Both the position numbers and the translations under genes were made by a program. Positions 1 through 64,000 of a stretch of DNA of 64,000 nucleotides are shown here, piece by piece. The notes under the pieces were generated by a model that saw only the letters and a list, made by a program, of their open reading frames with translations, was not told the origin of the DNA and made no database searches. The stretch's first letter is position 1; the number at the start of each line of letters is the position of its first letter. Source of the stretch: a virus. The DNA is taken from IMG/VR virus record IMGVR_UViG_3300025759_000062, positions 1 to 64,000 of that record. One strand, written 5' to 3'.

Positions 1-293
1 CATTTCTCTTTTGTTTTAATTGGTGTAAAATTCCTTCTTTAACTGCTTAAATACTCGTTAATGATGCAAATAAGCAGCATTCAATCTGCTTAAATAAACA
101 TTATCTCTCTTTGGTTTTAAAGGTTTTTATATGTTGTTTCGTATAATTTGATTTCTTTTCCCATCATTATATGCCTTAACATCCTTTAATGGTGGGACTT
201 CCCATCATCTCATTTGATATGTTATGTTGTACCATTTGAGATGTTATCCGTATTTATACGCTTATATACTTTACACTTTGAGTGCTTTTAATT
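1..293. other. gap without a complete gene at left edge
   Basis: No convincing open frame is present. Positions 1-3 are the complement of an ATG, so a minus-strand gene starts here and leaves the window; its leader (about 4-23) resembles the repeated leader described at 105-646. The gap also holds a pair of direct repeats (211-247) and two copies of an 11-base TATTTAAGCAG element on the minus strand. It looks like a leader or regulatory region between minus-strand genes. Confidence 0.5.
211..247. repeat. 15-bp direct repeat pair, 22 bp apart
   Basis: CATTTGATATGTTAT at 211-225 and CATTTGAGATGTTAT at 233-247 match at 14 of 15 bases with a 22-bp repeat distance, about two helical turns. That spacing would suit a protein bound on one DNA face, such as a regulator. 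The protein is unknown. Confidence 0.45.
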
Positions 294-497
294 TTACACT
301 TTGGTTTTAAAGGTTTTGTCATACCAATGGCTAATAGCAAATTCATCTGCTGCCATTAGATTACGACACTTATAAGCGAAGTCAACCATCACCTTTTCTT
401 CTTTCTCAAGCAAGTCTGTATTTAGCATCCAAGATTTAAAGTCTGCATCACTCATTAAATTGAAGTTCTCATAAACTTCTTGCATTGGTGTTTTCAT
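294..497 (-). CDS. hypothetical protein, 67 aa
   Basis: This is a small soluble protein with no family I recognise. It is acidic in the first half, has one Cys and ends with a basic stretch. The ATG at 497 overlaps the stop of the upstream 43-residue gene by four bases (ATGA), a typical translational coupling, which supports both genes. It sits in the minus-strand early cluster, last before the unassigned gap at 1-293. Its final codons double as a copy of the dispersed leader repeat. Confidence 0.7.
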   Translation of the reverse strand: MKTPMQEVYENFNLMSDADFKSWMLNTDLLEKEEKVMVDFAYKCRNLMAADEFAISHWYDKTFKTKV

Positions 498-625
498 CTC
501 TCTTTGGTGTTAAAGAATTCAGATAAGTCATCATATAAAGATATAATTTCATTATCAGTTAGTTCACTAACTTGCTGCATTAACGAAGCTCTTAATAACT
601 CTGTTTCTTTATTGTTATCACTCAT
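494..625 (-). CDS. small hypothetical protein, 43 aa
   Basis: Reads MSDNNKETELLRASL and onward to a TGA that overlaps the next ATG in an ATGA junction. It is predicted to be mostly helical and acidic. The ATG at 625 directly follows a copy of the leader repeat TTTAACACCAAAGAGA, which supports this start. No function can be assigned. Support is the coupled stop/start and the leader, not homology. Confidence 0.6.
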   Translation of the reverse strand: MSDNNKETELLRASLMQQVSELTDNEIISLYDDLSEFFNTKER

Positions 626-673
626 TTCTCTTTGGTGTTAAAGGTTTACCCTTACTTTGTGAAAATTTAAGGT

Positions 674-808
674 TCATTGTTGTGAGGATTTGTGATGTTC
701 ATCTTTTACTTCTTCCTTGTCATACATATAGCTTAGGAAACTTATCATCCCAAGGGTTGATAAGCCTCCTGCTACTGCAATCATTAATAATAATATCCAA
801 TCCATCAT
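674..808 (-). CDS. single-pass membrane peptide, 44 aa
   Basis: Starts MMDWILLLMIAVAGG, giving one hydrophobic helix at about residues 3-28, followed by a charged His-rich tail. The ATG at 808 overlaps the TGA of the upstream zinc-ribbon gene (ATGATGG), so it is probably translated by coupling. It is likely an inner-membrane peptide with a short cytoplasmic tail. Small membrane peptides of this kind are common in phage early regions and may act on host envelope functions or superinfection, but nothing in the sequence shows which. Confidence 0.6.
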   Translation of the reverse strand: MMDWILLLMIAVAGGLSTLGMISFLSYMYDKEEVKDEHHKSSQQ

Positions 809-1020
809 TTAAATCTTAAACTTCCTTCTACTGATACAAAGTCTTGTGCACATCTATCACATGAATAGTTATGCTTTGTCATTTGAATAAGCATTGACTC
901 TGTGCAATTAGGGCACAGTTCATTTGTTTTGTATACAGGATATACATCATACATATTTTGTAGATCCATACTTTCTTTTTGTTGCTCTTCTATGAAGAGC
1001 TCTTTCATTCTTCCCATCAT
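805..1020 (-). CDS. zinc-ribbon small protein, 71 aa
   Basis: The C-terminal half contains CPNC at about residues 36-39 and CDRC at about 54-57. This CxxC-x14-CxxC pattern is typical of a zinc ribbon, preceded by an acidic helical N-terminus. Such ribbons usually mediate nucleic-acid or protein contacts; no specific role is visible. The ATG at 1020 overlaps the TAA of the helicase gene upstream (TAATG), so the two are probably co-translated. It may work with the helicase, which is inference from position only. Confidence 0.7.
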   Translation of the reverse strand: MMGRMKELFIEEQQKESMDLQNMYDVYPVYKTNELCPNCTESMLIQMTKHNYSCDRCAQDFVSVEGSLRFK

Positions 1021-2117
1021 TACTCTAAAGGGTTATAGTATTTAATCTTACTCTGATCAAATCCCTTTAGAGCCTTTTCTACCCAATACTCATCTTGTGT
1101 ACCTTTATAACATAGTACATGACAAGTAGCTGTCTCTGTTGGATTTAATCTTAACAAACGGCCAATACGTTGTGCCGTCTTTCTCTCATTACCATACGCA
1201 TGCATGATAATTCCCTGCTTTAGATTAGGTATAGTAACACCTTCACTAAGCTGGAGTACACAAGACATTTTATCTATGCGTCCATCACTAAATAATTCAA
1301 AGTTTTCCTCAGACTTAGGATTGTTAGAATGATAGGAATGTCTGCAGATTCTATCTGCTTGGTCCTGGGTGTTTGCAAATACAATGCATTTAGAACTAAT
1401 GTTGGATAGAATAGATTTGACATATGCCTCTTTACTTGTATAGTCCATAAGAGCTCTCATCCGCATAATAGAAGCAAACTGTTTTTGCTTTGGTGTATTA
1501 GCTTCTTTAACTCTATTGTCTACATATAGATAATCTCTGTATTCTGATGTATACCAGTGACCGCCTTTCTTATTTTTCTTTTTATAAGTTGGTGTTTTAT
1601 CTAATAGCAGGTAATGAACTACAATTTTATAATCATTAAGAATATTGTTATCAGTAGCATCATCTACAGAGAACTCATACTTAATAGGACAGTACTTTTG
1701 CACCATTCTATACTTTTCTGTACCCTTACGTACTGGTGGTGTACCAGTGAGACCAAGAATCTTACCTGAATAAGCAGTTAAGAATGATTCATGGTTCTCT
1801 AGCAAACTATGACACTCATCTAAGTATACAAGCTGATATTCCATTGGATTATGCTTGTTAATAGATAAGTAAGTTGTAAAGGTAAAGTGTGGTTGTAAAT
1901 GTTCAAGATCCATCTTTTCAAGCTCAGTAAGCCAGGCTTCTTTGATAGATAGTTTTGGTATTACAACCAGTGCTTTTATAAATGGATCATAATTCTTTTG
2001 AAAATGTTGAATTGCAATACGTGTTTTACCTACACCCATTGATATTCCTAATCCACAACGGTTATATTCTAATGATGTTTCTAATGCTTTTGATTGTACT
2101 ACTTCTCTATGTGTCAT
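1020..2117 (-). CDS. SF2 (SNF2/DEAD-type) DNA helicase
   Basis: An ATP-dependent superfamily 2 helicase or translocase expected to act in phage DNA replication or recombination. Visible motifs in order: I, GVGKT near residue 28; Ia, VVIPKLS; II, DECH near 100; III, LTGTPP near 124; IV, IVFANTQ near 246; and V-VI, from SEGVTIPN to the arginine-rich AQRIGRLLRLNP near 330. At 365 residues it is compact for the family, with both RecA-like lobes but little accessory sequence. crAss-like phages commonly encode an SNF2-type helicase among early genes, consistent with this position. It is coupled to the zinc-ribbon gene downstream by a TAATG overlap. Confidence 0.9.
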   Translation of the reverse strand: MTHREVVQSKALETSLEYNRCGLGISMGVGKTRIAIQHFQKNYDPFIKALVVIPKLSIKEAWLTELEKMDLEHLQPHFTFTTYLSINKHNPMEYQLVYLDECHSLLENHESFLTAYSGKILGLTGTPPVRKGTEKYRMVQKYCPIKYEFSVDDATDNNILNDYKIVVHYLLLDKTPTYKKKNKKGGHWYTSEYRDYLYVDNRVKEANTPKQKQFASIMRMRALMDYTSKEAYVKSILSNISSKCIVFANTQDQADRICRHSYHSNNPKSEENFELFSDGRIDKMSCVLQLSEGVTIPNLKQGIIMHAYGNERKTAQRIGRLLRLNPTETATCHVLCYKGTQDEYWVEKALKGFDQSKIKYYNPLE

Positions 2118-2118
2118 T

Positions 2119-2325
2119 TTAAAATGTTAACCATTTTAATCTTCTTTGATATTTTCTGATTAAAACAGCATTGTTATTTAGATGTTTTGTAACTCCTTTA
2201 GACCAATTTGATTCTACTTCTGCTCTTATAACAGTATTAATGGTATCAAAGTGTAATTTATGTAGATAATCTCTTACATAATTAAGATGTCTTCTCTTTT
2301 TAAATAAATTTTTAATTCTTTTCAT
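2119..2325 (-). CDS. small basic hypothetical protein, 68 aa
   Basis: Very rich in Lys, Arg and His (starts MKRIKNLFKKRRHLNY), predicted helical, with no recognised motif. The charge suggests nucleic-acid binding. It stops one base before the helicase start, so the two probably share a transcript. The tRNA cluster lies just upstream. Confidence 0.6.
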   Translation of the reverse strand: MKRIKNLFKKRRHLNYVRDYLHKLHFDTINTVIRAEVESNWSKGVTKHLNNNAVLIRKYQRRLKWLTF

Positions 2326-2350
2326 AACAAAATGTTTAGTGAAACATAGG

Positions 2351-2424
2351 TGCTCCCTACAGGGCTTGAACCTGTGACCTACTGATTATGAGTCAGTTGC
2401 TCTGACCAACTGAGCTAAGAGAGC
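2351..2424 (-). tRNA. tRNA-Met (CAT)
   Basis: A cloverleaf is visible on the minus strand. The acceptor stem GCTCTCT pairs with AGGGAGC including one G-U, the D-arm is GCTCAGTTGGTCAGAGC, the anticodon stem ACTGA/TCAGT encloses the loop CTCATAA, and the T-arm is ACAGG-TTCAAGC-CCTGT. The CCA end is not encoded. A CAT anticodon is normally Met, but could read Ile if the host modifies the wobble base. Confidence 0.92.
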
Positions 2425-2428
2425 TAAG

Positions 2429-2514
2429 TAGCCGGAGTGGGACTTGAACCCACACGGGTATTACTACCCAACAGATTTTAAGTCTGTCATGTCTACCACT
2501 TCCATCATCCGGCC
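2429..2514 (-). tRNA. tRNA-Leu (TAA)
   Basis: A class II tRNA with a long variable arm (GGGTAGTAATACCC). The anticodon stem ACAGA/TCTGT encloses CTTAAAA, the T-arm is GTGGG-TTCAAGT-CCCAC, and the acceptor GGCCGGA pairs with TCCGGCT with a G-U at the closing pair. TTA is the dominant Leu codon in the late genes, so this tRNA matches phage demand. Confidence 0.92.
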
Positions 2515-2520
2515 ATCTAG

Positions 2521-2594
<74 letters not shown>

Positions 2595-2601
2595 AATGTT
2601 G

Positions 2602-2826
2602 TTAATCTATATTCTTCTTCCAGAATCTAGTGTATTTACCATTCTCCTCAATAATAATGATGTTTCCGTGTATATCCACAACAGTAATTGTGTCAACTCT
2701 CTCAAAATTTTCTTGATGTTTATTCTCAACGTACTCATGATCTTGAAATAATACTACAATTGTACCTACAATTATAATCATTATAAGAGACCATAAAGTA
2801 AATTTAAATAAGCTTTCCTTATCCAT
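2602..2826 (-). CDS. single-pass membrane protein, 74 aa
   Basis: A short cytoplasmic N-terminus (MDKESLFKFT) is followed by one transmembrane helix at about residues 9-28 and an outward-facing tail of about 45 residues containing a beta-rich VDTITVVDIHGNIIIIEENG stretch. This is probably an inner-membrane protein with a small periplasmic domain. No family is recognised. It overlaps the HNH gene upstream by one base (2826), so it belongs to the same operon. Confidence 0.65.
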   Translation of the reverse strand: MDKESLFKFTLWSLIMIIIVGTIVVLFQDHEYVENKHQENFERVDTITVVDIHGNIIIIEENGKYTRFWKKNID

Positions 2827-3230
2827 TAGTCTATTCTTTTTTCAGAAAACCCAAGTTCTTCTGCTTCAGCCGGATGTTCCTCTATATACATATGACAGTG
2901 TCTACATACAGATAGCCAAGTACTAACCATAAGATGATATTGACCTCTGCCTTTTTTGTGATGAACATCTGTTGACTGCCCTGTACATCCAGGTAATGCA
3001 GCTTCACACATTGGTTTCTCCTCCATAAACTTTTTTCTAAGTTTACTGTAAGCTAAATCAATGATTTGCATTGTCTTAGACTTCTTGTTGATTGGTTTTC
3101 TTTTAAGTGGTTTATTTTCTTGCCTATACTTATACCAGCAATTCTTGCAATACCGGCTACCTTTATCATTTTTCCAGATAAACTGCTCAGTATTGCAATT
3201 ATTGCATAGTTTCTTTTTCTTCTCAATCAT
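2826..3230 (-). CDS. HNH endonuclease family protein
   Basis: A zinc-bearing N-terminal segment (CNNC and CKNC at about residues 9-12 and 28-31) is followed by an HNH-type core: a CEAALPGC knuckle at about 75-82, DVHHKKGRG at about 88-96 providing the catalytic His, and CRHCHMYIEEHP at about 109-120. It cuts or nicks DNA with one divalent metal. Phage HNH proteins may act in packaging, as free-standing homing nucleases, or in host DNA degradation. The early, minus-strand position, away from the terminase, argues against a packaging partner. It overlaps the neighbouring gene at 3227 by four bases. Confidence 0.85.
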   Translation of the reverse strand: MIEKKKKLCNNCNTEQFIWKNDKGSRYCKNCWYKYRQENKPLKRKPINKKSKTMQIIDLAYSKLRKKFMEEKPMCEAALPGCTGQSTDVHHKKGRGQYHLMVSTWLSVCRHCHMYIEEHPAEAEELGFSEKRID

Positions 3231-3739
3231 TTTACAGTCAAAAAGTTTTTGGGCAATAAGCCTTTCTTCATGTAGAATAAGATTAAATCTTCATAAGTTA
3301 AACCAAGATCTTTAAAACTTAGTTTGTTTACATATGTAGGATCTATTTCATCTACAGGGATAGAATTAATCTGTCTTCCTAGCTCTGTGGTGTTAAAGAT
3401 ACTAAAAATTTGCATAGCTTTTTTGTTAGTAATTACTTGCTTCCAAGCATTTACCTCTCTTTGTCCACGTTGCCAGACTTTTTTGATTCTTCTTTTCTTA
3501 TCCCAATGAAGTTTACTCACTTGTTCAGGAGTATAAACATTTAAACCGTGCAACACTCTTTTGAATAAGAAGTGCTGTGTTGGATTGAGTTTAGTGTAAT
3601 CTAAACGTTGTGCTATAAGTTCAGGTTGAGTTTGATACTCACTCAGTATACCCAAGTACTCATAACGTTCTTTGCGTGCTTGTAATTCAGCTATTTGCTG
3701 CTCAAGCTTAAGGATTTGTTTTTGTTCATTAGAAAGCAT
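3227..3739 (-). CDS. hypothetical protein with N-terminal coiled coil
   Basis: 170 residues. Residues 4-30 form a heptad-like coiled coil (EQKQILKLEQQIAELQAR), followed by a basic helical middle (DKKRRIKKVWQRGQREVN) and a hydrophilic C-terminal domain. There is no known motif. A basic helical protein with a dimerising N-terminus could bind DNA, but this is a guess. The ATG at 3739 lies just downstream of the intrinsic terminator at 3761-3797, so a new transcript may begin here. It is coupled with the HNH gene by a four-base overlap. Confidence 0.7.
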   Translation of the reverse strand: MLSNEQKQILKLEQQIAELQARKERYEYLGILSEYQTQPELIAQRLDYTKLNPTQHFLFKRVLHGLNVYTPEQVSKLHWDKKRRIKKVWQRGQREVNAWKQVITNKKAMQIFSIFNTTELGRQINSIPVDEIDPTYVNKLSFKDLGLTYEDLILFYMKKGLLPKNFLTVK

Positions 3740-3760
3740 GTTTAAGTATATTAATTAGGT

Positions 3761-3797
3761 GAAAATAAAAAGAGGGCCGGTATTTCTACCAGCCCTC
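3761..3797 (-). terminator. intrinsic terminator, minus strand
   Basis: On the minus strand GAGGGCTGGTA, loop GAAA, TACCGGCCCTC gives an 11-bp stem with one G-U, followed by TTTTTATTTT. It lies downstream of the gene at 3870-4442 and upstream of the 170-residue gene, so it separates two minus-strand units. Confidence 0.85.
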
Positions 3798-3804
3798 ATA
3801 AAAG

Positions 3805-3865
3805 GTTTACTCTAAGCGCGCTGTTCCCTGTATTATTTCAACAGTTGGTGGGAAGCGGAGTAAAC
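3805..3865 (-). ncRNA. structured 3' UTR element
   Basis: A perfect 8-bp inverted repeat, GTTTACTC (3805-3812) and GAGTAAAC (3858-3865), encloses a second perfect 5-bp repeat, CTGTT (3821-3825) and AACAG (3840-3844). It lies between a stop codon (3870-3872) and an intrinsic terminator (3761-3797). The pair could form a stable 3' end or a 3' UTR-derived small RNA. Only the pairing is seen; a function is not shown. Confidence 0.4.
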
Positions 3866-3869
3866 GTGT

Positions 3870-4442
3870 TTATAACTCAAAAGTGGCATCCTCTAGTTCT
3901 TCTTCTACCACTTCTTCTTCAGCTTCAGCTTGAACCTCTGCTATTGAGTCTTCAAGATCCACTTGCTTATCATTCTCAAATGCTTCTTCTACAGTAGCAT
4001 TTTTGATTTTATTACCATTATCTTCATTATTTGCTTCACGGATTGCATCACCATTATCGTGTGCTACAAGTACATCCTCTGCTCCTGTATCAGCAGTGTA
4101 CATTGTTTTCCTATAAATAGGTTGTCCGTCTTGGCAACAAATGATACCAGTATTACCAGCAATCTTAAGATCTCTATCAGGATCATTGTTGCTAAATGGC
4201 TCTAATGATTCTCTAATTACAATCTTACCTGGTAATTCTTTCATGTTTTGAATACCCATTTCTCTTAGGTCTTCAACTTTACCGTGTAATAGTGTACTAA
4301 CTGTTTTACGGCTTACCCATCCTGTGTTACCAAAAGTCACTCTTTCTTGTTGTAGTCTTACATGACCATACTCACTGTTGTTTTGAGACACACGGATTAC
4401 GCTCCCTAATTCATCAGGGATAATTTGAACTTTGTTTTGCAT
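3870..4442 (-). CDS. hypothetical protein with acidic C-terminal tail
   Basis: 190 residues. The N-terminal half is beta-rich and resembles small DNA-binding folds only in general shape (starts MQNKVQIIPDELGSVI). The last 40 residues are strongly acidic (AEEEVVEEELEDATFEL) and end with an aromatic and Leu. An acidic tail tipped with an aromatic is a feature of phage and bacterial single-strand DNA-binding proteins, so an SSB-like role is possible, but I do not recognise an OB-fold signature. It has its own terminator downstream, suggesting high expression. Confidence 0.7.
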   Translation of the reverse strand: MQNKVQIIPDELGSVIRVSQNNSEYGHVRLQQERVTFGNTGWVSRKTVSTLLHGKVEDLREMGIQNMKELPGKIVIRESLEPFSNNDPDRDLKIAGNTGIICCQDGQPIYRKTMYTADTGAEDVLVAHDNGDAIREANNEDNGNKIKNATVEEAFENDKQVDLEDSIAEVQAEAEEEVVEEELEDATFEL

Positions 4443-4466
4443 TTTTTAAATTATAAAAGGTTAAAC

Positions 4467-4742
4467 TTATATGTCATCTGGGTGAAAGTAATCATCTTCT
4501 AATTTTTCATTTGGATCTATTTCAAATAAATCTGGTTCAAAGTCATCATCTGATAGTAGTTCTTTTACTACTGTCTTATCTTCATTATTACCATTTGCAA
4601 ATAAACTATAAAAAGGATTGCTACACTCAAGACTATATGCTGAACTTAAACCATTAAGCTCTTTAACCTCTATATCATCCAGTTCTAGGAACTGCTCTAC
4701 AGAAAGTTCAATTATACGTCCATTTGGTAACTGATATATCAT
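4467..4742 (-). CDS. acidic hypothetical protein, 91 aa
   Basis: Very acidic (for example LSDDDFEPDLFEIDPNEKLEDD) with a short hydrophobic N-terminus, and no recognised family. Strongly acidic small early proteins are often DNA mimics or inhibitors of host nucleic-acid enzymes; here that is only a suggestion from charge. An inverted repeat ACAAC-aata-GTTGT at 4749-4762 sits seven bases before the ATG and may be an operator or leader hairpin. Confidence 0.65.
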   Translation of the reverse strand: MIYQLPNGRIIELSVEQFLELDDIEVKELNGLSSAYSLECSNPFYSLFANGNNEDKTVVKELLSDDDFEPDLFEIDPNEKLEDDYFHPDDI

Positions 4743-4820
4743 TTCATTACAACAATAGTTGTAAATTTAAAAATATAAAAGCTATTATAGAAGTATAATT
4801 AAGAGCTTATAGTATATGTT

Positions 4821-4837
4821 CTGCAAATAATTAGCAG
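4821..4837 (-). other. small hairpin between minus-strand genes
   Basis: CTGC (4821-4824) pairs with GCAG (4834-4837) around an AT-rich loop, downstream of the helix-turn-helix gene that ends at 4853. There is no T-tract, so it is a weak terminator candidate at best. The rest of 4743-4852 is AT-rich with no gene. Confidence 0.25.
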
Positions 4838-4852
4838 TATATAGCTAAGTAT

Positions 4853-5110
4853 TTATCTTAGAATTAATTTTCTACCCTGTCTTCTTATGTATTTCTTATC
4901 TTTTAGTTCTTTTAATAGTATTGCTGTGTATCTTACTGTAATATTGCAGTGATCTGCCATAGTGTTCCTTGATGGAAAGCACTCTCTATTTTTATCAGCG
5001 TATGTACACAAAAAACTATAAAGTCCCTTAGCTTGAATACTTAATTCAGGGTCTTGTAATACATCTTGACTGACAATACCAAACTTCTTAGTGTACGACA
5101 TGTCTATCAA
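4853..5110 (-). CDS. helix-turn-helix protein (HTH_36-like, replication initiator-like)
   Basis: After about 20 residues comes a winged-helix core: LSIQAKGLYSFLCTYADKN, then CFPSRNTMADHCNITVRYT as the helix-turn-helix, then LLKELKDKKYIRRQGRK as the recognition region and wing. This pattern is found in the N-terminal domain of plasmid and phage replication initiators and DnaD-like proteins. At 85 residues it is only the DNA-binding domain, so it may be a repressor or an initiator fragment. The listed start is a TTG at 5110; the ATG at 5101 gives MSYTKKFG and is equally plausible. Confidence 0.75.
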   Translation of the reverse strand: MIDMSYTKKFGIVSQDVLQDPELSIQAKGLYSFLCTYADKNRECFPSRNTMADHCNITVRYTAILLKELKDKKYIRRQGRKLILR

Positions 5111-5285
5111 GAATTAATCTAGTGGCTGTAAACCATGATGAGGTATCAGCCAATTCAGTATCTCTCATATGATACCGTTTATTCATATAGCTTCCAAAGC
5201 TATGAACTTGTTTTTGATAAAGCCTCTTCAAGGTTCCCCACTTCTTTATCTCCGATCTGAGTAGATGTTTGTTTATTCTTGCCAT
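5088..5285 (-). CDS. doubtful small ORF, 65 aa
   Basis: An open frame overlapping the 182-residue gene by 86 bases and the helix-turn-helix gene by 23. The product is basic with no recognised motif. The long overlap with a better-supported gene makes the full-length version unlikely; an internal ATG near 5183 would give about 31 residues without the large overlap. Listed because it fills the gap between two genes. Confidence 0.25.
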   Translation of the reverse strand: MARINKHLLRSEIKKWGTLKRLYQKQVHSFGSYMNKRYHMRDTELADTSSWFTATRLILDRHVVH

Positions 5286-5748
5286 TGTTTAAACTTGTAA
5301 AGTATTTTATATCACTCTTATCAACTTTAGTTACACTTAATGTGTGTACTTTGTGTTCATGGTAAGATAATTTACCCTCATCATCATGATATAGAAACTT
5401 AACTCTAACTGTACCATAGTAAGGATTGTACTTAGATGAATAAGAACCGTCTTCTGTTACTATAGCATACACCATATCTGTATCAGGACATATCAAACCC
5501 ATCTCTTTTAATGTATCATAGTTAAAATAAGTCTTAGCATGATAAGAATCTATCTCGGTTTTGATATAGTCACCACGGTTTATAAGTTGTAGTGGTTTAT
5601 CATCACTAAGCATATCAACGATATACTCCAAAGAATCTGAATCTAATAAAGAAATTATAGCCTTAATAGCATGATCATAATTTACATGATCTTCCTTAAG
5701 CAGTGATTTAAAGATGTTAAAGATTGTTTTATTTGTTACTCTATGCAT
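5200..5748 (-). CDS. hypothetical protein, 182 aa
   Basis: Helical N-terminus (residues 1-55), then a beta-rich middle (YAIVTEDGSYSSKYNPYYGTVRVKFLY) and a polar C-terminal tail. No family is recognised. The intergenic region immediately upstream (5749-5966) carries an unusual inverted-repeat structure and two operator-like boxes, so this gene may be specifically regulated. Confidence 0.65.
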   Translation of the reverse strand: MHRVTNKTIFNIFKSLLKEDHVNYDHAIKAIISLLDSDSLEYIVDMLSDDKPLQLINRGDYIKTEIDSYHAKTYFNYDTLKEMGLICPDTDMVYAIVTEDGSYSSKYNPYYGTVRVKFLYHDDEGKLSYHEHKVHTLSVTKVDKSDIKYFTSLNNGKNKQTSTQIGDKEVGNLEEALSKTSS

Positions 5749-5767
5749 TATTATTAATTTTTAAATA

Positions 5768-5861
5768 GAAAGATAACTTGCCTGGCTGCGTAACCAGCTT
5801 ACGTCCCTGTTTAACACTTACGTTAACAAACCAAAACCAAAAGAGGAACAAGTTATCTTTC
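5768..5861. ncRNA. candidate structured RNA closed by a 13-bp stem
   Basis: GAAAGATAACTTG (5768-5780) and CAAGTTATCTTTC (5849-5861) are perfect inverted repeats 68 bases apart. Inside are two more hairpins: CTGG/CCAG around an 8-base loop (5782-5797) and TTAAC/GTTAA around a 6-base loop (5811-5826). The whole can fold as a three-way junction. It has no open frame and no T-tract. The strand is uncertain; the surrounding operon reads minus. It may be a small RNA, a 5' UTR element or a cruciform. Confidence 0.5.
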
Positions 5862-5884
5862 ATCACCTAAACATACTCACAATA

Positions 5885-5960
5885 GGAACTATAGTTCCCT
5901 ATAACAATAGTATATATAATAATAATATACTGGTACTGTTAGGGGGAACTATATTTCCCT
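5885..5960. promoter_or_regulatory. paired operator-like boxes
   Basis: GGAACTATAGTTCCCT (5885-5900) contains a perfect 14-bp palindrome, and GGAACTATATTTCCCT (5945-5960) repeats it with one change, 60 bp away. Between them AGTATAT and ATATACT form a further inverted repeat in a very AT-rich stretch. The palindrome suggests a dimeric DNA-binding protein, and the AT-rich centre a promoter. It lies upstream of the minus-strand gene starting at 5748 and downstream of the one ending at 5967. Confidence 0.4.
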
Positions 5961-5966
5961 TTTCAT

Positions 5967-6554
5967 TTATGTATATAAAGACTCTGCAATAAAAACGTCT
6001 TTACCTTTAATCATTCTAATCTTATTGCAGAAGTCTTTACTACTTCCATTCTCACGTATGATAGATTTAAATCTTTTCATATGTATCCTGGCTTGATCAA
6101 CAATCCTAATGTTCTCAAAATGTCCTAAAGCAACAAACTCATCATAAAATAATGTGTTTGTTATTGACACACCACCCATTTGGTCTATGTGTAGTTCTGA
6201 TTTATTATCATAAATACCAGTTGGACTCTGATTTTGTAGATTGTATTTACCATTTTCAGTTATCTTCTTGTAAAATGCTTCCATGTATTTTGTTGGTAAT
6301 GCATGTACAGTGATAGATATCTCACTTTTGTTTGACTCAAAATTGTAGTTAAAGTATATCCAAGCATCATAGTATTGATTCATTATAGTGAGATAAGAAG
6401 TTTTATCTTCATATGCACCATAAGTAATACTACCAAGATGTCCTTTGAATAGTCTGTTTCTATCAAATTTCATTATGGTCTTAGCATATCCGTTTAAAGG
6501 TCTTTTGCTTTTACCTTTAATTTCTTCAATATACTTCTTTAGTATTTTGTCCAT
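5967..6554 (-). CDS. hypothetical protein, 195 aa
   Basis: A mixed alpha/beta protein without recognised motifs. The N-terminus is basic and helical (MDKILKKYIEEIKGKSKRP) and the middle is beta-rich. It overlaps the 41-residue gene upstream by 16 bases. It belongs to the minus-strand early cluster and no function can be assigned. Confidence 0.65.
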   Translation of the reverse strand: MDKILKKYIEEIKGKSKRPLNGYAKTIMKFDRNRLFKGHLGSITYGAYEDKTSYLTIMNQYYDAWIYFNYNFESNKSEISITVHALPTKYMEAFYKKITENGKYNLQNQSPTGIYDNKSELHIDQMGGVSITNTLFYDEFVALGHFENIRIVDQARIHMKRFKSIIRENGSSKDFCNKIRMIKGKDVFIAESLYT

Positions 6555-6664
6555 GATATCTCAAGCATTACAAATGGTATACATATGGCAATACGATTTC
6601 TTTGCCAAGCAATACCTAATCCTAAGAATGATGCCCATTGAAGTTCAAAGTTTAAATTTTTCAT
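6539..6664 (-). CDS. small hydrophobic peptide, 41 aa
   Basis: Starts MKNLNFELQWASFLGLGI and ends SWTKY before a TAA. It has moderate hydrophobicity that could span or lie on the membrane. It follows directly after the terminator at 6683-6710 and overlaps the next gene by 16 bases, consistent with a coupled leader gene. Evidence is positional only. Confidence 0.45.
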   Translation of the reverse strand: MKNLNFELQWASFLGLGIAWQRNRIAICIPFVMLEISWTKY

Positions 6665-6682
6665 GATTATGTTTTTTAAGTG

Positions 6683-6710
6683 AAAAAAAAAGAGCACCGT
6701 TAAGTGCTCT
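6683..6710 (-). terminator. intrinsic terminator, minus strand
   Basis: AGAGCAC-TTAACG-GTGCTCT followed by a run of nine T on the minus strand. It ends the transcript of the 49-residue gene at 6718-6867. Confidence 0.9.
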
Positions 6711-6717
6711 GTTAAAG

Positions 6718-6867
6718 TTAAATTTTTATTTCCCTGGATTCACCATCATAGCATTTCATTAGGATTCTTTTCTGATCCGTTCTGTCTATTGCATGTTCAA
6801 GAGAGGGTGTAATAAATTCTGACCCATCTCTAAAATAGATGTAAGTACATTCTTTATCTTCTTCCAT
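6718..6867 (-). CDS. small hypothetical protein, 49 aa
   Basis: Reads MEEDKECTYIYFRDGSEF and onward, a compact alternating beta/alpha peptide. It is bounded by a hairpin upstream (6897-6928) and a strong terminator directly downstream (6683-6710), so it looks like a single-gene unit. There is no recognised family. Confidence 0.6.
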   Translation of the reverse strand: MEEDKECTYIYFRDGSEFITPSLEHAIDRTDQKRILMKCYDGESREIKI

Positions 6868-6896
6868 GATTAAAAGTATTTCCAGCTAATGTATAT

Positions 6897-6928
6897 AACA
6901 GGTAAGACTTATACAAATCCTACCTGTT
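6897..6928 (-). terminator. hairpin downstream of the 98-aa gene
   Basis: AACAGGTA (6897-6904) pairs perfectly with TACCTGTT (6921-6928) five bases beyond the stop of the gene at 6933-7229. The following bases are ATATAC rather than a T-run, so it may be an RNA-stabilising hairpin or a weak terminator. Confidence 0.4.
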
Positions 6929-6932
6929 AAAA

Positions 6933-7229
6933 TTAAAATGAGAGTGTATAATTTAAGTAGCTACCATCATCTTGGTGATAGTCTCCAACTTCAATTAAAT
7001 CATCTTCAAGAGCAATCTCACGCAAACCAATGTTGCTGTGTAGCTCTCCTACAAGCTGCTCATATGTCAACTTGTAATCTAATGTGTGTGTTTTGACACG
7101 TTTGTAATCTCCGTCTTGGTTACGGATTACACTAAAGTTTCCAAAGTGGCCTGGTGAATCAGGTACTAAGGTTACTACTTTGTCTGAATGTTTAACAAAC
7201 AATTGTGGGTGTACAATGTAAATACGCAT
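6933..7229 (-). CDS. hypothetical protein, 98 aa
   Basis: Beta-rich and slightly acidic, starting MRIYIVHPQLFVKHSDKVVTL. It looks like a compact single-domain protein without Cys. No family is recognised. Higher use of C-ending codons than its neighbours suggests good expression. It is followed by the hairpin at 6897-6928. Confidence 0.65.
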   Translation of the reverse strand: MRIYIVHPQLFVKHSDKVVTLVPDSPGHFGNFSVIRNQDGDYKRVKTHTLDYKLTYEQLVGELHSNIGLREIALEDDLIEVGDYHQDDGSYLNYTLSF

Positions 7230-7262
7230 AATAAAAAATGTTTTAGGTGATTAATGTTTCAG

Positions 7263-7487
7263 TTAATACTCATACCATTCTTCAGGAGCCAATGTAAACG
7301 GTTCATCTTTATACCATATTACAGTGGCAATACCAGTGGTATCAGCAACAATTTGACAACGATCTGTATAAACTACAGTGTTCTCTTCCGGTGAATAGTA
7401 CTCAATACCTTCATCATGTATACGACCATATTGAAATGATGCATAACACATAATGAATACTACCAAGTACCAGTAGTATCTTTCCAT
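7263..7487 (-). CDS. membrane-anchored small protein, 74 aa
   Basis: An N-terminal hydrophobic helix at about residues 4-20 (YWYLVVFIMCYASFQYG) is followed by an acidic, Tyr-rich domain with two Cys. It may be an inner-membrane anchored periplasmic protein or an uncleaved signal anchor. Its function is unknown. The structured region 7552-7799 lies upstream. Confidence 0.6.
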   Translation of the reverse strand: MERYYWYLVVFIMCYASFQYGRIHDEGIEYYSPEENTVVYTDRCQIVADTTGIATVIWYKDEPFTLAPEEWYEY

Positions 7488-7551
7488 ACAATTTTGTTTT
7501 AGGTGTTATAAGTGTGTGAGATATTATTTCAACCCCACACACATATGTCTT

Positions 7552-7799
7552 ACACAGTAGGTACCTACCTTGTGTCCTGGATTAAGACTCACATAGTTTA
7601 ACAATTTGATTCCAGGTAACGTTATTACTAATACTAATTACTTCCTATCAATAAGGTTTAGGGTGCTACCCTTGGCCTCTGACCCCTTATTCTTGCAACG
7701 CGTTTACTGAGACTCTCTTTCTTAGTCTCACGGAAATAATTAGTACCTATAACTGCAGATTGTTTTAGATAGGCCTCTCTTGACCAGTTGGCAGTTATA
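7552..7799 (-). ncRNA. candidate structured noncoding RNA, about 250 nt
   Basis: The only stretch over 300 bases without a gene in the left arm (7488-7811). Five stem-loops follow one another: ACACA+GTAGGT/ACCTAC+TGTGT (7552-7575); CCTGGA/TCCAGG (7576-7616); AGGGT/ACCCT with a GCT loop (7660-7672); TGAGACT/AGTCTCA with a 9-base loop (7708-7730); and TATAACTGC/GCAGTTATA (7748-7799). The density of perfect stems and a GC content above the flanks argue for an RNA gene. I do not recognise tRNA, tmRNA or self-splicing intron signatures. The minus strand is assumed from the operon. Confidence 0.5.
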
Positions 7800-7811
7800 T
7801 TTTATTTAGGG

Positions 7812-8012
7812 TTAATAACTCTCATAATAGTCTACTGATACTATTGCGGATGGAACCCATCCAACAATAAGCATGAACACACCATATGCCGGGTGTACTA
7901 ATACTTCTCTATATGATACAGTAGAAGATAGTACATAGATAAGTAAGCCAAGTAATGTATATGTAAGTAACATAGTACCAATGGCAATAAGCATTGTCTT
8001 AGTAGCTTTCAT
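7812..8012 (-). CDS. two-helix membrane protein, 66 aa
   Basis: I choose the ATG at 8012 (MKATKTMLIAIGTML) instead of upstream starts that would add an implausible His/Cys-rich extension. Two hydrophobic helices lie at about residues 7-28 and 42-58, with a short acidic tail (DYYESY). This is probably a small inner-membrane protein; size and topology would also fit a holin-like or superinfection-exclusion protein, though the endolysin is in the other arm. No family is assigned. Confidence 0.55.
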   Translation of the reverse strand: MKATKTMLIAIGTMLLTYTLLGLLIYVLSSTVSYREVLVHPAYGVFMLIVGWVPSAIVSVDYYESY

Positions 8013-8138
8013 AGCTATATTTATATATTTAAGTGATACAATAAGTAGAGTGTGTAAGAAAGTGGGTATATGTGGTGTTTTTGACCACACATTCACAATG
8101 CAACACACAAATAAATAGTTTTTGCAGTGAAATAATAA

Positions 8139-8164
8139 GTGCAAGGGCTTTTACACCCCTGCAC
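8139..8164 (-). terminator. hairpin terminator after first duplicated gene
   Basis: On the minus strand GTGCAGGGG and CCCTTGCAC pair around the loop TGTAAAAG (8148-8155), followed by TTATTATTT. It lies just past the stop at 8174. The loop is identical to that of the hairpin after the paralogous gene (8572-8593) although the stems differ. Confidence 0.75.
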
Positions 8165-8173
8165 TGCAATTTC

Positions 8174-8449
8174 TTAGTGTGCCCAGTATAAGTTGGGTAC
8201 AACTTCACCAGTAATGTTGTTTACTACTGGCTTATCTGTGATTTCAAGTGGCAACTTGTCACCTACTTGTAGCTTCATAGAAGCGGCTAACTTGGCATCA
8301 ATTGCCGTAAAGCCAAATTTCACATCTTCAGTTTGTACACGTACTGGTACTTCAATTCCGCCAATTTGTTTTGTTTCCATTGTTTGGCTCAATGGAGCAG
8401 TGCTGGTTACTATACCTTTGCCAGTCTGCGTGAACTTGTAAAAATACAT
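8174..8449 (-). CDS. duplicated early protein, copy A (91 aa)
   Basis: The ATG at 8449 (MYFYKFTQT) is chosen because it aligns exactly with copy B at 8600-8887. The two proteins share most residues, for example KGIVTST, VEVPVR, DVKFGFTAI, LQVGDKLPLE and TGEVVPNLYWAH. The sequence is beta-rich and could be an OB or beta-barrel fold, though I recognise no named family. Codon use is richer in C and G ends than the surrounding genes, and the gene has its own hairpin terminator, both pointing to high early expression. Copy A lacks a short insert (about residues 44-47) present in B. Confidence 0.85.
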   Translation of the reverse strand: MYFYKFTQTGKGIVTSTAPLSQTMETKQIGGIEVPVRVQTEDVKFGFTAIDAKLAASMKLQVGDKLPLEITDKPVVNNITGEVVPNLYWAH

Positions 8450-8571
8450 ATGCTTTTGTTTTATGATTAATAGCATGATGTGGCTGGGGAGAGGGATAAA
8501 TAGTGTCTGTAGCAAGTGTGTGAGTGGGATAATATGTGAGGGGTAATAAGTCCCTGTAGCAGGTTTCCTTT

Positions 8572-8593
8572 GGGGAAGCTTTTACACTTCCCC
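8572..8593 (-). terminator. hairpin after second duplicated gene
   Basis: GGGGAAG and CTTCCCC pair perfectly around the loop TGTAAAAG (8579-8586), with an outer CC/GG pair further out. No T-run follows, so read-through into copy A is likely. The same eight-base loop is found at 8148-8155. Confidence 0.55.
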
Positions 8594-8599
8594 TTTGGC

Positions 8600-8887
8600 T
8601 TAGTGAGCCCAGTACAGGTTAGGTACTACCTCTCCTGTTACGTTGTTCACCACCTGCTTGTCAGTCAACTCCAATGGGAGCTTATCACCAACTTGCAGAT
8701 TCATCTTGCTTGCTAGCTCAGGGCTAATAGCAGTAAATCCAAACTTAACATCTCCTGTTGCACCAGTCTGTTCTCTGACTGGTACTTCTACACCACCAAT
8801 CATCTTGGTAGTAGTGTTAAGTCCTGTGAGAGGCTCTGTGCTTGTGACAATGCCTTTCTTTGTTTGAGTGAATTTGTAAAAATACAT
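8600..8887 (-). CDS. duplicated early protein, copy B (95 aa)
   Basis: Paralogue of the gene at 8174-8449, in tandem and the first gene of the minus-strand arm. It is a beta-rich protein with an invariant C-terminus TGEVVPNLYWAH and no Cys. As the gene nearest the divergent control region it is probably transcribed first on infection. Possible roles include nucleic-acid binding, host takeover or anti-defence, but nothing in the sequence selects among them. Duplication of a highly expressed early gene can reflect dosage or functional split. Confidence 0.85.
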   Translation of the reverse strand: MYFYKFTQTKKGIVTSTEPLTGLNTTTKMIGGVEVPVREQTGATGDVKFGFTAISPELASKMNLQVGDKLPLELTDKQVVNNVTGEVVPNLYWAH

Positions 8888-9054
8888 AAGCGTATATGTT
8901 TAAATGATAGGTACCACTTGTGCGGGGGTACCCTAACCGCGTAATGTTGCTGGGGAGTTGTATAGTATGACCCTCTCAGAACTTAAAACACACAAATTTT
9001 GCAGTACCGTGGGGGCATTGTTGAAAAATAATTCTCTCTGGTAGAGGAGCAGAT

Positions 9055-9100
9055 CCCAAATTTTGGGGGTATAAAAATTTCTTAACCCCCTTTTATTTTT
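9055..9100 (+). promoter_or_regulatory. possible attenuator: competing hairpins before rightward genes
   Basis: CCCAAA-T-TTTGGG (9055-9067) and GGGGG (9065-9069) pairing with CCCCC (9086-9090), followed by TTTTATTTTT (9091-9100), cannot form together because they share the G-run. The second is an intrinsic terminator shape on the plus strand with no gene before it, so it could stop transcripts started within 8888-9050. Confidence 0.45.
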
Positions 9101-9117
9101 GTATCTTGTGTTTATAA
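9098..9117 (+). promoter_or_regulatory. late promoter-like box
   Basis: TTTGTATCTTGTGTTTATAA agrees at 16 of 20 positions with the box at 19361-19380. The ATG of the first rightward gene lies 23 bases downstream. See the shared motif finding. Confidence 0.4.
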
Positions 9118-9139
9118 GGGATTTCTAAAGCACAGTATT

Positions 9140-9454
9140 ATGGACCATAATGAAGAAAACTATGATGATTGGAATGATCCTATGTTTGAGGGTCTTTCAG
9201 AGATAGAACAAATAGAGCAAGAAGAAGAACTAATTGCTTTGGCCTTTAATAACTCTTATAGCATTATTACTAGGGAGGTAACCTTTGATGAGTTGCTTAT
9301 TCGTAATGAGGGTGCTATTGACGGGGTCACAACCGTGGCTCATGACGTTGAGAACGGTCCCACTAGCAATGATCTAGAGAATATAATCATATACTTTCAG
9401 GAAAGAGAGGAATATGAGAAATGTGCTGTAATACACAAGATGCTTACAGCGTAG
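9140..9454 (+). CDS. acidic hypothetical protein, 104 aa
   Basis: First gene of the rightward arm. It is strongly acidic in its first 40 residues (starts MDHNEENYDDWNDPMFEG), with a helical C-terminus containing EREEYEKCAVIHKML. No recognised family. The TAG stop overlaps a GTG codon that probably starts the next gene (TAGTG). Confidence 0.65.
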   Translation: MDHNEENYDDWNDPMFEGLSEIEQIEQEEELIALAFNNSYSIITREVTFDELLIRNEGAIDGVTTVAHDVENGPTSNDLENIIIYFQEREEYEKCAVIHKMLTA

Positions 9455-9885
9455 TGTACAAACTAATTGCAATATTGTACATTCTGTTATGCAATGTTGC
9501 GTATGCACAGGAGTGTACCCCTTATAAATCACCTAAGAATTACTTACTGGATAATAATAAGTCTGCTGCTATAGGGTATGTAGCATGTTTACATGCAGCT
9601 GGAGTTGTAGCTGAAGTAGGGTATGATAGGATGTTTGTAGGTGTACTGGCTATGGGAGATGGTCATCATGGTGCTACCTACTCTTTTTTGCAGTATGAGA
9701 TACCTTATGGTAGATCTAGAATGTATATAGGGCCCGCATATAGATTAAATCATAACTCAAGTCTATTGATTGGTAGAGCTGGTTTTGATTATAGGCTTTA
9801 TAGAAGGATTTATAGTTCTGCAAGCGTACTTCAAATAAATCGTAATCTCAATTACTTACACGTAGGAGTAAAAATAATCCTTTAA
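9454..9885 (+). CDS. secreted small beta-barrel-like outer-membrane protein
   Basis: I place the start at the GTG at 9454, overlapping the previous stop, because it yields a textbook signal peptide: one Lys, a hydrophobic core YKLIAILYILLCNVAYA and cleavage before QE. An upstream ATG at 9421 would add 11 unlikely polar residues. The mature 120 residues alternate hydrophobic and polar with many Tyr and Gly and end in strand-like VGVKIIL, as in small outer-membrane barrels. Phage-encoded barrels may alter the cell surface and block superinfection. There are no catalytic motifs. Confidence 0.7.
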   Translation: MYKLIAILYILLCNVAYAQECTPYKSPKNYLLDNNKSAAIGYVACLHAAGVVAEVGYDRMFVGVLAMGDGHHGATYSFLQYEIPYGRSRMYIGPAYRLNHNSSLLIGRAGFDYRLYRRIYSSASVLQINRNLNYLHVGVKIIL

Positions 9886-9889
9886 ACTT

Positions 9890-9919
9890 TTTGTATTTAA
9901 ACTTAGTTTGTTATATTTG
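9890..9919 (+). promoter_or_regulatory. Bacteroidota-type promoter
   Basis: TTTG (9890-9893), 18 bases, then TATATTTG (9912-9919) matches the Bacteroidota housekeeping pattern TTTG-N17-19-TAnnTTTG. The next ATG is at 9946, after the A-rich leader AAATCAACAATT. Confidence 0.6.
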
Positions 9920-9945
9920 TTACTGAACATATAAAATCAACAATT

Positions 9946-10239
9946 ATGTCAGAACAAGAACAACCGCAAGAACTCTCTAAAGAAGAGTTGAAGCAACGTA
10001 GAGAGGAGATCACTGCTTTCTACAAAGAGAACATCAAACATCTTAAGGTTCAAAGAGAATATGAAGAACTACTTAGAGATGTTGAGAAGGCACGTGCAGA
10101 ACGTGTACAAGCACAAATGTTTTTAGCACAGGCTTTTGGTTCAGGCCAAGAAGAGTCTGATGAGGAAATGAGTGAAGCTGAAAGAGAATTTGAAGCTGCT
10201 ATGTCTGAAGAACCTCGTAGAACACTAAAACGTACATAA
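9946..10239 (+). CDS. coiled-coil hypothetical protein, 97 aa
   Basis: Highly charged and helical: residues 10-65 form a probable coiled coil (EELKQRREEITAFYKENI), followed by an acidic stretch (EESDEEMSEAEREFEAAMSEE) and a basic end. Immediately followed by the endolysin with a TAATG overlap, so it may be a lysis-accessory protein, such as a spanin- or holin-like partner, but it has no membrane segment or lipobox and I do not assign one. Confidence 0.65.
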   Translation: MSEQEQPQELSKEELKQRREEITAFYKENIKHLKVQREYEELLRDVEKARAERVQAQMFLAQAFGSGQEESDEEMSEAEREFEAAMSEEPRRTLKRT

Positions 10240-11156
10240 TGGAAATGCTAAGAGAAGGTTCTAAGGGAGCCGCAGTTAGAAATTTACAAAGAGCATTGAA
10301 GATTAACGTTGATGGTATTTTTGGTCCTGGTACTAAAAAAGCCGTAATTAGATTTCAATTAGGCTCAGGTCTTACTGCAGATGGTATTGTAGGAAATGAC
10401 ACATGGACTTTACTTCTTAGTAGAGGACCAGAGACTGAAGCAATTGATGAAGACACTGATACTATGGAGCAATACTTTACAACTCCATATGATCAAACTA
10501 TTCATAGACATTACTTACCAAAAGGGGAATACCTAGATGGACCTATTAGTAATGACTATATTTTCTTACATCATACAGCAGGATGGAATAATCCATATAA
10601 AACTGTTGATCACTGGGGTAGAGATAGCAGGGGGCGTGTAGCCACTGAATTTGTACTAGGGGGTCAGAAGATCACAAATGGTGATGATGAGTATGATGGT
10701 GTTATGGTACAAGCATTTCCTGAAGGAGGATATGGTTGGCACCTAGGAAAAACAGGTAGTGGCTTTATGAACCGTCACTCTTTAGGTATTGAGATTAATA
10801 ACTTTGGTTATTTGACAAAAGATCTAAAGACATATGCTGGCCAAAAGGCTCATGAATCTCAAGTATGTACATTGAAGGAACCTTTTAGAGGTTACACCTA
10901 TTGGCATAACTATTCTGCAAGACAAATAGAAGAGTTAGAGAAATGGCTTAAATATGTTGCTGAAAGAGATAACGTAGATATACGTATTGGATTAGTACAA
11001 TGGATTAAAAAGTTTGGACCAAACAAAGCATTTGAATTTCAAGAGGATGCTTACTATGGTAAAGTTAAGGGTCTTTTAACTCACACCAATGTGAGAAGAG
11101 ACAAGTTTGATTGTTACCCACATCCAGACTTAATTGATATGTTATTAAGTTTATAA
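10239..11156 (+). CDS. endolysin: peptidoglycan-binding domain plus amidase
   Basis: N-acetylmuramoyl-L-alanine amidase that cleaves between the glycan strand and the stem peptide to lyse the host. Residues 4-60 are a PG_binding_1 domain (GSKGAAVRNLQRAL, DGIFGPGTKKAV, DGIVGNDTW). Residues 100-300 are an Amidase_2 domain with metal ligand in FLHHTAGWNN near 110, the substrate-cleft WHLGK, HSLGIEINNFGY near 182, and the second and third ligand regions THTNVRRDKFDCYPHPD near 285. There is no signal peptide, so export would need a holin, which I did not identify. It shares an overlapping TAATG with the coiled-coil gene before it. Confidence 0.93.
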   Translation: MEMLREGSKGAAVRNLQRALKINVDGIFGPGTKKAVIRFQLGSGLTADGIVGNDTWTLLLSRGPETEAIDEDTDTMEQYFTTPYDQTIHRHYLPKGEYLDGPISNDYIFLHHTAGWNNPYKTVDHWGRDSRGRVATEFVLGGQKITNGDDEYDGVMVQAFPEGGYGWHLGKTGSGFMNRHSLGIEINNFGYLTKDLKTYAGQKAHESQVCTLKEPFRGYTYWHNYSARQIEELEKWLKYVAERDNVDIRIGLVQWIKKFGPNKAFEFQEDAYYGKVKGLLTHTNVRRDKFDCYPHPDLIDMLLSL

Positions 11157-11157
11157 T

Positions 11158-11529
11158 ATGGCATTAGTAAATAAAGTAGATCAAAAGGCTAAAGTAAATC
11201 TTGACACTACAATACAGTATCAGATTGTTACTTACTGCTTCTTTAATCAAGTACAGATCAGCAACTCTGATTTAAAGTGTTTGGCTGAGCTTGCAAAGAG
11301 TGGAGAAGTAGAGCTTACTTTTTTCTGCCTTCACGTGACTGATCTGGGGATTTTTAAAAGTCCTCAGTCAGCACGTAATGCAATTACAAAAGCAAGCAAG
11401 AAAAATCTTGTAATCAAAGACGGTAAAAATAGAAAGAAAATTTTCTTGAATAAAGAAATGAATGTACAAACGTCAGGAACTGTTTTATTAGATTATAAAA
11501 TTTTAGGAGTTGAGACCCAAGAGTCATAA
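11158..11529 (+). CDS. winged-helix-like conserved phage protein, 123 aa
   Basis: Helical with a probable winged helix: ISNSDLKCLAELAKSG, then SPQSARNAITKASKKNLV as the turn and recognition helix, then IKDGKNRKKIFLNKEM as the wing. Its place between endolysin and the HU/IHF gene recurs in crAss-like phages as far as I recall, where the function is unknown. A DNA-binding role is inferred from shape only. It overlaps the HU/IHF gene by 20 bases. Confidence 0.65.
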   Translation: MALVNKVDQKAKVNLDTTIQYQIVTYCFFNQVQISNSDLKCLAELAKSGEVELTFFCLHVTDLGIFKSPQSARNAITKASKKNLVIKDGKNRKKIFLNKEMNVQTSGTVLLDYKILGVETQES

Positions 11530-11878
11530 AGATTTTAAGAAAGGTATTGCTGAAAAGGTAGGTGTACACCCAGAAGTTGTAGATGATTTTATAACTTTTT
11601 ACTTTGGTAAACTTAGAAAGCACCTTTCTAATTTAACTTATCCTAGTATAAACGTAACTGGTTTAGGTACGTTTCACATTAGGAAGAAAATACTCAATAA
11701 GAGTATTAAGAAGAATAAGAGTATGCTTGGTAATCTTGTTAAGAATACGTATGATGGATATGAAAAACATCTAACAGTAGTTGAAAGACTTGAAAGAATG
11801 GAAAACATGAAAGGTATGATTGACAAAGTAGATCAAGAAAGAAGAGAGTTTAAACAGAAAAGAAATGAATCTAAGTAA
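11510..11878 (+). CDS. HU/IHF family DNA-bending protein
   Basis: A histone-like DNA-bending protein, here 122 residues against the usual about 95. The N-terminal helices (HKDFKKGIAEKVGVHPEVV, residues 5-23, then a helix at 25-40) are followed by the beta-arm INVTGLGTFHIRKK at about 46-59, which matches the family's GxGxFxxR signature. A C-terminal basic helical extension of about 50 residues is unusual. HU/IHF subunits near the terminase are characteristic of crAss-like phages and may aid genome condensation, replication or packaging. The start is a TTG at 11510; no ATG precedes the conserved domain. Confidence 0.85.
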   Translation: MRPKSHKDFKKGIAEKVGVHPEVVDDFITFYFGKLRKHLSNLTYPSINVTGLGTFHIRKKILNKSIKKNKSMLGNLVKNTYDGYEKHLTVVERLERMENMKGMIDKVDQERREFKQKRNESK

Positions 11879-12167
11879 ACTAATAGAGGCTTTTAAGAAT
11901 CTTGATAAGATTGGTGAGGGTGTTTATAGAACACTTTTTACCAAAAAAGAAGTGGAGATTGTTGCAGAAGAAAGAATGAAAATCTGTAATGAATGTGAAC
12001 TACTTGATAATCAAGGAGATAGCTGTTTTGCTCCTGGAACACAACCATGTTGCTCAGACTGTGGTTGTAGTTTGAAATTTAAAACTAGGTCATTATCATC
12101 AGAATGTCCACAAGGTAAGTGGTCAGCTTTAATGACAGAAGAACAAGAAGAACAACTAAATTTATAA
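11865..12167 (+). CDS. zinc-ribbon phage protein, 100 aa
   Basis: A helical N-terminus is followed by Cys pairs: CNEC near residue 43, CFAP near 53, CCSDCGC near 62-68, then CPQGKW near 84-89. This Cys-rich pattern ending in CPxGKW occurs widely in tailed phages and probably binds one or two zinc ions; the role is unknown. The first codons overlap the HU/IHF gene by 14 bases, so translation is probably coupled. Confidence 0.75.
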   Translation: MNLSKLIEAFKNLDKIGEGVYRTLFTKKEVEIVAEERMKICNECELLDNQGDSCFAPGTQPCCSDCGCSLKFKTRSLSSECPQGKWSALMTEEQEEQLNL

Positions 12168-12169
12168 TT

Positions 12170-12370
12170 ATGACTGTTTCAGAAATAGTAAAAGATCTTT
12201 TGAAATATAAAATGATCACACAAGAAGCGGCAACTGTATTGCTTAGAGCAGAAGTTGACGCTATTGCATATAGAATAACAAATAGTGATGTTAGTAGTAC
12301 ATATGATTTTGAAAGCCTTAAAGAAATTGGTATTTGGACTACAACAACAACTAATGATAAACTAAAATAA
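12170..12370 (+). CDS. hypothetical protein, 66 aa
   Basis: The ATG at 12170 (MTVSEIVKDLLKYKMIT) is two bases after the previous stop. Upstream in-frame starts would overlap the zinc-ribbon gene and add a basic tail, so I reject them. It is a helical N-terminus of the type found in small phage DNA-binding or regulatory proteins (KMITQEAATVLLRAE), with no named family. Confidence 0.6.
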   Translation: MTVSEIVKDLLKYKMITQEAATVLLRAEVDAIAYRITNSDVSSTYDFESLKEIGIWTTTTTNDKLK

Positions 12371-12371
12371 T

Positions 12372-13190
12372 ATGGCAATAGTATTTAAAGAAGAAGGTCA
12401 TGTTTATGAAAGTGTAGACCAAGATAAAATAAACTGGACTAGTGTAACTTCTTTTGTTGGTATGTTTAAACCTAAGTTTGATGCTAAGGCACAAGCAAAG
12501 AAGTCAGCTAAGAATAAAAGATCTAAGTGGTATGGTATGACTGAAAAAGAAATACTTGCTGCTTGGGATAAGGAAACAGAAAGAGCAATTGGATTAGGTA
12601 ATTGGTATCATAACCAAAGAGAAGCAGATATGCTTGACTTTAAGACCATTGAAAGACATGGTGTAGAGCTACCTATTGTAAAACCTTTATTTGATGAAGA
12701 TAATGGTGCTAAAGTTGCTCCTTTTCAGAAACTAAAAGACGGAGTATATCCAGAACATTTGGTTTATTTAAAGTCGGTTGGATTATGTGGACAAGCAGAT
12801 TTAGTGGAGATTGTAAATGGGTATATTAATATTACAGATTACAAGACAAATAAAGAAATTAAGGAAAAAGGATTTACTAATTGGGAAGGTATAACATCTA
12901 AAATGTATAATCCAGTTAGTCATTTAGATGACTGTAATTTGAACCATTATAACCTACAACTCAGTATTTATGCGTATATTATTAAAAAGCACAACCCTAA
13001 ACTGAAGATTGGTAAACTTACCATTCAGCATGTAAAATTTAAACAAGTTGGGGTAGATGAGAATGGTTATCCAATCAATGAACGTGTTAATGGTGAACCG
13101 GTTATTGAAGAGATTAAAATGTATAACTTACCATATTTAAAAGATGAAATTAATAGTCTTATAATGTGGTTCAAAGACAATAAAAAATAA
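12372..13190 (+). CDS. PD-(D/E)XK nuclease superfamily protein
   Basis: A RecB/Cas4-like restriction-fold nuclease of 272 residues. Visible motifs: IGLGNWYHNQREAD near residue 75 (helix with conserved Gly and His), GLCGQADLVEI near 138 with the first metal-binding Asp, INITDYKTNKEI near 155 giving the D-x-K core, and NLQLSIYAYII near 195, the QxxxY motif. It probably processes or degrades DNA ends in replication, recombination or host DNA breakdown. It lies two genes before the terminase region. Proteins of this class are common in tailed phages. Confidence 0.85.
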   Translation: MAIVFKEEGHVYESVDQDKINWTSVTSFVGMFKPKFDAKAQAKKSAKNKRSKWYGMTEKEILAAWDKETERAIGLGNWYHNQREADMLDFKTIERHGVELPIVKPLFDEDNGAKVAPFQKLKDGVYPEHLVYLKSVGLCGQADLVEIVNGYINITDYKTNKEIKEKGFTNWEGITSKMYNPVSHLDDCNLNHYNLQLSIYAYIIKKHNPKLKIGKLTIQHVKFKQVGVDENGYPINERVNGEPVIEEIKMYNLPYLKDEINSLIMWFKDNKK

Positions 13191-13441
13191 TGGCAAAATT
13201 AGAATTTACAAAATTAGATAAGATATCAGAAAGACCCGTTACTTATAGAGAGAGTTTAATTACTGTTGAATCTAATTTTATTGAATCATACTATGGATTA
13301 GTATATGAGAATAATACTCCAGACGATGATGTTACAGTATTAGTGACAACTGGAACTGCAGCTTCTTTAACTGGTCCTTATCTTGTTAAAGGTTCTTATA
13401 GTGAAATAAAAGCATTTATTGAAAATACACCTCAACCATGA
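13190..13441 (+). CDS. hypothetical protein, 83 aa
   Basis: Beta-rich small protein (starts MAKLEFTKLDKISERPVTYR) with a TAATGG stop-start overlap with the nuclease gene, so translation is coupled. No motif is recognised. Its end overlaps the following gene by four bases. Confidence 0.6.
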   Translation: MAKLEFTKLDKISERPVTYRESLITVESNFIESYYGLVYENNTPDDDVTVLVTTGTAASLTGPYLVKGSYSEIKAFIENTPQP

Positions 13442-13956
13442 TAGTAAGATTATTTGACGTACAGAATGGTAAAGTTATACCAACTGAACATTGTTATACA
13501 TTAGAATTTTTAAAGGACTTGATGGAAGAATATCCTGATACATACATGAGTATATATCAATATTTATTTTATATGTCTTGTCCTAATCCAGATTTAAACC
13601 CATTTTTTAATTTACCAGAACATGAAAAAGAAGATATTATAGTAGAACAGGTTGGACTAGAAGAATCAACTGAAGATTCTAAAATTAGATATTCATTGGA
13701 CATGTGCAGAAAGCTTTATGAAACTCCAACCTATAGAGCGTATGTGGGTATTAAATCTATGCTTGATAGACTAGCTAGATATATGGAAACCACACAGATT
13801 GAACATGGACGTGATGGAAATATTAATTCTCTTGTAAATGCTGCAGCCAAGTTTGAACAAATTAGAAACTCTTACAAAGGAGCTTTTAGTGATATGAAAG
13901 AAGAACAAGAAAGTCAAGTCCGTGGTGGTGCAGGTTTAGCTTATGATCAAATGTAA
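13438..13956 (+). CDS. conserved phage protein upstream of terminase (possible TerS)
   Basis: 172 residues, mostly helical. After a beta N-terminus (MIVRLFDVQNGKVIP) come several helices, including YMSIYQYLFYMSCPN and the C-terminal SLVNAAAKFEQIRNSYKG, and the protein ends in a Gly-rich tail. Position before the large terminase and a helical, probably oligomerising make-up would suit a small terminase subunit, but no DNA-binding helix-turn-helix is evident, so I call it a possibility only. Confidence 0.55.
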   Translation: MIVRLFDVQNGKVIPTEHCYTLEFLKDLMEEYPDTYMSIYQYLFYMSCPNPDLNPFFNLPEHEKEDIIVEQVGLEESTEDSKIRYSLDMCRKLYETPTYRAYVGIKSMLDRLARYMETTQIEHGRDGNINSLVNAAAKFEQIRNSYKGAFSDMKEEQESQVRGGAGLAYDQM

Positions 13957-14081
13957 TGACTACTAAAAAAGAAAAGTGGGTATTCTGTTATTGGGATGAA
14001 CCCGTTGATTTAAAACCAAATAAAACAAAAAATGAAAACAAGAATAGTTCCCGTAGGGAAAAAGGTTCTAATAAAACCTAA
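13956..14081 (+). CDS. possible small ORF, 41 aa
   Basis: Starts MTTKKEKWVFCYWDEPVDLK with a TAATG overlap after the previous stop and ends out of frame inside the GroES-like gene (50-base overlap). The N-terminal half looks protein-like, while the C-terminal half, inside the overlap, is low-complexity basic. It could be a genuine short gene or a leader that couples translation to the co-chaperonin. Confidence 0.35.
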   Translation: MTTKKEKWVFCYWDEPVDLKPNKTKNENKNSSRREKGSNKT

Positions 14082-14313
14082 AGAAGCACAAAGAACAATA
14101 CCAGGTACTAGTATTATAATTCCAGATTCAGCATTAGAAAAAGTTTATCAAGGTTATGTAATAGCCGTGGGTGCTGAAGTAGAAGAGATCAAGATAGGAA
14201 ATCTTATTCAATATGCTGATTACTGTGTACCAACTGAAATGAAACATGAAGGAGAAGATCATTACTTGATTAATGCAGGTGATGTATTTGCAGTAATTGA
14301 GACTATTGATTAA
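14032..14313 (+). CDS. GroES-like co-chaperonin (Cpn10)
   Basis: The 93 residues follow the Cpn10 fold throughout: VPVGKKVLIKPKEAQ (residues 6-20) matches the family's first strands. PGTSIIIPDSALEK (about 24-37) is the mobile-loop region that binds GroEL, with the hydrophobic triplet III. YQGYVIAVGAEVEEIKIGNLIQY (40-62) matches GEVVAVG...VKVGDxVLF, and YLINAGDVFAVIE (79-91) matches the C-terminal DILAxxE. Phage T4 gp31 is a known co-chaperonin that adapts GroEL for its capsid protein; a similar role in capsid folding is likely here. The ATG overlaps no large gene and the TAA overlaps the terminase ATG. Confidence 0.88.
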   Translation: MKTRIVPVGKKVLIKPKEAQRTIPGTSIIIPDSALEKVYQGYVIAVGAEVEEIKIGNLIQYADYCVPTEMKHEGEDHYLINAGDVFAVIETID

Positions 14314-16502
14314 TGTTTATTGAAATCCCAACATATAAATCCGGAGTATGGACAACCACTTCTTTTGAAACAAGAGAAGACTTCACTGATTTTATATTTT
14401 CTATATTTAAAGAACCGGGATTATATAACTTCAATGAAACAGCTTTTTTGTTTAATCAAGAAGCTAGAAACTTCAACAAAGATGGTTTTTATTGTGGTGC
14501 TCCTTTTAGATCTAGGGATTTTATAAACTACTGGGATGATCAAAAGAATAAATGCCGTGTAGGAGTTATTTACAAAGATAAATCTAATACATGGTTTCTT
14601 ACCAGAGATTATTACATGTGGTTAAACTTTCTTCCAATCTATGATAAAGAAGAGAAGAAGTATGGTTTTGCTAAAGTAAGGGATGCTCAATATCATATGG
14701 CTCTTTATGAGCTATTAGCTGAGCTTAACTATAAGCACTCTGCTATTCTAAAGAAACGTCAGATTGCATCCTCTTACTTTCACATGGGTAAGATTATTAA
14801 TACGTACTGGTTTGAAGAAGGTAGTACGTGTAAAATTGGTGCATCACTAAAAGATTATATAAATGATAAAGGCTCATGGAAGTTCCTAGATGAATATAAG
14901 ACATTTCTTAATGAGCATACTGCCTGGTATAGGCCCAGTAACCCAGAGAAAGTTCTATTGTGGCAACAACAGATTGAGGTGAAAGTTGGCAATAGAAAAA
15001 CATCTAGAGGTCTTAAATCTAAAATACAGGGTGCTTCCTTTGAGAAAAACGCTACAACGGGTGTAGGTGGTCCAACAACTTACTTCTTTCATGAGGAGGC
15101 AGGTATTGCACCTAAGATGATGCAGACCTATGAGTATTTACGTCCTGCAATGTCATCAGGCATGGTTACAACTGGTATGTTCATAGCAGCTGGTTCTGTG
15201 GGTGATCTGGATCAGTGTGAACCTCTTAAGGATATGATACTAAATCCTACAGCAAATGATATATATGCTGTAGAAACTAATTTAATGGATGCTGATGGTA
15301 CAATCAACATGGCTGGTTTGTTTATACCAGAACAATGGTCTATGCCACCACACATTGATAAGTATGGTAATTCACTTATAGAACAAGCATTAGAAGCTAT
15401 TAGATTAGAAAGAAAGAAATGGAAAGCTGATCTTAATCCAGAACAATATCAATTACGTATTTCACAGAAACCAACTAATATTGCTGAAGCTTTTGCTTAT
15501 AGAAAAGAATCTGTTTTTCCACAAGGTATATTATCTAAACAACTTAAGAAGATTGAAGACAAAGAGTATGCATATGAGCATATTGAACTTGAAAGAACGC
15601 AAGCAGGAATAGAAGCAAAGCGTTCACAGAAACTTCCTATATCAGAGTTTCCTGTAAATAAAAAAGCACAGGATAAAACTGGTTGTTTAGTTGTATGGGA
15701 AAGACCTGTAGCTAATCCTGAGTTTGGTGCTTATTATGCTTCTATTGACCCCGTATCAGAAGGTAAGACAACTACATCAGATTCTTTGTGTAGCATATTT
15801 GTTTATAAGAATTCTGTAGAGATTACAAGAGAAACTCCAGCTGGATTAGAGCAGTTTATTGAACCAGCCAAAATTGTAGCTGCCTGGTGTGGTAGATATG
15901 ATGATATCAATAAAACACATGAGCAGTTAGAGTTAATTATAGAATGGTATAATGCTTGGACTCTTGTTGAGAATAACATATCTCTTTTTATACAGCACAT
16001 GATTGCCAAGAAGAAACAAAAATATCTTGTACCTAAACAACAGATTTTGTTTTTAAAAGATCTAGGTAGTAATAGAACCGTATATCAAGAATACGGCTGG
16101 AAGAATACTGGTACTTTATTTAAAAGTCATTTGATATCTTATGCAATTGAGTTCCTTAGAGAAGAGATTGATATAGAAACAGATCAAGATGGTAATGTAT
16201 TAAGTAATACTTTAGGTATTGAAAGAATACCAGATCCTATGCTTCTAAAAGAAATGTTAGCTTATTACCCTGGGTTAAACGTGGATAGATTGGTGGCTTT
16301 CTCTGCTTTGGTAGCTTTTGCCAAAATTCAAGAGTCAAACCGTGGATATTTGAAAAGAAGAGAGTCAGAATCAGATAATTCCTTGGATAATTCAAAAAAT
16401 TTGTATAAATTAAAGTATAGTCCGTTTAAAAATTTAGGCCGGGGTAAAACTAGTATTGGTGGTAAAAAAATTAAAAGGTCTGCCTACAAAAATTTTAGAT
16501 AA
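14313..16502 (+). CDS. terL: terminase large subunit
   Basis: The ATP-driven DNA packaging motor with a nuclease domain, 729 residues. The ATPase half holds KKRQIASSYFHMGK near residue 148 in the place of the Walker A loop, GLKSKIQGASFEKN near 235 and YFFHEEAG near 255 as the Walker B with catalytic Glu. The nuclease half starts at YASIDPVSEG near 475 (first metal-binding Asp of the RNase H fold) and has further acidic positions toward NVDRLVAFSALVAF near 655. The Walker A is not the classical GxxxxGK[ST], as in several large terminase families of Bacteroidota phages. It lies directly before the portal. Confidence 0.93.
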   Translation: MFIEIPTYKSGVWTTTSFETREDFTDFIFSIFKEPGLYNFNETAFLFNQEARNFNKDGFYCGAPFRSRDFINYWDDQKNKCRVGVIYKDKSNTWFLTRDYYMWLNFLPIYDKEEKKYGFAKVRDAQYHMALYELLAELNYKHSAILKKRQIASSYFHMGKIINTYWFEEGSTCKIGASLKDYINDKGSWKFLDEYKTFLNEHTAWYRPSNPEKVLLWQQQIEVKVGNRKTSRGLKSKIQGASFEKNATTGVGGPTTYFFHEEAGIAPKMMQTYEYLRPAMSSGMVTTGMFIAAGSVGDLDQCEPLKDMILNPTANDIYAVETNLMDADGTINMAGLFIPEQWSMPPHIDKYGNSLIEQALEAIRLERKKWKADLNPEQYQLRISQKPTNIAEAFAYRKESVFPQGILSKQLKKIEDKEYAYEHIELERTQAGIEAKRSQKLPISEFPVNKKAQDKTGCLVVWERPVANPEFGAYYASIDPVSEGKTTTSDSLCSIFVYKNSVEITRETPAGLEQFIEPAKIVAAWCGRYDDINKTHEQLELIIEWYNAWTLVENNISLFIQHMIAKKKQKYLVPKQQILFLKDLGSNRTVYQEYGWKNTGTLFKSHLISYAIEFLREEIDIETDQDGNVLSNTLGIERIPDPMLLKEMLAYYPGLNVDRLVAFSALVAFAKIQESNRGYLKRRESESDNSLDNSKNLYKLKYSPFKNLGRGKTSIGGKKIKRSAYKNFR

Positions 16503-16504
16503 GT

Positions 16505-19261
16505 ATGAAGGTATTTAATGCAATGCAATTGAAGAATGGGGCAAAAGCTGAGAGCGGTTATCCTACTACAGCTAGTCTCACACAGCCTATACAATTTTTA
16601 CCTGCCAAAAAGAAGGATGATAACTGGGCGGCTTGGAACTTAGATTGGCTTGAATTGCAAGGTATGCAGTTCTTAAGACAAAATGCACGCAAACTTTTAA
16701 AGAACTATAAGTTAGCTAAAGGTATTATTGACAAGACAGATTATATTGTTGAGGATGATAATGAGTACAAAGATTTAGTTAATGTTCTTACAAAGGAAGA
16801 TGAATCAGCTTTAGAATTAAAGTTTTATCCTATTATTCCAAATGTTGTAAATGTATTAACTGGTGAATTTTCTAAAAGATTTAGCAGAGTACAATTTAGA
16901 GCAGTGGATGATTTATCTTACAATGAAATGCTTGAACAAAAAAGAGCTCTTATTGAAGAGAACTTGCTTGCTGATGCAGAGCAAAAACTTTTGTTTAAGA
17001 TGATTGAAATGGGTGCAGATCCAAATGACCCAGAAATACAACAAAGACTAGCTCCTGAAAGTTTAAAAACCTTACCTGAAATAGAAGACTTCTTCAGTAA
17101 AGATTATAGAAGTTTAGTTGAAGAGTGGGCTACACACCAACTTAATGTAGACACAGAGCGTTTTAAAATGCAAGAATTAGAAGAAAGAGCTTTCCGTGAT
17201 ATGCTTATTACTGATAGAGAGTTCTGGCATTTTAGAATGATGGAGGATGATTATGAACTAGAGTTATGGAATCCTGTATTGACTTTCTATCAGAAGTCAC
17301 CAGATGCAAGATACATTTCTCAGTCTAACTATGCTGGTAAAATAGATCTAATGACAGTTGCTGATGTGATTGATAGATTTGGTTATCTAATGAATCAAAA
17401 GCAATTAGAATCATTACAAGAGATTTATCCTGCTAAATCTGGCAGATATCAAGTATCTGGTTATCAGAATGACGGTGCATACTATGATCCTACTAAATCA
17501 CATGAGTGGAATACAAATGCTCCAAGTTTAGCTTACAGACAATTCACTAGTAATTGGAACAGTGCTCCTGAATATGGGGGTGATATCATCAGTTCTATTC
17601 TTAATGAGGGAGATGATTTACCTAATTGGGGGGAAGGGTCCTTAATGAGAGTTACCACAGTATACTGGAAAACTCAACGTAAAGTTGGACACCTAACAAA
17701 AATCACAGAAGAAGGGGAGGTAATTCAGGAGATTATAGATGAGACATTCAAGGTTACAGAGAAACCTGTGTATGACACAACTATATTTAAAAACAAGACC
17801 AAAGAGAATTTAGTACAAGGTGAGCACATAGATTGGATTTGGATTAATGAAGTATGGGGTGGTGTTAAGATTGGACCAAATCTACCGGCATTCTGGAAAT
17901 CAGATGCCAGCAATAATATCAATCCTATATATTTAGGAATTAATAGAGAAAAACCAGGGAGAATACCTTTCCAATTTAAAGGAGATAGTTCTTTGTATGG
18001 ATGTAAATTACCAATTGAAGGACGTGTATTCTCTGATAGAAATACTAGATCAACATCTTTAGTAGATCTTATGAAAGCTTATCAGGTTGGATATAACATG
18101 GTAAACAATCAGATTGCAGATATATTAGTTGATGAACTTGGTACTGTAATTATGTTTGATCAGAATGCATTACCAAGACACTCTATGGGAGAAGATTGGG
18201 GTAAGGGTAACTATGCTAAAGCATTTGTTGCAATGAAAGATTTCCAGATGCTTCCATTAGATACATCAATTACTAATACAGAGAATGCAACAAACTTCAA
18301 TCATTATCAAACTCTAAACATGGAGCAGACTAATAGATTGATGTCACGTATTCAATTAGCTAATTATTTTAAACAACAAGCATTTGATGCCATTGGTATA
18401 AATCCTCAAAGACTAGGTGCACCTATGGGTAATGAAACTGCAACTGGTATTACACAAGCCCTGAATCAATCATATGCACAAACAGAGATTTACTTCACAC
18501 AACACTCTGATCATTTAATGCCAAGGGTGCATCAGATGCGTACAGACTTATCACAGTACTACTACAGTACAAATCCAAGCGTAAGACTATCTTATATAAG
18601 CTCAGAGGCAGAGAAAGTAAACTTTACTATAAATGGTACTGATCTTTTATTAAGAGACTTTAATGTCTTTGCAACAACTAAAACAAATCACAGAGCTACA
18701 CTTGAGCAGTTGAAACAACTAGCAATTCAAAATAACACATCAGGTGCTAGCATATATGATCTTGGTAATATAATCAAAGCAGATTCTATTGCTGAAGTTT
18801 CAGATATCTTGAAAGATGCAGAAACTAAACAACTGCAACTTAGAGAACAAGAAATGCAACAGCAAAGAGAAATGCAAGAACAACAGCTTCAAGCTAGAGC
18901 TCAAGAAGAACAACTCAAACGTGAGTATGAATCAATGGAGAATGATAAAGAACGTCAAAAAGATGTTGAGGTTGCACAAATCAGATCTGCAGGTTATGGA
19001 GCTATGGTTGATATAAATGAGAACAAACGTTCTGATTATCAAGATGAAATGGAAAACATCAGAAGAGAAAGAAAAGACAGAGAAAAAATGGACTTCCAAA
19101 GAGAACAAGCAGCTGTCAAAAACTCTAATGACCAAGCCAAACTTCAAATTAAAAGAGAAGAATTATCTGCAAGAAGAGAAATAGCAGATAAACAACTTCA
19201 AATAGCTAGAGAAAACAAAAATAGATTTGATGTTAAAGGTGATAATAAATCTGAAAACTAA
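16505..19261 (+). CDS. portal protein
   Basis: 918 residues, in the place and size range of crAss-like portals. Residues 1-770 include the clip, stem and wing regions, with a D/E-rich early part and a Gly-poor helical stem. The last 150 residues (from about 770) are a long Q/E/R/K-rich helix (EQEMQQQREMQEQQLQARAQ), a probable coiled coil, like the long barrel extension of podovirus portals. It forms the dodecameric DNA gate between head and tail. Three bases separate it from terL. Confidence 0.9.
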   Translation: MKVFNAMQLKNGAKAESGYPTTASLTQPIQFLPAKKKDDNWAAWNLDWLELQGMQFLRQNARKLLKNYKLAKGIIDKTDYIVEDDNEYKDLVNVLTKEDESALELKFYPIIPNVVNVLTGEFSKRFSRVQFRAVDDLSYNEMLEQKRALIEENLLADAEQKLLFKMIEMGADPNDPEIQQRLAPESLKTLPEIEDFFSKDYRSLVEEWATHQLNVDTERFKMQELEERAFRDMLITDREFWHFRMMEDDYELELWNPVLTFYQKSPDARYISQSNYAGKIDLMTVADVIDRFGYLMNQKQLESLQEIYPAKSGRYQVSGYQNDGAYYDPTKSHEWNTNAPSLAYRQFTSNWNSAPEYGGDIISSILNEGDDLPNWGEGSLMRVTTVYWKTQRKVGHLTKITEEGEVIQEIIDETFKVTEKPVYDTTIFKNKTKENLVQGEHIDWIWINEVWGGVKIGPNLPAFWKSDASNNINPIYLGINREKPGRIPFQFKGDSSLYGCKLPIEGRVFSDRNTRSTSLVDLMKAYQVGYNMVNNQIADILVDELGTVIMFDQNALPRHSMGEDWGKGNYAKAFVAMKDFQMLPLDTSITNTENATNFNHYQTLNMEQTNRLMSRIQLANYFKQQAFDAIGINPQRLGAPMGNETATGITQALNQSYAQTEIYFTQHSDHLMPRVHQMRTDLSQYYYSTNPSVRLSYISSEAEKVNFTINGTDLLLRDFNVFATTKTNHRATLEQLKQLAIQNNTSGASIYDLGNIIKADSIAEVSDILKDAETKQLQLREQEMQQQREMQEQQLQARAQEEQLKREYESMENDKERQKDVEVAQIRSAGYGAMVDINENKRSDYQDEMENIRRERKDREKMDFQREQAAVKNSNDQAKLQIKREELSARREIADKQLQIARENKNRFDVKGDNKSEN

Positions 19262-19311
19262 ACTTTTCTAATATTTATAATATAAGAAAAACATAGATAG
19301 CTATATACTGC

Positions 19312-19341
19312 ACAAAATGAAAATCAGGTTGTGCATTTTGT
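19312..19341 (+). other. hairpin downstream of portal
   Basis: ACAAAATG (19312-19319) and CATTTTGT (19334-19341) are perfect inverted repeats 14 bases apart, with a further GCAC/GTGC option. A T-rich but broken stretch follows. It may be a weak terminator ending the terminase-portal transcript; the promoter-like box at 19361 follows at once. Confidence 0.35.
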
Positions 19342-19360
19342 AAGTTTATTTGTGGAAATA

Positions 19361-19380
19361 TTTGTATATTGTATATGTAA
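19361..19380 (+). promoter_or_regulatory. late promoter-like box
   Basis: TTTGTATATTGTATATGTAA, 31 bases before the ATG at 19411. One of the closest copies of the shared element. Confidence 0.55.
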
Positions 19381-19410
19381 GAATTAGTAATTACAAAAAC
19401 CAACAATATT

Positions 19411-20697
19411 ATGGCAACAGAAACTAAAACAGTTGAGAGTAAAGTTACTCAAGAAAATATTGATTTAGATTCTCTTTTTGATGGAGCAGCTGGTGCAGAA
19501 AGTGTAACAGTTCCTGAAGATAGTAAACCTAAATCAGTGTTTAGTAAACCAACACAAGAAGCTGATTTTTCTTTTGCAGATCCAGAAGGACAAGTAGAAG
19601 AAGAAACAGAAGTTGAAACAGAAGCAAATGCTGAAGAGACAACAGAAACAGAAACTAAACCAGAAACCAAGGATAGTGCAGAAGAAGTATTTGACGCGCT
19701 TGATAACTTGGAAGATGAAGAAGTTGAAGAAGAGAAAAAGGAGACAAGAGGAAGAAAGAAGATATCAGGAATAAGTGATGTATTTGACAAGCTTATAAAA
19801 GATGACAAGATTGTTCCTTTTGATGATGACAAGCCGTTAGATGATTATACGGCTAAAGACTGGGAAGAATTAATTGAAGCTAACTTGGAAGAAAAGGCAA
19901 ACCAAGTTAGAAGAGAAACTCCCAAACAGTTCTTTGAAAGTTTGCCACAAGAACTCCAGATTGCTGCACGTTATGTAGCTGATGGTGGTACAGACCTTAA
20001 GGGTTTATTTTCAACTCTAGCTCAGTCTGAAGAAAAGAAGAGCTTAGATGTTAAAAATGAAAGTCACCAAGAGGTTATTATTAGAGACTACCTGCAAGCT
20101 ACCGGATATGGTACAGCTGAAGAGATTGCAGAGGAGATTGAAGTTTGGAAGGACTTAGGAAAGCTTGAACAACAAGCTATGAAGTTCAAACCAAAGTTGG
20201 ATAAGATGCAAGAAAAAGTTATTGCACAAAAGTTGCAAGAACAAGAAATGCGTAAAAAACAACAAGAACAAGCTTCTAAGCAATACATGGAGAACGTATA
20301 TAATACTCTTAAGGAAGGATCCTTGGGTGATATTAAAGTTGATAGAAAGACACAGTCTATGCTATACAATGGTTTAGTACAACCTAATTATCCTTCAGTG
20401 AGTGGTAGAAATACTAACTTGTTAGGTCATTTGCTAGAAAAGTATCAGTTTGTTGAACCAAACTATACATTGATTTCAGAAGCACTTTGGCTGTTATCTG
20501 ATCCAGATGGATATAAGTCCAAGATTATGGAGAAAGGTGCTCAGAAAAGTGTAGAGAAAACTGTTAGAAAGCTTAAGACTGAACAAGCAAATGCTGGAGG
20601 ATCTTCTCTTGGTGTACAAGAACGTGAACAAGAAACAAAACAACGTTCTACTAAAAGAAAGATTCCAAGAAGCAATAACATATTTAAAAGGTTTTAA
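19411..20697 (+). CDS. acidic scaffold-like protein
   Basis: 428 residues. Residues 30-115 are extremely acidic and repetitive (EEETEVETEANAEETTETET), then an ordered helical part, then a coiled-coil rich in Gln, Glu and Lys (LQEQEMRKKQQEQASKQY, about 275-300), and a basic C-terminus (TKRKIPRSNNIFKRF). Position between portal and major capsid protein, high charge, coiled coil and a basic tail are features of phage scaffolding proteins that bind capsid protein through a basic C-terminal segment. There is no protease motif. Confidence 0.7.
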   Translation: MATETKTVESKVTQENIDLDSLFDGAAGAESVTVPEDSKPKSVFSKPTQEADFSFADPEGQVEEETEVETEANAEETTETETKPETKDSAEEVFDALDNLEDEEVEEEKKETRGRKKISGISDVFDKLIKDDKIVPFDDDKPLDDYTAKDWEELIEANLEEKANQVRRETPKQFFESLPQELQIAARYVADGGTDLKGLFSTLAQSEEKKSLDVKNESHQEVIIRDYLQATGYGTAEEIAEEIEVWKDLGKLEQQAMKFKPKLDKMQEKVIAQKLQEQEMRKKQQEQASKQYMENVYNTLKEGSLGDIKVDRKTQSMLYNGLVQPNYPSVSGRNTNLLGHLLEKYQFVEPNYTLISEALWLLSDPDGYKSKIMEKGAQKSVEKTVRKLKTEQANAGGSSLGVQEREQETKQRSTKRKIPRSNNIFKRF

Positions 20698-20738
20698 TAA
20701 TAAACACTAATAATAATTAACTTAAATAACAATCAATT

Positions 20739-22355
20739 ATGGCAACTCCTGTATTAAACAATGGAATTTTCCTAAGAGATACTGCCTACAAAGCAAGCTC
20801 TCATATTGATTCTTATCACCTTACCCAGATGCTTGGTTCTGCTGAGCCTATGGATATGGGACCAGTTGATCTTTGGGCTATGACCCAAAAGGTAGAAATG
20901 CCTTTGTATCAAATGGCTTCTTTTGGTGGAAAGAATACAATCTTAGTAGACAACGCACGTGGGGAGTACAAATGGCAAACTCCTATTGCTCAAGATCTAC
21001 CATTCGTGGTGGCTGATATTGAGCCTGCAAATGATGAAAAGGGTATTGATGGTACTACCTTTAAGATCAAGCTTTCTAAGAGAGCATTTGGTCACGGTGA
21101 CATCATTACTTATGACAAGTACAACGGTTTGGAATTGTACGTTACTGCTGATGATATTATCCCAGCTGGTGACGGATTTATCTACACTGTACAGCTTGTA
21201 AACAACAACAGTGCTTCTTCATTGGATAATGCTTACCTAGCATCTGGAACTAAATTCTTTAGAAAAGGTTCTGCACGTGGTGAGTACGGTGAAAGATTCT
21301 CTGACATTGAAACTGGATCTGGTTTCAGAGAGTTCTACAACTTTGTTGGTGGAGCTGAAGCACACGTACACTACTCTGTATCTAGCCGTGCTGATCTTAT
21401 GATCAAAGGTGGTTTGAATGCTGACGGTACTGTACCTGTAACTGAGATCTGGAGAAACTTTGATGAAAGCGGTAACCCATCTGTATCTTCTATTGAAGAA
21501 TTAGTAGCTAGCATGGGTAAAGCTGGAGCTAGAGATGCATTTGAAAGTGGTAAACTTTCTAGAACTTTTGTTACTAATTTGGAAGCTGCTCACTTGAGCA
21601 AGATTGCAAATGACATTGAAACTTACCTCATGTGGGGTAAAGGTGGTAAGGTTAAGCAAGATGGACCAGATGATATTAGATTGTCTGTTGGTCTTTGGTC
21701 ACAGTTGGATAACTCATTCAAGAGAGTATACAACAAATCTGCTTTCTCTCTTGACATGTTCAAATCAGAACTATACAACTTCTACCAAGGTAAAGTTGAG
21801 TTCAAAGGACCGGACCCACAGAGACAACTTGTTGTACAAACTGGTATTGGTGGTATGCAATTAATCAACAAAGCTATTGCTGATGAAGTATACGGATCAG
21901 GTCTTGTACAGAATGCATCTGACATTGGTGCAGTTACTGGTCAGGGAATGGATCTTGACTTTGGTTTTGCTTACACAAGCTTTACTATTCCATTCTTAGC
22001 TAACGTTAAGTTTGTTCTTAACCCAGCGTTTGATAACCTTCACACTAATGATGTTGAGAATCCATTGATTGATGGAAGACCATTGAGCTCTTACAGCTTT
22101 ATCATCTTTGATGTGACTGAGAACGGTAATGATAACATTCACTTGTTGAAGTTGTCATGGGATAACCAATTGAAGTGGTTCTACCAAAATGGTACTATGG
22201 ACTACATGGGAAGAACGCAAGGATTTGCATCTTCTGGTAACTTCAATGGTTACAGAGTATACATGACTCAAACCATGCCAGCTGTATGGGTTAAAGACCC
22301 AACTAAAGTTCTTAAGATTGTAATGAGAAATCCTGTTACAGGAGGATCATTCTAA
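20739..22355 (+). CDS. major capsid protein
   Basis: 538 residues, likely HK97-fold. Begins MATPVLNNGIFLRDTAY, followed by a sequence typical of crAss-like capsid proteins (for example EPMDMGPVDLWAMTQKVE and GGKNTILVDNARGEYKW). Evidence for abundance: codon choice shifts to C-ending codons (AAC, TAC, GAC) compared with neighbours, and a very strong terminator follows. The gene is preceded by the scaffold candidate and an AACAATCAATTATG leader without a Shine-Dalgarno site. Assignment rests on place, size and these signs, not on a diagnostic motif. Confidence 0.88.
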   Translation: MATPVLNNGIFLRDTAYKASSHIDSYHLTQMLGSAEPMDMGPVDLWAMTQKVEMPLYQMASFGGKNTILVDNARGEYKWQTPIAQDLPFVVADIEPANDEKGIDGTTFKIKLSKRAFGHGDIITYDKYNGLELYVTADDIIPAGDGFIYTVQLVNNNSASSLDNAYLASGTKFFRKGSARGEYGERFSDIETGSGFREFYNFVGGAEAHVHYSVSSRADLMIKGGLNADGTVPVTEIWRNFDESGNPSVSSIEELVASMGKAGARDAFESGKLSRTFVTNLEAAHLSKIANDIETYLMWGKGGKVKQDGPDDIRLSVGLWSQLDNSFKRVYNKSAFSLDMFKSELYNFYQGKVEFKGPDPQRQLVVQTGIGGMQLINKAIADEVYGSGLVQNASDIGAVTGQGMDLDFGFAYTSFTIPFLANVKFVLNPAFDNLHTNDVENPLIDGRPLSSYSFIIFDVTENGNDNIHLLKLSWDNQLKWFYQNGTMDYMGRTQGFASSGNFNGYRVYMTQTMPAVWVKDPTKVLKIVMRNPVTGGSF

Positions 22356-22368
22356 GAATTATACTGAT

Positions 22369-22407
22369 AAAAGGGGAGGGGATAAAACTCCTCCCCTTTT
22401 TATTTTT
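22369..22407 (+). terminator. strong terminator after major capsid gene
   Basis: AAAAGGGGAGG (22369-22379) pairs with CCTCCCCTTTT (22390-22400), an 11-bp perfect stem followed by a further T-rich run. Fourteen bases after the stop codon. Confidence 0.93.
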
Positions 22408-22420
22408 TATGATGTTATTT

Positions 22421-22500
22421 AACTCAAATAACTTTAGTCAGGGTAAACCTGGCTTTAGAAATATTAATAATAATTATAGCAAATTTGCTATTTTTGAGTT
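22421..22500 (+). ncRNA. structured intergenic element after capsid gene
   Basis: AACTCAAA (22421-22428) and TTTGAGTT (22493-22500) close a stem that encloses a hairpin at 22436-22454 (CAGG/CCTG with flanking pairs) and the 16-bp perfect palindrome ATAGCAAATTTGCTAT at 22476-22491. Together they can form a three-way junction in the 5' leader of the next gene (ATG at 22535). Possible roles are RNA processing or stabilisation of the downstream message. Confidence 0.45.
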
Positions 22501-22534
22501 GAAAAACAATTATTAATTTTTAAAACCAATTGAA

Positions 22535-23551
22535 ATGAGTGATTACACTATTGTAGAAAAGTATCAGCAAACTAAAAGTGATAGTATTGCTATACGCCCT
22601 TACTTCAATCCTGGAAAACAAAACATGGGATTGGAAAATTATGGAATGGCACTTCATGAAGGAGTGTGGCATGAAGAATCTTTAGCATGTTTAGAGATAA
22701 ACGGTGTTAAGAGATATGTTACAGGCCTTAATGAATTTGCTCCAGAAGTAAAAAGATTATCTCCGGGTGACCGTGAGGTAAAGATAAAAGAGATTAGACA
22801 GGTTGTAGTACAGCTTGAAGCTGAGTTAGCTGCTAATGTAATTGATCCAGAAGATAAAGACTTTTGGAATAAAGTTACTTTACTAAAGCCTGACAATGAT
22901 AAGTTCTGGTCACGCATCAGTTTAAGATGTGGCAATGATCCAGTATTTTTGGATCCTTCAAAGGATTCATATGATCTTATTAAAATTTATGCTATTAACG
23001 CTGGAGGGTTCTCTATGGTGGCTAAATCACTTAAAGAAGCAAAGAAGGCTGTTAATCCACCTAAGTTTTACCTAGATCAACTTGAAGAAACCATCAGTGA
23101 AAGAACTGAGTACACTAAGCTAAGAAACAGAGCTTTAGTTGAACTTCAGAATATGTATGATACTGATACTACAAAGTTGATGTATGTAGCAAAATGTGTT
23201 GATGTTGAAAGTGTACAATACACCAAGTCAACACCAAATGATATTATGTACGAAAACATGGATATGTATATTAATGGTGAAGGAACAGAATCTAATAGAA
23301 AGAGGGCTGCTCAAAACTTCTTGGATGCTTCAAAAGACAGCATGGAGAATTTAAAAATCAGAGCTCTTGTAAAAGATGCTATGTATTATAGATTCTTAGT
23401 TCCTAAATCTTCTGGTTGGATTGAGACTATGGATAGCTCAGAAAAACTTGGTAAAAGATCTACTGAGGTTATTGAGTATTTAAAAGATCCAGGTAATGAA
23501 GATACACTATTAAGTTTATTGTCTAAGGTTGAACCTTACTGGAACTCATAA
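22535..23551 (+). CDS. conserved head-region protein, 338 aa
   Basis: Mixed alpha/beta protein located right after the capsid gene in a position conserved in crAss-like phages, probably a head-associated or head-completion protein. No motif allows a biochemical assignment. The N-terminus (MSDYTIVEKYQQTKSDS) follows an A-rich leader. A three-way junction element lies in its leader. Confidence 0.65.
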   Translation: MSDYTIVEKYQQTKSDSIAIRPYFNPGKQNMGLENYGMALHEGVWHEESLACLEINGVKRYVTGLNEFAPEVKRLSPGDREVKIKEIRQVVVQLEAELAANVIDPEDKDFWNKVTLLKPDNDKFWSRISLRCGNDPVFLDPSKDSYDLIKIYAINAGGFSMVAKSLKEAKKAVNPPKFYLDQLEETISERTEYTKLRNRALVELQNMYDTDTTKLMYVAKCVDVESVQYTKSTPNDIMYENMDMYINGEGTESNRKRAAQNFLDASKDSMENLKIRALVKDAMYYRFLVPKSSGWIETMDSSEKLGKRSTEVIEYLKDPGNEDTLLSLLSKVEPYWNS

Positions 23552-23562
23552 CTTAATAAAAA

Positions 23563-24264
23563 ATGAACAATCAAACTCTACAAATTAAAATAAGACAAAG
23601 GCTTAATAAGCTGGCTAGTAATGATTATGACAACATTGAATGTTGGCAAATTGTAGAGGCTTTTAACAAAGCTCAGGTTGAGTGGGTTAGACGTCAACTT
23701 CATGGTAATAATTTATACCGTGAAGGAGATGAGATGTCTAAAAGAAGAATTGATGATTTAAATATTCTTTTAGAAGAAGTTAACGTACCTGGTTTTGAAG
23801 GAGATAATTATTTTGAATCTACTACAATTCCTGATAACTACATGGAATACAAGAGAGTGACTGCATTTGCTACAAGTGAGTGTTGTCCTGATCCTAGATC
23901 AATGACTGTGTATTTAGCAGAAGAAGCTAATGTAGATTTAATTATGAGAGATCCTTTGAAGAGACCTGATTATGATTGGGGAGAAACATTTTGTACATGG
24001 ATAGGTAATGATCTTAGAGTATACAGAAGAGATTTTAATATCACTGATGTTAATCTAACATATTACAGACAACCAAGATTAATAGAAATTCAAGGTTGTC
24101 AAAATCCATATGATGGAACACCAACATTTGCTGAGGTTGAATGTGAATTTAAAGATGATATTGTTGAAGTACTGATAGATGAAACAGCTTCATTAATTGC
24201 TGGGGATATAGAAAACTTTAATCAGTATAGCACTAATCAACAAACAGCTGAAAGAAATAACTAA
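23563..24264 (+). CDS. head-tail adaptor/ring-like protein, 233 aa
   Basis: Helical N-terminus (QTLQIKIRQRLNKLASNDYD, residues 4-23) with NKAQVEWVRRQL near 36, then beta-rich YMEYKRVTAF, and a helical C-terminus ending ETASLIAGDIENFNQY. This layout is like small tail-tube or adaptor proteins of podoviruses (P22 gp4-type) and it is placed downstream of the capsid gene. It resembles in design the 223-residue protein at 45006. Connector ring is an inference. Confidence 0.6.
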   Translation: MNNQTLQIKIRQRLNKLASNDYDNIECWQIVEAFNKAQVEWVRRQLHGNNLYREGDEMSKRRIDDLNILLEEVNVPGFEGDNYFESTTIPDNYMEYKRVTAFATSECCPDPRSMTVYLAEEANVDLIMRDPLKRPDYDWGETFCTWIGNDLRVYRRDFNITDVNLTYYRQPRLIEIQGCQNPYDGTPTFAEVECEFKDDIVEVLIDETASLIAGDIENFNQYSTNQQTAERNN

Positions 24265-24740
24265 TGGACTATAAAAGACCTTTAAAAGCAAAAAGCTCTG
24301 ATGGACTATCAAGACCATCCACTAAAAAGAAAATGGGTGACAGATCACCTGAAATGAAAAAAGTGGATGCAATGACATCTTCTATGGTTGTAGAGTTAAT
24401 GAATGCAAGAACAAGCTTTCATAAACTACATTTGCAAGTAACAGGAGATGGTTCATATGCTCAACATAAAGCATTAAATGAGTTGTATGATGCTCTTCCT
24501 GATTTAGTAGATACTATTGCAGAAGGATATCAAGGTGCTTGTGAAGTTATTTTAAGTTATCCTGATAAGGCTCCAGCTACTCTAACAAGTGTAGATGGTG
24601 CTTTAGATTATATGAGAATGTTATCTATGCAGATTAGTGAATTACAGAAAGTTGTACCACATTCTGAAGTAGTTAATAATCTTGATTTAATCAAAGATGA
24701 GATTAACTCAGCTAAGTATAAATTATTATTTCTCAGTTAG
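24264..24740 (+). CDS. Dps/ferritin-like protein (DUF5856-type)
   Basis: 158 residues. After a basic, disordered 40-residue N-terminus comes a four-helix-bundle pattern: RTSFHKLHLQVTGDGSYAQHKALNELYDALPDLVDTIAEGYQG at about residues 50-92 (shown here only by its key residues His54, His57, His68, Asp75, Asp80, Asp83 and Glu86). The order His, His, Asp and Glu echoes the Dps HW...FD...D..AE pattern, so it may retain a metal or ferroxidase site. DUF5856 proteins of this type occur in Bacteroidota phages. The role in a virion block is unknown. Its ATG overlaps the previous stop (TAATGG). Confidence 0.6.
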   Translation: MDYKRPLKAKSSDGLSRPSTKKKMGDRSPEMKKVDAMTSSMVVELMNARTSFHKLHLQVTGDGSYAQHKALNELYDALPDLVDTIAEGYQGACEVILSYPDKAPATLTSVDGALDYMRMLSMQISELQKVVPHSEVVNNLDLIKDEINSAKYKLLFLS

Positions 24741-24759
24741 TTGGTATTTTAAAAGAAAA

Positions 24760-24779
24760 ATTGTATATTATATATGTGC
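24760..24779 (+). promoter_or_regulatory. late promoter-like box
   Basis: ATTGTATATTATATATGTGC, 44 bases before the ATG at 24824. Matches the box at 19361 and 26121 closely. Confidence 0.5.
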
Positions 24780-24823
24780 ATAAAGCACAAAATTTTATTT
24801 GTTAAACTTAAATTTTTTTAAAA

Positions 24824-26044
24824 ATGGCTTATTTTAATCACGCTTTTTATAAAAGCTTTTTAGCACTAGACACAGCAGGTGCTGGTGTTAAGACTAAAGA
24901 CCTAGGCGCAGGTCAGTTGGCATTGGTTGATGGAGACACTTGGACTTCAGCAGCTGCACTAACTGCTCCAGCTATGGCTTATTTAGTACAAGGTTCTTTG
25001 CATGCAAGTGATACCATTGGTGGTAACAAATTCCACGGTGGTTATGCAGAATCTGTAAAATCAAAAGGTATCAATCCAAGATACTTAACTAGAGTATGGG
25101 AATCTGAATGTATTCAGGCTACTCCTGCAACTGTTTCAGTATCAGTTGGTCCTAAGTGTCACCCATGTGGAGAAACTTTAATGTTACGTTTAGATGTTAA
25201 AGGTGCTCCTGCATTGAGATTTTTGAATCACAATGCTTATGCTATTGGTGATTCTGCAGGTGATGCAGCTGATGGTGATGTACCAGGATTATGTTGTGCA
25301 GATGGTCAAGAGTATCTTGATCCTGTAGTAGCTCTTGCTAAAATTGGTAAGATGCTTCTTGCTGATCCTATTGTTTCTCCATTTGTACAAGAATTAACAG
25401 GTGGTGGTATTGAAGCAACTGTGGGTGGTGTTGCAACTGTTTACACTATTGCACAAGTATTAGATGGAACTTATGTAGCTTCTTCTGATCCAGTTGGTGA
25501 TGATGTTTCTGCTAAAATTTCTTTTGAAGGTGCATATGTAGATACTAAGTTTGGTGACTGTTCTTTTGATACTAGAGATTACTACGGAAAAGAACCTATT
25601 CAATTAGTTGCTTCTTTGTTAGATGAAACTGGTGATCCTTGTAATGATTGTGGTGTTGTTGTAAGCACTGCAGGTACAATGCAACAAACTATTGGTGAAG
25701 GTGTATTGAGAAAAATCTTGTTGACTGAATCTTACGGTCAAGCTCCTTACCACCAAGGTAATGCAGATTCTGTAAGAATGAGAGAGATTGAAGGTTCTGA
25801 GGAAGTAATTGCTGCAGTTGATAGAGCTGCTTTATACAAAGCATACTACGTACAACACAGCATTCCTAGACTAAACAATGCTACAAGCGTATTTGATAAT
25901 GACCAATACGTATATGAGATCTTTGTAAAATGTGGAGATGATGCAAACATTACTGCAATTGAAGCTATGCTAGATGCATTAGTAGATGTAGCTAACGATT
26001 CTGGTAATCCAATTGTTAGAGAAACTGCTATTGATCAGCAATAA
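24824..26044 (+). CDS. abundant structural protein, 406 aa (candidate decoration or head-fibre protein)
   Basis: Starts MAYFNHAFYKSFLALDTAGA. It is Gly/Ala-rich with several Cys pairs (KCHPCGET near 110, GLCCADG near 162, DPCNDCG near 273), suggesting metal sites or disulphides. It has its own promoter-like box and a strong terminator, and uses more C-ending codons than neighbours, all signs of high late expression. Position after the capsid and Dps-like genes suits a head-decoration or major structural protein; I cannot distinguish these, and a tail tube role is also possible. Confidence 0.7.
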   Translation: MAYFNHAFYKSFLALDTAGAGVKTKDLGAGQLALVDGDTWTSAAALTAPAMAYLVQGSLHASDTIGGNKFHGGYAESVKSKGINPRYLTRVWESECIQATPATVSVSVGPKCHPCGETLMLRLDVKGAPALRFLNHNAYAIGDSAGDAADGDVPGLCCADGQEYLDPVVALAKIGKMLLADPIVSPFVQELTGGGIEATVGGVATVYTIAQVLDGTYVASSDPVGDDVSAKISFEGAYVDTKFGDCSFDTRDYYGKEPIQLVASLLDETGDPCNDCGVVVSTAGTMQQTIGEGVLRKILLTESYGQAPYHQGNADSVRMREIEGSEEVIAAVDRAALYKAYYVQHSIPRLNNATSVFDNDQYVYEIFVKCGDDANITAIEAMLDALVDVANDSGNPIVRETAIDQQ

Positions 26045-26065
26045 TAGATCTTTTAATATCTTTTT

Positions 26066-26099
26066 AAAAAAGGTGGGGGAGCAATCTCTCACCTTTTTT
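26066..26099 (+). terminator. strong terminator after the 406-aa protein
   Basis: AAAAAAGGTG (26066-26075) pairs with CACCTTTTTT (26090-26099), with a further GAG/CTC pair inside. The last six bases form the T-run. Confidence 0.93.
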
Positions 26100-26120
26100 A
26101 TTTCCTAATCTTATGATTTT

Positions 26121-26140
26121 TTTGTATATTATCTATGTAG
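26121..26140 (+). promoter_or_regulatory. late promoter-like box
   Basis: TTTGTATATTATCTATGTAG, 31 bases before the ATG at 26171 and just after the terminator. Confidence 0.55.
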
Positions 26141-26170
26141 TATAGTATTTATATAAAATTAGAGACAATC

Positions 26171-26722
26171 ATGGCTGATAAGCATATATTAAGTTTAGAA
26201 GTTCCTACGGTATCCAATCGTGAGATATTGAGTGTGAGAGACACAAGTCAATACTCATCAAAACTTGATATAGACTGTGGTGAACTTTTAATTACTTCCC
26301 CTGGATACAACGTACCAGTTTTAATACAAGTTAATAAAGATTTTAATCTTCATTTAAATGCATGTCAATTAGCATTGCAAACACAAAACTGTGGTACGGT
26401 TAGAACAAATTTACCAGATGGTATTTTTGTAATTAAGTATAGTGTTGCACCTACTGATAAGGTTTATGTAGAGTATAATCATTTACGTGTAACAAGTTTA
26501 TTGACATTATACTTTGAAACATTATGTCACATTGATGTAAAAGATTGTGAGCCTCACAGTGAGAGAAAACAACTTATTGATGAAATGAAATACATAAGAA
26601 CTCTTATTGATGCAGCTGTAGCAAAAGTTGAATATTGCAATAGTCCAAAAGCCGGGATAGAGTTATATGACTATGCTAAGAAAAGATTACAGAAAATTTC
26701 CTGCAAGACTGTAGGATGCTAA
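26171..26722 (+). CDS. Cys-rich structural-type protein, 183 aa
   Basis: Beta-rich N-terminal two-thirds (ILSLEVPTVSNREILSVRD), then helices (HSERKQLIDEMKYIRTLIDAA) and a basic, Cys-containing end (KISCKTVGC). At least eight Cys are spread through it. It belongs to the structural block between the 406-residue protein and the fibres. A small head- or neck-associated role is likely but not shown. Confidence 0.6.
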   Translation: MADKHILSLEVPTVSNREILSVRDTSQYSSKLDIDCGELLITSPGYNVPVLIQVNKDFNLHLNACQLALQTQNCGTVRTNLPDGIFVIKYSVAPTDKVYVEYNHLRVTSLLTLYFETLCHIDVKDCEPHSERKQLIDEMKYIRTLIDAAVAKVEYCNSPKAGIELYDYAKKRLQKISCKTVGC

Positions 26723-26744
26723 ATATTAAGTTAAAAACCAAATT

Positions 26745-26873
26745 ATGAATTGTGCACATTGTAATAAATCATTTTCATGTGGATGCCAAAAGACACGTGC
26801 AAAAGATGGAGCAACAGTACATAAAACTTGTAAGGCAACTTATGAGAAAGAATTAAAGACTGTAAAAGAATAG
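26745..26873 (+). CDS. tiny Cys-rich protein, 42 aa
   Basis: Starts MNCAHCNKSFSCGCQKTRAK: CxxC, then CxC, then a later Cys (CKATYEKE), enough to bind one zinc. ATG at 26745 after an AACCAAATT leader; the TAG is followed three bases later by the next ATG. Its small size and Cys pattern make a zinc-knuckle peptide likely. Confidence 0.6.
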   Translation: MNCAHCNKSFSCGCQKTRAKDGATVHKTCKATYEKELKTVKE

Positions 26874-26876
26874 ATA

Positions 26877-27437
26877 ATGGATTACGCATTAATCAAAAAG
26901 ATTGAAATAGAAACAAAGTTTGCTACTGCAGTATATAAGAATTTTGTATCACTAAGATTTGGTATGGATCCTTGTTGTATTATAGATGCAGAGGCGGCAA
27001 GCATTGACAAGCAACTTTGTGATTGGCAAGATAAGATTAAATGTGAATCAACTTGTGTAGATGAACCGGTGGAATCAACAGGATATTTAACTAGTACTCC
27101 TTATGATGAACCTATTAAGTCATCAAGTAAATCAGCAGCATCATGTGCTCCTGTAACATACTGCCCTGATAATAGTGTATTAGAAAGTATTCTAAAATCT
27201 ATACAGGAAATAAATCTGAAATTAGAGAATGCAGATTTAGATGAAGATGGATTTGTGTTTACACAACCAACGGATTCTTTACAGTGGGATATAGAACACA
27301 ATTTGGGTAAGTTCCCTAATATAAGATTAGAGATGTTAGATGGAACAGATATTAATGGACAGATTACTTATATAGATGAAAATAATTTAAGAGTAAACTT
27401 TGATGTAGCTGTCTCTGGAAAAGCATTTTTAAGTTAA
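26877..27437 (+). CDS. short tail-fibre-like protein with C-terminal fibre domain
   Basis: The N-terminal half is helical with several Cys (CCIIDAEAAS). Residues about 130-186 carry the common phage tail-fibre end pattern WDIEHNLGKFPNIRLEMLDG...YIDENNLRVNFDVAVSGKAFLS, seen in many fibres as the last beta domain. The same logic recurs at the end of the 644-residue fibre (HTVPHTFGTTFGVSGVV). It probably attaches to or caps a fibre. Confidence 0.75.
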   Translation: MDYALIKKIEIETKFATAVYKNFVSLRFGMDPCCIIDAEAASIDKQLCDWQDKIKCESTCVDEPVESTGYLTSTPYDEPIKSSSKSAASCAPVTYCPDNSVLESILKSIQEINLKLENADLDEDGFVFTQPTDSLQWDIEHNLGKFPNIRLEMLDGTDINGQITYIDENNLRVNFDVAVSGKAFLS

Positions 27438-27477
27438 ATACAAACATGAACAATAAATAAATTTAAATTAAACAATT

Positions 27478-29412
27478 ATGGCAATCAAATATTTGTCTCA
27501 TTTAGAGACGTTAAACATTGATCTGCAGGGAAATCAGTTATTGAATGCTGTAGTGCATCCTGATATCACTGCAAACAGACCTACTGCTCCAAACGCGGGT
27601 CAGTTATTTTTTAATACATCTACTTCTGAATTAGAAGTATATGACGGAACTAATTGGGTTTCTGCAGCTGGTGATATTACTGCTGTTCTAGCAGGAGATG
27701 GTATAACAGGTGGAGGTAATTCAGGATCTGTTACTTTAGCAGTGGATTATACCAATTCTGCTACTAACGTTGTTTCAGCTGCACCTACAGGAACACCTTC
27801 AGCTTCATCAACAGTTTTATTTGCTGCTACAGGTGGTGTTTCTAAAGTAGCTTTTAATAATATAGATATTTCATTATTTAATAATGATGCAAACTATTCT
27901 ACTACAGTTGGTACGGTAACTAGTGTTGGTGCTTCTGGTTCTGGTGGTGTAACTATTTCTGGTAGCCCTGTTACTACTTCAGGTGTTCTTAACATTGGTC
28001 TTTCTAATGTTCCTAACAGTTCATTGGCTAATAGCTCAATTACTGTTACTGCTGGTAAAGGTTTAAAAACAGGTGGTACTGTATCACTTGGTGGCACTGT
28101 ACAAGTTGACGTTGATTATGCAGGTTCTGCTAACGTAATCTTGGATACTGGTAATAAAGTTGGTACTGCTGTAGAGACTGATTGGAATATTCTTGTTTCT
28201 GATGGAACCATGGCAGCGGAATACTACGCTGTAGGTGACCTACCATTTGCTCCTGCTGGTACAGTAACTGGTGTTACTTCTGTAGCTATTGCTGGAACAG
28301 ACGGTATTGATGTAGATTCTGGGTCTCCAATAACTGGAGCTGGAACAATTACTCTAGGTTTATCAAACGTACCTAATAGTTCACTTGCAAATGATGATGT
28401 AACATTTGGTTCTACAACTGTAGCATTAGGTGGTACTTCAACTTCTATTGCAGGTTTAACTGCGTTAGATTTTGCTGCTGGAAACAGAACTATTGGTGCT
28501 TCTATTGGTGCAAATAGCTTAACTCTTGCTTCTTCTTCTTCTACTGTTGTTATTCCTGGTAACTTAACTGTATCTGGTACTACAACTACTATTGATTCTA
28601 ACACTGTAAATATTGGAGACAATATTATTACATTGAATGCAGATGAGACTGGTACTCCATCACAGAATGCAGGTATTGAAATTGAAAGAGGTACTGAAGC
28701 TAATAAATCTTTACTTTGGGATGAAACAAATAATGTTTGGACTGTTGGTAGTGAATCATTTACAGCTAATACATTCAATGGTGCATTAAATGGTAATGCA
28801 AGTACAGCAAGTAAATGGCAGTCATCAAGAACAGTTACATTTGCAACAGGAGACGTAACAGGTAGCTTTAGTATTGACGGTTCTGCAAACGTAAATAATG
28901 TTAATTTAACTGTTACTGGTGTTTCTGCAAATTCAATTGCTCTTGGTACAGATACTACTGGTAACTATGTTGCTACTGCAAGTGGTTCTAATGGTATTAC
29001 TGTATCTGGCTCAGGTTCTGAAACTGCAGCTATTACTATTTCTGGTGTTAATGCAAGTACTACTGCAAAAGGTGTTGTTGAATTAGCAAATAGTACTGAA
29101 ACAATTACTGGTACTGATACTACGCGTGCTGTAACTCCTAAAGGTGCTAGTGACTTAGTTGCTAATAGAATTGATAAACATAGATTTACGGATACAATTC
29201 CAGCTGGTAATCCAGTTCACACTGTACCTCATACATTTGGTACTACCTTTGGTGTTAGTGGTGTTGTGCCTATAATGGTAAGTTATTTTGATGTAGCAAC
29301 TGGAGATCAATTAATGATTGATACAGTTCAAATATCAAAAGATGAATTTGAGGCTAGACTAGCTGCCCCACATGGAGCTGACATTTTAATATCTGTAATA
29401 TATGCAGGTTAA
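27478..29412 (+). CDS. tail fibre, 644 aa
   Basis: Low-complexity Gly/Ser/Thr/Val repeats with the internal duplication LGLSNVPNSSLAN near residues 176 and 303. The collagen-like and beta-helical character is typical of fibre shafts. The C-terminal 80 residues (DKHRFTDTIPAGNPVHTV onward) match the fibre-end domain of the preceding protein, so they probably form the tip or assembly domain. This is the first of four large fibre-type genes in a row. Leader AACAATTATGGCA. Confidence 0.8.
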   Translation: MAIKYLSHLETLNIDLQGNQLLNAVVHPDITANRPTAPNAGQLFFNTSTSELEVYDGTNWVSAAGDITAVLAGDGITGGGNSGSVTLAVDYTNSATNVVSAAPTGTPSASSTVLFAATGGVSKVAFNNIDISLFNNDANYSTTVGTVTSVGASGSGGVTISGSPVTTSGVLNIGLSNVPNSSLANSSITVTAGKGLKTGGTVSLGGTVQVDVDYAGSANVILDTGNKVGTAVETDWNILVSDGTMAAEYYAVGDLPFAPAGTVTGVTSVAIAGTDGIDVDSGSPITGAGTITLGLSNVPNSSLANDDVTFGSTTVALGGTSTSIAGLTALDFAAGNRTIGASIGANSLTLASSSSTVVIPGNLTVSGTTTTIDSNTVNIGDNIITLNADETGTPSQNAGIEIERGTEANKSLLWDETNNVWTVGSESFTANTFNGALNGNASTASKWQSSRTVTFATGDVTGSFSIDGSANVNNVNLTVTGVSANSIALGTDTTGNYVATASGSNGITVSGSGSETAAITISGVNASTTAKGVVELANSTETITGTDTTRAVTPKGASDLVANRIDKHRFTDTIPAGNPVHTVPHTFGTTFGVSGVVPIMVSYFDVATGDQLMIDTVQISKDEFEARLAAPHGADILISVIYAG

Positions 29413-29459
29413 TAATTTTATAATAATTACTAGATTTGTATAAATCTGAATATTAAGGC

Positions 29460-32400
29460 ATGGCTATTAAATTTTTATCTGCTATAAACCACGGAGCTTA
29501 TCAACTGCCAACAGTTGATGGCTCTGCGGGTCAAGTACTAACAACGGACGGTAGTGGAAATGTAACATTTCAAAGTGTATCATCTTCTTCTAATTACTAT
29601 TTATCTGGTGCATCTTTTAATACAAGTGATGGTGTTCTTACCTTAACTGTAGCTGGTGCTACAAATCAGACTGTTGATCTTGATGGTAGATATGCTTTAA
29701 GTAGTCATGTTCATAATTATGATAACTATGGTTCTTGGAATCTCAAAACTAATGGGACTCAAAGAACAACTGTACAGTCTGGGGGAGACTTAAACCTGGT
29801 AGCGGGTTCTAACGTTTCCCTCAGCTACAGTGCTGGAGGTACAGTAACAATTACCTCCACAGACACAAATACAGACACTAATTATTATTTAACTGGATTA
29901 AGTTTTGATACTGGGAGTGGTGTACTTAGCGCAACAGTAAATGGGGCTTCTAATCCTACAGTAGATTTAGATGGTAGATATGTAGAAATTGCTGGTGATA
30001 CTATGACTGGTGATTTAAATTTAGGAAATAATAGTTTAAATGCTGTTGAAAATATTTATCTGGATAATGCCATTTACAGTCAAGGAGATACTAACACATA
30101 TACTCAGTTTCATTCTGGAGATCAATGGAGAGTTGTAACAGGTGGTAGTGAAAGATTAGAAGTAACCAATACTCATACTTATCTTCAAAATATTTTATAT
30201 TTAAATTCAAATTTAAATACAACAAGTACATCAGAAGTTCACTATGGAAATATTAGCACATCTGCTAATGGTACTGTAGTTAGAGGAGGGTTTATGAATC
30301 CAGCTTCTGAAGGAAATATGGTTCATTTACCTCATCTTGTAAATGATCTTTCTGGTTTTAATCATTGGGGTACAATAAGTGTTTCTGGTTTATATAAGTC
30401 ACGTTCTGGATCATCTGGTAACTATACTTATGGAAGTCCTGTTACAGTAAGTGATTTTGATAATGGTGCTGCATTTGATAGCTATTCAAGTACTGCGGGT
30501 AGTTGGTACAGCGATAATGGTGGTAATGGTATCTATGAGGATGGAACAGATACTCCAGGTGTTATTACACTAGAATGGACTAATGAATTAACATATAGCG
30601 CATGGGTTGGTATTGTATTTGGCTCTGGTAGCTTTACAGCTACAAAAGTTAAAATTGAAGCTTACCGTGGTGGAGCTTGGCAAACATTATGTGATTTAAC
30701 TGATAATACAAGCAACGTTGTATTAAGACAAATAGGAAGCAACAGCGGAACTGGGTCTGCAACAACAAAATTAAGATATACTTTAGGAGGATCTATAAAC
30801 AACAGCTATTTTAGAATACACACATTGTATGCTGCTAACTACAGAGCTGGGGATAATAATTTAGCAAACATTTCTACAGATGTAACTAGAGGTGTTCATT
30901 TCTTTGAAAAATATAAAGATAATTATGGTTGGGGTAGTTATTTCCCAGCAACTAATGCTTCTTATGATTTAGGTAGTAGTGGTAGAAGATGGAAATCTAT
31001 ATATGCAGATGGTGGTGATTCTACACAGTGGAACACGGCATACGGATGGGGTGATCATTCTACAGAAGGTTATATTAAAGATGGTAACACTAACTGGAAT
31101 AATACTTATGGTTTTATAACTGCGTCTTCTACAGATACACTAACTAATAAGTCTGGTAATATATCTATGTTTACCAATGATGCAGGATATCTTACTTCAT
31201 ACACAGATACTAATGACATAGACTATATCAATAGTGCGTCATTTAATACTAGTAATGGTGTTATAACAGGCACGGGTGTTGGTAATGCAGGATTTACTGT
31301 TGATATTGATGGAAGATACTTATTACGTACTAATGATACATTTACCGGAGCACTTTCAATTAATGGATATATTAAAGGTAATGGTCAGGAGCTTATACTT
31401 AGTGCAGGTGAATCACACTCATATGCTACAGGACAAACATCAGAAATTGTATATATCAACGCAGAGGCGGGATTAGAGATTTTATCTTCACCCGACAATT
31501 GGTCAACAGGATGGGCAGGACGTAATAGTGCATACATTAACAGAGCAGATGCCACATCATACTTGCCAGGTACTTTAACAGTAAATGGACATGGTAACTC
31601 CTCACAATGGAATACTGCATATGATAATATGATTACAGCTGCTGCTGTAGCTGGAGGTGCAAATAAAACTTTAACATTAACACAACAAGATGGAGGTACT
31701 ATAACTGCAACTTGGACTGATACTGACACTAATGATGTAGATTATATTAATTCTGCATCATTTAACACAGGTAACGGAATTTTAAGTCTTTCTGGGGTAG
31801 GAAATGCAGGTGCATCAGTAGACCTTGATGGAAGATATCAACTTGCTGGTACATATAACACGGTAATTGGTACAGATGCAGATATTACTACTTCTGGAGC
31901 TACTGTTATAGATGATATTTATATGACAGATGGGGTTATTACATCCCATACTACTCGTACTCTTACACCCGGTGATATTGGTGCTGCTTACTATGATCAT
32001 TTTAGATCATTAGGTACTACTGCATTTACAGCAGGTGGTGGTAGTAATAGTACAATCACTACAACTCAGTTAATTTCTGAAATGGAAGGTGATGGTGCAT
32101 TTGACTCTTATACTTCCGCTTTTAAGACTAGCTGGTCATATGCTAGCAATGATGATCTTAGTGATGCTGGTAATTTTACAGAAACTGCAGGATCTTCCTG
32201 GTTAACATGGACAGATAATTCTAGTGATTCCACAAGAGGAAATATTACAGCTCTTGCTATTGCACCTAATACAGGTGGTTCTGCTGGTAGAGTATTTATT
32301 TATAATGATCAAGGTTCAACTTATGATCCAGGATGGAGAGAAGTTTGGACTAATATGTCATTAGATCCTATTATTAATGCTACAGTATCAAATGATACTA

Positions 32401-33248
32401 TTACATTTACTAAGGCTAATGGTAGTACTTTTAACATTTCAACAAGTGATGCTAATACAAACTACTATTTAGACGGATTAAGTTTTAATACAGGCAATGG
32501 AATATTAACAGCTTCTGTAAACGGAGCTACTAATCAAACTGTAGATTTGGACGGCAGGTATCAATTAGCCGGTACCTACAATACAATTATAGGAACAGAC
32601 TCTGATATTAATACATCAGGAGCAACTGTAATAGGTCAGTTAAATATGACAGATGGTGTGATTACTTCACACACAACCCGCACATTAGATGCAAGTAGTT
32701 TAGGTATAACACAACCTGATCCACCAAGTTTAAATGCTTTAAATATTGTTGGGGAAACTATAGAAGTTGTGTTTGACCAATCCCCTACACCTGATATTGA
32801 TAAATATGAAGTATGGTCTTCTGTTAGTGGTGGATCTTATGGCCTTATTGCTAACATTCCAACAGAGGATATTACCCCTGTAATGACTGCCATTGATGCA
32901 GTATTTTCAGTGAGTGGTACTCAAGCTTACAGAGTTTACGCAATTAAGAATGGTATTTATTCTGTTGCAGCCACTGGTTCTACAACATTTAATACACCTA
33001 GTTTGAGTGTTGTTAATATGTCTGTAATTAATTTAAATCCTGCTTATTATATTCAGTATGATTTACCAGATTCAAGATTTATAGATCATATAGAAATTTA
33101 TATGGATGCTGAAACTACATCTAGTAGTTTATCAAGATCAGGTGCATCTTTAATATATAGTGGTTCTAATAGTTCATACATGTACCAAATTGGTGCATCA
33201 GATTTAGATAAGTTTCATCAATTTTGGGTGGAAGTAGTAGCAAATTAA
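29460..33248 (+). CDS. large tail fibre with repeats and Fn3-like end
   Basis: 1262 residues. Five degenerate 36-40-residue repeats ending TVDLDGRY occur at DNA positions about 29592, 29879, 31220, 31738 and 32459. The stretch at about residues 260-530 (GWGSYFPATNASYDLG) resembles the carbohydrate-binding-type beta domains of fibre proteins. Residues about 1080-1262 contain two Fn3-like units (DIDKYEVWSSVSGGSYG; DHIEIYMDAETTSSS). Probably mediates host recognition. The same repeats occur in the fibre at 35143. Confidence 0.8.
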   Translation: MAIKFLSAINHGAYQLPTVDGSAGQVLTTDGSGNVTFQSVSSSSNYYLSGASFNTSDGVLTLTVAGATNQTVDLDGRYALSSHVHNYDNYGSWNLKTNGTQRTTVQSGGDLNLVAGSNVSLSYSAGGTVTITSTDTNTDTNYYLTGLSFDTGSGVLSATVNGASNPTVDLDGRYVEIAGDTMTGDLNLGNNSLNAVENIYLDNAIYSQGDTNTYTQFHSGDQWRVVTGGSERLEVTNTHTYLQNILYLNSNLNTTSTSEVHYGNISTSANGTVVRGGFMNPASEGNMVHLPHLVNDLSGFNHWGTISVSGLYKSRSGSSGNYTYGSPVTVSDFDNGAAFDSYSSTAGSWYSDNGGNGIYEDGTDTPGVITLEWTNELTYSAWVGIVFGSGSFTATKVKIEAYRGGAWQTLCDLTDNTSNVVLRQIGSNSGTGSATTKLRYTLGGSINNSYFRIHTLYAANYRAGDNNLANISTDVTRGVHFFEKYKDNYGWGSYFPATNASYDLGSSGRRWKSIYADGGDSTQWNTAYGWGDHSTEGYIKDGNTNWNNTYGFITASSTDTLTNKSGNISMFTNDAGYLTSYTDTNDIDYINSASFNTSNGVITGTGVGNAGFTVDIDGRYLLRTNDTFTGALSINGYIKGNGQELILSAGESHSYATGQTSEIVYINAEAGLEILSSPDNWSTGWAGRNSAYINRADATSYLPGTLTVNGHGNSSQWNTAYDNMITAAAVAGGANKTLTLTQQDGGTITATWTDTDTNDVDYINSASFNTGNGILSLSGVGNAGASVDLDGRYQLAGTYNTVIGTDADITTSGATVIDDIYMTDGVITSHTTRTLTPGDIGAAYYDHFRSLGTTAFTAGGGSNSTITTTQLISEMEGDGAFDSYTSAFKTSWSYASNDDLSDAGNFTETAGSSWLTWTDNSSDSTRGNITALAIAPNTGGSAGRVFIYNDQGSTYDPGWREVWTNMSLDPIINATVSNDTITFTKANGSTFNISTSDANTNYYLDGLSFNTGNGILTASVNGATNQTVDLDGRYQLAGTYNTIIGTDSDINTSGATVIGQLNMTDGVITSHTTRTLDASSLGITQPDPPSLNALNIVGETIEVVFDQSPTPDIDKYEVWSSVSGGSYGLIANIPTEDITPVMTAIDAVFSVSGTQAYRVYAIKNGIYSVAATGSTTFNTPSLSVVNMSVINLNPAYYIQYDLPDSRFIDHIEIYMDAETTSSSLSRSGASLIYSGSNSSYMYQIGASDLDKFHQFWVEVVAN

Positions 33249-33252
33249 TATT

Positions 33253-33414
33253 ATGGAAGAGACATTAGAATACTGGCAAGAAATGTTAGCAGAGTTTGAA
33301 GAAGCTTTGCATTTGGAAGAACAAATGAATGAAATAGAAAATTCTATGTACCGTCTGTTAAAAATGGAAATTGAATATTGTCAAAACCAGATAAACTTAT
33401 TATCAAATGATTAA
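33253..33414 (+). CDS. small coiled-coil protein, 53 aa
   Basis: Starts MEETLEYWQEMLAEFEEALH; entirely helical with heptad spacing of Leu and Met and ending INLLSND. The stop overlaps the next gene's ATG (33407) by eight bases. Position between fibre genes suggests a fibre-assembly chaperone or linker, by analogy with other small coiled-coil fibre partners, but no homology is claimed. Confidence 0.55.
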   Translation: MEETLEYWQEMLAEFEEALHLEEQMNEIENSMYRLLKMEIEYCQNQINLLSND

Positions 33415-35137
33415 GACAGAAGTTTTAACAACGAGTAATGTAATTAGTATTGTAGGTGCTGCAACTAATAATTATGATGGTCAAAAGTCTATTGTTCCTG
33501 TATGGAAAAGGGGCATTAGTAATACTATTGTAAATAGTGGTAGTGGTGAATATGATGGTGGTGACCGTGTTATTGGTGGATGGAATGGATATGAGGTTGA
33601 TGGAGATTTGCTTTTTACTGTAGGCTGGGGTGATGGTTTTGCAGTACGTAGGTTAAATGATGACGGTACAATGACAAGGTTGTTTTATGACGGCAACTTT
33701 CTTTGGAGGGATACAGGCTCTACATACAACCATATACAATCAGTTGCAATTGATAAGATAAATAAGAAGGGTGTAGCGATGACATACAATGTTTATGGCT
33801 ATACCACCTTTGATTATAGTGGATTAATGAATGGGGGTACAACATTTGTAAAAGACCCTAGACCATCACATAGCAATCCTCAATACTTTATTGGTTCTCA
33901 GGATACAGGCAATGGGTATGTAAGAAGAGTTGGTAGTAGCTACCAAGGAGGTTTATGTGCTGCAGGTGAATGGATTTATGCTCATGAGCACGATGCAAGG
34001 CATTATCAAAAAGTAATGCGTAGAAATTTACACACAGGTGTTGAAGAAAGACTTGATATGATTAGTATTAAATATCCAGGTTCTGCAGATATTGATAGAA
34101 ATGGATACAGAGGTTGGATATTTTATGATGAAATTAATGATAGAATATATTACTGTACTTTTTATAATGCAAACTTTACTTTAGTTTTAAATGCATCAAC
34201 AGCCAATCCTCAAACAGTATGGTGTGACATGGGTGATGCTGGTATGGGAGATGATGGTTATGAACAAGGTTTATTTGTACCGGATCCTGTTAATGAGCCT
34301 AACTTAATTTACATAGGTGCTAATAGTAGAATTGCTTACATAGATATTACACCTTGTTTTAGTGGAACAAAGCCTACAGTTCTTAAACAGTTTTATACAG
34401 AAAATGGAGAGAGAGGTGCTGCTTTTGGTGTTCAATTTAGAGCAGGTACAAAGTATCAGGGATTAAATGGTGACGCTATGGATAAGCATCCGGGAGATCC
34501 TTATTTTTGTCCTACAACTTCAGACCGTGGTAAAAATATGCTAGATGGTTGGATTGATTTTGAAAATGAAAGAATTGTTGGTTTAGAAAGACATGATACT
34601 GTAGTTGAAGATACTACAACATTAGGTAGAGGTAGGAGCTATAGAGCTGATTACGGAACTAATGTATTTAAAATGTATAGTACAAACGGTACGCCATATT
34701 GGATTAAGTTAGGATATGGATATGATGGTCATGGTTTTAGAGTATGGGAGGATTCTGTGGGTAATGGTTTAGTGGGTAACTGGTCTATAGAATATGGAAC
34801 ATTTACTTTAGATAATAGTGCTAATGTAGATTTTGTAAATATTCAAATAGATGAACATCATGTTCCTTCGGGTTGCTCTTTAAGTTATTATGTAAGTAAT
34901 AATAATGGGACTAGTTGGGAAAACTATACAAGTACAAATGAAACTGATCATCATATATTTAGTTCAACCGGTGGACAATTAAGAGTTAAGTTTGTAGCCA
35001 TGGGTCTTGAAACAAAAGCTCCTTATAAAATGTCCCAAACTTTTGACACAGTAACATATGGCACATTATATGAATCTGTTAAAGATGTAACTATTCCTTA
35101 TAAAGTTTCAAGGAAAAGAATTAGAGGTAAAAATTAA
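33407..35137 (+). CDS. putative receptor-binding beta-propeller-like protein, 576 aa
   Basis: Beta-rich with recurring W/G/Y motifs and Asp turns (GWNGYEVDGDLLFTVGWGDG, GYEQGLFVPDPVNEPNLIYIG), consistent with a bladed beta-propeller or multi-sheet lectin-like fold, and a C-terminal beta domain that ends in a basic tail (KVSRKRIRGKN). Placed between two fibres that share repeats, so it is probably part of the adsorption apparatus. No catalytic triad is evident. It could also be a depolymerase-like domain; assignment is weak. Confidence 0.55.
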   Translation: MIKTEVLTTSNVISIVGAATNNYDGQKSIVPVWKRGISNTIVNSGSGEYDGGDRVIGGWNGYEVDGDLLFTVGWGDGFAVRRLNDDGTMTRLFYDGNFLWRDTGSTYNHIQSVAIDKINKKGVAMTYNVYGYTTFDYSGLMNGGTTFVKDPRPSHSNPQYFIGSQDTGNGYVRRVGSSYQGGLCAAGEWIYAHEHDARHYQKVMRRNLHTGVEERLDMISIKYPGSADIDRNGYRGWIFYDEINDRIYYCTFYNANFTLVLNASTANPQTVWCDMGDAGMGDDGYEQGLFVPDPVNEPNLIYIGANSRIAYIDITPCFSGTKPTVLKQFYTENGERGAAFGVQFRAGTKYQGLNGDAMDKHPGDPYFCPTTSDRGKNMLDGWIDFENERIVGLERHDTVVEDTTTLGRGRSYRADYGTNVFKMYSTNGTPYWIKLGYGYDGHGFRVWEDSVGNGLVGNWSIEYGTFTLDNSANVDFVNIQIDEHHVPSGCSLSYYVSNNNGTSWENYTSTNETDHHIFSSTGGQLRVKFVAMGLETKAPYKMSQTFDTVTYGTLYESVKDVTIPYKVSRKRIRGKN

Positions 35138-35142
35138 GAATT

Positions 35143-38100
35143 ATGGCAACAATAACTGGATCTAAAAGATTATTAACTATTTCTGCTGATGCAATGGCAG
35201 CTGAGAACACTCTTACATTGGGTGGTTTAGGCGTTGCTACACAGACATGGGTAAATACACAAATAGCAAATTTGGTTGATTCTGCCCCTGCTACATTAGA
35301 TACTCTTAATGAGTTAGCAGCTGCATTGGGAGATGATCCAAATTTTGCTACAACTATAACTACAAGTATTAGTACAAAGCTTGATGCATCTGTAAATCCT
35401 ATTAAGAATGCAAGTGTGTCAAATGATACTATTACATTTACCCGTGCAGATAATACTACTTTTAATATTACTACTTCTGATGCTAATACTAATTATTATT
35501 TAGACGGTTTATCATTTGACACAGGAACCGGTGTGCTAACTGCATCAGTAAATGGAGCAACAAATAAAACAGTAGATTTAGATGGAAGATACCTTACTTC
35601 TTTTGATATAACAACTCAAACAGATCCAAAGTATTTAAGAAGCAATGCTGCTGATACTGCAACAGGTCTTATAACTTTTTCTGGAGGTATCACTGGTTTT
35701 ACAAACACTGCTGGTATTAGTGGTAATAACTACAATATTACTGGTGTTAATCAATTAACAATTAATGATCCAGGAGAGGGTATTGTTTTTTCTGGAACAA
35801 CAAATCTTACGTTAGCAGTTATAGATGATGCCTCTGATAACATTCTTAATCTTGCGGGTACTAATGCTAAACTACAAGTAAATGGAACGGATGTTTTAAC
35901 TGCTCACCCAAGTATTAGTGCAGCTACATCAGTAAATAATTCTGGTAGAACATACATCCAAGATATTACATTGGATGCTAATGGGCATGTAACAGGTATT
36001 GCGTCTGCTGCGGAGACAGTAACTGACACAACTTATACTTTAACTGTTGGTGCAAATGGTGGTAACGGCTCAAACATCAACTTAAATCCTAGTTCGGGTG
36101 GTACTAATACAATTAGACTTGAAGGTGGTTCTAATGTAACAATTACAGAGAACACATCTACGGGTGTAATTGAAATTGCTTCTACAGATACTAATACTGA
36201 CACAACATATTTAGCAGGGTCTGGTATTGATCTAACCGGTATTACATTTAGTCATACTGATACTAGTTCTCAATCAAGTGTTAATAATTCTAATGGAACC
36301 GTTATTCAAGATGTAACGCTTGACACATATGGTCACGTTACTTCATTAGGATCTGTAAATCTTGATGGAAGATATTATACAGAGAGTGAAATAAACACTG
36401 GTAATATAACTACAAGTGGTACTTGGACATTTAATGGTGTAGTTAATGGTCTATATCATTCTGTTGAAGAAGATCATTATTACTTTGATGACTATAATGG
36501 CCGTAGAAATGTAAATGCATTTTTAAAGACACAATATTCTGATATTATAAAATTTAGAGAAGTAGCTGATCTTGAGTATTGGAATGGAAGTGCTTGGGTT
36601 GATGGTTCAAGTCAATTAAATAATCTTAAAAATTTATTAGATGGTAGAAAAGATACTAATTGGTATGTTGATTCTACTTATTATAAATTTAGATTTTCTG
36701 TAACTGCTTCTTCATCTTGGCCAACAATGGCTCTTATAGGTATAGAAAGCTCATGGACTGGTTCATCATTTCCTGGTTTTGAAATGATTATAGAAGAACA
36801 ACAAGCAGATAGCTCATGGTCTACAATTGTTACTGCTGATTTTGCAAGTAGTAATGGAGTAACCAACTGGGGTACAATGTTTAAAGCTGATTCAGCTTTA
36901 CATACAGGTAGAGGTGGTCAAAGTTTATCAACTCGTATTACTATAGACTTTTATGGCTGGACACCTAGTAACTCTAGTTATGTAACTATACCTTTACAAA
37001 ATATATTTATATACTCTAATTTTTCTGGTATTGCCAACAATGATTATCATAATTTAATTAATTATGACCGTCATGTAACAGTTCCTAATAAGTTGTTTAT
37101 AACAACTACAGACACTAATACATCATCAACAACTGCACTTGTATTAAATGGCACAGAAGTAGAAAAACGTACATTAGGATCTAATGCGTTTAATAGTACA
37201 CAAATACCTACTGTTAATAATGCAACTCTTACTGTACAAGGTACAGGTGCTCTTGGTGGATCTGGTACATTTACAGCAAATGCTTCTAGCAATGCTACCA
37301 TTAGTATTACTCATGATGACACATCTACTTTATCTGGTTTATATGGTGGTAATAATAATGGTGTTGTTATAGAGGACATTACTGTTGATGGATATGGTCA
37401 TGTTACTGCAATTGGTACTAGAGATTTAGATAGTAGATTTGACAACTATGGTAGTTGGACAATTAGTGACACTGTAAACAGTGAATCAATCAGCTCTGGA
37501 GATACGGTAAATGTAATAGGTGGAGGTGCTACTTCAGTAAGTTATGATGTAGCTAGTAATACTTTAGAAATTAGTTCTACAGATACAAACACAAATACTA
37601 ATTATTATTTAACTGGTCTTAGTTATAATTCTGGTACTAGTGTATTAACAGCAACTGTTAATGGTGCAGCTAATCCTACAGTAGATCTAACTGACAAAAT
37701 ATATGCAGATGCTTTAGCAGTAACTGGAAATGGTACCACTTCTCAGTATCTAAGGTCAGATGGTGATGGAACATTTACTTGGGCTACACCACCAGACACC
37801 AATACAGATACTAATTATTATTTAAGTGGCTTAAGTTACACTTCATCTAGTAGCGTATTAACTGCTACAGTTACTGGGGGAACTAATCAAACTTTAGATT
37901 TAACTAATAAAATATATGCTGATGCTTTAGCTGTAACGGGTAATGGTACAAGTGGCCAGTTCTTAAGGTCTGATGGTGATGGCACTTTTACCTGGGCAAC
38001 ACCTACTGATACAGATACAAATACAACATACACTTTAACAGTTGGTTCAGGTACTTCTAACGCTGCAAACATTAATCTTAATCCTAATACAGGTGGTACT

Positions 38101-39321
38101 AACACCGTTAAAATTGCAGGTGGAACTAACGTTCAAGTTACAGAGGACACATCTACAGGTGTAATTGAAATTGCTGCAACAGATACTAACACAACCTATT
38201 CTGCTGGTGCTGGTCTTATATTAAATAGCCCTACTGTATTTGAAATAGACTATTCAAATAATCCAACTGCTATTATGGGTAGTAATGTTCCAACCGGTAC
38301 AGCAGCTCCTTCTTCAGAAATATTACTTAATGATTCAGGAGGTTCTTTTAAACAACCTATTAATACTATTGGTTTATCTAATTTTTTTAATGATATTGGA
38401 GCTGGTTCAAGTACAGGTGATATTACGAGTGTAAGACTTTCTGGTGATAGTGGATATGCACAAGTTAACAGCGGTGCTGCAATATTTGATGTAGTTGGTG
38501 GTACTGGTATTACAACATCAGGTAGTGGTACAACTTTAACAATTACTAACACGGTAACAGATACCACTTATTCAGCGGGGTCTGGTCTTGAACTTAGTGG
38601 CACAACATTTAGTGTTGATGTGGTTGATAGTACTACACAAACAACAATTGCTAATGCTAGAACTACAACTTCAGGTAGAACATATGCTATACAGTTTGAT
38701 GCAAGTGGTAATTTAGTAGTTAATGTTCCTTGGGTAGATACAAACACAAATACAACTTATACTGCTGATGGTAACTATGGTATGACTTTATCTGGTACAG
38801 CTTTCCGTTTGGAAAATGACCGTAGAAGAAATAGTAGTAGTACAGATATTTATACAGGTAATACTCATGACTATACACACTATGATGCTTCACACGGTAT
38901 TAGATGGTATACGGCAGGTTCTCAAGATATGTTTTTAACAGATGCGGGTGTGTTACATGTTGATAGTGATGTCATTGCTTATTCTAGTACAATATCAGAT
39001 CAATCATTTAAAGATGATGTTGTTACTATAGAAAATGCTATAGATAAAGTTAAGAAACTGAGAGGTGTTGAGTACACTTGGAATGCAGGTTCTAGAAAAG
39101 GTAAAAAAGATTTAGGTCTTATTGCTCAAGAAGTTGAAGAAGTATTACCAGAAATTGTTCATGAGCATGAAATGCCGCTTATGGAAGATGCAGAAGCTGG
39201 TAAAACATATAAGACTGTAGATTATGAAAAAATGGTTGGGGTTCTTATAGAAGCAGTTAAAGAACAACAAACACAAATAGATTCTCTAAAAGCACAGATA
39301 GAACAATTAAAATCTAAGTAA
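35143..39321 (+). CDS. tail fibre with C-terminal S74 chaperone
   Basis: 1392 residues. N-terminus has the TQTWVNTQIANLVDSAP element of fibre attachment or trimerisation modules. Three repeats related to the fibre at 29460 appear near DNA 35489, 37589 and 37812, plus a duplicated YADALAVTGNGT unit. Residues about 1285-1392 form the intramolecular chaperone of endosialidase type (Peptidase_S74): SDQSFKDDV with the Ser/Lys catalytic pair, then LRGVEYTWN, GLIAQEVEEVLPEIV and a trimeric coiled coil to the C-terminus. The chaperone is normally cut off after trimer folding. Host recognition is the likely role. Confidence 0.9.
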   Translation: MATITGSKRLLTISADAMAAENTLTLGGLGVATQTWVNTQIANLVDSAPATLDTLNELAAALGDDPNFATTITTSISTKLDASVNPIKNASVSNDTITFTRADNTTFNITTSDANTNYYLDGLSFDTGTGVLTASVNGATNKTVDLDGRYLTSFDITTQTDPKYLRSNAADTATGLITFSGGITGFTNTAGISGNNYNITGVNQLTINDPGEGIVFSGTTNLTLAVIDDASDNILNLAGTNAKLQVNGTDVLTAHPSISAATSVNNSGRTYIQDITLDANGHVTGIASAAETVTDTTYTLTVGANGGNGSNINLNPSSGGTNTIRLEGGSNVTITENTSTGVIEIASTDTNTDTTYLAGSGIDLTGITFSHTDTSSQSSVNNSNGTVIQDVTLDTYGHVTSLGSVNLDGRYYTESEINTGNITTSGTWTFNGVVNGLYHSVEEDHYYFDDYNGRRNVNAFLKTQYSDIIKFREVADLEYWNGSAWVDGSSQLNNLKNLLDGRKDTNWYVDSTYYKFRFSVTASSSWPTMALIGIESSWTGSSFPGFEMIIEEQQADSSWSTIVTADFASSNGVTNWGTMFKADSALHTGRGGQSLSTRITIDFYGWTPSNSSYVTIPLQNIFIYSNFSGIANNDYHNLINYDRHVTVPNKLFITTTDTNTSSTTALVLNGTEVEKRTLGSNAFNSTQIPTVNNATLTVQGTGALGGSGTFTANASSNATISITHDDTSTLSGLYGGNNNGVVIEDITVDGYGHVTAIGTRDLDSRFDNYGSWTISDTVNSESISSGDTVNVIGGGATSVSYDVASNTLEISSTDTNTNTNYYLTGLSYNSGTSVLTATVNGAANPTVDLTDKIYADALAVTGNGTTSQYLRSDGDGTFTWATPPDTNTDTNYYLSGLSYTSSSSVLTATVTGGTNQTLDLTNKIYADALAVTGNGTSGQFLRSDGDGTFTWATPTDTDTNTTYTLTVGSGTSNAANINLNPNTGGTNTVKIAGGTNVQVTEDTSTGVIEIAATDTNTTYSAGAGLILNSPTVFEIDYSNNPTAIMGSNVPTGTAAPSSEILLNDSGGSFKQPINTIGLSNFFNDIGAGSSTGDITSVRLSGDSGYAQVNSGAAIFDVVGGTGITTSGSGTTLTITNTVTDTTYSAGSGLELSGTTFSVDVVDSTTQTTIANARTTTSGRTYAIQFDASGNLVVNVPWVDTNTNTTYTADGNYGMTLSGTAFRLENDRRRNSSSTDIYTGNTHDYTHYDASHGIRWYTAGSQDMFLTDAGVLHVDSDVIAYSSTISDQSFKDDVVTIENAIDKVKKLRGVEYTWNAGSRKGKKDLGLIAQEVEEVLPEIVHEHEMPLMEDAEAGKTYKTVDYEKMVGVLIEAVKEQQTQIDSLKAQIEQLKSK

Positions 39322-39322
39322 G

Positions 39323-39826
39323 ATGCCATTACAAGGATCAGGTCAAATATCAATTTCTGAAATTGTAGGTGAACTATATCAAGTATCCCCTGCAAATGAT
39401 TCAGATAGAAGTTTAGCTAATTTATCTGCGGCTGCAAATAATACAGATTCCTGCAATACAGGTTCATTACCGGCTTCTAATGCAGCACCACATGCAATGT
39501 CAGAGTTTTATAACTATGATCATCAATGTACGTCAGGACCTACATTAACACAATGTAATGTAGTTGGACCATATGGATCTGATTTTGAAGCTTGTTCATT
39601 TGGACCTATGCAATGTGAAGGTGAAGGTATGACTGTTTATGTTACAGGTACTTGTTGTATTCAAATGGGGGATGCAGTGTATGTAGATTCTAATGGAGTA
39701 ACTTCGTTATTTCCTGGTATATACTATTTGTGTGATTGTTTTACTCCTCAAGCTGTTGAAATAGGAGATGAAGGTCAAGTTATTCTAGTATATTTATGTG
39801 AAGAAGGTGAAGGGGGAGGAAAATAA
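39323..39826 (+). CDS. Cys-rich fibre-associated protein, 167 aa
   Basis: Begins MPLQGSGQISISEIVGEL and continues with a Leu/Ala segment ending APHAMSEFYNYD, a pattern recurring in fibre-neighbouring proteins of marine phages. The rest is Cys-rich (about ten Cys, for example TGTCCIQMGD, YYLCDCFT), beta-structured, and ends in a Gly/Glu tail. Function is probably as a fibre cap or assembly factor; this is inference from position. Confidence 0.65.
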   Translation: MPLQGSGQISISEIVGELYQVSPANDSDRSLANLSAAANNTDSCNTGSLPASNAAPHAMSEFYNYDHQCTSGPTLTQCNVVGPYGSDFEACSFGPMQCEGEGMTVYVTGTCCIQMGDAVYVDSNGVTSLFPGIYYLCDCFTPQAVEIGDEGQVILVYLCEEGEGGGK

Positions 39827-39843
39827 AATTTTTACAATTTTTT

Positions 39844-39873
39844 TTGACTTCTTTTAAAAAAATTATATATTTG
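39844..39873 (+). promoter_or_regulatory. Bacteroidota-type promoter
   Basis: TTGAC (39844-39848), 17 bases, TATATTTG (39866-39873), matching the TTG-N17-TAnnTTTG pattern. The ATG at 39896 is 22 bases beyond. It may direct the coiled-coil gene and later Cys-rich proteins. Confidence 0.65.
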
Positions 39874-39895
39874 ATCAATTAATTAATTATATGTC

Positions 39896-40180
39896 ATGGC
39901 AAAAAAATCAACAAAAAAAGCAGCAGCTGAAAAAAAGATCACTGCTGAGGAGTTAGAACAACTTCAAGCTTTACAACAAGCAATTAGTAATGCTGTTAAT
40001 AATCTAGCTAATATTGAAATTGCAAAACATGAACTATTAAAAGATCATGCTGCAATGAAAGCTAAAATGCAAGAAGTATCTTTACAACTCCAAGACAAAT
40101 ATGGAGAAGTAAATATTTCTCTAGCTGATGGTGTTATTTCAGATATCCCAGAAACAAAGCTAGAAGCAGTAGCAGAATAA
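39896..40180 (+). CDS. coiled-coil accessory protein, 94 aa
   Basis: Begins with a Lys/Ala-rich N-terminus (MAKKSTKKAAAEKKIT), followed by a long helix at about residues 18-75 (EELEQLQALQQAISNAVNNL) and a beta-ended C-terminus. It resembles small helical chaperones or trimerisation proteins for phage fibres. No named family is assigned. Confidence 0.6.
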   Translation: MAKKSTKKAAAEKKITAEELEQLQALQQAISNAVNNLANIEIAKHELLKDHAAMKAKMQEVSLQLQDKYGEVNISLADGVISDIPETKLEAVAE

Positions 40181-40253
40181 GCTTAAACAAGCTTTACATT
40201 TAATCCTATTTTACAGCTGAATAGTAATTAAACTTCTTGTTTGATTACAAAAA

Positions 40254-40273
40254 TTTACGTATATTATAATGTA
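40254..40273 (+). promoter_or_regulatory. late promoter-like box (variant)
   Basis: TTTACGTATATTATAATGTA, one base shorter in the spacer than the other copies. The ATG at 40310 is 37 bases downstream. Confidence 0.4.
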
Positions 40274-40309
40274 TACTAGTAGGTTTTATTAGTTGTAAAA
40301 TAGGATTTT

Positions 40310-42415
40310 ATGTTACCAAAGACTGAGTCTAGCACAGTACCGTGCTCAAATATATCATCAAACTGTGTTGTCTGGCAAGGTCCAGATATTCCCTGTATTG
40401 AATTATGTACTGGAGACACTATTAGTGACGTAGTTGCAGCATTAGCTCAGCAATTATGTGACTTAGTTATACCTGAACCTAATCTAGATGGTTTAGATTT
40501 ATTGTGTGTTTTACCACAAGGACAGTCACAACCTGATACAGTTAAAGATATATTTCAACTAATAGTAAACTATATATGTGATGATGAAGGTGAAGGTGAC
40601 TATGAATTACCTACATTAGCTTTACCACAGTGTTTATATTATGATGATCCAACAACTGGTGATCCAGTTACTGCGTTACCATTAGACCAATACGCTTTAT
40701 TATTAGCAAATAAAATTTGTGATATATTACAAGCTATTGATATTATAAATGTAACACTGTCAGATCATGAAACTAGAATTACAATTTTAGAAGATTGCGT
40801 ATTAGATGGAAATGGTAACTGTAATATTGGAGGTGGAGATCCAGATGTTTTTTCAACTTGTATTTTAGAAAATCAAACTGTTGCAGCATCTGTTTTATTA
40901 TTAGCCTTAGAAGAGGCTTTTTGTGATTTACAAGATGCTGTAGGTGCACCACCTCTTGTTAGTGCTGCGGTTAATCAAGCTGGATGTATCACAAGCTCAG
41001 ATCCCATGCTTAGCTCAGCAGGCACTTATGGTGGAGTAGCAGGATGGACAAGTACACCAACAACTTTATCTCATGCTGTAGGAAATGCTTGGATTGTTAT
41101 ATGTGATATGCATCAAGCAATTAAAGATATTCAATTAAATTGTTGTCCTGGAGCTTGTGATGATGTTGTATTTGCATATACAACAACACTTACTACTAAT
41201 GCATCAAATGTTCCAAATGGTATTGATTTTGATTTTTCAGGATCAAGTGTTCCTGCTGGATTTAATGATTGTGGTGGTTCTACTACTATTGTTGTAACAG
41301 ATCAAAATGGTGTAGTTGCTAATCAAACGTTTACTTTTGTAAACTATGCTGGAACTAATAATATTTTAAACTTTAATTTAGCAACAACATCTTTAAACCT
41401 TGCTGATGATTTAGATGTGTCTATTAGTTTCTGTATAACAGATGGCGTAGATCAATGTGATGCAGTAATTACAGATGTAGTTGAATCTTCTGTACCGTGT
41501 CCAACAGATACACAAGTAGAAGGAGTTACGGATGAAGAAGCATTTTTAACATTTACTAATGTATTAGGTACTTCTGCGGTATACACAGCAACCTTAACTG
41601 ACACAACTGATGGTTCAAGTAATAATGTATTTATGGTTACAGGATTGGGTACAAATGCATCAATACATTTAACACCTTTAGATGAAAGTACAGATTATTC
41701 AGTAGTATTAAGCGTTCAAGTAAATGGGGTTACGCAAACTTGTGGAACATTTACATTTACTTCACTAGCTGATTTAGGTATTCCGGTTGGTCAAGGACTA
41801 ACAGCAACTGGAAGTGAAGGTGAGTATTTAATACCTGTTGTAGTTGGAACAGGTGCTGGAACATTTGAAGTACATTTTAATGCTCAGAGTATTCCAGATA
41901 GATTCCAAATATATGCAAGTCCTTCAAGTGATGTTTACGCTAATATGGCTGTAGTTGCTGACTCTTTATATGTAGGTGATGGAGTAAATGCAACAACGCC
42001 TGCTAATGGTGTATATCAAAATTTACCTCAATATACTTATGTAGGTGATGGTACAGGTAATGCTACTGGACCAGGTGAACCAGGTCCAGATTGGAATATA
42101 AGTCAAGGTACAGTTACTTTAACTATATCTGATTCATCAGTTTGTAATCCTACTTCTACTAAAGCGGGTACAGATCCTACAAATGGTGCTGCAAGAAATG
42201 GTGCACCGGGTGCTCAAATTGGTATGATGCCTATATGGTATCAATCACAATTTAATTATGATAATGGTACTTCAAGTAATGGTGGATTACATGTAAATGG
42301 TAATGGGTCTATATCATTTACTAAAGGAGTTACAACAAGTAGTGTTGTATATATAAGAGTAGAAAGTGCTAATGCAGCGACTGGATGGAATATATGGGGT
42401 ACTAACTTTAGTTAA
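40310..42415 (+). CDS. Cys-rich Ig/Fn3-type structural protein, 701 aa
   Basis: The N-terminal 300 residues carry many Cys (CIELCTGDTISDV near 28, FSTCILENQ, CCPGACDD) in a helical frame with the recurring unit GDTISDVVAALAQQLCDL. Residues about 300-470 hold two Ig- or Fn3-like beta domains, and the C-terminus is a Gly-rich beta domain (EPGPDWNISQGTVTLTI). The combination suggests a surface-exposed head- or tail-decorating protein with adhesive Ig-like domains. Ig-like domains on virions can help phages linger near mucus or polysaccharide, but that is general knowledge, not shown here. Confidence 0.7.
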   Translation: MLPKTESSTVPCSNISSNCVVWQGPDIPCIELCTGDTISDVVAALAQQLCDLVIPEPNLDGLDLLCVLPQGQSQPDTVKDIFQLIVNYICDDEGEGDYELPTLALPQCLYYDDPTTGDPVTALPLDQYALLLANKICDILQAIDIINVTLSDHETRITILEDCVLDGNGNCNIGGGDPDVFSTCILENQTVAASVLLLALEEAFCDLQDAVGAPPLVSAAVNQAGCITSSDPMLSSAGTYGGVAGWTSTPTTLSHAVGNAWIVICDMHQAIKDIQLNCCPGACDDVVFAYTTTLTTNASNVPNGIDFDFSGSSVPAGFNDCGGSTTIVVTDQNGVVANQTFTFVNYAGTNNILNFNLATTSLNLADDLDVSISFCITDGVDQCDAVITDVVESSVPCPTDTQVEGVTDEEAFLTFTNVLGTSAVYTATLTDTTDGSSNNVFMVTGLGTNASIHLTPLDESTDYSVVLSVQVNGVTQTCGTFTFTSLADLGIPVGQGLTATGSEGEYLIPVVVGTGAGTFEVHFNAQSIPDRFQIYASPSSDVYANMAVVADSLYVGDGVNATTPANGVYQNLPQYTYVGDGTGNATGPGEPGPDWNISQGTVTLTISDSSVCNPTSTKAGTDPTNGAARNGAPGAQIGMMPIWYQSQFNYDNGTSSNGGLHVNGNGSISFTKGVTTSSVVYIRVESANAATGWNIWGTNFS

Positions 42416-42436
42416 AGAATAAAAAAAAAATAAAAA

Positions 42437-43033
42437 ATGAGTTGTAATAATCAATGTGAAAACTGCAATGGATGTCAAGACTGCAATTGTTCTTGCTCTA
42501 AGATTCCTTGTGGTTGTAAAGATGTAAGCACAACAACTCCATGTGGATATACTTTATGTACTACTGGTGTAGAACGTTGTGATGATGCGGAGTGTGCTGA
42601 ATGTGTAAGCTACTGTGGTACTACATTTCAAATAGAAACTCCACAAGGTACAGTAAAGATTGAATCAGGTGAAAGACTTGATCAAATCATACAAAAACTT
42701 GCTATGTTTTCTGCACTTGGTGTAGGAGCTTGTACAGCAGATAACGTACATCATGGCCCATATAATATTTATGCAGAAGCAATAGACACTGACAAGGTAA
42801 CAATTGTTTGGGGTGGTGTATCATCATTTACTGAAAGCTTTAATGTATACTATGATACTGTAGTAGCACCAACAGGATGGACTCAAGCTAATGTAAATCC
42901 AGTAAATGCAACAGACACTCAATATGAGTTAACTGGTTTAACATCAGGTACAGAATACAAAATAAAAGTTAGTTCTTTATTCTCAGGAAACTATTGTGAT
43001 TCTGTAGAAATATTGATTACAACTTTAACATAA
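42437..43033 (+). CDS. Cys-rich protein with Fn3 domain, 198 aa
   Basis: The first 75 residues have about 15 Cys in a zinc- or disulphide-rich arrangement (MSCNNQCENCNGCQDCNCSC). Residues about 80-105 repeat the unit of the 701-residue protein (IESGERLDQIIQKLA against GDTISDVVAALA). Residues 110-198 form an Fn3 domain (VTIVWGGVSSFTESFNVYY; ELTGLTSGTEYKIKVSS). Probably the smaller partner of the preceding protein. Followed by a structured 3' UTR and terminator. Confidence 0.75.
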   Translation: MSCNNQCENCNGCQDCNCSCSKIPCGCKDVSTTTPCGYTLCTTGVERCDDAECAECVSYCGTTFQIETPQGTVKIESGERLDQIIQKLAMFSALGVGACTADNVHHGPYNIYAEAIDTDKVTIVWGGVSSFTESFNVYYDTVVAPTGWTQANVNPVNATDTQYELTGLTSGTEYKIKVSSLFSGNYCDSVEILITTLT

Positions 43034-43036
43034 TAT

Positions 43037-43072
43037 CAACAAGAAGTAGTGGTTTGTTGGTTTTCTACTACT
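43037..43072 (+). other. possible 3' UTR pseudoknot
   Basis: CAACAA (43037-43042) can pair with TTGTTG (43054-43059) and AGTAGT (43045-43050) with ACTACT (43067-43072), an interleaved order. It lies just after the stop codon and before the terminator. Confidence 0.3.
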
Positions 43073-43081
43073 AACGTTGGA

Positions 43082-43110
43082 GAGGGTCCCTACGGGGACC
43101 TTCTTTTTTA
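43082..43110 (+). terminator. terminator with TACG tetraloop
   Basis: GAGGGTCCC (43082-43090), loop TACG, GGGACCTTC (43095-43103) with one G-U, followed by a T-run. The UNCG-type loop makes this very stable. Confidence 0.93.
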
Positions 43111-43154
43111 TTAGATTTTTTTTATTAAATTTGGAAAACCTTTAATTATTTATT

Positions 43155-44375
43155 ATGGATAAACTCAAGAAAAAAGTTATAGAGAGTTTAAAATGGAAAA
43201 AGCATCCTTCTATCAGTAGTGCCAGAATAGGGATTAGTGAAGAAGATTATGTAAAATTAAAAAAAGAAGTCTTACAAGAAAGAAAGACTGATAGAAAAAA
43301 ACGTAGATTTTTTAGCAATGCATCTAAGAATGCAGAAATAGCAGAAGCTATTGACCTTGATAAGGGAGAAGGAAAGATTTCAGGAACATTTGATCATGAA
43401 CCTAAATCAGCTGAAGAAATAATCCAATTACTTAAAATTGATACAGATAGATGGAGATTATCTCAATACTGGAATAAACAGATGGGAGATCACTGGAGAG
43501 TATCAGCTTTAGTTTCTCAGATCAAGAATCCAGAAGAACAATTATTTAAAGATCTTTTAGAAAATTGGGAACCTAAAACTTATAAGATTCCAACAGCAAA
43601 AATTAAAAGAGGAGATAGGGAAATTGTATGTGGTGTTATGTCACTTCAAGATATACACTTTGGTAAAGAAGGTAATGACACCATTGACAAAGACTTTGAA
43701 GATACTGTAAAGAATCTGATGCAAAGAGCTGCAACATCACACTATATAGAAAAGATGTATTTTGTTATAGGAGGTGATTTAATTAACATGGATACCTTTG
43801 AAGGTACAACTACTAGCGGAACTGGTTTAGACAATTGTATGACAGCTACAGAAGCTTATGTACAAGCTTTTGATGCCATGCATTGGGCTGTTAACTATAT
43901 CAAGGCATTCTGTAAAGATTTAGTTATTGTATACGTACCTGGTAATCATGATAGATTATCATCTTTTCATCTGGTTCATGCTTTATCTAAGTCAATAAAA
44001 TCTAATGAGATTACATGGGATATAAACTATGAAGAAAGAAAAGTTCATGTATACGGTAATAACTTTAATGCTTTTGAGCATGGAGATAAACGTAGTAAGA
44101 ACAATCCTTTAATATATGCCAGTGAGTATCCTAAGCAATGGGGTTCTACTATTAATAGAACTTTGTTTAAGGGTCATATACATACTGACAGAAGAGTTGA
44201 GTATATGACATCTAATGAAACAGCAGGTTTTATAGAAAAGACATTACCAAGTCTAGGTAAGACAGATTATTATCACTATTCAAATAAATATGTTTGTAAT
44301 AGAAGATCTGGTAAACTAGAATTACAACATCCAATAATGGGTAATATTTGTGAATTAACCTATCAAGCACTTTAA
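43155..44375 (+). CDS. calcineurin-like metallophosphoesterase, 406 aa
   Basis: All family motifs are present in order: DIH (residues 166-168), GGDLIN (near 209), GNHDR (near 261), FEHGD (near 308) and KGHIHTD (near 338), the metal ligands of SbcD/Mre11-type and related phosphoesterases. The N-terminal 150 residues are a helical, basic extension outside the domain. It is expected to cleave phosphomono- or diesters, perhaps DNA, RNA or a nucleotide signal. It sits in the structural arm between terminators, as an independently terminated unit, so it may act late or be packaged. Confidence 0.9.
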   Translation: MDKLKKKVIESLKWKKHPSISSARIGISEEDYVKLKKEVLQERKTDRKKRRFFSNASKNAEIAEAIDLDKGEGKISGTFDHEPKSAEEIIQLLKIDTDRWRLSQYWNKQMGDHWRVSALVSQIKNPEEQLFKDLLENWEPKTYKIPTAKIKRGDREIVCGVMSLQDIHFGKEGNDTIDKDFEDTVKNLMQRAATSHYIEKMYFVIGGDLINMDTFEGTTTSGTGLDNCMTATEAYVQAFDAMHWAVNYIKAFCKDLVIVYVPGNHDRLSSFHLVHALSKSIKSNEITWDINYEERKVHVYGNNFNAFEHGDKRSKNNPLIYASEYPKQWGSTINRTLFKGHIHTDRRVEYMTSNETAGFIEKTLPSLGKTDYYHYSNKYVCNRRSGKLELQHPIMGNICELTYQAL

Positions 44376-44377
44376 AG

Positions 44378-44413
44378 AACAGACTTTAAACTTTTATAAG
44401 TGCTGTTTTTTTT
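44378..44413 (+). terminator. terminator after metallophosphoesterase
   Basis: AACAGACTT pairs with AAGTGCTGTT around an AT-rich loop with one bulged G, followed by eight T. The stem ends at 44407. Confidence 0.8.
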
Positions 44414-44430
44414 GTAAATTAATAATGTAA
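44411..44430 (+). promoter_or_regulatory. late promoter-like box
   Basis: TTTGTAAATTAATAATGTAA matches the box at 56253-56272 at 18 of 20 bases. The ATG at 44434 lies only 4 bases beyond, as at 56274 (2 bases). If it is a promoter the transcript would be leaderless or nearly so. Confidence 0.45.
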
Positions 44431-44433
44431 ACT

Positions 44434-45000
44434 ATGATTAGTAATTTCAAAAAGCCTAATCTAAATGCTCCTAGATATAGGAGAAAAACATTAGGCCTAC
44501 TGAATAAAGAAACATTTAAGGAATTTAAAGACAAGAGACCACTATACTCTAATATAGATGATAAGAAACTAAAAGAGATTATAAAACTATATAACAGAGC
44601 ATTATGGGAAGGAGTCATAAAACATAGAGACGGTGTAGAGTTACCAGACTCATTAGGTTATTTGTTTATAGGAACATGCCCTCCAGCAAAGAATGTAAAC
44701 ATAGATTATTCAAAGTCTAATGAATATGGTAAAGTGCTAAGAAATAAGAACTGGGATACGGATGGCAATATAGGTAAGATTTTTTATACAAACTGGTCAA
44801 CAAAGTATAGATTTAAGAATAGAGAACTTTGGTCATTTGTTGCCTGTAGAGATTTTAAAAGAAGCGTTGCCAAAGAATATCCTCAGAACTGGACAAAATA
44901 TATAAAGATGCAAAACAAGATGAAAGTTTCACATCTATATGATCCTAACTTAGAAGACACTAACAAAACACTAAAGGACTATGATGAATTTGAAACATAA
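44434..45000 (+). CDS. conserved crAss-like tail-region protein, 188 aa
   Basis: Basic protein with an N-terminal segment (NFKKPNLNAPRYRRKT), a helix near residues 45-65 (LKEIIKLYNRALWEGVI), then GVELPDSLGYLFIG near 75. Conserved in position before the tail ring proteins as far as I recall for this phage group, but of unknown function. Probably a tail or neck component or assembly factor. Confidence 0.65.
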   Translation: MISNFKKPNLNAPRYRRKTLGLLNKETFKEFKDKRPLYSNIDDKKLKEIIKLYNRALWEGVIKHRDGVELPDSLGYLFIGTCPPAKNVNIDYSKSNEYGKVLRNKNWDTDGNIGKIFYTNWSTKYRFKNRELWSFVACRDFKRSVAKEYPQNWTKYIKMQNKMKVSHLYDPNLEDTNKTLKDYDEFET

Positions 45001-45005
45001 ACATC

Positions 45006-45677
45006 ATGACAACTATAGGATCAGTAATATCAAGAATCAGAGGTCAAGTAAAAGCAGAAGTTCAAGATGCTTTTGTAACTGATAGATATATTTATAGCTT
45101 AATTCAAAAGTTTGCACAGCTATTAATTAGAAGACAAGACAGTGCAAATAAGTTAATGAAATTTAATGCTATATGGAAAACCTTACCTTTTATAGAGTTA
45201 ATTGAAGTAGATAAGGTTGAAGCTGAGTGTACAGGGATTCAATCAGGCTGCACAATTAAAAGAACAAAATACAAATTACCTAATATGCTACAAGGCTATT
45301 GGGGTCCTCTTATTAGAACCGTTAGTTCAATTGATGGTTCTAAAGAATTACAAGCAACACATCCGGGTACTTACACATCACTAACTAAGACTACTTCTTT
45401 TAAATATAATAACAAGAAGTATTTTTGGTTTTTAAATGGATACCTATACTTTCCAGATCTTGAATGGGATGCTGTTAAGTTAGAAGGTGTATTTGATGAT
45501 GATATCTCAGACTGGTTGTGTGACTCAGAAGATAAATGTCAACCTAGATATTTACATGAGATAAACATACCAGAAGCTTTGTTTGCTGAAATAGAACAAC
45601 AGGTGTTAGTTACTATGTCTAATGCTATAAGAATTCCACCTGAAGATTCTGATAACAAAATTAATATCCACAGATAA
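45006..45677 (+). CDS. tail ring/adaptor protein, 223 aa
   Basis: N-terminal helical part (IGSVISRIRGQVKAEVQDAF) followed by a beta-rich centre (YKLPNMLQGYWGPLIRTV) and a helical end. Size, composition and position before the stabilisation protein agree with the ring or adaptor proteins (P22 gp4-like) of crAss-like podoviruses. Next gene overlaps by one base. No motif proves it. Confidence 0.65.
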   Translation: MTTIGSVISRIRGQVKAEVQDAFVTDRYIYSLIQKFAQLLIRRQDSANKLMKFNAIWKTLPFIELIEVDKVEAECTGIQSGCTIKRTKYKLPNMLQGYWGPLIRTVSSIDGSKELQATHPGTYTSLTKTTSFKYNNKKYFWFLNGYLYFPDLEWDAVKLEGVFDDDISDWLCDSEDKCQPRYLHEINIPEALFAEIEQQVLVTMSNAIRIPPEDSDNKINIHR

Positions 45678-46558
45678 TGGCAATTTCACATAAATATAGA
45701 ACCTTTGATAGTTTGATGGAGGATGTATCCATTGACTTTTCTAGCTATGCGCTAGATGGTATGATAGATCCTGCACAACTTATTAAAGTAGCAACACGGG
45801 TAAACTATGACCTGGGTCTTAGGATACATAGAACAAAACAAATAGTTTTAGAAGTAGAACATAACAAGGCTAGATTACCTCATGACTTTGCATATTTAAA
45901 CTATGCATTTGTTTGTGGTGATTATACAATTGAACAGAAGATGCCTTCTGGGACACATGTAGAAGATGTAGCTATAGATTATGTACCAGATCCTGGAACT
46001 ACTGGACCTTGTGAAGATCCTAAATGTAATGATGTTTGTGTGCTTACTAACTGTGGAGGTAACGTAGAATACAAACTTGTACAGAAAACAGGTTCATCTG
46101 AATATAGAACATACACTGCTTTTGCTCCTTTGCGTATATCTACCGTAAATGACCAAACTTGTGATTGTCCAAATATTAATGTTAGATCATCTATGATTGG
46201 AGAAATCAAAGATGGTTTTTTAAAAACCAATTTTAAGACAGGTAAAGTATATATAAATTACCAAGGAGCTATGGAAGATAGTGAAGGTAATCTTCTTGTA
46301 TTTGACCACCCTTATTGTAATGAATATTATGAGTATGCTCTAAAACAAAGAATTTTAGAGAACATGATATTTGCTGGTGAGAATGTTGCAAATCAATTAA
46401 GTCTCATTGAACAAAGACTTAGAGCTGCAAGAAATAATGCATTGTCATTTATTAATACACCAGACTTTGAAGAACTAAGAAAGATGTGGGAAGTGAATAG
46501 AAAAGCACAATACCACAACTATTACAATATGTTTAAAAGCGGATCTACATTAAGATAA
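45677..46558 (+). CDS. tail ring/adaptor protein 2, 293 aa
   Basis: 293 residues. Begins MAISHKYRTFDSLMEDVS with alternating helices and beta segments; a Cys-containing insert (CEDPKCNDVCVLTNCGG near 110) may bind metal. C-terminal helix-rich region (LSLIEQRLRAARNNALSF). Together with the previous protein it probably forms successive rings of the short tail. The stop is followed four bases later by the ATG of the stabilisation protein. Confidence 0.6.
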   Translation: MAISHKYRTFDSLMEDVSIDFSSYALDGMIDPAQLIKVATRVNYDLGLRIHRTKQIVLEVEHNKARLPHDFAYLNYAFVCGDYTIEQKMPSGTHVEDVAIDYVPDPGTTGPCEDPKCNDVCVLTNCGGNVEYKLVQKTGSSEYRTYTAFAPLRISTVNDQTCDCPNINVRSSMIGEIKDGFLKTNFKTGKVYINYQGAMEDSEGNLLVFDHPYCNEYYEYALKQRILENMIFAGENVANQLSLIEQRLRAARNNALSFINTPDFEELRKMWEVNRKAQYHNYYNMFKSGSTLR

Positions 46559-46562
46559 TAAG

Positions 46563-49500
46563 ATGGCAAAGAAAAGAAGAACATCAAACAAGGCAAGATC
46601 AACTACACCAAAGACTCAAAATACATCAACTACAGATACTAGAGTTTTTTTAAAAGGTATGGTTAAAGACAGTAGTGCTTCTTTTCAACAAAAAGAAACA
46701 TGGTCTCACGCCCGTAATGCTATTAACAATTCTGTAGATGGTGATCTTGGTGTTATAGGTAATGAACCAGCTAATATAAGTTGTGGTGCAGCTCCATACA
46801 CTATCATAGGAGCTATTCATTTATATGCTGATCAGTGGGTTATTTATTCTACAGATGATGTAAACTCTGAGATTGGTAGATTTGATGATAGCAAATGTGA
46901 GTATACCACTATTGTAAATGATCAGTGTCTACAGTTTAATAGAAAAAATTTAGTAGTAGGTGCAGCCAAAGAAAACTTTGATTGCTCATGGCAAGTATAT
47001 TGGGATGACGGGCATAATCCATCACGTACACTTAATATAGATAATGTCCCGTGGAAACAGATTATTACATCAGGTAATGATCCTTGTGTAATATATGAAG
47101 ATACTAATGAGCTGGATTGTGAGAAAATTAGATTAGCTCCTTTATTAGATACTCCATGCATATCCATGACAAAAGCTGAGAGTGGTGGTCAATTAAGAAA
47201 TGGTTCTTATCAGGCTTTTGTTGCTTACACTGTTAATGAGCAAAGGGTTACAGATTATATTGGTGTATCTAACATTCAGTCTTTGTTTGATCATGCTGGT
47301 ACATCCGGTGGTGTTACAATAAATGTATCAAACTTAGATAAGCAATTTGATTATTTTGAGCTTGTATTATTATCTAATAATCAAGAACAAACTGTAGCAA
47401 AAAGAATAGGTCTATATAGTACAGAGACTTCTTTTATTGAAATTGATTATATAGATCAATCTTTAGTTACTGTTCCTTTATCACAGATACCACTTAGGAC
47501 ACCCGCATATGAAAAGTCAGATGCTATGTTTGTGGTTAATGACTATCTTATTAGAAAAGGTCCAACAGAACAATTTGATTTTAACTATCAACCTTTGGCA
47601 AATAAGATTAAAGCTAAATGGACAGTAGTAGAATATGATAAAGATTATTACTATAAAGGTGGTAATAAAACAGGATTTATGAGAGATGAGCAATATTCTT
47701 TCTTTATCCGTTGGATTTATAATACTGGAGAACGTTCTAGTTCATATCACATTCCAGGAAGAGCACCAAGAGCAAATGGATTTACACAGTTTCTAACCCC
47801 TGTTAATGAAACAGGAAGTGCTGCTGGTAATTTAAATGCATTGTCATCTGATGAAAAGAATTGGCAAGTATATAACACAGCAACAAAAACGCAAACCTTA
47901 AATACACCATTAGCTGATGGAGGTGTCTTAATTGCAAAAGGTGATATGGCTTATTGGGAATCAACAGAAAAGTATTCACCAATTAGACCTGATATCTGGG
48001 GTGATTTATGTGGTCTTCCAATTAGACATCATAAAATGCCATCAGAAGAAACGGTTTTAGAAACTCAATTAACTAGTCCAAATGGTGATAAGATTAGACT
48101 ATTAGGTGTTACGTTTGAAGATATTCAAGCACCTGTAGATAATGATGGTAACCTATTATTAAATATTGTAGGATATGAAATACTAAGAGGATCAAGAGAG
48201 GGTCATAGATCTATTCTTGCTAAAGGTATCTTTAGAAATATGCGTGAATATACAATTCCTGCAGGTGGTCAAAGTCTTGGTAATGATAAAGGTTTATACC
48301 CTAACTATCCTTATAATGATTTAAGATCAGACATCTTTTTTCACACCGGAAAGCCAGATGCTAATGGAGAACCTACTGATGCAAGAACAGATGGAGCTGA
48401 TACATTTGATGACTCACTAACAAACTATCCTCCACTTACAGGATATAAAAAAGATTACTTTACATTTCATTCTCCTGAACTAATGTTTAGAAGACCATTT
48501 ATTAATGCATATGAAACTAGAATATATGGAGAATTAAGTGGAGATGCCAATGGATATTTTATTCCTTCAGAAAATCATCCTAAGAATAAACTTCTTAGAA
48601 ATGGTGCTGCATGGATTGCTGGTCTTATAGGTATAGGTTACGCAATTCAAAGAGTAAAAGGTAAAGAAACTTATGAGCTAGAAGGTTTAAGTAATGGATT
48701 TACTAGCTTAATAAATGATACTTGGGGTATTATAATAGGTGTAGGAAGCGGTGGTGGAGGTTCTGTTCCAGCTACTGGTATAGCTCAGACAGCAGTAGCA
48801 GGTGCAGCAGCAGCTGGAGCAGCTGCAACAGCAAATGGAATTAGTAATGTAGTTGTAAATTTATTACTTGATGATCTTACATCTTTAGGAGCTTTATATA
48901 GTGGTGGAGCATCAGCTAATAGACTAAACTTACAGGCAAGAAATCTTATAAATAATGCAGTTGCTACTGTTCCTGGTGTTAATTCAGGAAAATATACTAC
49001 ACGATATTCTATAGATGACCCAAGTGGGGCTTTACCAAATGTTGTTAATCTTTTTCTTGGTCCCTTAGTTGCAAGAACTAATATAGCAATAGGTGCTCAA
49101 GAGATAATTGATTTATTCTACAATTTAATAAAAGATCCAAGTGATTTTGCTTATAAACATAATTCCCATGGTTTTTATTATGACTTTAAAAAATTACTTT
49201 CTAGTCAGAAATATAGAACTAAAAACAATAACACTAATTATTTAGGATCAAGTTTTCAAGAATTTGGAGATTATAAAGTAAATAATTTATTTAGACCATT
49301 AACAGTTGCTGTTGCAACAGATGATGAACTAGATGAACCAACAACTTTAGATAATTCAAGATACGCCATTGGTGGTGATTCAAATTCAGATTGGGGAGAT
49401 ACTTATCTTGAGATTCCAGGTAGAGAAAGAAAGAAAAGTATATCTGCACTATATGGTGCTTTAAAGTTTGAATTTGAAAATCAATATGGACAGCTTGATG

Positions 49501-51674
49501 GTATTAAACAAGTTCAAATGAGAGGTTGTGTAGAATTAATTGATCCTGTTAGTGCTCAACAAAAATTTGATTCTCAACCTATTTTTGCAGGTGATGTATA
49601 TATAAATAGATATACAGAAAAAACTATAATGCCAATTTTTGCTGATTTCTTAAATGGACAACCAGATGAATTTGTTTATGATTATTTGCAAAATGTAAAT
49701 ATACCTTACCCAAGATTCTGGATGAGTACTGCAAAATTTGATACAGCAGAATTAGCTGATGAAATTATAAGTTTTGGTTTGGCTTCTACTGAGAATTATA
49801 TGCCTAATGATTTATTCTATTTAGATAGAGGACCTTCTAGCATTAAAAGTGGATTAGGTGCAATATTTAATATGAGCAGTGATCCTAATAAAGTATTTGC
49901 AATGACTACTGCATATATGTATACTCATGTAAATGGTATACAGGATTTTTATGTTGAGTCAGAATATAACCTTGCACATAGAGACTGGGAAGATACTTCT
50001 TCTAAACGCCACTATGATTCAAATGTATTTACAGGTCTTAATACACTATTTCATGCAGACCATATTAAGGATGGTAACTTCTATAAATATGACTTGTCAC
50101 TAAGTGTATCTAAATTTGTGACACAAGTTACTTCTTTTGGTAATATTCAACCAAGAGATTATGATCCATATGTTGCAGAGAACTGTTATCAATACTATCC
50201 AAAAAGATTACTCTACTCTTTAAGAGCACAAGAAGAATCTAAGAAAGACTTTTGGAGAGTATTCTTACCAAATAATTATAAAGACTTTAAGACTAAGGTT
50301 AATATAATTAAACCTATTAGCAAAAGTGGTGCTATTATATTCTTTCCTTATCAGTCTCCTGTTATGTTCCAAGGTGTTGATCAATTACAAACAGACTTAG
50401 GAACTAAGGTTACAATAGGTGATGGTGGATTATTTAATCAACCTTTACAGAATATTGTAAACTCTGATTTATCAAATGAATACGGTTCATCAGAAAGTAT
50501 GAGAGGTGTAATTAATACTCCGGTTGGTGTATTCTATATATCACAAGCACAAGGTAAAATATTCCATTATACAGGTAAGTTAGATAATATTGCTAATAAG
50601 GGAATGAAACAATGGTTTAATAAATATTTACCATCTATTCTTATAAGACAATTCCCAGCATTAGAGCAAAGTCCTTTATCAGATAACCCAGTTATTGGTA
50701 TTGGATGTCAGGCTATATATGATCCTAATTATGATATAGTATACTTTACAAAGAAAGACTTCAAGATAAAGAATCAGTATGCTGGTTGTATTGACGGAAG
50801 AACGTCTGGAGAAAAGGTACCACAAGAATGTGTAGTATTTGAAAATGATCAATTTATTTTTAAACCATTAAGTGGAGGAGAAATACCAATTGATATAGGT
50901 GATCCTGTATTCTTTGAAGATGCATCATGGACAGTATCATATGATCCTAAAACAGGTTCTTGGATTTCATTCCATGACTGGCATCCTGAACTTGTAATGC
51001 CTAGTATTAATCATTTCTTTACTACTAAAACAAACCCAGATGTCAATGCTACTGATAGAGGAGGTATATGGAGACATAATGCAACATGTCAATTATATGC
51101 TAACTACTATGGTGAAGACTATCCATGGGAAGTAGAGATTATAGAAAACACTGGTCAAAATGTAATGACTCTTAGAAGTATTGAATATCAACTAGAGTCT
51201 TATATATACACTGGTGATTTACTAAATGGTTGTGGTGATGATAGATTTCATGATCTAGATTACAACTTTGATCAAGCTATTATTCATAACTCAGAGCAAG
51301 TATCTGGTTTATTAAAACTAGATCCACATCCAAAAGAAGATCCTTATGCAATGATCCGATACCCTCAAGTAGGATTTAATGATATTAGAATCTTATATTC
51401 TAAAGAAGAACAGAAGTTTAGATTTAATCAGTTCTATGATATTACTAATGACAGAGGTGAGTTTACAGCTGCTCAACAAAGTATCTTTAATACAGAAGTA
51501 AATGGGTATATTAGAAATCTAAACATACTTAATCTTAACTATAATAAAGAAGAGATTCAGCACAAGAAGTTTAGACACTACTACAATAAAGTTATTTTAA
51601 GAAGAATGAGATCTGGTAACAGAAAGATGCTAATGAAGCTTGCAAATACCAAGTTAAACCTATCATATAGATAA
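46563..51674 (+). CDS. stabilisation/muzzle-like tail protein, 1703 aa
   Basis: The N-terminal ORF region (RVFLKGMVKDSSASFQQKET, then WSHARNAINNSVDGDLGVIG) matches the crAss-like stabilisation protein, a P22 gp10-related tail component that closes the short tail. Middle residues about 680-790 contain two hydrophobic stretches (AWIAGLIGIGYAIQ; a Gly/Ala-rich ATGIAQTAVAGAAAAGAAAT) that could insert in a membrane or fill the tail channel. The C-terminal half is beta-rich with long Tyr/Asn segments. The protein likely plugs the tail until ejection. It ends basic (RRMRSGNRKMLMKLANTK). Confidence 0.85.
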   Translation: MAKKRRTSNKARSTTPKTQNTSTTDTRVFLKGMVKDSSASFQQKETWSHARNAINNSVDGDLGVIGNEPANISCGAAPYTIIGAIHLYADQWVIYSTDDVNSEIGRFDDSKCEYTTIVNDQCLQFNRKNLVVGAAKENFDCSWQVYWDDGHNPSRTLNIDNVPWKQIITSGNDPCVIYEDTNELDCEKIRLAPLLDTPCISMTKAESGGQLRNGSYQAFVAYTVNEQRVTDYIGVSNIQSLFDHAGTSGGVTINVSNLDKQFDYFELVLLSNNQEQTVAKRIGLYSTETSFIEIDYIDQSLVTVPLSQIPLRTPAYEKSDAMFVVNDYLIRKGPTEQFDFNYQPLANKIKAKWTVVEYDKDYYYKGGNKTGFMRDEQYSFFIRWIYNTGERSSSYHIPGRAPRANGFTQFLTPVNETGSAAGNLNALSSDEKNWQVYNTATKTQTLNTPLADGGVLIAKGDMAYWESTEKYSPIRPDIWGDLCGLPIRHHKMPSEETVLETQLTSPNGDKIRLLGVTFEDIQAPVDNDGNLLLNIVGYEILRGSREGHRSILAKGIFRNMREYTIPAGGQSLGNDKGLYPNYPYNDLRSDIFFHTGKPDANGEPTDARTDGADTFDDSLTNYPPLTGYKKDYFTFHSPELMFRRPFINAYETRIYGELSGDANGYFIPSENHPKNKLLRNGAAWIAGLIGIGYAIQRVKGKETYELEGLSNGFTSLINDTWGIIIGVGSGGGGSVPATGIAQTAVAGAAAAGAAATANGISNVVVNLLLDDLTSLGALYSGGASANRLNLQARNLINNAVATVPGVNSGKYTTRYSIDDPSGALPNVVNLFLGPLVARTNIAIGAQEIIDLFYNLIKDPSDFAYKHNSHGFYYDFKKLLSSQKYRTKNNNTNYLGSSFQEFGDYKVNNLFRPLTVAVATDDELDEPTTLDNSRYAIGGDSNSDWGDTYLEIPGRERKKSISALYGALKFEFENQYGQLDGIKQVQMRGCVELIDPVSAQQKFDSQPIFAGDVYINRYTEKTIMPIFADFLNGQPDEFVYDYLQNVNIPYPRFWMSTAKFDTAELADEIISFGLASTENYMPNDLFYLDRGPSSIKSGLGAIFNMSSDPNKVFAMTTAYMYTHVNGIQDFYVESEYNLAHRDWEDTSSKRHYDSNVFTGLNTLFHADHIKDGNFYKYDLSLSVSKFVTQVTSFGNIQPRDYDPYVAENCYQYYPKRLLYSLRAQEESKKDFWRVFLPNNYKDFKTKVNIIKPISKSGAIIFFPYQSPVMFQGVDQLQTDLGTKVTIGDGGLFNQPLQNIVNSDLSNEYGSSESMRGVINTPVGVFYISQAQGKIFHYTGKLDNIANKGMKQWFNKYLPSILIRQFPALEQSPLSDNPVIGIGCQAIYDPNYDIVYFTKKDFKIKNQYAGCIDGRTSGEKVPQECVVFENDQFIFKPLSGGEIPIDIGDPVFFEDASWTVSYDPKTGSWISFHDWHPELVMPSINHFFTTKTNPDVNATDRGGIWRHNATCQLYANYYGEDYPWEVEIIENTGQNVMTLRSIEYQLESYIYTGDLLNGCGDDRFHDLDYNFDQAIIHNSEQVSGLLKLDPHPKEDPYAMIRYPQVGFNDIRILYSKEEQKFRFNQFYDITNDRGEFTAAQQSIFNTEVNGYIRNLNILNLNYNKEEIQHKKFRHYYNKVILRRMRSGNRKMLMKLANTKLNLSYR

Positions 51675-54600
51675 TGCAAAAGAAGTTTGAACACAAAGAA
51701 AGTAGAGGGTTACCTGGTGGACCTAATGAAATGTTTACTTATGTAACTGGTGTATTTGATATATATCAAGCACCATCTAACATAGAAGGTCAAGGTATGT
51801 TTGCTGGAAAACCTTTTAAGAAAGGTGATCTTATAGGATTAGCACATAGCAATGGTCAACCAGCATCTCAGCTTGGTAGAATGCATAATCATGATGAGAA
51901 CTCTCCAACTATGATTAGTAAAAAGAGTGGTAATGATAGATTTGTATTTGCAGCTAAAGACTTACAACCAGGAGATGAGCTTACTACTAACTATAGAATG
52001 CAACCTGAGTTAGAGCAACCAGAGCAATTTCAGAATGGTGGTAGTGTAATGGTGCCACCTAGAAAAGGTGTTAGAAAAAATCCTGATGGTAGTGAGTCAA
52101 CACATCTTATGGCTACTGAGACTTTAGATGGTAAGAACTGGTTTTCATTTCCAACATTATTCCAAGACCCAGATGGTACTTGGATTGATATGTCTGATAA
52201 ACCTTGGCAAGAAGCATATGAAGAAGCCAAGAAAAGAGGTGAGGTTATAGAATTTGGTACAGATAAAGAAGCAGCAATTAAGTTTGGAGAAGGTTCTTGG
52301 AAACTACCTAAAGCTCAACAGGGTAAACAGTTACCACCAGCTGTTAGAGATATGTATCCTACAGAAGATCCTATATACTATGACGGGATGCTGGCTGAAA
52401 CTACAGTTACTGCTCCTAAATATGAAGGTCCTCAAATACGCAGAGCATTTCCTGGTGAAACAGATCCTATTAACACTAACTTTAGTTTTATGGGTGTTGA
52501 CAAGTCTGGTGGGTTGAGTGCTTTAAAAGGTATTGGTAAAGGTATTAAAGGTTTATTAGGATTAAGAGGAGCTGCTGATGAAGTATTTATACCTCGTAGT
52601 AAGTCTAATTATAAATTTCCTACCTCAAAACTTAAAACAGAAAAAGATGTTATTCATCCAGATAATTTAGCATTTGTACCTGAAAATATTATTAATAAAG
52701 AAGTACATTCTTTTTTAAAGAAAAATAATATTGATATAAGTAAATTACCAGAATCTCATGTATGGGCAAAAAATGGTACAGATTATATTTTACCAGAGGG
52801 TGTTAATCATGATATTTTAAATGAATACGCAAGATTACATCATAATAAACCATATACTCCTGAATTTAGAAAAGTAATCAAAGCTATAGAAGAATTAAAT
52901 CCTGGAATTAAAATAACTACTAGTCATGATTTGCATGCTGTTGCTTCAAATATTCCAACAAATCAATGGTGGGGTAATAAAGTAAATAATTTTAAAAAAG
53001 GTGGCTCACTACCTAAAGCACAGAATGGTAATGGTGAAGTAGTGAGTCTTTCTCCAAGTGATCCTAGATATGCAGAATATTACAACAGACTTAATGATGA
53101 TGTTGTTTTAGCTGACCCAAGTGGTAAAACTGCAGGACGTATATTCTTAGATGAAGTGGATGTTGTTGCTAATAAGCCAAAACCTAGTAAATTTAATTTT
53201 CAACCACCCACATCTGTACAGGATCAGATTGCTTTACAAACACCATTTAGATTTTCACCAGAAGGTATTGCTGCTGGTAAGTCTTATCAAGAATATCAGG
53301 ATTACATAAATAGTTTACCATACGATCAAAGACCAGGTTATATACAACCTACAATATCAGAGTATGTTCCACCAAGCACGGGAGAATGGTTGTGGGATAA
53401 AATTAGTAATCCAATGACTAGTTTGGGTTATGTTGTGAGGGGTCAAACGGATATTATGCCAGATAGACTAGGAAACAGTCCAGATAGAAACATTATTGAT
53501 TATGCCGTTGATGTTATTAATCCTGCGTCATATGCTAATACAGTTGTTGATATGGGTGAAAAGATAGGTGAAGGTGATATTGTAGGAGCTGGTCTTGATG
53601 CTATTACCCTTACACCTATAGTACCTACAGCTGCAAAGCAAGGAACAAAATTATTTAAAAGATCTGTTCAAGTAGGAAATAAGTATGTAACCCCTCTTAG
53701 TCATAAGAGACTTTATCAATTTAATCCTCTTGCTAATCAACAGCCTCCGTTTACCACAGTAGTTAGAACTCAAATGCCTGGGCAAACAGGAAAACTAGTT
53801 ATGGGTCAATACTATGATGACTTAGCAAATCAAGGAAAAAAGTTAAACTGGAGACAAAATTTAGATAGGAATTCTTCTAGAAGATATGGATGGGGTAGAG
53901 GATTTTCATCTGATCCTGCTGATATATCAAATTATAGTAATCCTTCATTTACTTCTTGGAGAGGCTATGACCCTAATTTAATAAATCCTGAATTGCTAAT
54001 TCAAAGATTACCTACTAGTTATTTAGATGACTTTAAGGTTGCTAATTTAAGTTCTGATGCACGGAAGGCTTATGGTAGTGGTAAAAGTGATGTAGAATTT
54101 ATATTACCTATAGACGATGTTATAAGTGCAGAAAGCAGATCACTTTCAAAAGAAGCATATGATGAAATAAGAAAGATCCGTAGTGCTGAATTAACACCAC
54201 ATTGGTGGAAAGGTTTTCAAGAAGTTAAACAAGATGGTGGTGAAGCTTCTAAAATTGCTGCACAACAAGCAACTGGATATAGACCACAAGCTACTATATC
54301 ACAATATGAAGAACCAGCATGGTATGAAAAGGCAGCTGACTATTTAGCAAGTCCTATGACTGCACTTAGTTACATAGTTCAGGGAAAAGATTTGCCTGAT
54401 AGAATTCCAATTAATGCAGAAAATAGGAATACTTATGATATGGCTTTTGATATGATTAATCCTGCTGCATGGGCAGCATATGCAGAATCAGCAGATAAAA
54501 ATCTTAAAGAAGGTAATTATACAGCCGCAGCATTTGATGCATTGGGTGCAATACCTGTAATACCTTCTTCTGTATCACAAGGTAGAAATGTTGTCAAGGT

Positions 54601-56236
54601 GGGAGCAAAGTCATTACCTAAGTATGTAAAAAATGTTCCTGTAGGTAATAGTGATCTTTTAATGACTCATGCCATGCCTGGATTAGTTCCAGGAATAAAA
54701 GGTACAAAAGATGGTGTGTTAATAGCACAGGCTGCTGGACCAAGAAATAATCATATGACCTTAAAAAAGTTTTTAGATGCTACCACTGGTCAAGATTATT
54801 ATTCATTTACAGAAAGTTTTATTGATAATCCTATGTTAGCGGGCAGGGCTTTAAAAATGGCAGAAGACTTAGTTCCTAAAGGATCTATATTAAAACAAGC
54901 ACCTGGTGGTACTTTAAGTCAAGATTCTTTTAATTTGATGACTAGAAGATTGGGTGATACTAGAAGATTTAGAGATCTTACCAACTATGATGCTGATTAT
55001 ATTAATTTGAATGAGTTTGCCAAAGGAAGAAATAGACTTGGACGAGATGCATTTACTTTTTCACAAAGTGATTTTAATGCATTAAATGCTCAGTACATGG
55101 ACGTATTTAATAACTTAGGTATATCTGAATTTAGAGGGTTAGGTTCTAGACAAGTACCTGTTTTAAATCTTGGAAATAAAGGATACAATATATTTGAGAT
55201 ACCTGGACTCCAGAGTATAAGAGATCCAAGAGCTTTGGAAAAATATTATAATGTTAGTGTTCCTAATATTACTTTACAGAAACTATATCAAAAGGGTGGT
55301 GAAAAGACATCATGGCTTGATTATGCTAATCCTTTTAATTGGGGTGTCTACACATATGATGATGCTGGAACATTTGGTGAAGCATTTGCAAAAGCTAGAG
55401 AAGAAGATCAAGATCAATTTATGTACTATGGTGACAGATATACAACAGAATTAGCACCAACTCCTGAAGTTAAAGAAGAACCAAAAGAAGATAAGTTATT
55501 CTATAACAAAGATATTTTAAAAGGATTATCAGAAGAACAAGTAGCAAGAAGACAGTCTTTGTTAAATGCAGCTAATACAGTAGCATCTGCACAAGGAGAT
55601 GATGATAACCTTAGAAAACTTCTTGTGATGAGTGCTGTAATGGAAAATACATTAGGTGCTGATCCAAAAGCATATGGTAGAGATTATACTAGAAGTCCAA
55701 TGTCTATTGATGATGTAGCGTATGATGATCTATTTAACTTAAGAGAAGGTGCTAAAGGTTATACAGCTCAACAGAAAAAAAATGCAGAATGGTTAGAAGG
55801 TTTAGGTATTAATACCTCTGATGTTGATTCTTTATTAAGAGCTGATGACCCCATGGCTTCTATGGCAGTGGCAAGACTTATATATGGTAGAGCACCGGAA
55901 GCTTTACCATCAGGAGATGATCCAGATGCTTTGTACAACTACTATTTAAAATACTACAACAAAGGTGGTGTAGATAAATACGGAGGTGCAGAAGCTCACC
56001 GTAAGAAGTTTAATGATTATTATAATCAAATTTATAGAGAATTTGGTGGTGAAACAGATCAGCTTAAAATATACAAAGACTACGTGTATGGAGTATATGA
56101 TGGAACTGAAATGCAAAGCAAAGCAGAAAAGATATATGATAAACTTAATAGAGTTTATTATAAAGAAGCAAAACAATCAGGTACAACTGTACCAAATTAT
56201 ATATTAACTAAGGTTATGAAACAATCTGATAATTAG
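51674..56236 (+). CDS. multi-domain cargo protein: SET-like, pre-toxin-like modules, lysozyme-like end
   Basis: 1520 residues, directly after the stabilisation protein with a TAATG overlap, in the position of crAss-like cargo proteins. Residues 15-115 look like a SET methyltransferase domain: GQGMFAGKPFKKGDLI, the NHDENSPT motif and DLQPGDELTTNY. Residues 130-200 hold a common virion module (HLMATETLDGKNWFSFPTLF). Residues 560-670 and 875-980 are two copies of a module like the linker before toxin domains (GDIVGAGLDAITLTPIVPTA; GNYTAAAFDALGAIPVIPSS), each followed by a different unknown domain. A lysozyme/transglycosylase-like part is at about 1300-1425. Boundaries carry [KQ]xGG motifs. Effector roles are inferred. 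Confidence 0.8.
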   Translation: MQKKFEHKESRGLPGGPNEMFTYVTGVFDIYQAPSNIEGQGMFAGKPFKKGDLIGLAHSNGQPASQLGRMHNHDENSPTMISKKSGNDRFVFAAKDLQPGDELTTNYRMQPELEQPEQFQNGGSVMVPPRKGVRKNPDGSESTHLMATETLDGKNWFSFPTLFQDPDGTWIDMSDKPWQEAYEEAKKRGEVIEFGTDKEAAIKFGEGSWKLPKAQQGKQLPPAVRDMYPTEDPIYYDGMLAETTVTAPKYEGPQIRRAFPGETDPINTNFSFMGVDKSGGLSALKGIGKGIKGLLGLRGAADEVFIPRSKSNYKFPTSKLKTEKDVIHPDNLAFVPENIINKEVHSFLKKNNIDISKLPESHVWAKNGTDYILPEGVNHDILNEYARLHHNKPYTPEFRKVIKAIEELNPGIKITTSHDLHAVASNIPTNQWWGNKVNNFKKGGSLPKAQNGNGEVVSLSPSDPRYAEYYNRLNDDVVLADPSGKTAGRIFLDEVDVVANKPKPSKFNFQPPTSVQDQIALQTPFRFSPEGIAAGKSYQEYQDYINSLPYDQRPGYIQPTISEYVPPSTGEWLWDKISNPMTSLGYVVRGQTDIMPDRLGNSPDRNIIDYAVDVINPASYANTVVDMGEKIGEGDIVGAGLDAITLTPIVPTAAKQGTKLFKRSVQVGNKYVTPLSHKRLYQFNPLANQQPPFTTVVRTQMPGQTGKLVMGQYYDDLANQGKKLNWRQNLDRNSSRRYGWGRGFSSDPADISNYSNPSFTSWRGYDPNLINPELLIQRLPTSYLDDFKVANLSSDARKAYGSGKSDVEFILPIDDVISAESRSLSKEAYDEIRKIRSAELTPHWWKGFQEVKQDGGEASKIAAQQATGYRPQATISQYEEPAWYEKAADYLASPMTALSYIVQGKDLPDRIPINAENRNTYDMAFDMINPAAWAAYAESADKNLKEGNYTAAAFDALGAIPVIPSSVSQGRNVVKVGAKSLPKYVKNVPVGNSDLLMTHAMPGLVPGIKGTKDGVLIAQAAGPRNNHMTLKKFLDATTGQDYYSFTESFIDNPMLAGRALKMAEDLVPKGSILKQAPGGTLSQDSFNLMTRRLGDTRRFRDLTNYDADYINLNEFAKGRNRLGRDAFTFSQSDFNALNAQYMDVFNNLGISEFRGLGSRQVPVLNLGNKGYNIFEIPGLQSIRDPRALEKYYNVSVPNITLQKLYQKGGEKTSWLDYANPFNWGVYTYDDAGTFGEAFAKAREEDQDQFMYYGDRYTTELAPTPEVKEEPKEDKLFYNKDILKGLSEEQVARRQSLLNAANTVASAQGDDDNLRKLLVMSAVMENTLGADPKAYGRDYTRSPMSIDDVAYDDLFNLREGAKGYTAQQKKNAEWLEGLGINTSDVDSLLRADDPMASMAVARLIYGRAPEALPSGDDPDALYNYYLKYYNKGGVDKYGGAEAHRKKFNDYYNQIYREFGGETDQLKIYKDYVYGVYDGTEMQSKAEKIYDKLNRVYYKEAKQSGTTVPNYILTKVMKQSDN

Positions 56237-56252
56237 GGATTCTCCTTAATTA

Positions 56253-56272
56253 TTTGTATATTATTAATGTAA
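56253..56272 (+). promoter_or_regulatory. late promoter-like box
   Basis: TTTGTATATTATTAATGTAA, ending two bases before the ATG at 56274. Confidence 0.45.
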
Positions 56273-56273
56273 T

Positions 56274-58127
56274 ATGGCTACCAAGAATTTAAATAAAAAA
56301 GGTTTATATCAGGAAGGGGGAATGGTTCCTAAAGATTCTCTTAACCCTGCTATTGATGAACTTGCAAAAGTTGTAAGAGCAAGAGTAGAACAGGGAGAAC
56401 CTGCAGAACAAGTATTATATTCTTTTCTTCAAGAAGGGATTCCTCAAGAACAACTTGCATTAGCCTTTGAGACAATAGGTTATGATCCAAGTTCTTTTGG
56501 TAGTTTAATGCAGAGTGTTGAGACAATGGTAAATCAACAACAACAATCCGCTCAAGATCCACAGATGGCTCAACAGCAATTAATGGAAGAGCTTAATAAA
56601 GTTGAAGAAGATGTACCAGAAGCTCAATATGGTTTTGAAACCACATCATATGCTACCGGTAGACCAACTCCTTTATACTTACCACCTATTCCTAAAAGAG
56701 GAAATATATTAGGTGCTGGTCTTTTATTTGCAGATGCACTTCAACAATTTACCAGCAAAGAAGATAGAGATGGTGATGGATTGATGGATGGTACCTTTAG
56801 AGATATGGGTGCTAAAAGAGCTAGATATAAAGGAATGCAGAATCTTAATAAAACATTTGATGTTGATTATGGAGATTTAGATCCTTCTAACTATGTGGTT
56901 AACTTTAATGATTTTGCTGAAGGTAGAGTTAGAACTAAAGATCAATATGCAGAAGATGTACAAAAGTATTCTAAAATAGACTTTGATGCGGAGAAGAACA
57001 AATATACAGGAATGTTAGCTTCTAATAATTTAGAATCTAGAATGATTGGTAACAAACAATTCGGTGATGCTATTAGTCTACAAAAGTTTACAGAGAATGT
57101 TGGTGATTTATCTCAGGATGAAATTGACATGATGATTAATGCAAGAAGAAACTATGATAAAGGAACAGGACTTGGGTTAGATATGACTAGCTATACAGAA
57201 GATGGCAGAACTAAAGAAGAGATAGAAAAGCTTAGAAGTGGTTACAGGGACATTATGCTTGGTAATCAAAAAATGACATCTGCTCCATTTGTTTTTACAC
57301 CTACAACATCTTTTCCATTAGGAAAGAAACAATTAGGTGGTCAAGCATTTAGTGATTTATCTGACTTTTTATTTGAAGATCAATTAAAGGATCCTATGGG
57401 TTTTCAAAATATGATAATGGATCAAGCAACTACAGACTATGCTAGAGATACACAAATAGTGAGAGATGCTCAACTTAAAAAAGAAAATCCTGGATTAGGA
57501 CCCACACCTTTTGAGCAGCAAAATGAAAATTTACTATCAACAACATCTACATTTGATGAGAATGCATTGGACGGATTAGATTCTACATTAACTGAACCAA
57601 CTGTAAAAAGAAAAAGAGAACTTAAGAATGTACCTAAGCAAATTAAAACTTTTATAGAAAGTGATCCTACGGTGCAAGCGTTTGCTGATGTTTCAAACTT
57701 TGCAGTAATGGGTGCTAATCTTGCAAATGAATATTTTCAAGAAAAAGAGTTTAGAGATTATAAAAATAAATTAAGAAATACTACAGTAGCAGATAAAATA
57801 TATACAACTGTAGAAGATCCATCAAACAAAAGAGGAACATTTGATATAAATACAGGACTTGCTGAGCCAGATAATCTTGTTGATTACTATGCTCAAGCAA
57901 TGTATGGTAGAGAAATGTATAAAAAAGGTGGTGAGTTTGAACCACACATGATGTTTGATCCTAAAACTGGCAAAGGTTATGAAGCTAGAGTACCAGCTGA
58001 CCATGAAAGAATGGCTAAGATGGGATACTTACATAAGGATGAAATGAGTTATGGTGGTGAATTAGAAGTAGATAATGACACTCTTGCTGCATTAATAGCT
58101 GCTGGAGCAGATATAGAAATGTTATAA
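56274..58127 (+). CDS. cargo-type virion protein, 617 aa
   Basis: Starts MATKNLNKKGLYQEGGMVPK with an immediate [KQ]xGG motif near residue 14. EAQYG near 116 and KKGG near 552 mark further possible cut sites. DRDGDGLMDGTF near 163 is a calcium-binding-like Asp loop. The C-terminus (GYEARVPADHERMAKMGYLHKD; LAALIAAGADIEML) matches the pattern of crAss-like cargo proteins. It is probably packaged in the capsid and ejected. No enzymatic motif is evident. Confidence 0.7.
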   Translation: MATKNLNKKGLYQEGGMVPKDSLNPAIDELAKVVRARVEQGEPAEQVLYSFLQEGIPQEQLALAFETIGYDPSSFGSLMQSVETMVNQQQQSAQDPQMAQQQLMEELNKVEEDVPEAQYGFETTSYATGRPTPLYLPPIPKRGNILGAGLLFADALQQFTSKEDRDGDGLMDGTFRDMGAKRARYKGMQNLNKTFDVDYGDLDPSNYVVNFNDFAEGRVRTKDQYAEDVQKYSKIDFDAEKNKYTGMLASNNLESRMIGNKQFGDAISLQKFTENVGDLSQDEIDMMINARRNYDKGTGLGLDMTSYTEDGRTKEEIEKLRSGYRDIMLGNQKMTSAPFVFTPTTSFPLGKKQLGGQAFSDLSDFLFEDQLKDPMGFQNMIMDQATTDYARDTQIVRDAQLKKENPGLGPTPFEQQNENLLSTTSTFDENALDGLDSTLTEPTVKRKRELKNVPKQIKTFIESDPTVQAFADVSNFAVMGANLANEYFQEKEFRDYKNKLRNTTVADKIYTTVEDPSNKRGTFDINTGLAEPDNLVDYYAQAMYGREMYKKGGEFEPHMMFDPKTGKGYEARVPADHERMAKMGYLHKDEMSYGGELEVDNDTLAALIAAGADIEML

Positions 58128-58129
58128 TT

Positions 58130-60664
58130 ATGGCAAAGATTAGATTAAAAAAATTACCTGATGGCTTTGAAGTCAGAGATGGTAAAGTTGTAAAGAAGAT
58201 GCAGCAGGGTGGTATGATGACTGGTGATCAGTTTAACTATGGCCTTATTACATCTCCATATAATTTAGGCAATGATCAATTTAATAATAGCAGTGATAAA
58301 AGCGTAAGATACTCATTGTCATCTGTACCAAAAGAAGTTGCTAATATAGAAGCAGAGGGTGGAGAGACCGTCCTAACTGATTTAAATAATGATGGCCAAT
58401 TTGGTCTATATAATATTACTGGTCCAAGACATAGCCAAGGTGGTGTACCTATGTACTTACCAGAACAGTCATTTGTATTTTCTGATACAGGCAAGATGAA
58501 GTTTAACAGACAAGAACTTGCAGAGTTTGGTATTGAATCAAGAAAGAAAATGACTCCAGCACAAGTATCTAAGAAGTATCAACTAAATGAATTTATTGGT
58601 GCTATGCAAAATCAAGATGCTGATCTTATTAAAGTTAAGAGTGCAGAACTTATGTTAGATAAAAACCTTATGGGATTATCTAAACTTGCTTTTGGTCAAG
58701 AACAAAAGAAAAACTTTGCTGACGGTGTGCCTTTAGCTTCACACCCATACCTTGTATCAATGGGTATTAATCCTGTTGAATTTACACAGAAGGTAGAAAA
58801 CATTACAGCACAACAAGCTGCTCAAAGAATGTTTGAAACATTACCACCCAATCAACAAGCTCAGGTAATGGCTTTAAGACAGATGATGGAACAAGCTGGT
58901 CAAATGCCACAACAACCTATGGCTGCTTATGGTAAAGAATTACCAAAGGCGCAGTTTGGTTTAGGTTTGCTTAATCCTGAAGATGATTCAGATGGGGATG
59001 GTGTAATAAATAGATTTGACTCTGCACCATTAAATTCAAGAATAGGTGGTTTAAATGCACAACCATTACCAGCAGAAGATCCAAATATATATGAAAATAA
59101 TACAAATAAATCTTTTACTTCTTCAAATGTAACTCCTTCATCTACTTCTCCTTCAAGAGGACGTGGTGGTAGAACACTTGATGTTTCCGGTATTGAAGGT
59201 GGTAGATCTTTAGGTGATAATTATAAACAATATCAGGAACTAGAAAGATTGTTTACTTCTGGTGATGATATCTGGAATAAAACTATTGATAGAGCATATG
59301 AAGCTTTTGCAGCTAATGCCAAAGCTCAAGGTGTTACTAGTATTCCTAGTAGAGATGATATGCTTAATAAATTCTTAGCATATCAGAAAAACAACTATAT
59401 GATTGCAGATCTAATGCCAGATGATTTTAGATATGCAAAAGAACTGGATAGAGGTAGTGGAGATAGAAAGAATAAAAATACTCAAGCATTATTTGATAAA
59501 GCAAGAGAATTATATCCTGACATTTATGAAGGTTACACTATTGATGATAGTGATACAAAATTAAATCAGTTATTCTTCCAAGCTGTTACTATAGCAGATA
59601 AGGATAATGCTGAACCTTATTTATCATATACAGCTACCGGACCTGATCAAAAAACAAACTGGGCTGACAACAGAACTGTTTCTAAAGCAGAAGGATTTTA
59701 CGGTAATAACACACTGAATCAATTCTTACAGGTTAAAGAACCAATTAAACCTGAACCACCAGAAGAAACACCAGGTCCTAAACCACCACCTACACCTCCT
59801 CCATATACACCTGAAGATGGTAAATTTTGGATACAAGATATGTTAAAGATGGGTGCTCTTGCAATGAGAGACAGAGATATGTTTTTACCATATCAACCTG
59901 CTGTTGAGATTCCTCAATCAGGTTATGTGCTTGAAGAACCTACAAGACAACTTGCTGATGTTAATGAGCAGTTTAATATTGCAGCTCAAGCTTTAGGTTC
60001 ATTTACTGGTCCTCAGTCTTTGAGTGCTAGAATGGCTAAAGCACAAGGTGATAGCCTTAGAGCTAATGCAAATACCTTTGCTCAAGTACATGGTAGAAAT
60101 ATTGGTACAGTGAACAGAGGTAAACTGGTGGATGCACAGCTTAGATCAGGAGCTCAGAAAGAACAAAGAGATAGAAAGGTTAAGTTATATGATGATACTC
60201 AACTAACTCTTCAAAACTATATGGATGAGAAGAACTTAGATAGAGAGCAAATGGCTGATTTACAAGCCAATGCATATACTAACATGGCTAATACTTACAA
60301 CTTAAATACATTGTATCCATATTTTAACATTGATCCTACTACTGGTGGTATGATTGGTTTAAGTGGTGATTTACCAGCATTAGTTGCAAACAAACAGGCA
60401 GCTAATCAATTAAGTCAAATGGAGCAAATGGAACAAGCAGCTCTTGAAATGCAAGGTAGAGGTCTTGATGCTTCTAATATAAATAAAATATTAGATTTGC
60501 AATATGGATCTAAGGCAGGGCCTGTATCAACACAAGGTCTTGATCCTTATTCAGATGTACTAAGGATGATTAGAGAATCTGGTATGCCAACGGGATATGG
60601 TAAAAAAGGTAAAGAGATCAAGAAGTATATTGTTCCCTTCTATACGGGAAAGGTTGGTTCTTAA
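58130..60664 (+). CDS. cargo-type virion protein, 844 aa
   Basis: KKMQQGGMMTGDQ near residue 22 and ELPKAQFGLGLL near 270 repeat the presumed processing motif. AEGGETVLTDLNNDGQFG with HSQGGVPMYLPEQ near 75-115 is a conserved element of cargo proteins in this group. A calcium-type loop (SDGDGVINRFD) lies near 287, a Pro-rich hinge near 540-560, and the C-terminal half is helical with Q/M-rich stretches. Three bases from the previous stop, so co-transcribed. Function unknown. Confidence 0.7.
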   Translation: MAKIRLKKLPDGFEVRDGKVVKKMQQGGMMTGDQFNYGLITSPYNLGNDQFNNSSDKSVRYSLSSVPKEVANIEAEGGETVLTDLNNDGQFGLYNITGPRHSQGGVPMYLPEQSFVFSDTGKMKFNRQELAEFGIESRKKMTPAQVSKKYQLNEFIGAMQNQDADLIKVKSAELMLDKNLMGLSKLAFGQEQKKNFADGVPLASHPYLVSMGINPVEFTQKVENITAQQAAQRMFETLPPNQQAQVMALRQMMEQAGQMPQQPMAAYGKELPKAQFGLGLLNPEDDSDGDGVINRFDSAPLNSRIGGLNAQPLPAEDPNIYENNTNKSFTSSNVTPSSTSPSRGRGGRTLDVSGIEGGRSLGDNYKQYQELERLFTSGDDIWNKTIDRAYEAFAANAKAQGVTSIPSRDDMLNKFLAYQKNNYMIADLMPDDFRYAKELDRGSGDRKNKNTQALFDKARELYPDIYEGYTIDDSDTKLNQLFFQAVTIADKDNAEPYLSYTATGPDQKTNWADNRTVSKAEGFYGNNTLNQFLQVKEPIKPEPPEETPGPKPPPTPPPYTPEDGKFWIQDMLKMGALAMRDRDMFLPYQPAVEIPQSGYVLEEPTRQLADVNEQFNIAAQALGSFTGPQSLSARMAKAQGDSLRANANTFAQVHGRNIGTVNRGKLVDAQLRSGAQKEQRDRKVKLYDDTQLTLQNYMDEKNLDREQMADLQANAYTNMANTYNLNTLYPYFNIDPTTGGMIGLSGDLPALVANKQAANQLSQMEQMEQAALEMQGRGLDASNINKILDLQYGSKAGPVSTQGLDPYSDVLRMIRESGMPTGYGKKGKEIKKYIVPFYTGKVGS

Positions 60665-60722
60665 ACTAAATAAGTGTATAGAAAAAGTTTTTAAAACTTA
60701 AAAAATTTTAGTAAATTAGATT

Positions 60723-63700
60723 ATGGCAACTTACGTACCAGGAAGTCAAATATACGCAAGGGAAACCCAACCTTTTACACCGGATTATAAATTCTTATCC
60801 AATGTATTAGATGTTAGGCAAGACCGTTATGATACAAATTATAAACAATTAAGTGATTTGTATGGTAGAGTTGTATATGCAGACTTATCAAGACAAGATA
60901 CCACTGAGATGAGAGATCAGTATGCAAACCAACTTGCTCCAAAAATTCAACAAATTTCTGGTATGGACCTTTCCTTGCGTCAAAATGTTGATGCTGCACA
61001 AGGTCTATTTAAACCATTCTATGAAGATGATCTTATTGTAAAAGATCTTGTTTACACAAAACAGTTTAAGAAGAATGTACAATTGGCACAGGTTTATAAA
61101 GACTCAGATAATTTAGATCAAAGAAAGAAATACTGGGGTACAGGTATGCAGTATTTAAATTATCAAATGGAAGACTTTAAAACTGCTGATAGAGATGGAG
61201 CTTTAAAACAAGCACTACCCACTTATGTAGAGAATGTAGATCTTATGGCCATGTCAACAAAGCTTCTTGAAGAAGCGGGTTTTGAGGATGTAAAGATTGA
61301 TATTCCTTCTGATGATGGGGCTTGGATTATTACTGAAAAGAATGGCCAGCAGCAAGTGCCTGGTGCATATAACTATTTACAGAAAACCCTTTTGGAAGAT
61401 CCAAGAGTGATTGATGCATATAGAGCTAGTGGTTACGTACAATCAAGAAGTTTTGCTGAAGCTGGTGTAGAATCAGGACAATATGCAAATATATCAGAAG
61501 GTCAGAATGCTTGGGCACGTCAAACACTACAAGACTTAGCACAAAGAAATGCTACAGCAAATGAAATTCTTAAACGTCAGTTTGAAGATGCTTTAGATAC
61601 AAAAGAAAACTGGGAGGCTTATGAGAAAGAAGAAGGTATAGTACCAGGCAGTGATGAAGCTAAAGCAATGATGGATGCACTAGAACACTATGATAAGTTA
61701 AATGGCGCATTACAAAGAAATGAAGAGGATATGCAAAGATTAGATAATACATCTTTGGATGATGATCTTTTATCAAAGGCATATAATCTTCTTATGAGTT
61801 ACAATATTAGTAGTGATATACTTGGTGCTGCTCAAGCATATAGTATGCGTGATTATGAAAGAACTCTAGAAGCTAACCCATATAAGAAGATGGAGATTGA
61901 GCACATATATGATATGGCAGAAATCAATCAACGTCATCTTAATAAAATGAAAGAGATTGAGCATAAAGCTAAGATAGATCCATCAACTAAAGAAGGTGCT
62001 ATTGCTAATTTAGTTGATATGATTTGGGGAGGAAATGCTCCATTAGATGCTCAGTCAACTCAGTTTGAGGAAGCAGAAGATCCAATAGCAAGAAATGCAG
62101 AAGATGCTGCAAACTTTGCAAATAAAACTCTGGAAGAGCAAGTTGCTTTTATCACAGAGATGGATAAATTATCTAAGACAGGTAAGAGTATCCAAGATGT
62201 TGATCTTAATAGAATGACTATAAAGCTTGCAGATGGTACAGACTATACTGGGAGTTATGATCAAATTAGATCAAAGTTATTAGAAAAAGATGAAAGTGGT
62301 ACTCTTGTTAATAGTCCTGCTATTTCAACATTATATAAAGATTCTAAACTAAAACTAGAAACATTACCAGAAACTAATCCTAAAGCAAGTGAGCTTCCAG
62401 CATATGTAGCTCTTACAGGTGCTCAAGAAAATATTAGAGCGCGTGAAAGCATGTCTCTTGATTATGAAGAAACTTATAGTCAAGTTCTTTTTGATAATAT
62501 GAAAAGAATAAGGACAACAGATAAGGGTAAAGAAATTAATAGTCAACTTAATAATGGTGTTCCTTCAATTATTACAGCAGATCCTAAAGCTGTTCTTTTA
62601 GGACAAGTTGATGCGGTTTCTGGAGCTGGTGGATCAGAATTTAAACCTAGATTATTAAGTAAAACAGAGTTTCAAGATATTTATGTAAGTAGAGTTAGAA
62701 ATAAAGCAATCAGAGGCATAGATGATGATGCTTACATGGTAAGAGAAAGAAGATATGATGCAAGTACAAGCATGCGTAAGGGTGCTGGTGGTGACTTTAC
62801 ACATAACTATACATATGTTACATATTTTGATGAAGATGCTGCAAGACGAGAGGCAGATAAACTATATGATGATCAATATGCTGCATTAGGTGGCTCTTTA
62901 AATGAAGCCGTTAATACATCTCTTGGTGGAGCAAGAGTAACACAACCTTTTTCTGCTGATGCATATTTTAGAGGTGTTCCTTTAGATCAAATGAATGCAT
63001 CTGAGTTGTATACTTATAGAGGTTATCAAGAAACATTTAATGTAGAAAATTTAAATAATCCTGATGCGGTTAGTATGTTGATGAACTTAGTTAAACAACA
63101 TAATGAAACAGCTAACAAAATTATTGTAGCTACAGGAGCTTCTACTGCTGAAGAAGTAGAAGCAGAAAATGATCCAACTGCAGCTTACATTTTTGAGAAA
63201 ACTTTGTTAGATACAAAAAGAGCAATGCTAACACCTGATAAAGCAAGTTCAAAAAATTTACTTTATGATATTACATATAATCCCGTTAAGACTGTTGATG
63301 GTGAATCATATGCTTCTTACACCTTAAAATTAACCAGAGATCAGATACAACAATTTGCAGATACTCCTGATAAACAAAATAAAATTACTAAAGAAATTAG
63401 CACAAGTGATATTGTTAAATATTCTGAAATAACAATGCTTGTACCTATGGATCAAGACATGAATCCAAGAGCAGCTGGTAATTATAATTTCTCTGCTATA
63501 GATTTTCAAATAAATATGAGTGATGAAAAGGTTTATAATTATAATCTTTTATCAAATAAAGCAGGTTCTTTTAAAATATTTAATGATGGTGGTTTATATT
63601 ACGTAGCTATGGAAATGATGAAAGTAAATCCTGAAACAGGTTTATTTGAAACCGCTGGTATACAGAGTCCTACTATAATTGTAAATGATGAAGGGCAGCC

Positions 63701-63821
63701 CGTCACTAAAGCAAATATTGATAGATATGCTGCACACTATAGAAGAACTATGGAGGAAATATATAAACAGAATATAGAGCAGCAGAAAGCTTGGAAGAAA
63801 AAAAACGGTATTAAAAAATGA
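60723..63821 (+). CDS. cargo-type virion protein, 1032 aa
   Basis: The N-terminus (MATYVPGSQIYARETQPFTP, then PDYKFLSNVLDVRQDRYD) matches the conserved large protein that follows in crAss-like genomes. Mostly helical with long charged segments (HIYDMAEINQRHLNKMKEIE) and no Cys-rich or enzymatic motif. Unlike the two previous proteins it shows no [KQ]xGG motif. It probably travels with the genome or forms part of the internal core. The TGA overlaps the next ATG (ATGA). Confidence 0.7.
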   Translation: MATYVPGSQIYARETQPFTPDYKFLSNVLDVRQDRYDTNYKQLSDLYGRVVYADLSRQDTTEMRDQYANQLAPKIQQISGMDLSLRQNVDAAQGLFKPFYEDDLIVKDLVYTKQFKKNVQLAQVYKDSDNLDQRKKYWGTGMQYLNYQMEDFKTADRDGALKQALPTYVENVDLMAMSTKLLEEAGFEDVKIDIPSDDGAWIITEKNGQQQVPGAYNYLQKTLLEDPRVIDAYRASGYVQSRSFAEAGVESGQYANISEGQNAWARQTLQDLAQRNATANEILKRQFEDALDTKENWEAYEKEEGIVPGSDEAKAMMDALEHYDKLNGALQRNEEDMQRLDNTSLDDDLLSKAYNLLMSYNISSDILGAAQAYSMRDYERTLEANPYKKMEIEHIYDMAEINQRHLNKMKEIEHKAKIDPSTKEGAIANLVDMIWGGNAPLDAQSTQFEEAEDPIARNAEDAANFANKTLEEQVAFITEMDKLSKTGKSIQDVDLNRMTIKLADGTDYTGSYDQIRSKLLEKDESGTLVNSPAISTLYKDSKLKLETLPETNPKASELPAYVALTGAQENIRARESMSLDYEETYSQVLFDNMKRIRTTDKGKEINSQLNNGVPSIITADPKAVLLGQVDAVSGAGGSEFKPRLLSKTEFQDIYVSRVRNKAIRGIDDDAYMVRERRYDASTSMRKGAGGDFTHNYTYVTYFDEDAARREADKLYDDQYAALGGSLNEAVNTSLGGARVTQPFSADAYFRGVPLDQMNASELYTYRGYQETFNVENLNNPDAVSMLMNLVKQHNETANKIIVATGASTAEEVEAENDPTAAYIFEKTLLDTKRAMLTPDKASSKNLLYDITYNPVKTVDGESYASYTLKLTRDQIQQFADTPDKQNKITKEISTSDIVKYSEITMLVPMDQDMNPRAAGNYNFSAIDFQINMSDEKVYNYNLLSNKAGSFKIFNDGGLYYVAMEMMKVNPETGLFETAGIQSPTIIVNDEGQPVTKANIDRYAAHYRRTMEEIYKQNIEQQKAWKKKNGIKK

Positions 63822-64000
63822 GCATTGACAAAAAAGTAGCCAACACTCCAGAGTCAAACATACAAACTGAACCATTTTACAATCCAAACGGTTTTGAGTT
63901 TACACCGGTAGAAGAAATGTTTGATAAAGACTTTGACGTAGAAAGCGTTCAAGGTATGGATGAGTACATGAAAGAATTGAATGCCATTGCACCTGTTGTC
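63818..64000 (+). CDS. next virion gene, cut by window end
   Basis: Open for 61 codons to the end of the window, starting MSIDKKVANTPESNIQTEPF. Coupled with the previous gene by ATGA. Position suggests another cargo-type protein, but too little is visible to say. Confidence 0.7.
   Translation, partial: MSIDKKVANTPESNIQTEPFYNPNGFEFTPVEEMFDKDFDVESVQGMDEYMKELNAIAPVV

What the first reader, a model, noticed from the sequence alone, without database searches (positions are those of the whole stretch)
7552..7799. 250-base stretch of consecutive stem-loops with no gene
Seen: five perfect or near-perfect stems follow each other over 248 bases in the largest gap of the left arm, including TGAGACT/AGTCTCA and TATAACTGC/GCAGTTATA. 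There is no open frame. The composition is less AT-rich than the flanking gaps. It does not match tRNA, tmRNA or intron signatures that I can recognise. Inference: a phage noncoding RNA acting early in infection, possibly binding host proteins or ribosomes.
Basis: partly seen in the sequence, partly recalled or inferred. Interest (0 to 1): 0.55.

Follow-up and report, generated by a model that had tools for sequence, protein, structure and literature searches.

The report
Conserved folded RNA in crAss-like phages
A gap between genes in an aquatic crAss-like phage holds a small RNA whose knotted fold is kept in related viruses, at a place where other relatives carry a different conserved RNA, so these phages seem to reserve a spot for an RNA whose job is still unknown.

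Summary
The stems are real and exceed chance. Relatives show that the conserved part is only about 7546-7636, read on the minus strand with the left-arm genes. It folds as an H-type pseudoknot (P1, P2) with an inserted hairpin (P3). All 20 pairs hold in all 7 sequences found (the window and 6 IMG/VR contigs), and each helix has a pair changed on both sides; random placement of the same changes does this in 2 of 200,000 trials. G-U pairs favour the minus strand. No Rfam, tRNA or phage-collection match, and no conserved ORF, explains it. Neighbouring genes change around the RNA, so it does not belong to one gene. Some relatives without it carry in the same place a second, unrelated three-way-junction RNA (41 viral stretches, strong covariation, no Rfam match); in 19 of 19 records holding it and terL it lies opposite terL, on its 5' side. 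Best reading: a stand-alone early phage RNA acting in trans, probably by binding a protein (inferred). Main rival: a cis-acting element of the early operon. Transcription could not be tested.

The parts
7546..7636 (-). Conserved RNA core (RNA A): pseudoknot with conserved bases before it
   Evidence: Found in 6 IMG/VR contigs besides the window; alignment A2; pairs counted
7611..7616 (-). P1, 5' strand (CCUGGA)
   Evidence: Pairs with 7576-7581; A-U here, G-C in L098
7576..7581 (-). P1, 3' strand (UCCAGG)
7584..7588 (-). P2, 5' strand (GUCUU), crosses P1 to make the pseudoknot
   Evidence: U-A in the window where all six others have C-G
7547..7551 (-). P2, 3' strand (AAGAC)
   Evidence: U-G pair in L007
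7552..7575 (-). P3 hairpin, RCACA/UGUGY with invariant palindrome GUAGGUACCUAC
   Evidence: A-U, G-U and G-C at its first pair across lineages
7510..7546 (-). Hairpin just after the core (GUGUGUG/CACACAC), terminator-like but without a full U run here
   Evidence: Folded; the counterpart in L006 and L009 is followed by 7-8 U
7632..7745 (-).
   Evidence: z -5.1 on minus, -4.4 on plus; no blastn match in other loci
7748..7799 (-). Further hairpin of the variable domain (TATAACTGC/GCAGTTATA)
   Evidence: z -1.1 on minus, -2.1 on plus
7263..7487 (-). Downstream 74-aa gene (unknown); not next to RNA A in all lineages
   Evidence: no Pfam or PADLOC match
7812..8024 (-). Upstream 70-aa gene, membrane-like; upstream of RNA A in the window and L009, downstream in L006 and L010

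Best explanation
The stretch holds a phage-encoded structured noncoding RNA read on the minus strand within the left-arm operon. Shown: a conserved core (7546-7636) that folds as an H-type pseudoknot (P1, P2) with an inserted hairpin P3, kept by compensatory changes, on a strand indicated by G-U pairs, at a place where the neighbouring genes change. Inferred: it is made early in infection with the left operon, is ended or released at the 3' hairpin, and acts in trans as a compact folded RNA that binds a phage or host protein through its invariant parts (the GUAC-capped palindromic hairpin and the unpaired AUCA and AA joining bases). The unconserved 5' domain (7632-7799) would be a lineage-specific stabilising or spacer fold. 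Some relatives without this RNA carry another conserved RNA in the same place, which suggests that the place, rather than one RNA, is what is kept. I hold 'a real conserved RNA' at about 0.9 and 'acts in trans by binding a protein' at about 0.5; the figure below is for the whole.
For: All 140 cells of 20 pairs hold in 7 sequences, one double change in each of P1, P2 and P3; slid structures pair 26-44%. The same changes placed at random keep all pairs and give three double changes in 2 of 200,000 trials. As plus-strand RNA 4 cells would be A-C. The core is 81-86% identical to L009, L010, L006 and L098 while the 170 nt before it align at 57-60% with many gaps. Genes around the RNA change order or identity, so it is not the leader of one gene. 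In L006 and L009 a hairpin with 7-8 U follows at once. One copy in the window's whole record. RNA B holds the same place in other lineages.
Against: No transcript is shown. Seven sequences are about five lineages, so changes are few. Against L009, the closest relative, a coding gene (5967-6554) is more alike (92%) than the core (83%). As a nested fold the core is no more stable than shuffles (z about 0). Strand and place in the operon are constant, which also suits a cis role. Six of seven variable columns in 59-100 fall on third positions of one reading frame (read off A2). 13 of the terL loci that reach this far have neither A nor B by these models (loci). No protein partner was found.
Confidence: 0.5

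Rival explanations
1. A cis-acting RNA element of the early left operon: it lets the polymerase read through terminators further down, or attenuates, processes or protects the operon transcript.
For: Same strand and about the same distance from terL in every carrier looked at; terminator-like hairpins with U runs lie between left-arm genes, for example 6710-6691 and 8165-8138 on minus and just after the core in L006 and L009. RNA B lies 16-70 nt before a start codon in several loci (distances read off).
Against: The first gene after the RNA differs in every lineage. No alternative antiterminator pairing shared by the lineages was seen (by eye). RNA B lacks a terminator after it in the sequences read.
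Confidence: 0.28
2. A DNA-level element: part of a replication origin (perhaps an RNA primer or hairpin origin), or a hairpin promoter for the virion RNA polymerase as known for phage N4 (recalled).
For: It lies close to where GC skew changes sign and gene direction diverges; crAss-like early genes are read by an injected polymerase (PMC10136315, passages); P3 contains a perfect 12-base palindrome.
Against: G-U/A-C asymmetry points to the minus, mRNA-like strand, not the template strand of the left operon. P1 and P2 form a pseudoknot, unlike a simple hairpin promoter. RNA B's junction strands are invariant although unpaired.
Confidence: 0.1
3. A conserved short peptide, SLNPGHKVGTYC(V/A)R on the minus strand, not an RNA structure.
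For: Six of seven variable columns in 59-100 of A2 are third codon positions of that frame, and the loop differs by 3 nt between two groups (read off).
Against: The loop of L098 is out of frame (25 nt against 21 or 24); the codon at the possible start is GTG, ATG or GTA; the frame ends differently in each lineage (read off). 8 of 14 third positions never vary. Conservation runs on upstream out of any shared frame, and P1's change in L098 is compensated.
Confidence: 0.07
4. Chance stems in a decaying gap; no function.
For: The 5' stems (7632-7799) are not conserved, and only the window's copy is exceptionally stable.
Against: Core conservation and compensation in 7 of 7; stems and energy exceed shuffles.
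Confidence: 0.03

Closest known systems
RNA B of related phages (found here, unnamed, not in Rfam)
   Same: Same strand, same place in the left operon, the same families of neighbouring genes in several records, similar core size, never seen in the same record as RNA A
   Different: Three-way junction with other invariant bases; no convincing sequence similarity; far more common (41 viral stretches against 6)
H-type pseudoknots with an inserted hairpin (recalled: preQ1-II and preQ1-III riboswitches; P3/P7/P8 of group I introns)
   Same: Helix order P1a-P2a-P1b-hairpin-P2b
   Different: No Rfam match; no fixed downstream gene; no unpaired J8/7-like strand and no P4-P6 between the strands
Phage RNA elements that modify the polymerase in cis (recalled: put of HK022)
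   Same: Structured RNA near the start of an early phage operon that contains terminators
   Different: Pseudoknot rather than two hairpins; cis action untested
Type III antitoxin RNAs (recalled: ToxI)
   Same: Small RNA pseudoknot
   Different: No tandem repeat units and no toxin-like gene beside it
Ro/TROVE-bound Y RNAs
   Same: Small structured RNA; crAss001 expresses a TROVE protein early (PMC10136315, passage)
   Different: No TROVE protein in 34 of 34 records searched

Membership tests
Any Rfam 15 family | Match at the gathering score | tested here: not met
   Window: only three tRNAs elsewhere; nothing near the thresholds at 7200-8200; 0 in L006, L009, L010, L052, L098
tRNA / tmRNA | ARAGORN fold | tested here: not met
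   Genes only at 2349-2594 in the window; none in L006, L007, L009, L010, L098
Group I intron | P4-P6 domain, J8/7 and splice sites in a host gene | tested here: not met
   Sequence between P1a and P2a is 21-25 nt and there is no base between P3 and P2b; intergenic; no Rfam match
Gene-specific riboswitch (preQ1-II/III kind) | Constant regulated gene downstream | tested here: not met
   Next gene is a 74-aa, a ParB-like, a 57-aa or a 67-aa gene in different lineages
Gene-specific riboswitch (preQ1-II/III kind) | Ligand binding | not testable with these tools
   Needs an assay
Type III toxin-antitoxin RNA | Tandem repeats upstream of a ToxN-like gene | tested here: not met
   No repeat array in the gap; nine left-arm and neighbour genes have no toxin match in PADLOC, ten none above cut-off in Pfam
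Y RNA | TROVE protein in the genome | tested here: not met
   0 of 34 records, several of them fragments; the host was not tested
RNA B | Match to model R2 or its conserved motif | tested here: not met
   0 of 1 at E <= 10 in the window's record; 0 of 6 A records at E <= 0.001; motif in 0 of 7 A records
Processive antitermination element | Read-through of downstream terminators in cis | not testable with these tools
   Needs transcription assays

The most novel reading that the evidence does not exclude
Aquatic crAss-like phages keep a fixed place near the start of the early operon for a structured RNA, and at least two unrelated RNAs (the pseudoknot RNA A and the three-way-junction RNA B) fill it in turn and do the same job early in infection: non-homologous replacement of an RNA gene.
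Probability: 0.35. Interest if true: 0.75.

Novelty: new variant of a known kind. Interest (0 to 1): 0.58.

Why it matters
No noncoding RNA other than tRNAs turned up for crAss-like phages in the papers searched here. RNA A and the wider RNA B give two defined, covariation-supported RNAs at one conserved place beside the early genes of an abundant phage order. Whether these phages need an RNA at that step, and which protein or polymerase it works on, becomes directly testable.

Tried and rejected
Phage collection, DNA search of 7000-9000 and of the core: no credible match (the ten hits have E of 3 or more and cover at most 40%). One genome contigs match (L102, Clostridiales) has neither P1 nor P2 partners and was dropped as chance. 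A relaxed pattern in viral contigs gave 19 stretches, 6 of them A contigs already known; the 13 others have no R1 match at E <= 10. Another pattern found 4 of the 6.

R1 over 90 of the loci then held plus the window: besides the window and L098 (both in the model) only weak hits. L034 999-1096 (E 0.82; 0.008 within its own record) lies at a similar place but shares only P1-like pairing and has no counterpart in the loci held; not counted.

The gap of L052 and L017: 95% alike over 186 nt, but the surrounding 436 nt are 94% alike too and the fold is ordinary (z -0.5), so this looks like recent exchange.

Neighbour protein 8600-8887 as an RNA-binding partner: model of mean pLDDT 66.5, no structural match at E <= 0.001; inconclusive. 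TROVE/Y RNA idea: not supported. ParB-like gene of L009 as partner: PHROG match 3.7e-19, but it is not next to RNA A in the other lineages.

Full report
What was checked. The window is the first 64 kb of a 117,277-base virus record. TerL (14313-16502) matches PHROG 6681; in the phage collection 137 records match, all below 60% identity, mostly uncultured crAss-like, Bacteroides, Flavobacterium and Cellulophaga phages, so this is a distant crAss-like phage. The left arm (about 300-8900) is coded on the minus strand, the next genes on the plus strand, and GC skew changes sign at about 8 kb. The finding lies in the largest left-arm gap, 7488-7811.

Five perfect stems of 7 or more pairs against 1.24 in shuffles, 4 of 500 as many; fold energy z -2.8 (+) and -3.4 (-). 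The strongest local structure is 7632-7745 (z -5.1 on minus). The core 7546-7630 is not unusual as a nested fold (z about 0), because its structure is a pseudoknot, which the folding program cannot write.

Relatives. Among 94 loci fetched with three proteins of the window, a blastn of the gap finds the core in 6 loci from 4 contigs; a seventh hit (L034, E 0.32) is chance. A pattern scan of viral contigs adds 2 contigs; three other patterns add none (with 87). That makes 6 contigs plus the window: L006, L007, L009, L010, L098, L101. L006, L007 and L101 are nearly identical here, so there are about five lineages. TerL identity to the window is 93-94% in four of these and 70% in L098 (L101 was not in that call).

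Structure. On the minus strand the core reads P1a (CCUGGR), a linker of 21-25 nt, P2a (GYCUU), AA, P1b (YCCAGG), P3 hairpin (RCACA-AR-GUAG[GUAC]CUAC-UGUGY), P2b (RAGRC), with no unpaired base between P1b, P3 and P2b. All 140 cells pair; P1, P2 and P3 each have one pair changed on both sides; structures slid by 1-3 columns pair 26-44%. Eight columns vary in the conserved part, seven of them paired. Random placement of these changes keeps every pair in 4,774 of 200,000 trials, and does so with three double changes in 2. Read as plus-strand RNA, 4 cells would be A-C. Conserved bases also precede P1 (UUANUAA..CGUUW). Results against: six of the seven variable columns in 59-100 are third codon positions of one frame (SLNPGHKVGTYC), so a short peptide was considered; its frame is broken in L098, it has no constant start or end, and 8 of 14 third positions never vary (read off). 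Against L009 the core (83%) is less alike than one coding gene (92%).

Context. In five lineages the genes on either side differ although the families are shared: the 70-aa membrane-like gene is upstream in the window and L009 and downstream in L006 and L010; a ParB-like gene follows in L009 only (PHROG 12305, E 3.7e-19). A hairpin follows the core within about 15 nt in the lineages folded; in L006 and L009 it ends in 7-8 U, in the window, L010 and L098 it does not. The 5' neighbourhood is not conserved: window 7641-7811 has no match in any other locus, and the 120-200 nt before the core have z -3.6 to -4.0 in the window, -2.4 to -3.0 in L006, -1.1 to -2.0 in L098, -0.6 to -0.8 in L009 and +0.1 to -0.9 in L010.

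A second RNA in the same place. Blasting the counterpart gap of L015 gave conserved stretches in L080, L074 and L048. A 20-base pattern finds this RNA B in 41 viral stretches, and the model R2 finds it again in all 41. In 21 distinct sequences (of 27 distinct found; the cut-off and some near-duplicate ones left out) 98.8% of 426 cells pair, 8 of 21 pairs have changes on both sides, and 39 cells do, against 13.2 in shuffles, 0 of 500 as many. It is a three-way junction with invariant joining strands. No Rfam match; no match in the phage collection. Of 27 records searched for both, 21 carry B; TerL is found in 19 of these, and in all 19 B lies on the opposite strand, 3.3-9.4 kb on the 5' side of the TerL start (my arithmetic; starts extrapolated where TerL matched in part). 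Four of the 19 have TerL only about 30% identical. RNA A sits the same way, 6.2-6.7 kb from terL, in the window, L006, L007, L009 and L010. In several records B lies between homologues of window genes 8600 and 7812 or 6933. The B motif, up to 2 mismatches, is in 0 of 7 A records; R1 over 18 B records gives no match better than E 0.09. L030 has a reduced B without P2 and P3 (E 1.6e-5). 13 terL loci that reach at least 8.6 kb to the left (L017, L033, L034, L035, L040, L047, L052, L058, L064, L069-L072) have neither A nor B by these models, so the place is not always filled by a known type.

Interpretation. That A is a real conserved RNA is well supported; how it works is not shown. A review says that crAss-like early and middle genes are read by an injected RNA polymerase and that a skew inversion separates the replication side from the structural side (PMC10136315, passages), so an early RNA is plausible. 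Because the first neighbours change while strand and place stay, I favour a stand-alone RNA acting in trans over the leader of one gene; an operon-wide cis element is the main rival. No protein partner was found: the conserved neighbour protein gave no reliable fold, and no TROVE protein is present in 34 records.

Novelty. No such RNA in crAss-like phages was seen in searches (listings), nor in passages of PMC10136315 and PMC12118408. The library lacks most subscription journals. Known RNA types named as closest are recalled, except for the Rfam results.

Noticed in passing
L015:2851-2934 (-), L080:1489-1574 (-), L048:1981-2068 (-), L074:2332-2461 (-), and L103-L143: RNA B: a three-way-junction RNA of about 75 nt (longer with a P3 insert), in 41 viral stretches, strong covariation, not in Rfam, always opposite terL on its 5' side in 19 of 19 records.
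   Followed up: yes
L030:3479-3531 (-): Reduced RNA B that lacks P2 and P3 but keeps P1 and both joining strands, E 1.6e-5; suggests that the junction strands are the working part.
   Followed up: partly
L034:about 2035-2085 (-): tRNA-like piece with an acceptor stem and a canonical-looking T arm but a short linker in place of the D and anticodon arms (read by eye); ARAGORN finds no tRNA there.
   Followed up: no
L006:3331, L009:3130 and 3499, L010:3584 and 3963, L034:1258 and 1573 (+ coordinates): Repeated intergenic element GCAGTTTNNANACATNCTNAGGT; on the minus strand often a hairpin before a U run, terminator-like; absent from the window.
   Followed up: partly
window 8174-8449 and 8600-8887 (-): Tandem copies of a small protein family (78% identical) that also stands near RNA A or B in relatives; no Pfam or PHROG match.
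   Followed up: partly
window 2349-2594 (-): Cluster of three tRNA genes: Met (cat), Leu (taa), Arg (tct).
   Followed up: no
window 5967-6554 (-): 195-aa protein with a weak match to one PADLOC candidate defence model, PDC-M60A (E 4.7e-5).
   Followed up: no

What the first reader, a model, noticed from the sequence alone, without database searches (positions are those of the whole stretch)
14032..14313. GroES-like co-chaperonin immediately before the terminase
Seen: full-length Cpn10 pattern with a mobile loop of about 24-37 (PGTSIIIPDSALEK) and hydrophobic III. Known: T4 gp31 and related proteins replace GroES to fold large capsid proteins in GroEL. The 538-residue capsid protein here might have the same need. 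A phage co-chaperonin in a crAss-like genome at this locus is notable.
Basis: partly seen in the sequence, partly recalled or inferred. Interest (0 to 1): 0.6.

Follow-up and report, generated by a model that had tools for sequence, protein, structure and literature searches.

The report
Phage-encoded GroES lid before terminase
This crAss-like water phage carries its own GroES-type lid for the bacterial protein-folding chamber, placed directly in front of its DNA-packaging gene; almost every relative keeps it there, but one natural lineage has lost it, which makes its role in building the virus testable.

Summary
ORF 14032-14313 (+), 93 aa, is a genuine Cpn10 (PF00166, 49.1 bits, E 6e-13; AlphaFold2 pLDDT 89; all 27 PDB fold matches with E<=0.001 are Cpn10s). 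Its stop overlaps the terL start (TAATG). The genome is a 117-kb IMG/VR record with a Crassvirales-type capsid protein and no GroEL. In 129 of 132 distinct relatives with enough sequence, a Cpn10 sits directly upstream of terL, under purifying selection (dN/dS 0.04-0.19). All 99 full-length clade sequences have a shortened GroES 'roof' segment: 8-11 residues, against 17 in E. coli and 12 in Bacteroides. T4 gp31 also lacks the roof loops. The mobile loop is kept. Best reading: a lid for host GroEL that helps fold phage head proteins, most plausibly the 59-kDa capsid protein. Against a strict capsid-size need, one derived lineage lost the gene, apparently genome-wide, and still has a 540-residue capsid ORF. 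The 'notable' claim is softened: crAss001 gp15 and its relatives are already annotated as putative 10-kDa chaperonins near terL, and GroEL or GroES occur in other Bacteroidota phages. New member of a known kind.

The parts
14032..14313 (+). groES-like Cpn10 co-chaperonin gene, 93 aa, 10.3 kDa
14080..14142 (+). mobile loop (residues 17-37), with the GroEL-binding type hydrophobic triad III at residues 28-30 (14113-14121)
   Evidence: alignment with E. coli GroES and 99 clade members; lower-confidence stretch of the AF2 model, pLDDT 75-77
14173..14196 (+). shortened roof segment (residues 48-55, AEVEEIKI), where E. coli GroES has a 17-residue roof beta-hairpin segment
13956..14081 (+). micro-ORF of 41 aa (MTTKKEKWVFCYWDEP...), overlapping the groES start by 50 nt in another frame; the motif recurs in 53 of 126 distinct relatives
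13438..13956 (+). 172-aa protein of unknown function, conserved upstream neighbour in nearly all relatives
14313..16502 (+). terminase large subunit, 729 aa; its ATG overlaps the groES stop (TAATG)
   Evidence: phrog_6681 E 1.6e-60; sequence
16505..19261 (+). portal protein, 918 aa
   Evidence: phrog_6547 E 4e-95
20739..22355 (+). major capsid protein, 538 aa, 59.4 kDa; the presumed main folding client
   Evidence: PF23898 E 3e-32; mass
22369..22408 (+). strong hairpin followed by a T-run just after the capsid gene, probable intrinsic terminator of the groES-terL-portal-capsid unit
   Evidence: fold z-score -3.5

Best explanation
The gene encodes a phage Cpn10 (GroES-type) co-chaperonin. It most likely forms a seven-membered lid that docks through its mobile loop (III at residues 28-30) on the host's GroEL, since the phage record has no GroEL, and replaces or supplements host GroES during late infection. 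Its short roof segment should leave a more open dome, as in T4 gp31, which would help large or awkward head proteins fold; the 59-kDa capsid protein is the most plausible client. Placement between the 172-aa gene and terL, with TAATG overlap, ties its expression to the packaging and head genes. Shown: family, fold prediction, position, conservation, roof shortening, absence of GroEL in the record. Inferred: heptamer, GroEL docking, timing, client identity.
For: Cpn10 by Pfam, PHROG, NCBIfam and PDB sequence searches; all 44 aligned relatives match Cpn10. AF2 barrel, pLDDT 89.4; Foldseek's 27 matches with E<=0.001 are all Cpn10, many from GroEL complexes. Directly upstream of terL in 129 of 132 distinct relatives with room upstream. 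dN/dS 0.04-0.19; identity co-varies with TerL (r 0.76), so it is inherited with the head module. Roof segment 8-11 residues in all 99 sequences against 17 in E. coli and 12 in Bacteroides; gp31 lacks roof loops and has a larger cage (PMC6318259). No GroEL in the record or in seven long relatives. Capsid protein of 59.4 kDa, against about 56 kDa for T4 gp23.
Against: One lineage (L045, L046, L143-L147) lacks the gene, with no Cpn10 in contigs that together span about 116.8 kb, yet keeps a 540-residue capsid ORF. So the gene is not strictly required for a capsid protein of that size. The capsid protein is far more conserved (median 91% identity) than the Cpn10 (50%). The mobile loop is lengthened by at most one residue relative to E. 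coli, unlike the 22-residue gp31 loop. No binding, oligomer or expression data exist; the host is unknown.
Confidence: 0.72

Rival explanations
1. The co-chaperonin mainly redirects host GroEL: it fits, or competes with host GroES for, the host chaperonin in general, and the capsid protein is not a special client. It would be kept because hosts vary or because GroES is limiting late in infection.
For: Cpn10 diverges much faster (median 50% identity) than the capsid protein (91%) or TerL (79%); loop triads vary (III, LYL, IMI, ILI); a lineage with the same capsid size does without it.
Against: It stays fixed in the head and packaging module in 129 of 132 distinct relatives rather than in an early or host-takeover region. 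Fast divergence could also be weak constraint on a small lid.
Confidence: 0.35
2. The main client is another packaging or head protein (terminase, portal, scaffold or the 172-aa neighbour), reflected in the fixed position next to terL.
For: Invariant adjacency to terL and closeness to the 172-aa gene; TAATG overlap with terL.
Against: TerL (84 kDa) and portal (106 kDa) are well above the substrate size that fits the GroEL cage (own knowledge; about 56 kDa is already slightly too large for GroEL-GroES, PMC6318259). Adjacency in compact phage operons often reflects timing only.
Confidence: 0.2
3. The Cpn10 fold has been reused for another role, such as a virion or scaffold part, and no longer works with GroEL.
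For: Cpn10-like barrels can be recruited elsewhere (own knowledge); the roof is short and four or more relatives have a shortened mobile loop.
Against: The GroEL-binding loop with a hydrophobic triad and IPD-like motif is kept in most members, which is not expected for a structural part.
Confidence: 0.07

Closest known systems
Bacterial GroES / Cpn10 (PF00166), e.g. E. coli GroES and Bacteroides GroES
   Same: Full-profile sequence match, barrel fold, mobile loop of nearly the same length, IIIPDSALEK loop resembling the Bacteroides GGIIIPDTAKEK loop
   Different: Roof segment 8 residues, against 17 (E. coli) and 12 (Bacteroides); one extra loop residue; not paired with groEL; sits in the phage packaging module
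T4 gp31
   Same: Phage co-chaperonin without the roof loops and without a phage GroEL; large capsid protein as the presumed client
   Different: No gp31 among the listed sequence or fold matches; the long gp31 loop (22 residues) is absent; capsid dependence untested
crAss001 gp15 family ('putative 10kDa chaperonin') of Steigviridae
   Same: Crassvirales, near terL and an HU gene, short roof segment; profile-profile probability 97.3%, E 2.7e-11
   Different: About 136 aa with an insert and a C-terminal tail; weak Pfam match (17.7 bits, below cut-off); one or more genes away from terL rather than adjacent
Cellulophaga phage phi4:1 gp096 and Leptolyngbya phage Lbo-JY46 Cpn10
   Same: Phage Cpn10s in genomes with distantly related terminases and large capsid proteins
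   Different: Encoded far from terL, divergent sequence; phi4:1 keeps a longer roof segment
Bacteroides phage DAC16 groES-groEL pair
   Same: Short-roof Cpn10, 33% identical
   Different: A phage GroEL follows it; not listed among records matching this terminase

Membership tests
Cpn10 / GroES family (PF00166) | Sequence profile match above the curated cut-off over the full domain | tested here: met
   49.1 bits against 21.1, profile positions 2-93 of 93; 44 of 44 aligned relatives match
Cpn10 / GroES family (PF00166) | Cpn10 beta-barrel fold | tested here: met
   AF2 pLDDT 89.4 and PDB fold matches to GroES chains, TM up to 0.81
Cpn10 / GroES family (PF00166) | Mobile loop with hydrophobic GroEL-binding tripeptide | tested here: met
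   III at residues 28-30; hydrophobic triads in nearly all of 99 relatives
Cpn10 / GroES family (PF00166) | Roof beta-hairpin of the dome, as in E. coli GroES (variable within the family, so not required for membership) | tested here: not met
   8 residues against 17 in E. coli; Bacteroides GroES has 12
Cpn10 / GroES family (PF00166) | Heptamer that caps GroEL with ATP | not testable with these tools
   No oligomer prediction or binding data available
T4 gp31 type phage co-chaperonin | Roof loops missing | tested here: met
   Short segment in all 99 sequences; gp31 description in PMC6318259
T4 gp31 type phage co-chaperonin | Mobile loop much longer than in GroES (22 against 16 residues) | tested here: not met
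   Loop segment 23-25 residues in the clade against 24 in E. coli, same measure
T4 gp31 type phage co-chaperonin | Required for folding the phage capsid protein | not testable with these tools
   Loss lineage with the same capsid size argues against a strict need
crAss001 gp15 family | Homologous profile over the domain | tested here: inconclusive
   hhalign 97.3%, E 2.7e-11, but the gp15 profile finds the window gene only at E 0.011; related fold, orthology not shown

The most novel reading that the evidence does not exclude
Co-chaperonins are a long-standing part of the Crassvirales head module: a short-roof, open-dome lid that stays with terL and adapts host GroEL to the crAss capsid protein, with divergent forms (gp15) in gut families and lineages that later escaped the need without shrinking the capsid protein.
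Probability: 0.3. Interest if true: 0.55.

Novelty: new member of a known kind. Interest (0 to 1): 0.42.

Why it matters
crAss-like phages are abundant, yet how their capsid proteins fold in the cell is little studied. A fixed, short-roof GroES next to terL in an aquatic clade, together with a natural lineage that lost it while keeping the same-sized capsid protein, gives a direct comparison for asking why phages carry their own folding lids and whether a large capsid protein really needs one.

Tried and rejected
The capsid-protein fold prediction was useless (pLDDT 35, shallow 91%-identical alignment) and is not used. Host search through GTDB contigs gave three hits in Pseudomonadales and Campylobacteraceae MAGs, judged probable misbinning and not taken as host evidence. 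The profile alignment could not be used for the genome-contig scan. The idea that groES had merely moved elsewhere in the loss lineage was tested and not supported. A phage GroEL as partner was not supported for this record and seven long relatives. Near-DNA search of the phage collection gave nothing. Sigma-70-like promoter matches in the region were fewer than in shuffles and are not used.

Full report
WHAT WAS CHECKED. The ORF at 14032-14313 (+) is exactly as described: 93 codons, ATG to TAA, residues 24-37 PGTSIIIPDSALEK. Pfam Cpn10 matches at 49.1 bits, E 6e-13, over profile positions 2-93 of 93. PHROG 3188 (co-chaperonin GroES) matches at E 2.8e-13. NCBIfam lists 14 GroES models, all below their curated cut-offs, as expected for a divergent member. 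PDB sequence matches are all Cpn10 or Cpn20 type. The gene is not a chance ORF.

FOLD. AlphaFold2 on an alignment of 44 clade members gives mean pLDDT 89.4, with lower values (75-77) in the mobile loop. All 27 Foldseek matches in the PDB with E<=0.001 are Cpn10 chains, including GroES from GroEL complexes (1aon, 8wuw, 8wuc).

SURROUNDINGS. The genome is a 117,277-base IMG/VR virus record. The capsid protein matches Crass_capsid PF23898; portal and terminase match their PHROG families. Named relatives by TerL are Crassvirales and Flavobacterium or Cellulophaga phages at only 21-28% identity, so this is a separate clade with no close named record in that collection. The order is 172-aa protein, 41-aa micro-ORF, groES, terL, portal, an acidic protein, capsid protein. 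Two junctions are TAATG overlaps (13954-13958 and 14311-14315). After the capsid gene there is a strong hairpin with a T-run, z-score -3.5. Co-transcription of groES with the head genes is therefore likely but inferred.

CENSUS. TerL searches of IMG/VR gave 138 distinct TerL sequences of this clade. A Cpn10 lies directly upstream in 129; six loci end before it; three, all one lineage, lack it. The gene is under purifying selection (dN/dS 0.04-0.19 in close pairs). Cpn10 identity follows TerL identity (r 0.76), with median identities of 50% for Cpn10, 79% for TerL and 91% for the capsid protein. On the TerL tree the loss lineage is nested among carriers and needs one change. In that lineage an 81-aa ORF, also present near groES in sister lineages, abuts terL. 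Contigs G010 and G013 overlap over 33.7 kb at 96% identity; their union is about 116.8 kb, close to the 115.6-117.8 kb of long relatives. It holds no Cpn10 by Pfam, by the clade profile or by the gp15 profile, and no GroEL by a phage GroEL query. The union size is my arithmetic from the BLAST coordinates; end-to-end closure was not seen. Its capsid ORF is 540 codons.

ROOF AND LOOP. Between the conserved VG and GD, E. coli GroES has 17 residues; the 99 full-length clade sequences have 8 (91 sequences), 9 (7) or 11 (1). Bacteroides GroES has 12 (counted from the sequences). T4 gp31 lacks roof loops, and this, together with longer loops, is believed to give it room for gp23 (PMC6318259). So the shortening is real and clade-wide, and only part of it can be explained by Bacteroidota GroES being short already. 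The mobile loop is not long: 23-25 residues against 24 in E. coli.

KNOWN RELATIVES. crAss001 gp15 is annotated 'putative 10kDa chaperonin' and lies four genes before terL. Homologues are annotated or detectable across Steigviridae, a partial match exists in Cellulophaga phi14:2 (E 1.7e-6), and profile comparison links the two families (97.3%). GroEL occurs in phi14:2, cr111_1, cr108_1 and DAC16. Marine Bacteroidetes phage genomes with GroEL were reported in 2017 (PMC5332604). Of the papers held, the only one with both 'crAss-like' and 'GroES' concerns other phages' DNA polymerase neighbourhoods (PMC11348598); the Crassvirales review does not mention chaperonins (PMC10136315), and the crAss001 structure paper does not mention gp15 (PMC10172136).

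CAPSID SIZE TEST. Capsid ORFs, stop to stop: 541-547 in the long members of this clade whose ORF is intact (472 in one that starts late), 562 in Lbo-JY46 (has Cpn10), 568 aa for the probable phi4:1 capsid protein (has GroES), 500-509 in Steigviridae with unsplit ORFs and a gp15 type, 478-495 where no Cpn10 was found. The loss lineage is the only within-clade test and it does not fit.

CONCLUSION. Family membership is firm. A GroEL lid role is likely. The capsid protein as main client is plausible but unproven, and a strict size need is disfavoured. The finding is a well-conserved new member of a known kind.

Noticed in passing
window 13956-14081: Micro-ORF of 41 aa with a conserved motif (WVFCYWDE and variants) between the 172-aa gene and groES, overlapping the groES start by 50 nt here (50-122 nt in relatives); seen in 53 of 126 distinct relatives. 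No function known.
   Followed up: partly
L045:4447-4689 and L143-L217: A family of about 80-aa ORFs is widespread in viral contigs, most of them without this terminase; it abuts terL in place of groES in the loss lineage, accompanies groES in sister lineages, and lies a few kb from more distant Cpn10 genes in some others.
   Followed up: partly
L108:3989-5888 (MT074137.1 176197-178096): Bacteroides phages of the DAC16 type carry a groES-groEL pair annotated only as hypothetical proteins (PF00166 E 1.6e-21, PF00118 E 3.7e-73).
   Followed up: partly
L131:623-2155, L132:1-9, L136: GroEL genes in the Steigviridae cr111_1 and cr108_1 and in phi14:2, together with a gp15-type Cpn10-like gene, suggest that some crAss-like phages carry a complete chaperonin pair.
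   Followed up: no
L303 (WLWP01000004.1), L304, L305: Contigs of this crAss-like clade lie in MAGs labelled Pseudomonadales and Campylobacteraceae; probable misbinning.
   Followed up: no
window 14010-14031 and relatives: Start codons of groES are preceded by A-rich tracts without a clear Shine-Dalgarno motif, which by my own knowledge is usual in Bacteroidota; weak host hint only.
   Followed up: no
window 11510-11878: Weak HU/IHF-like match (PF00216 E 0.03, below cut-off) upstream, echoing the HU gene next to gp15 in crAss001.
   Followed up: no
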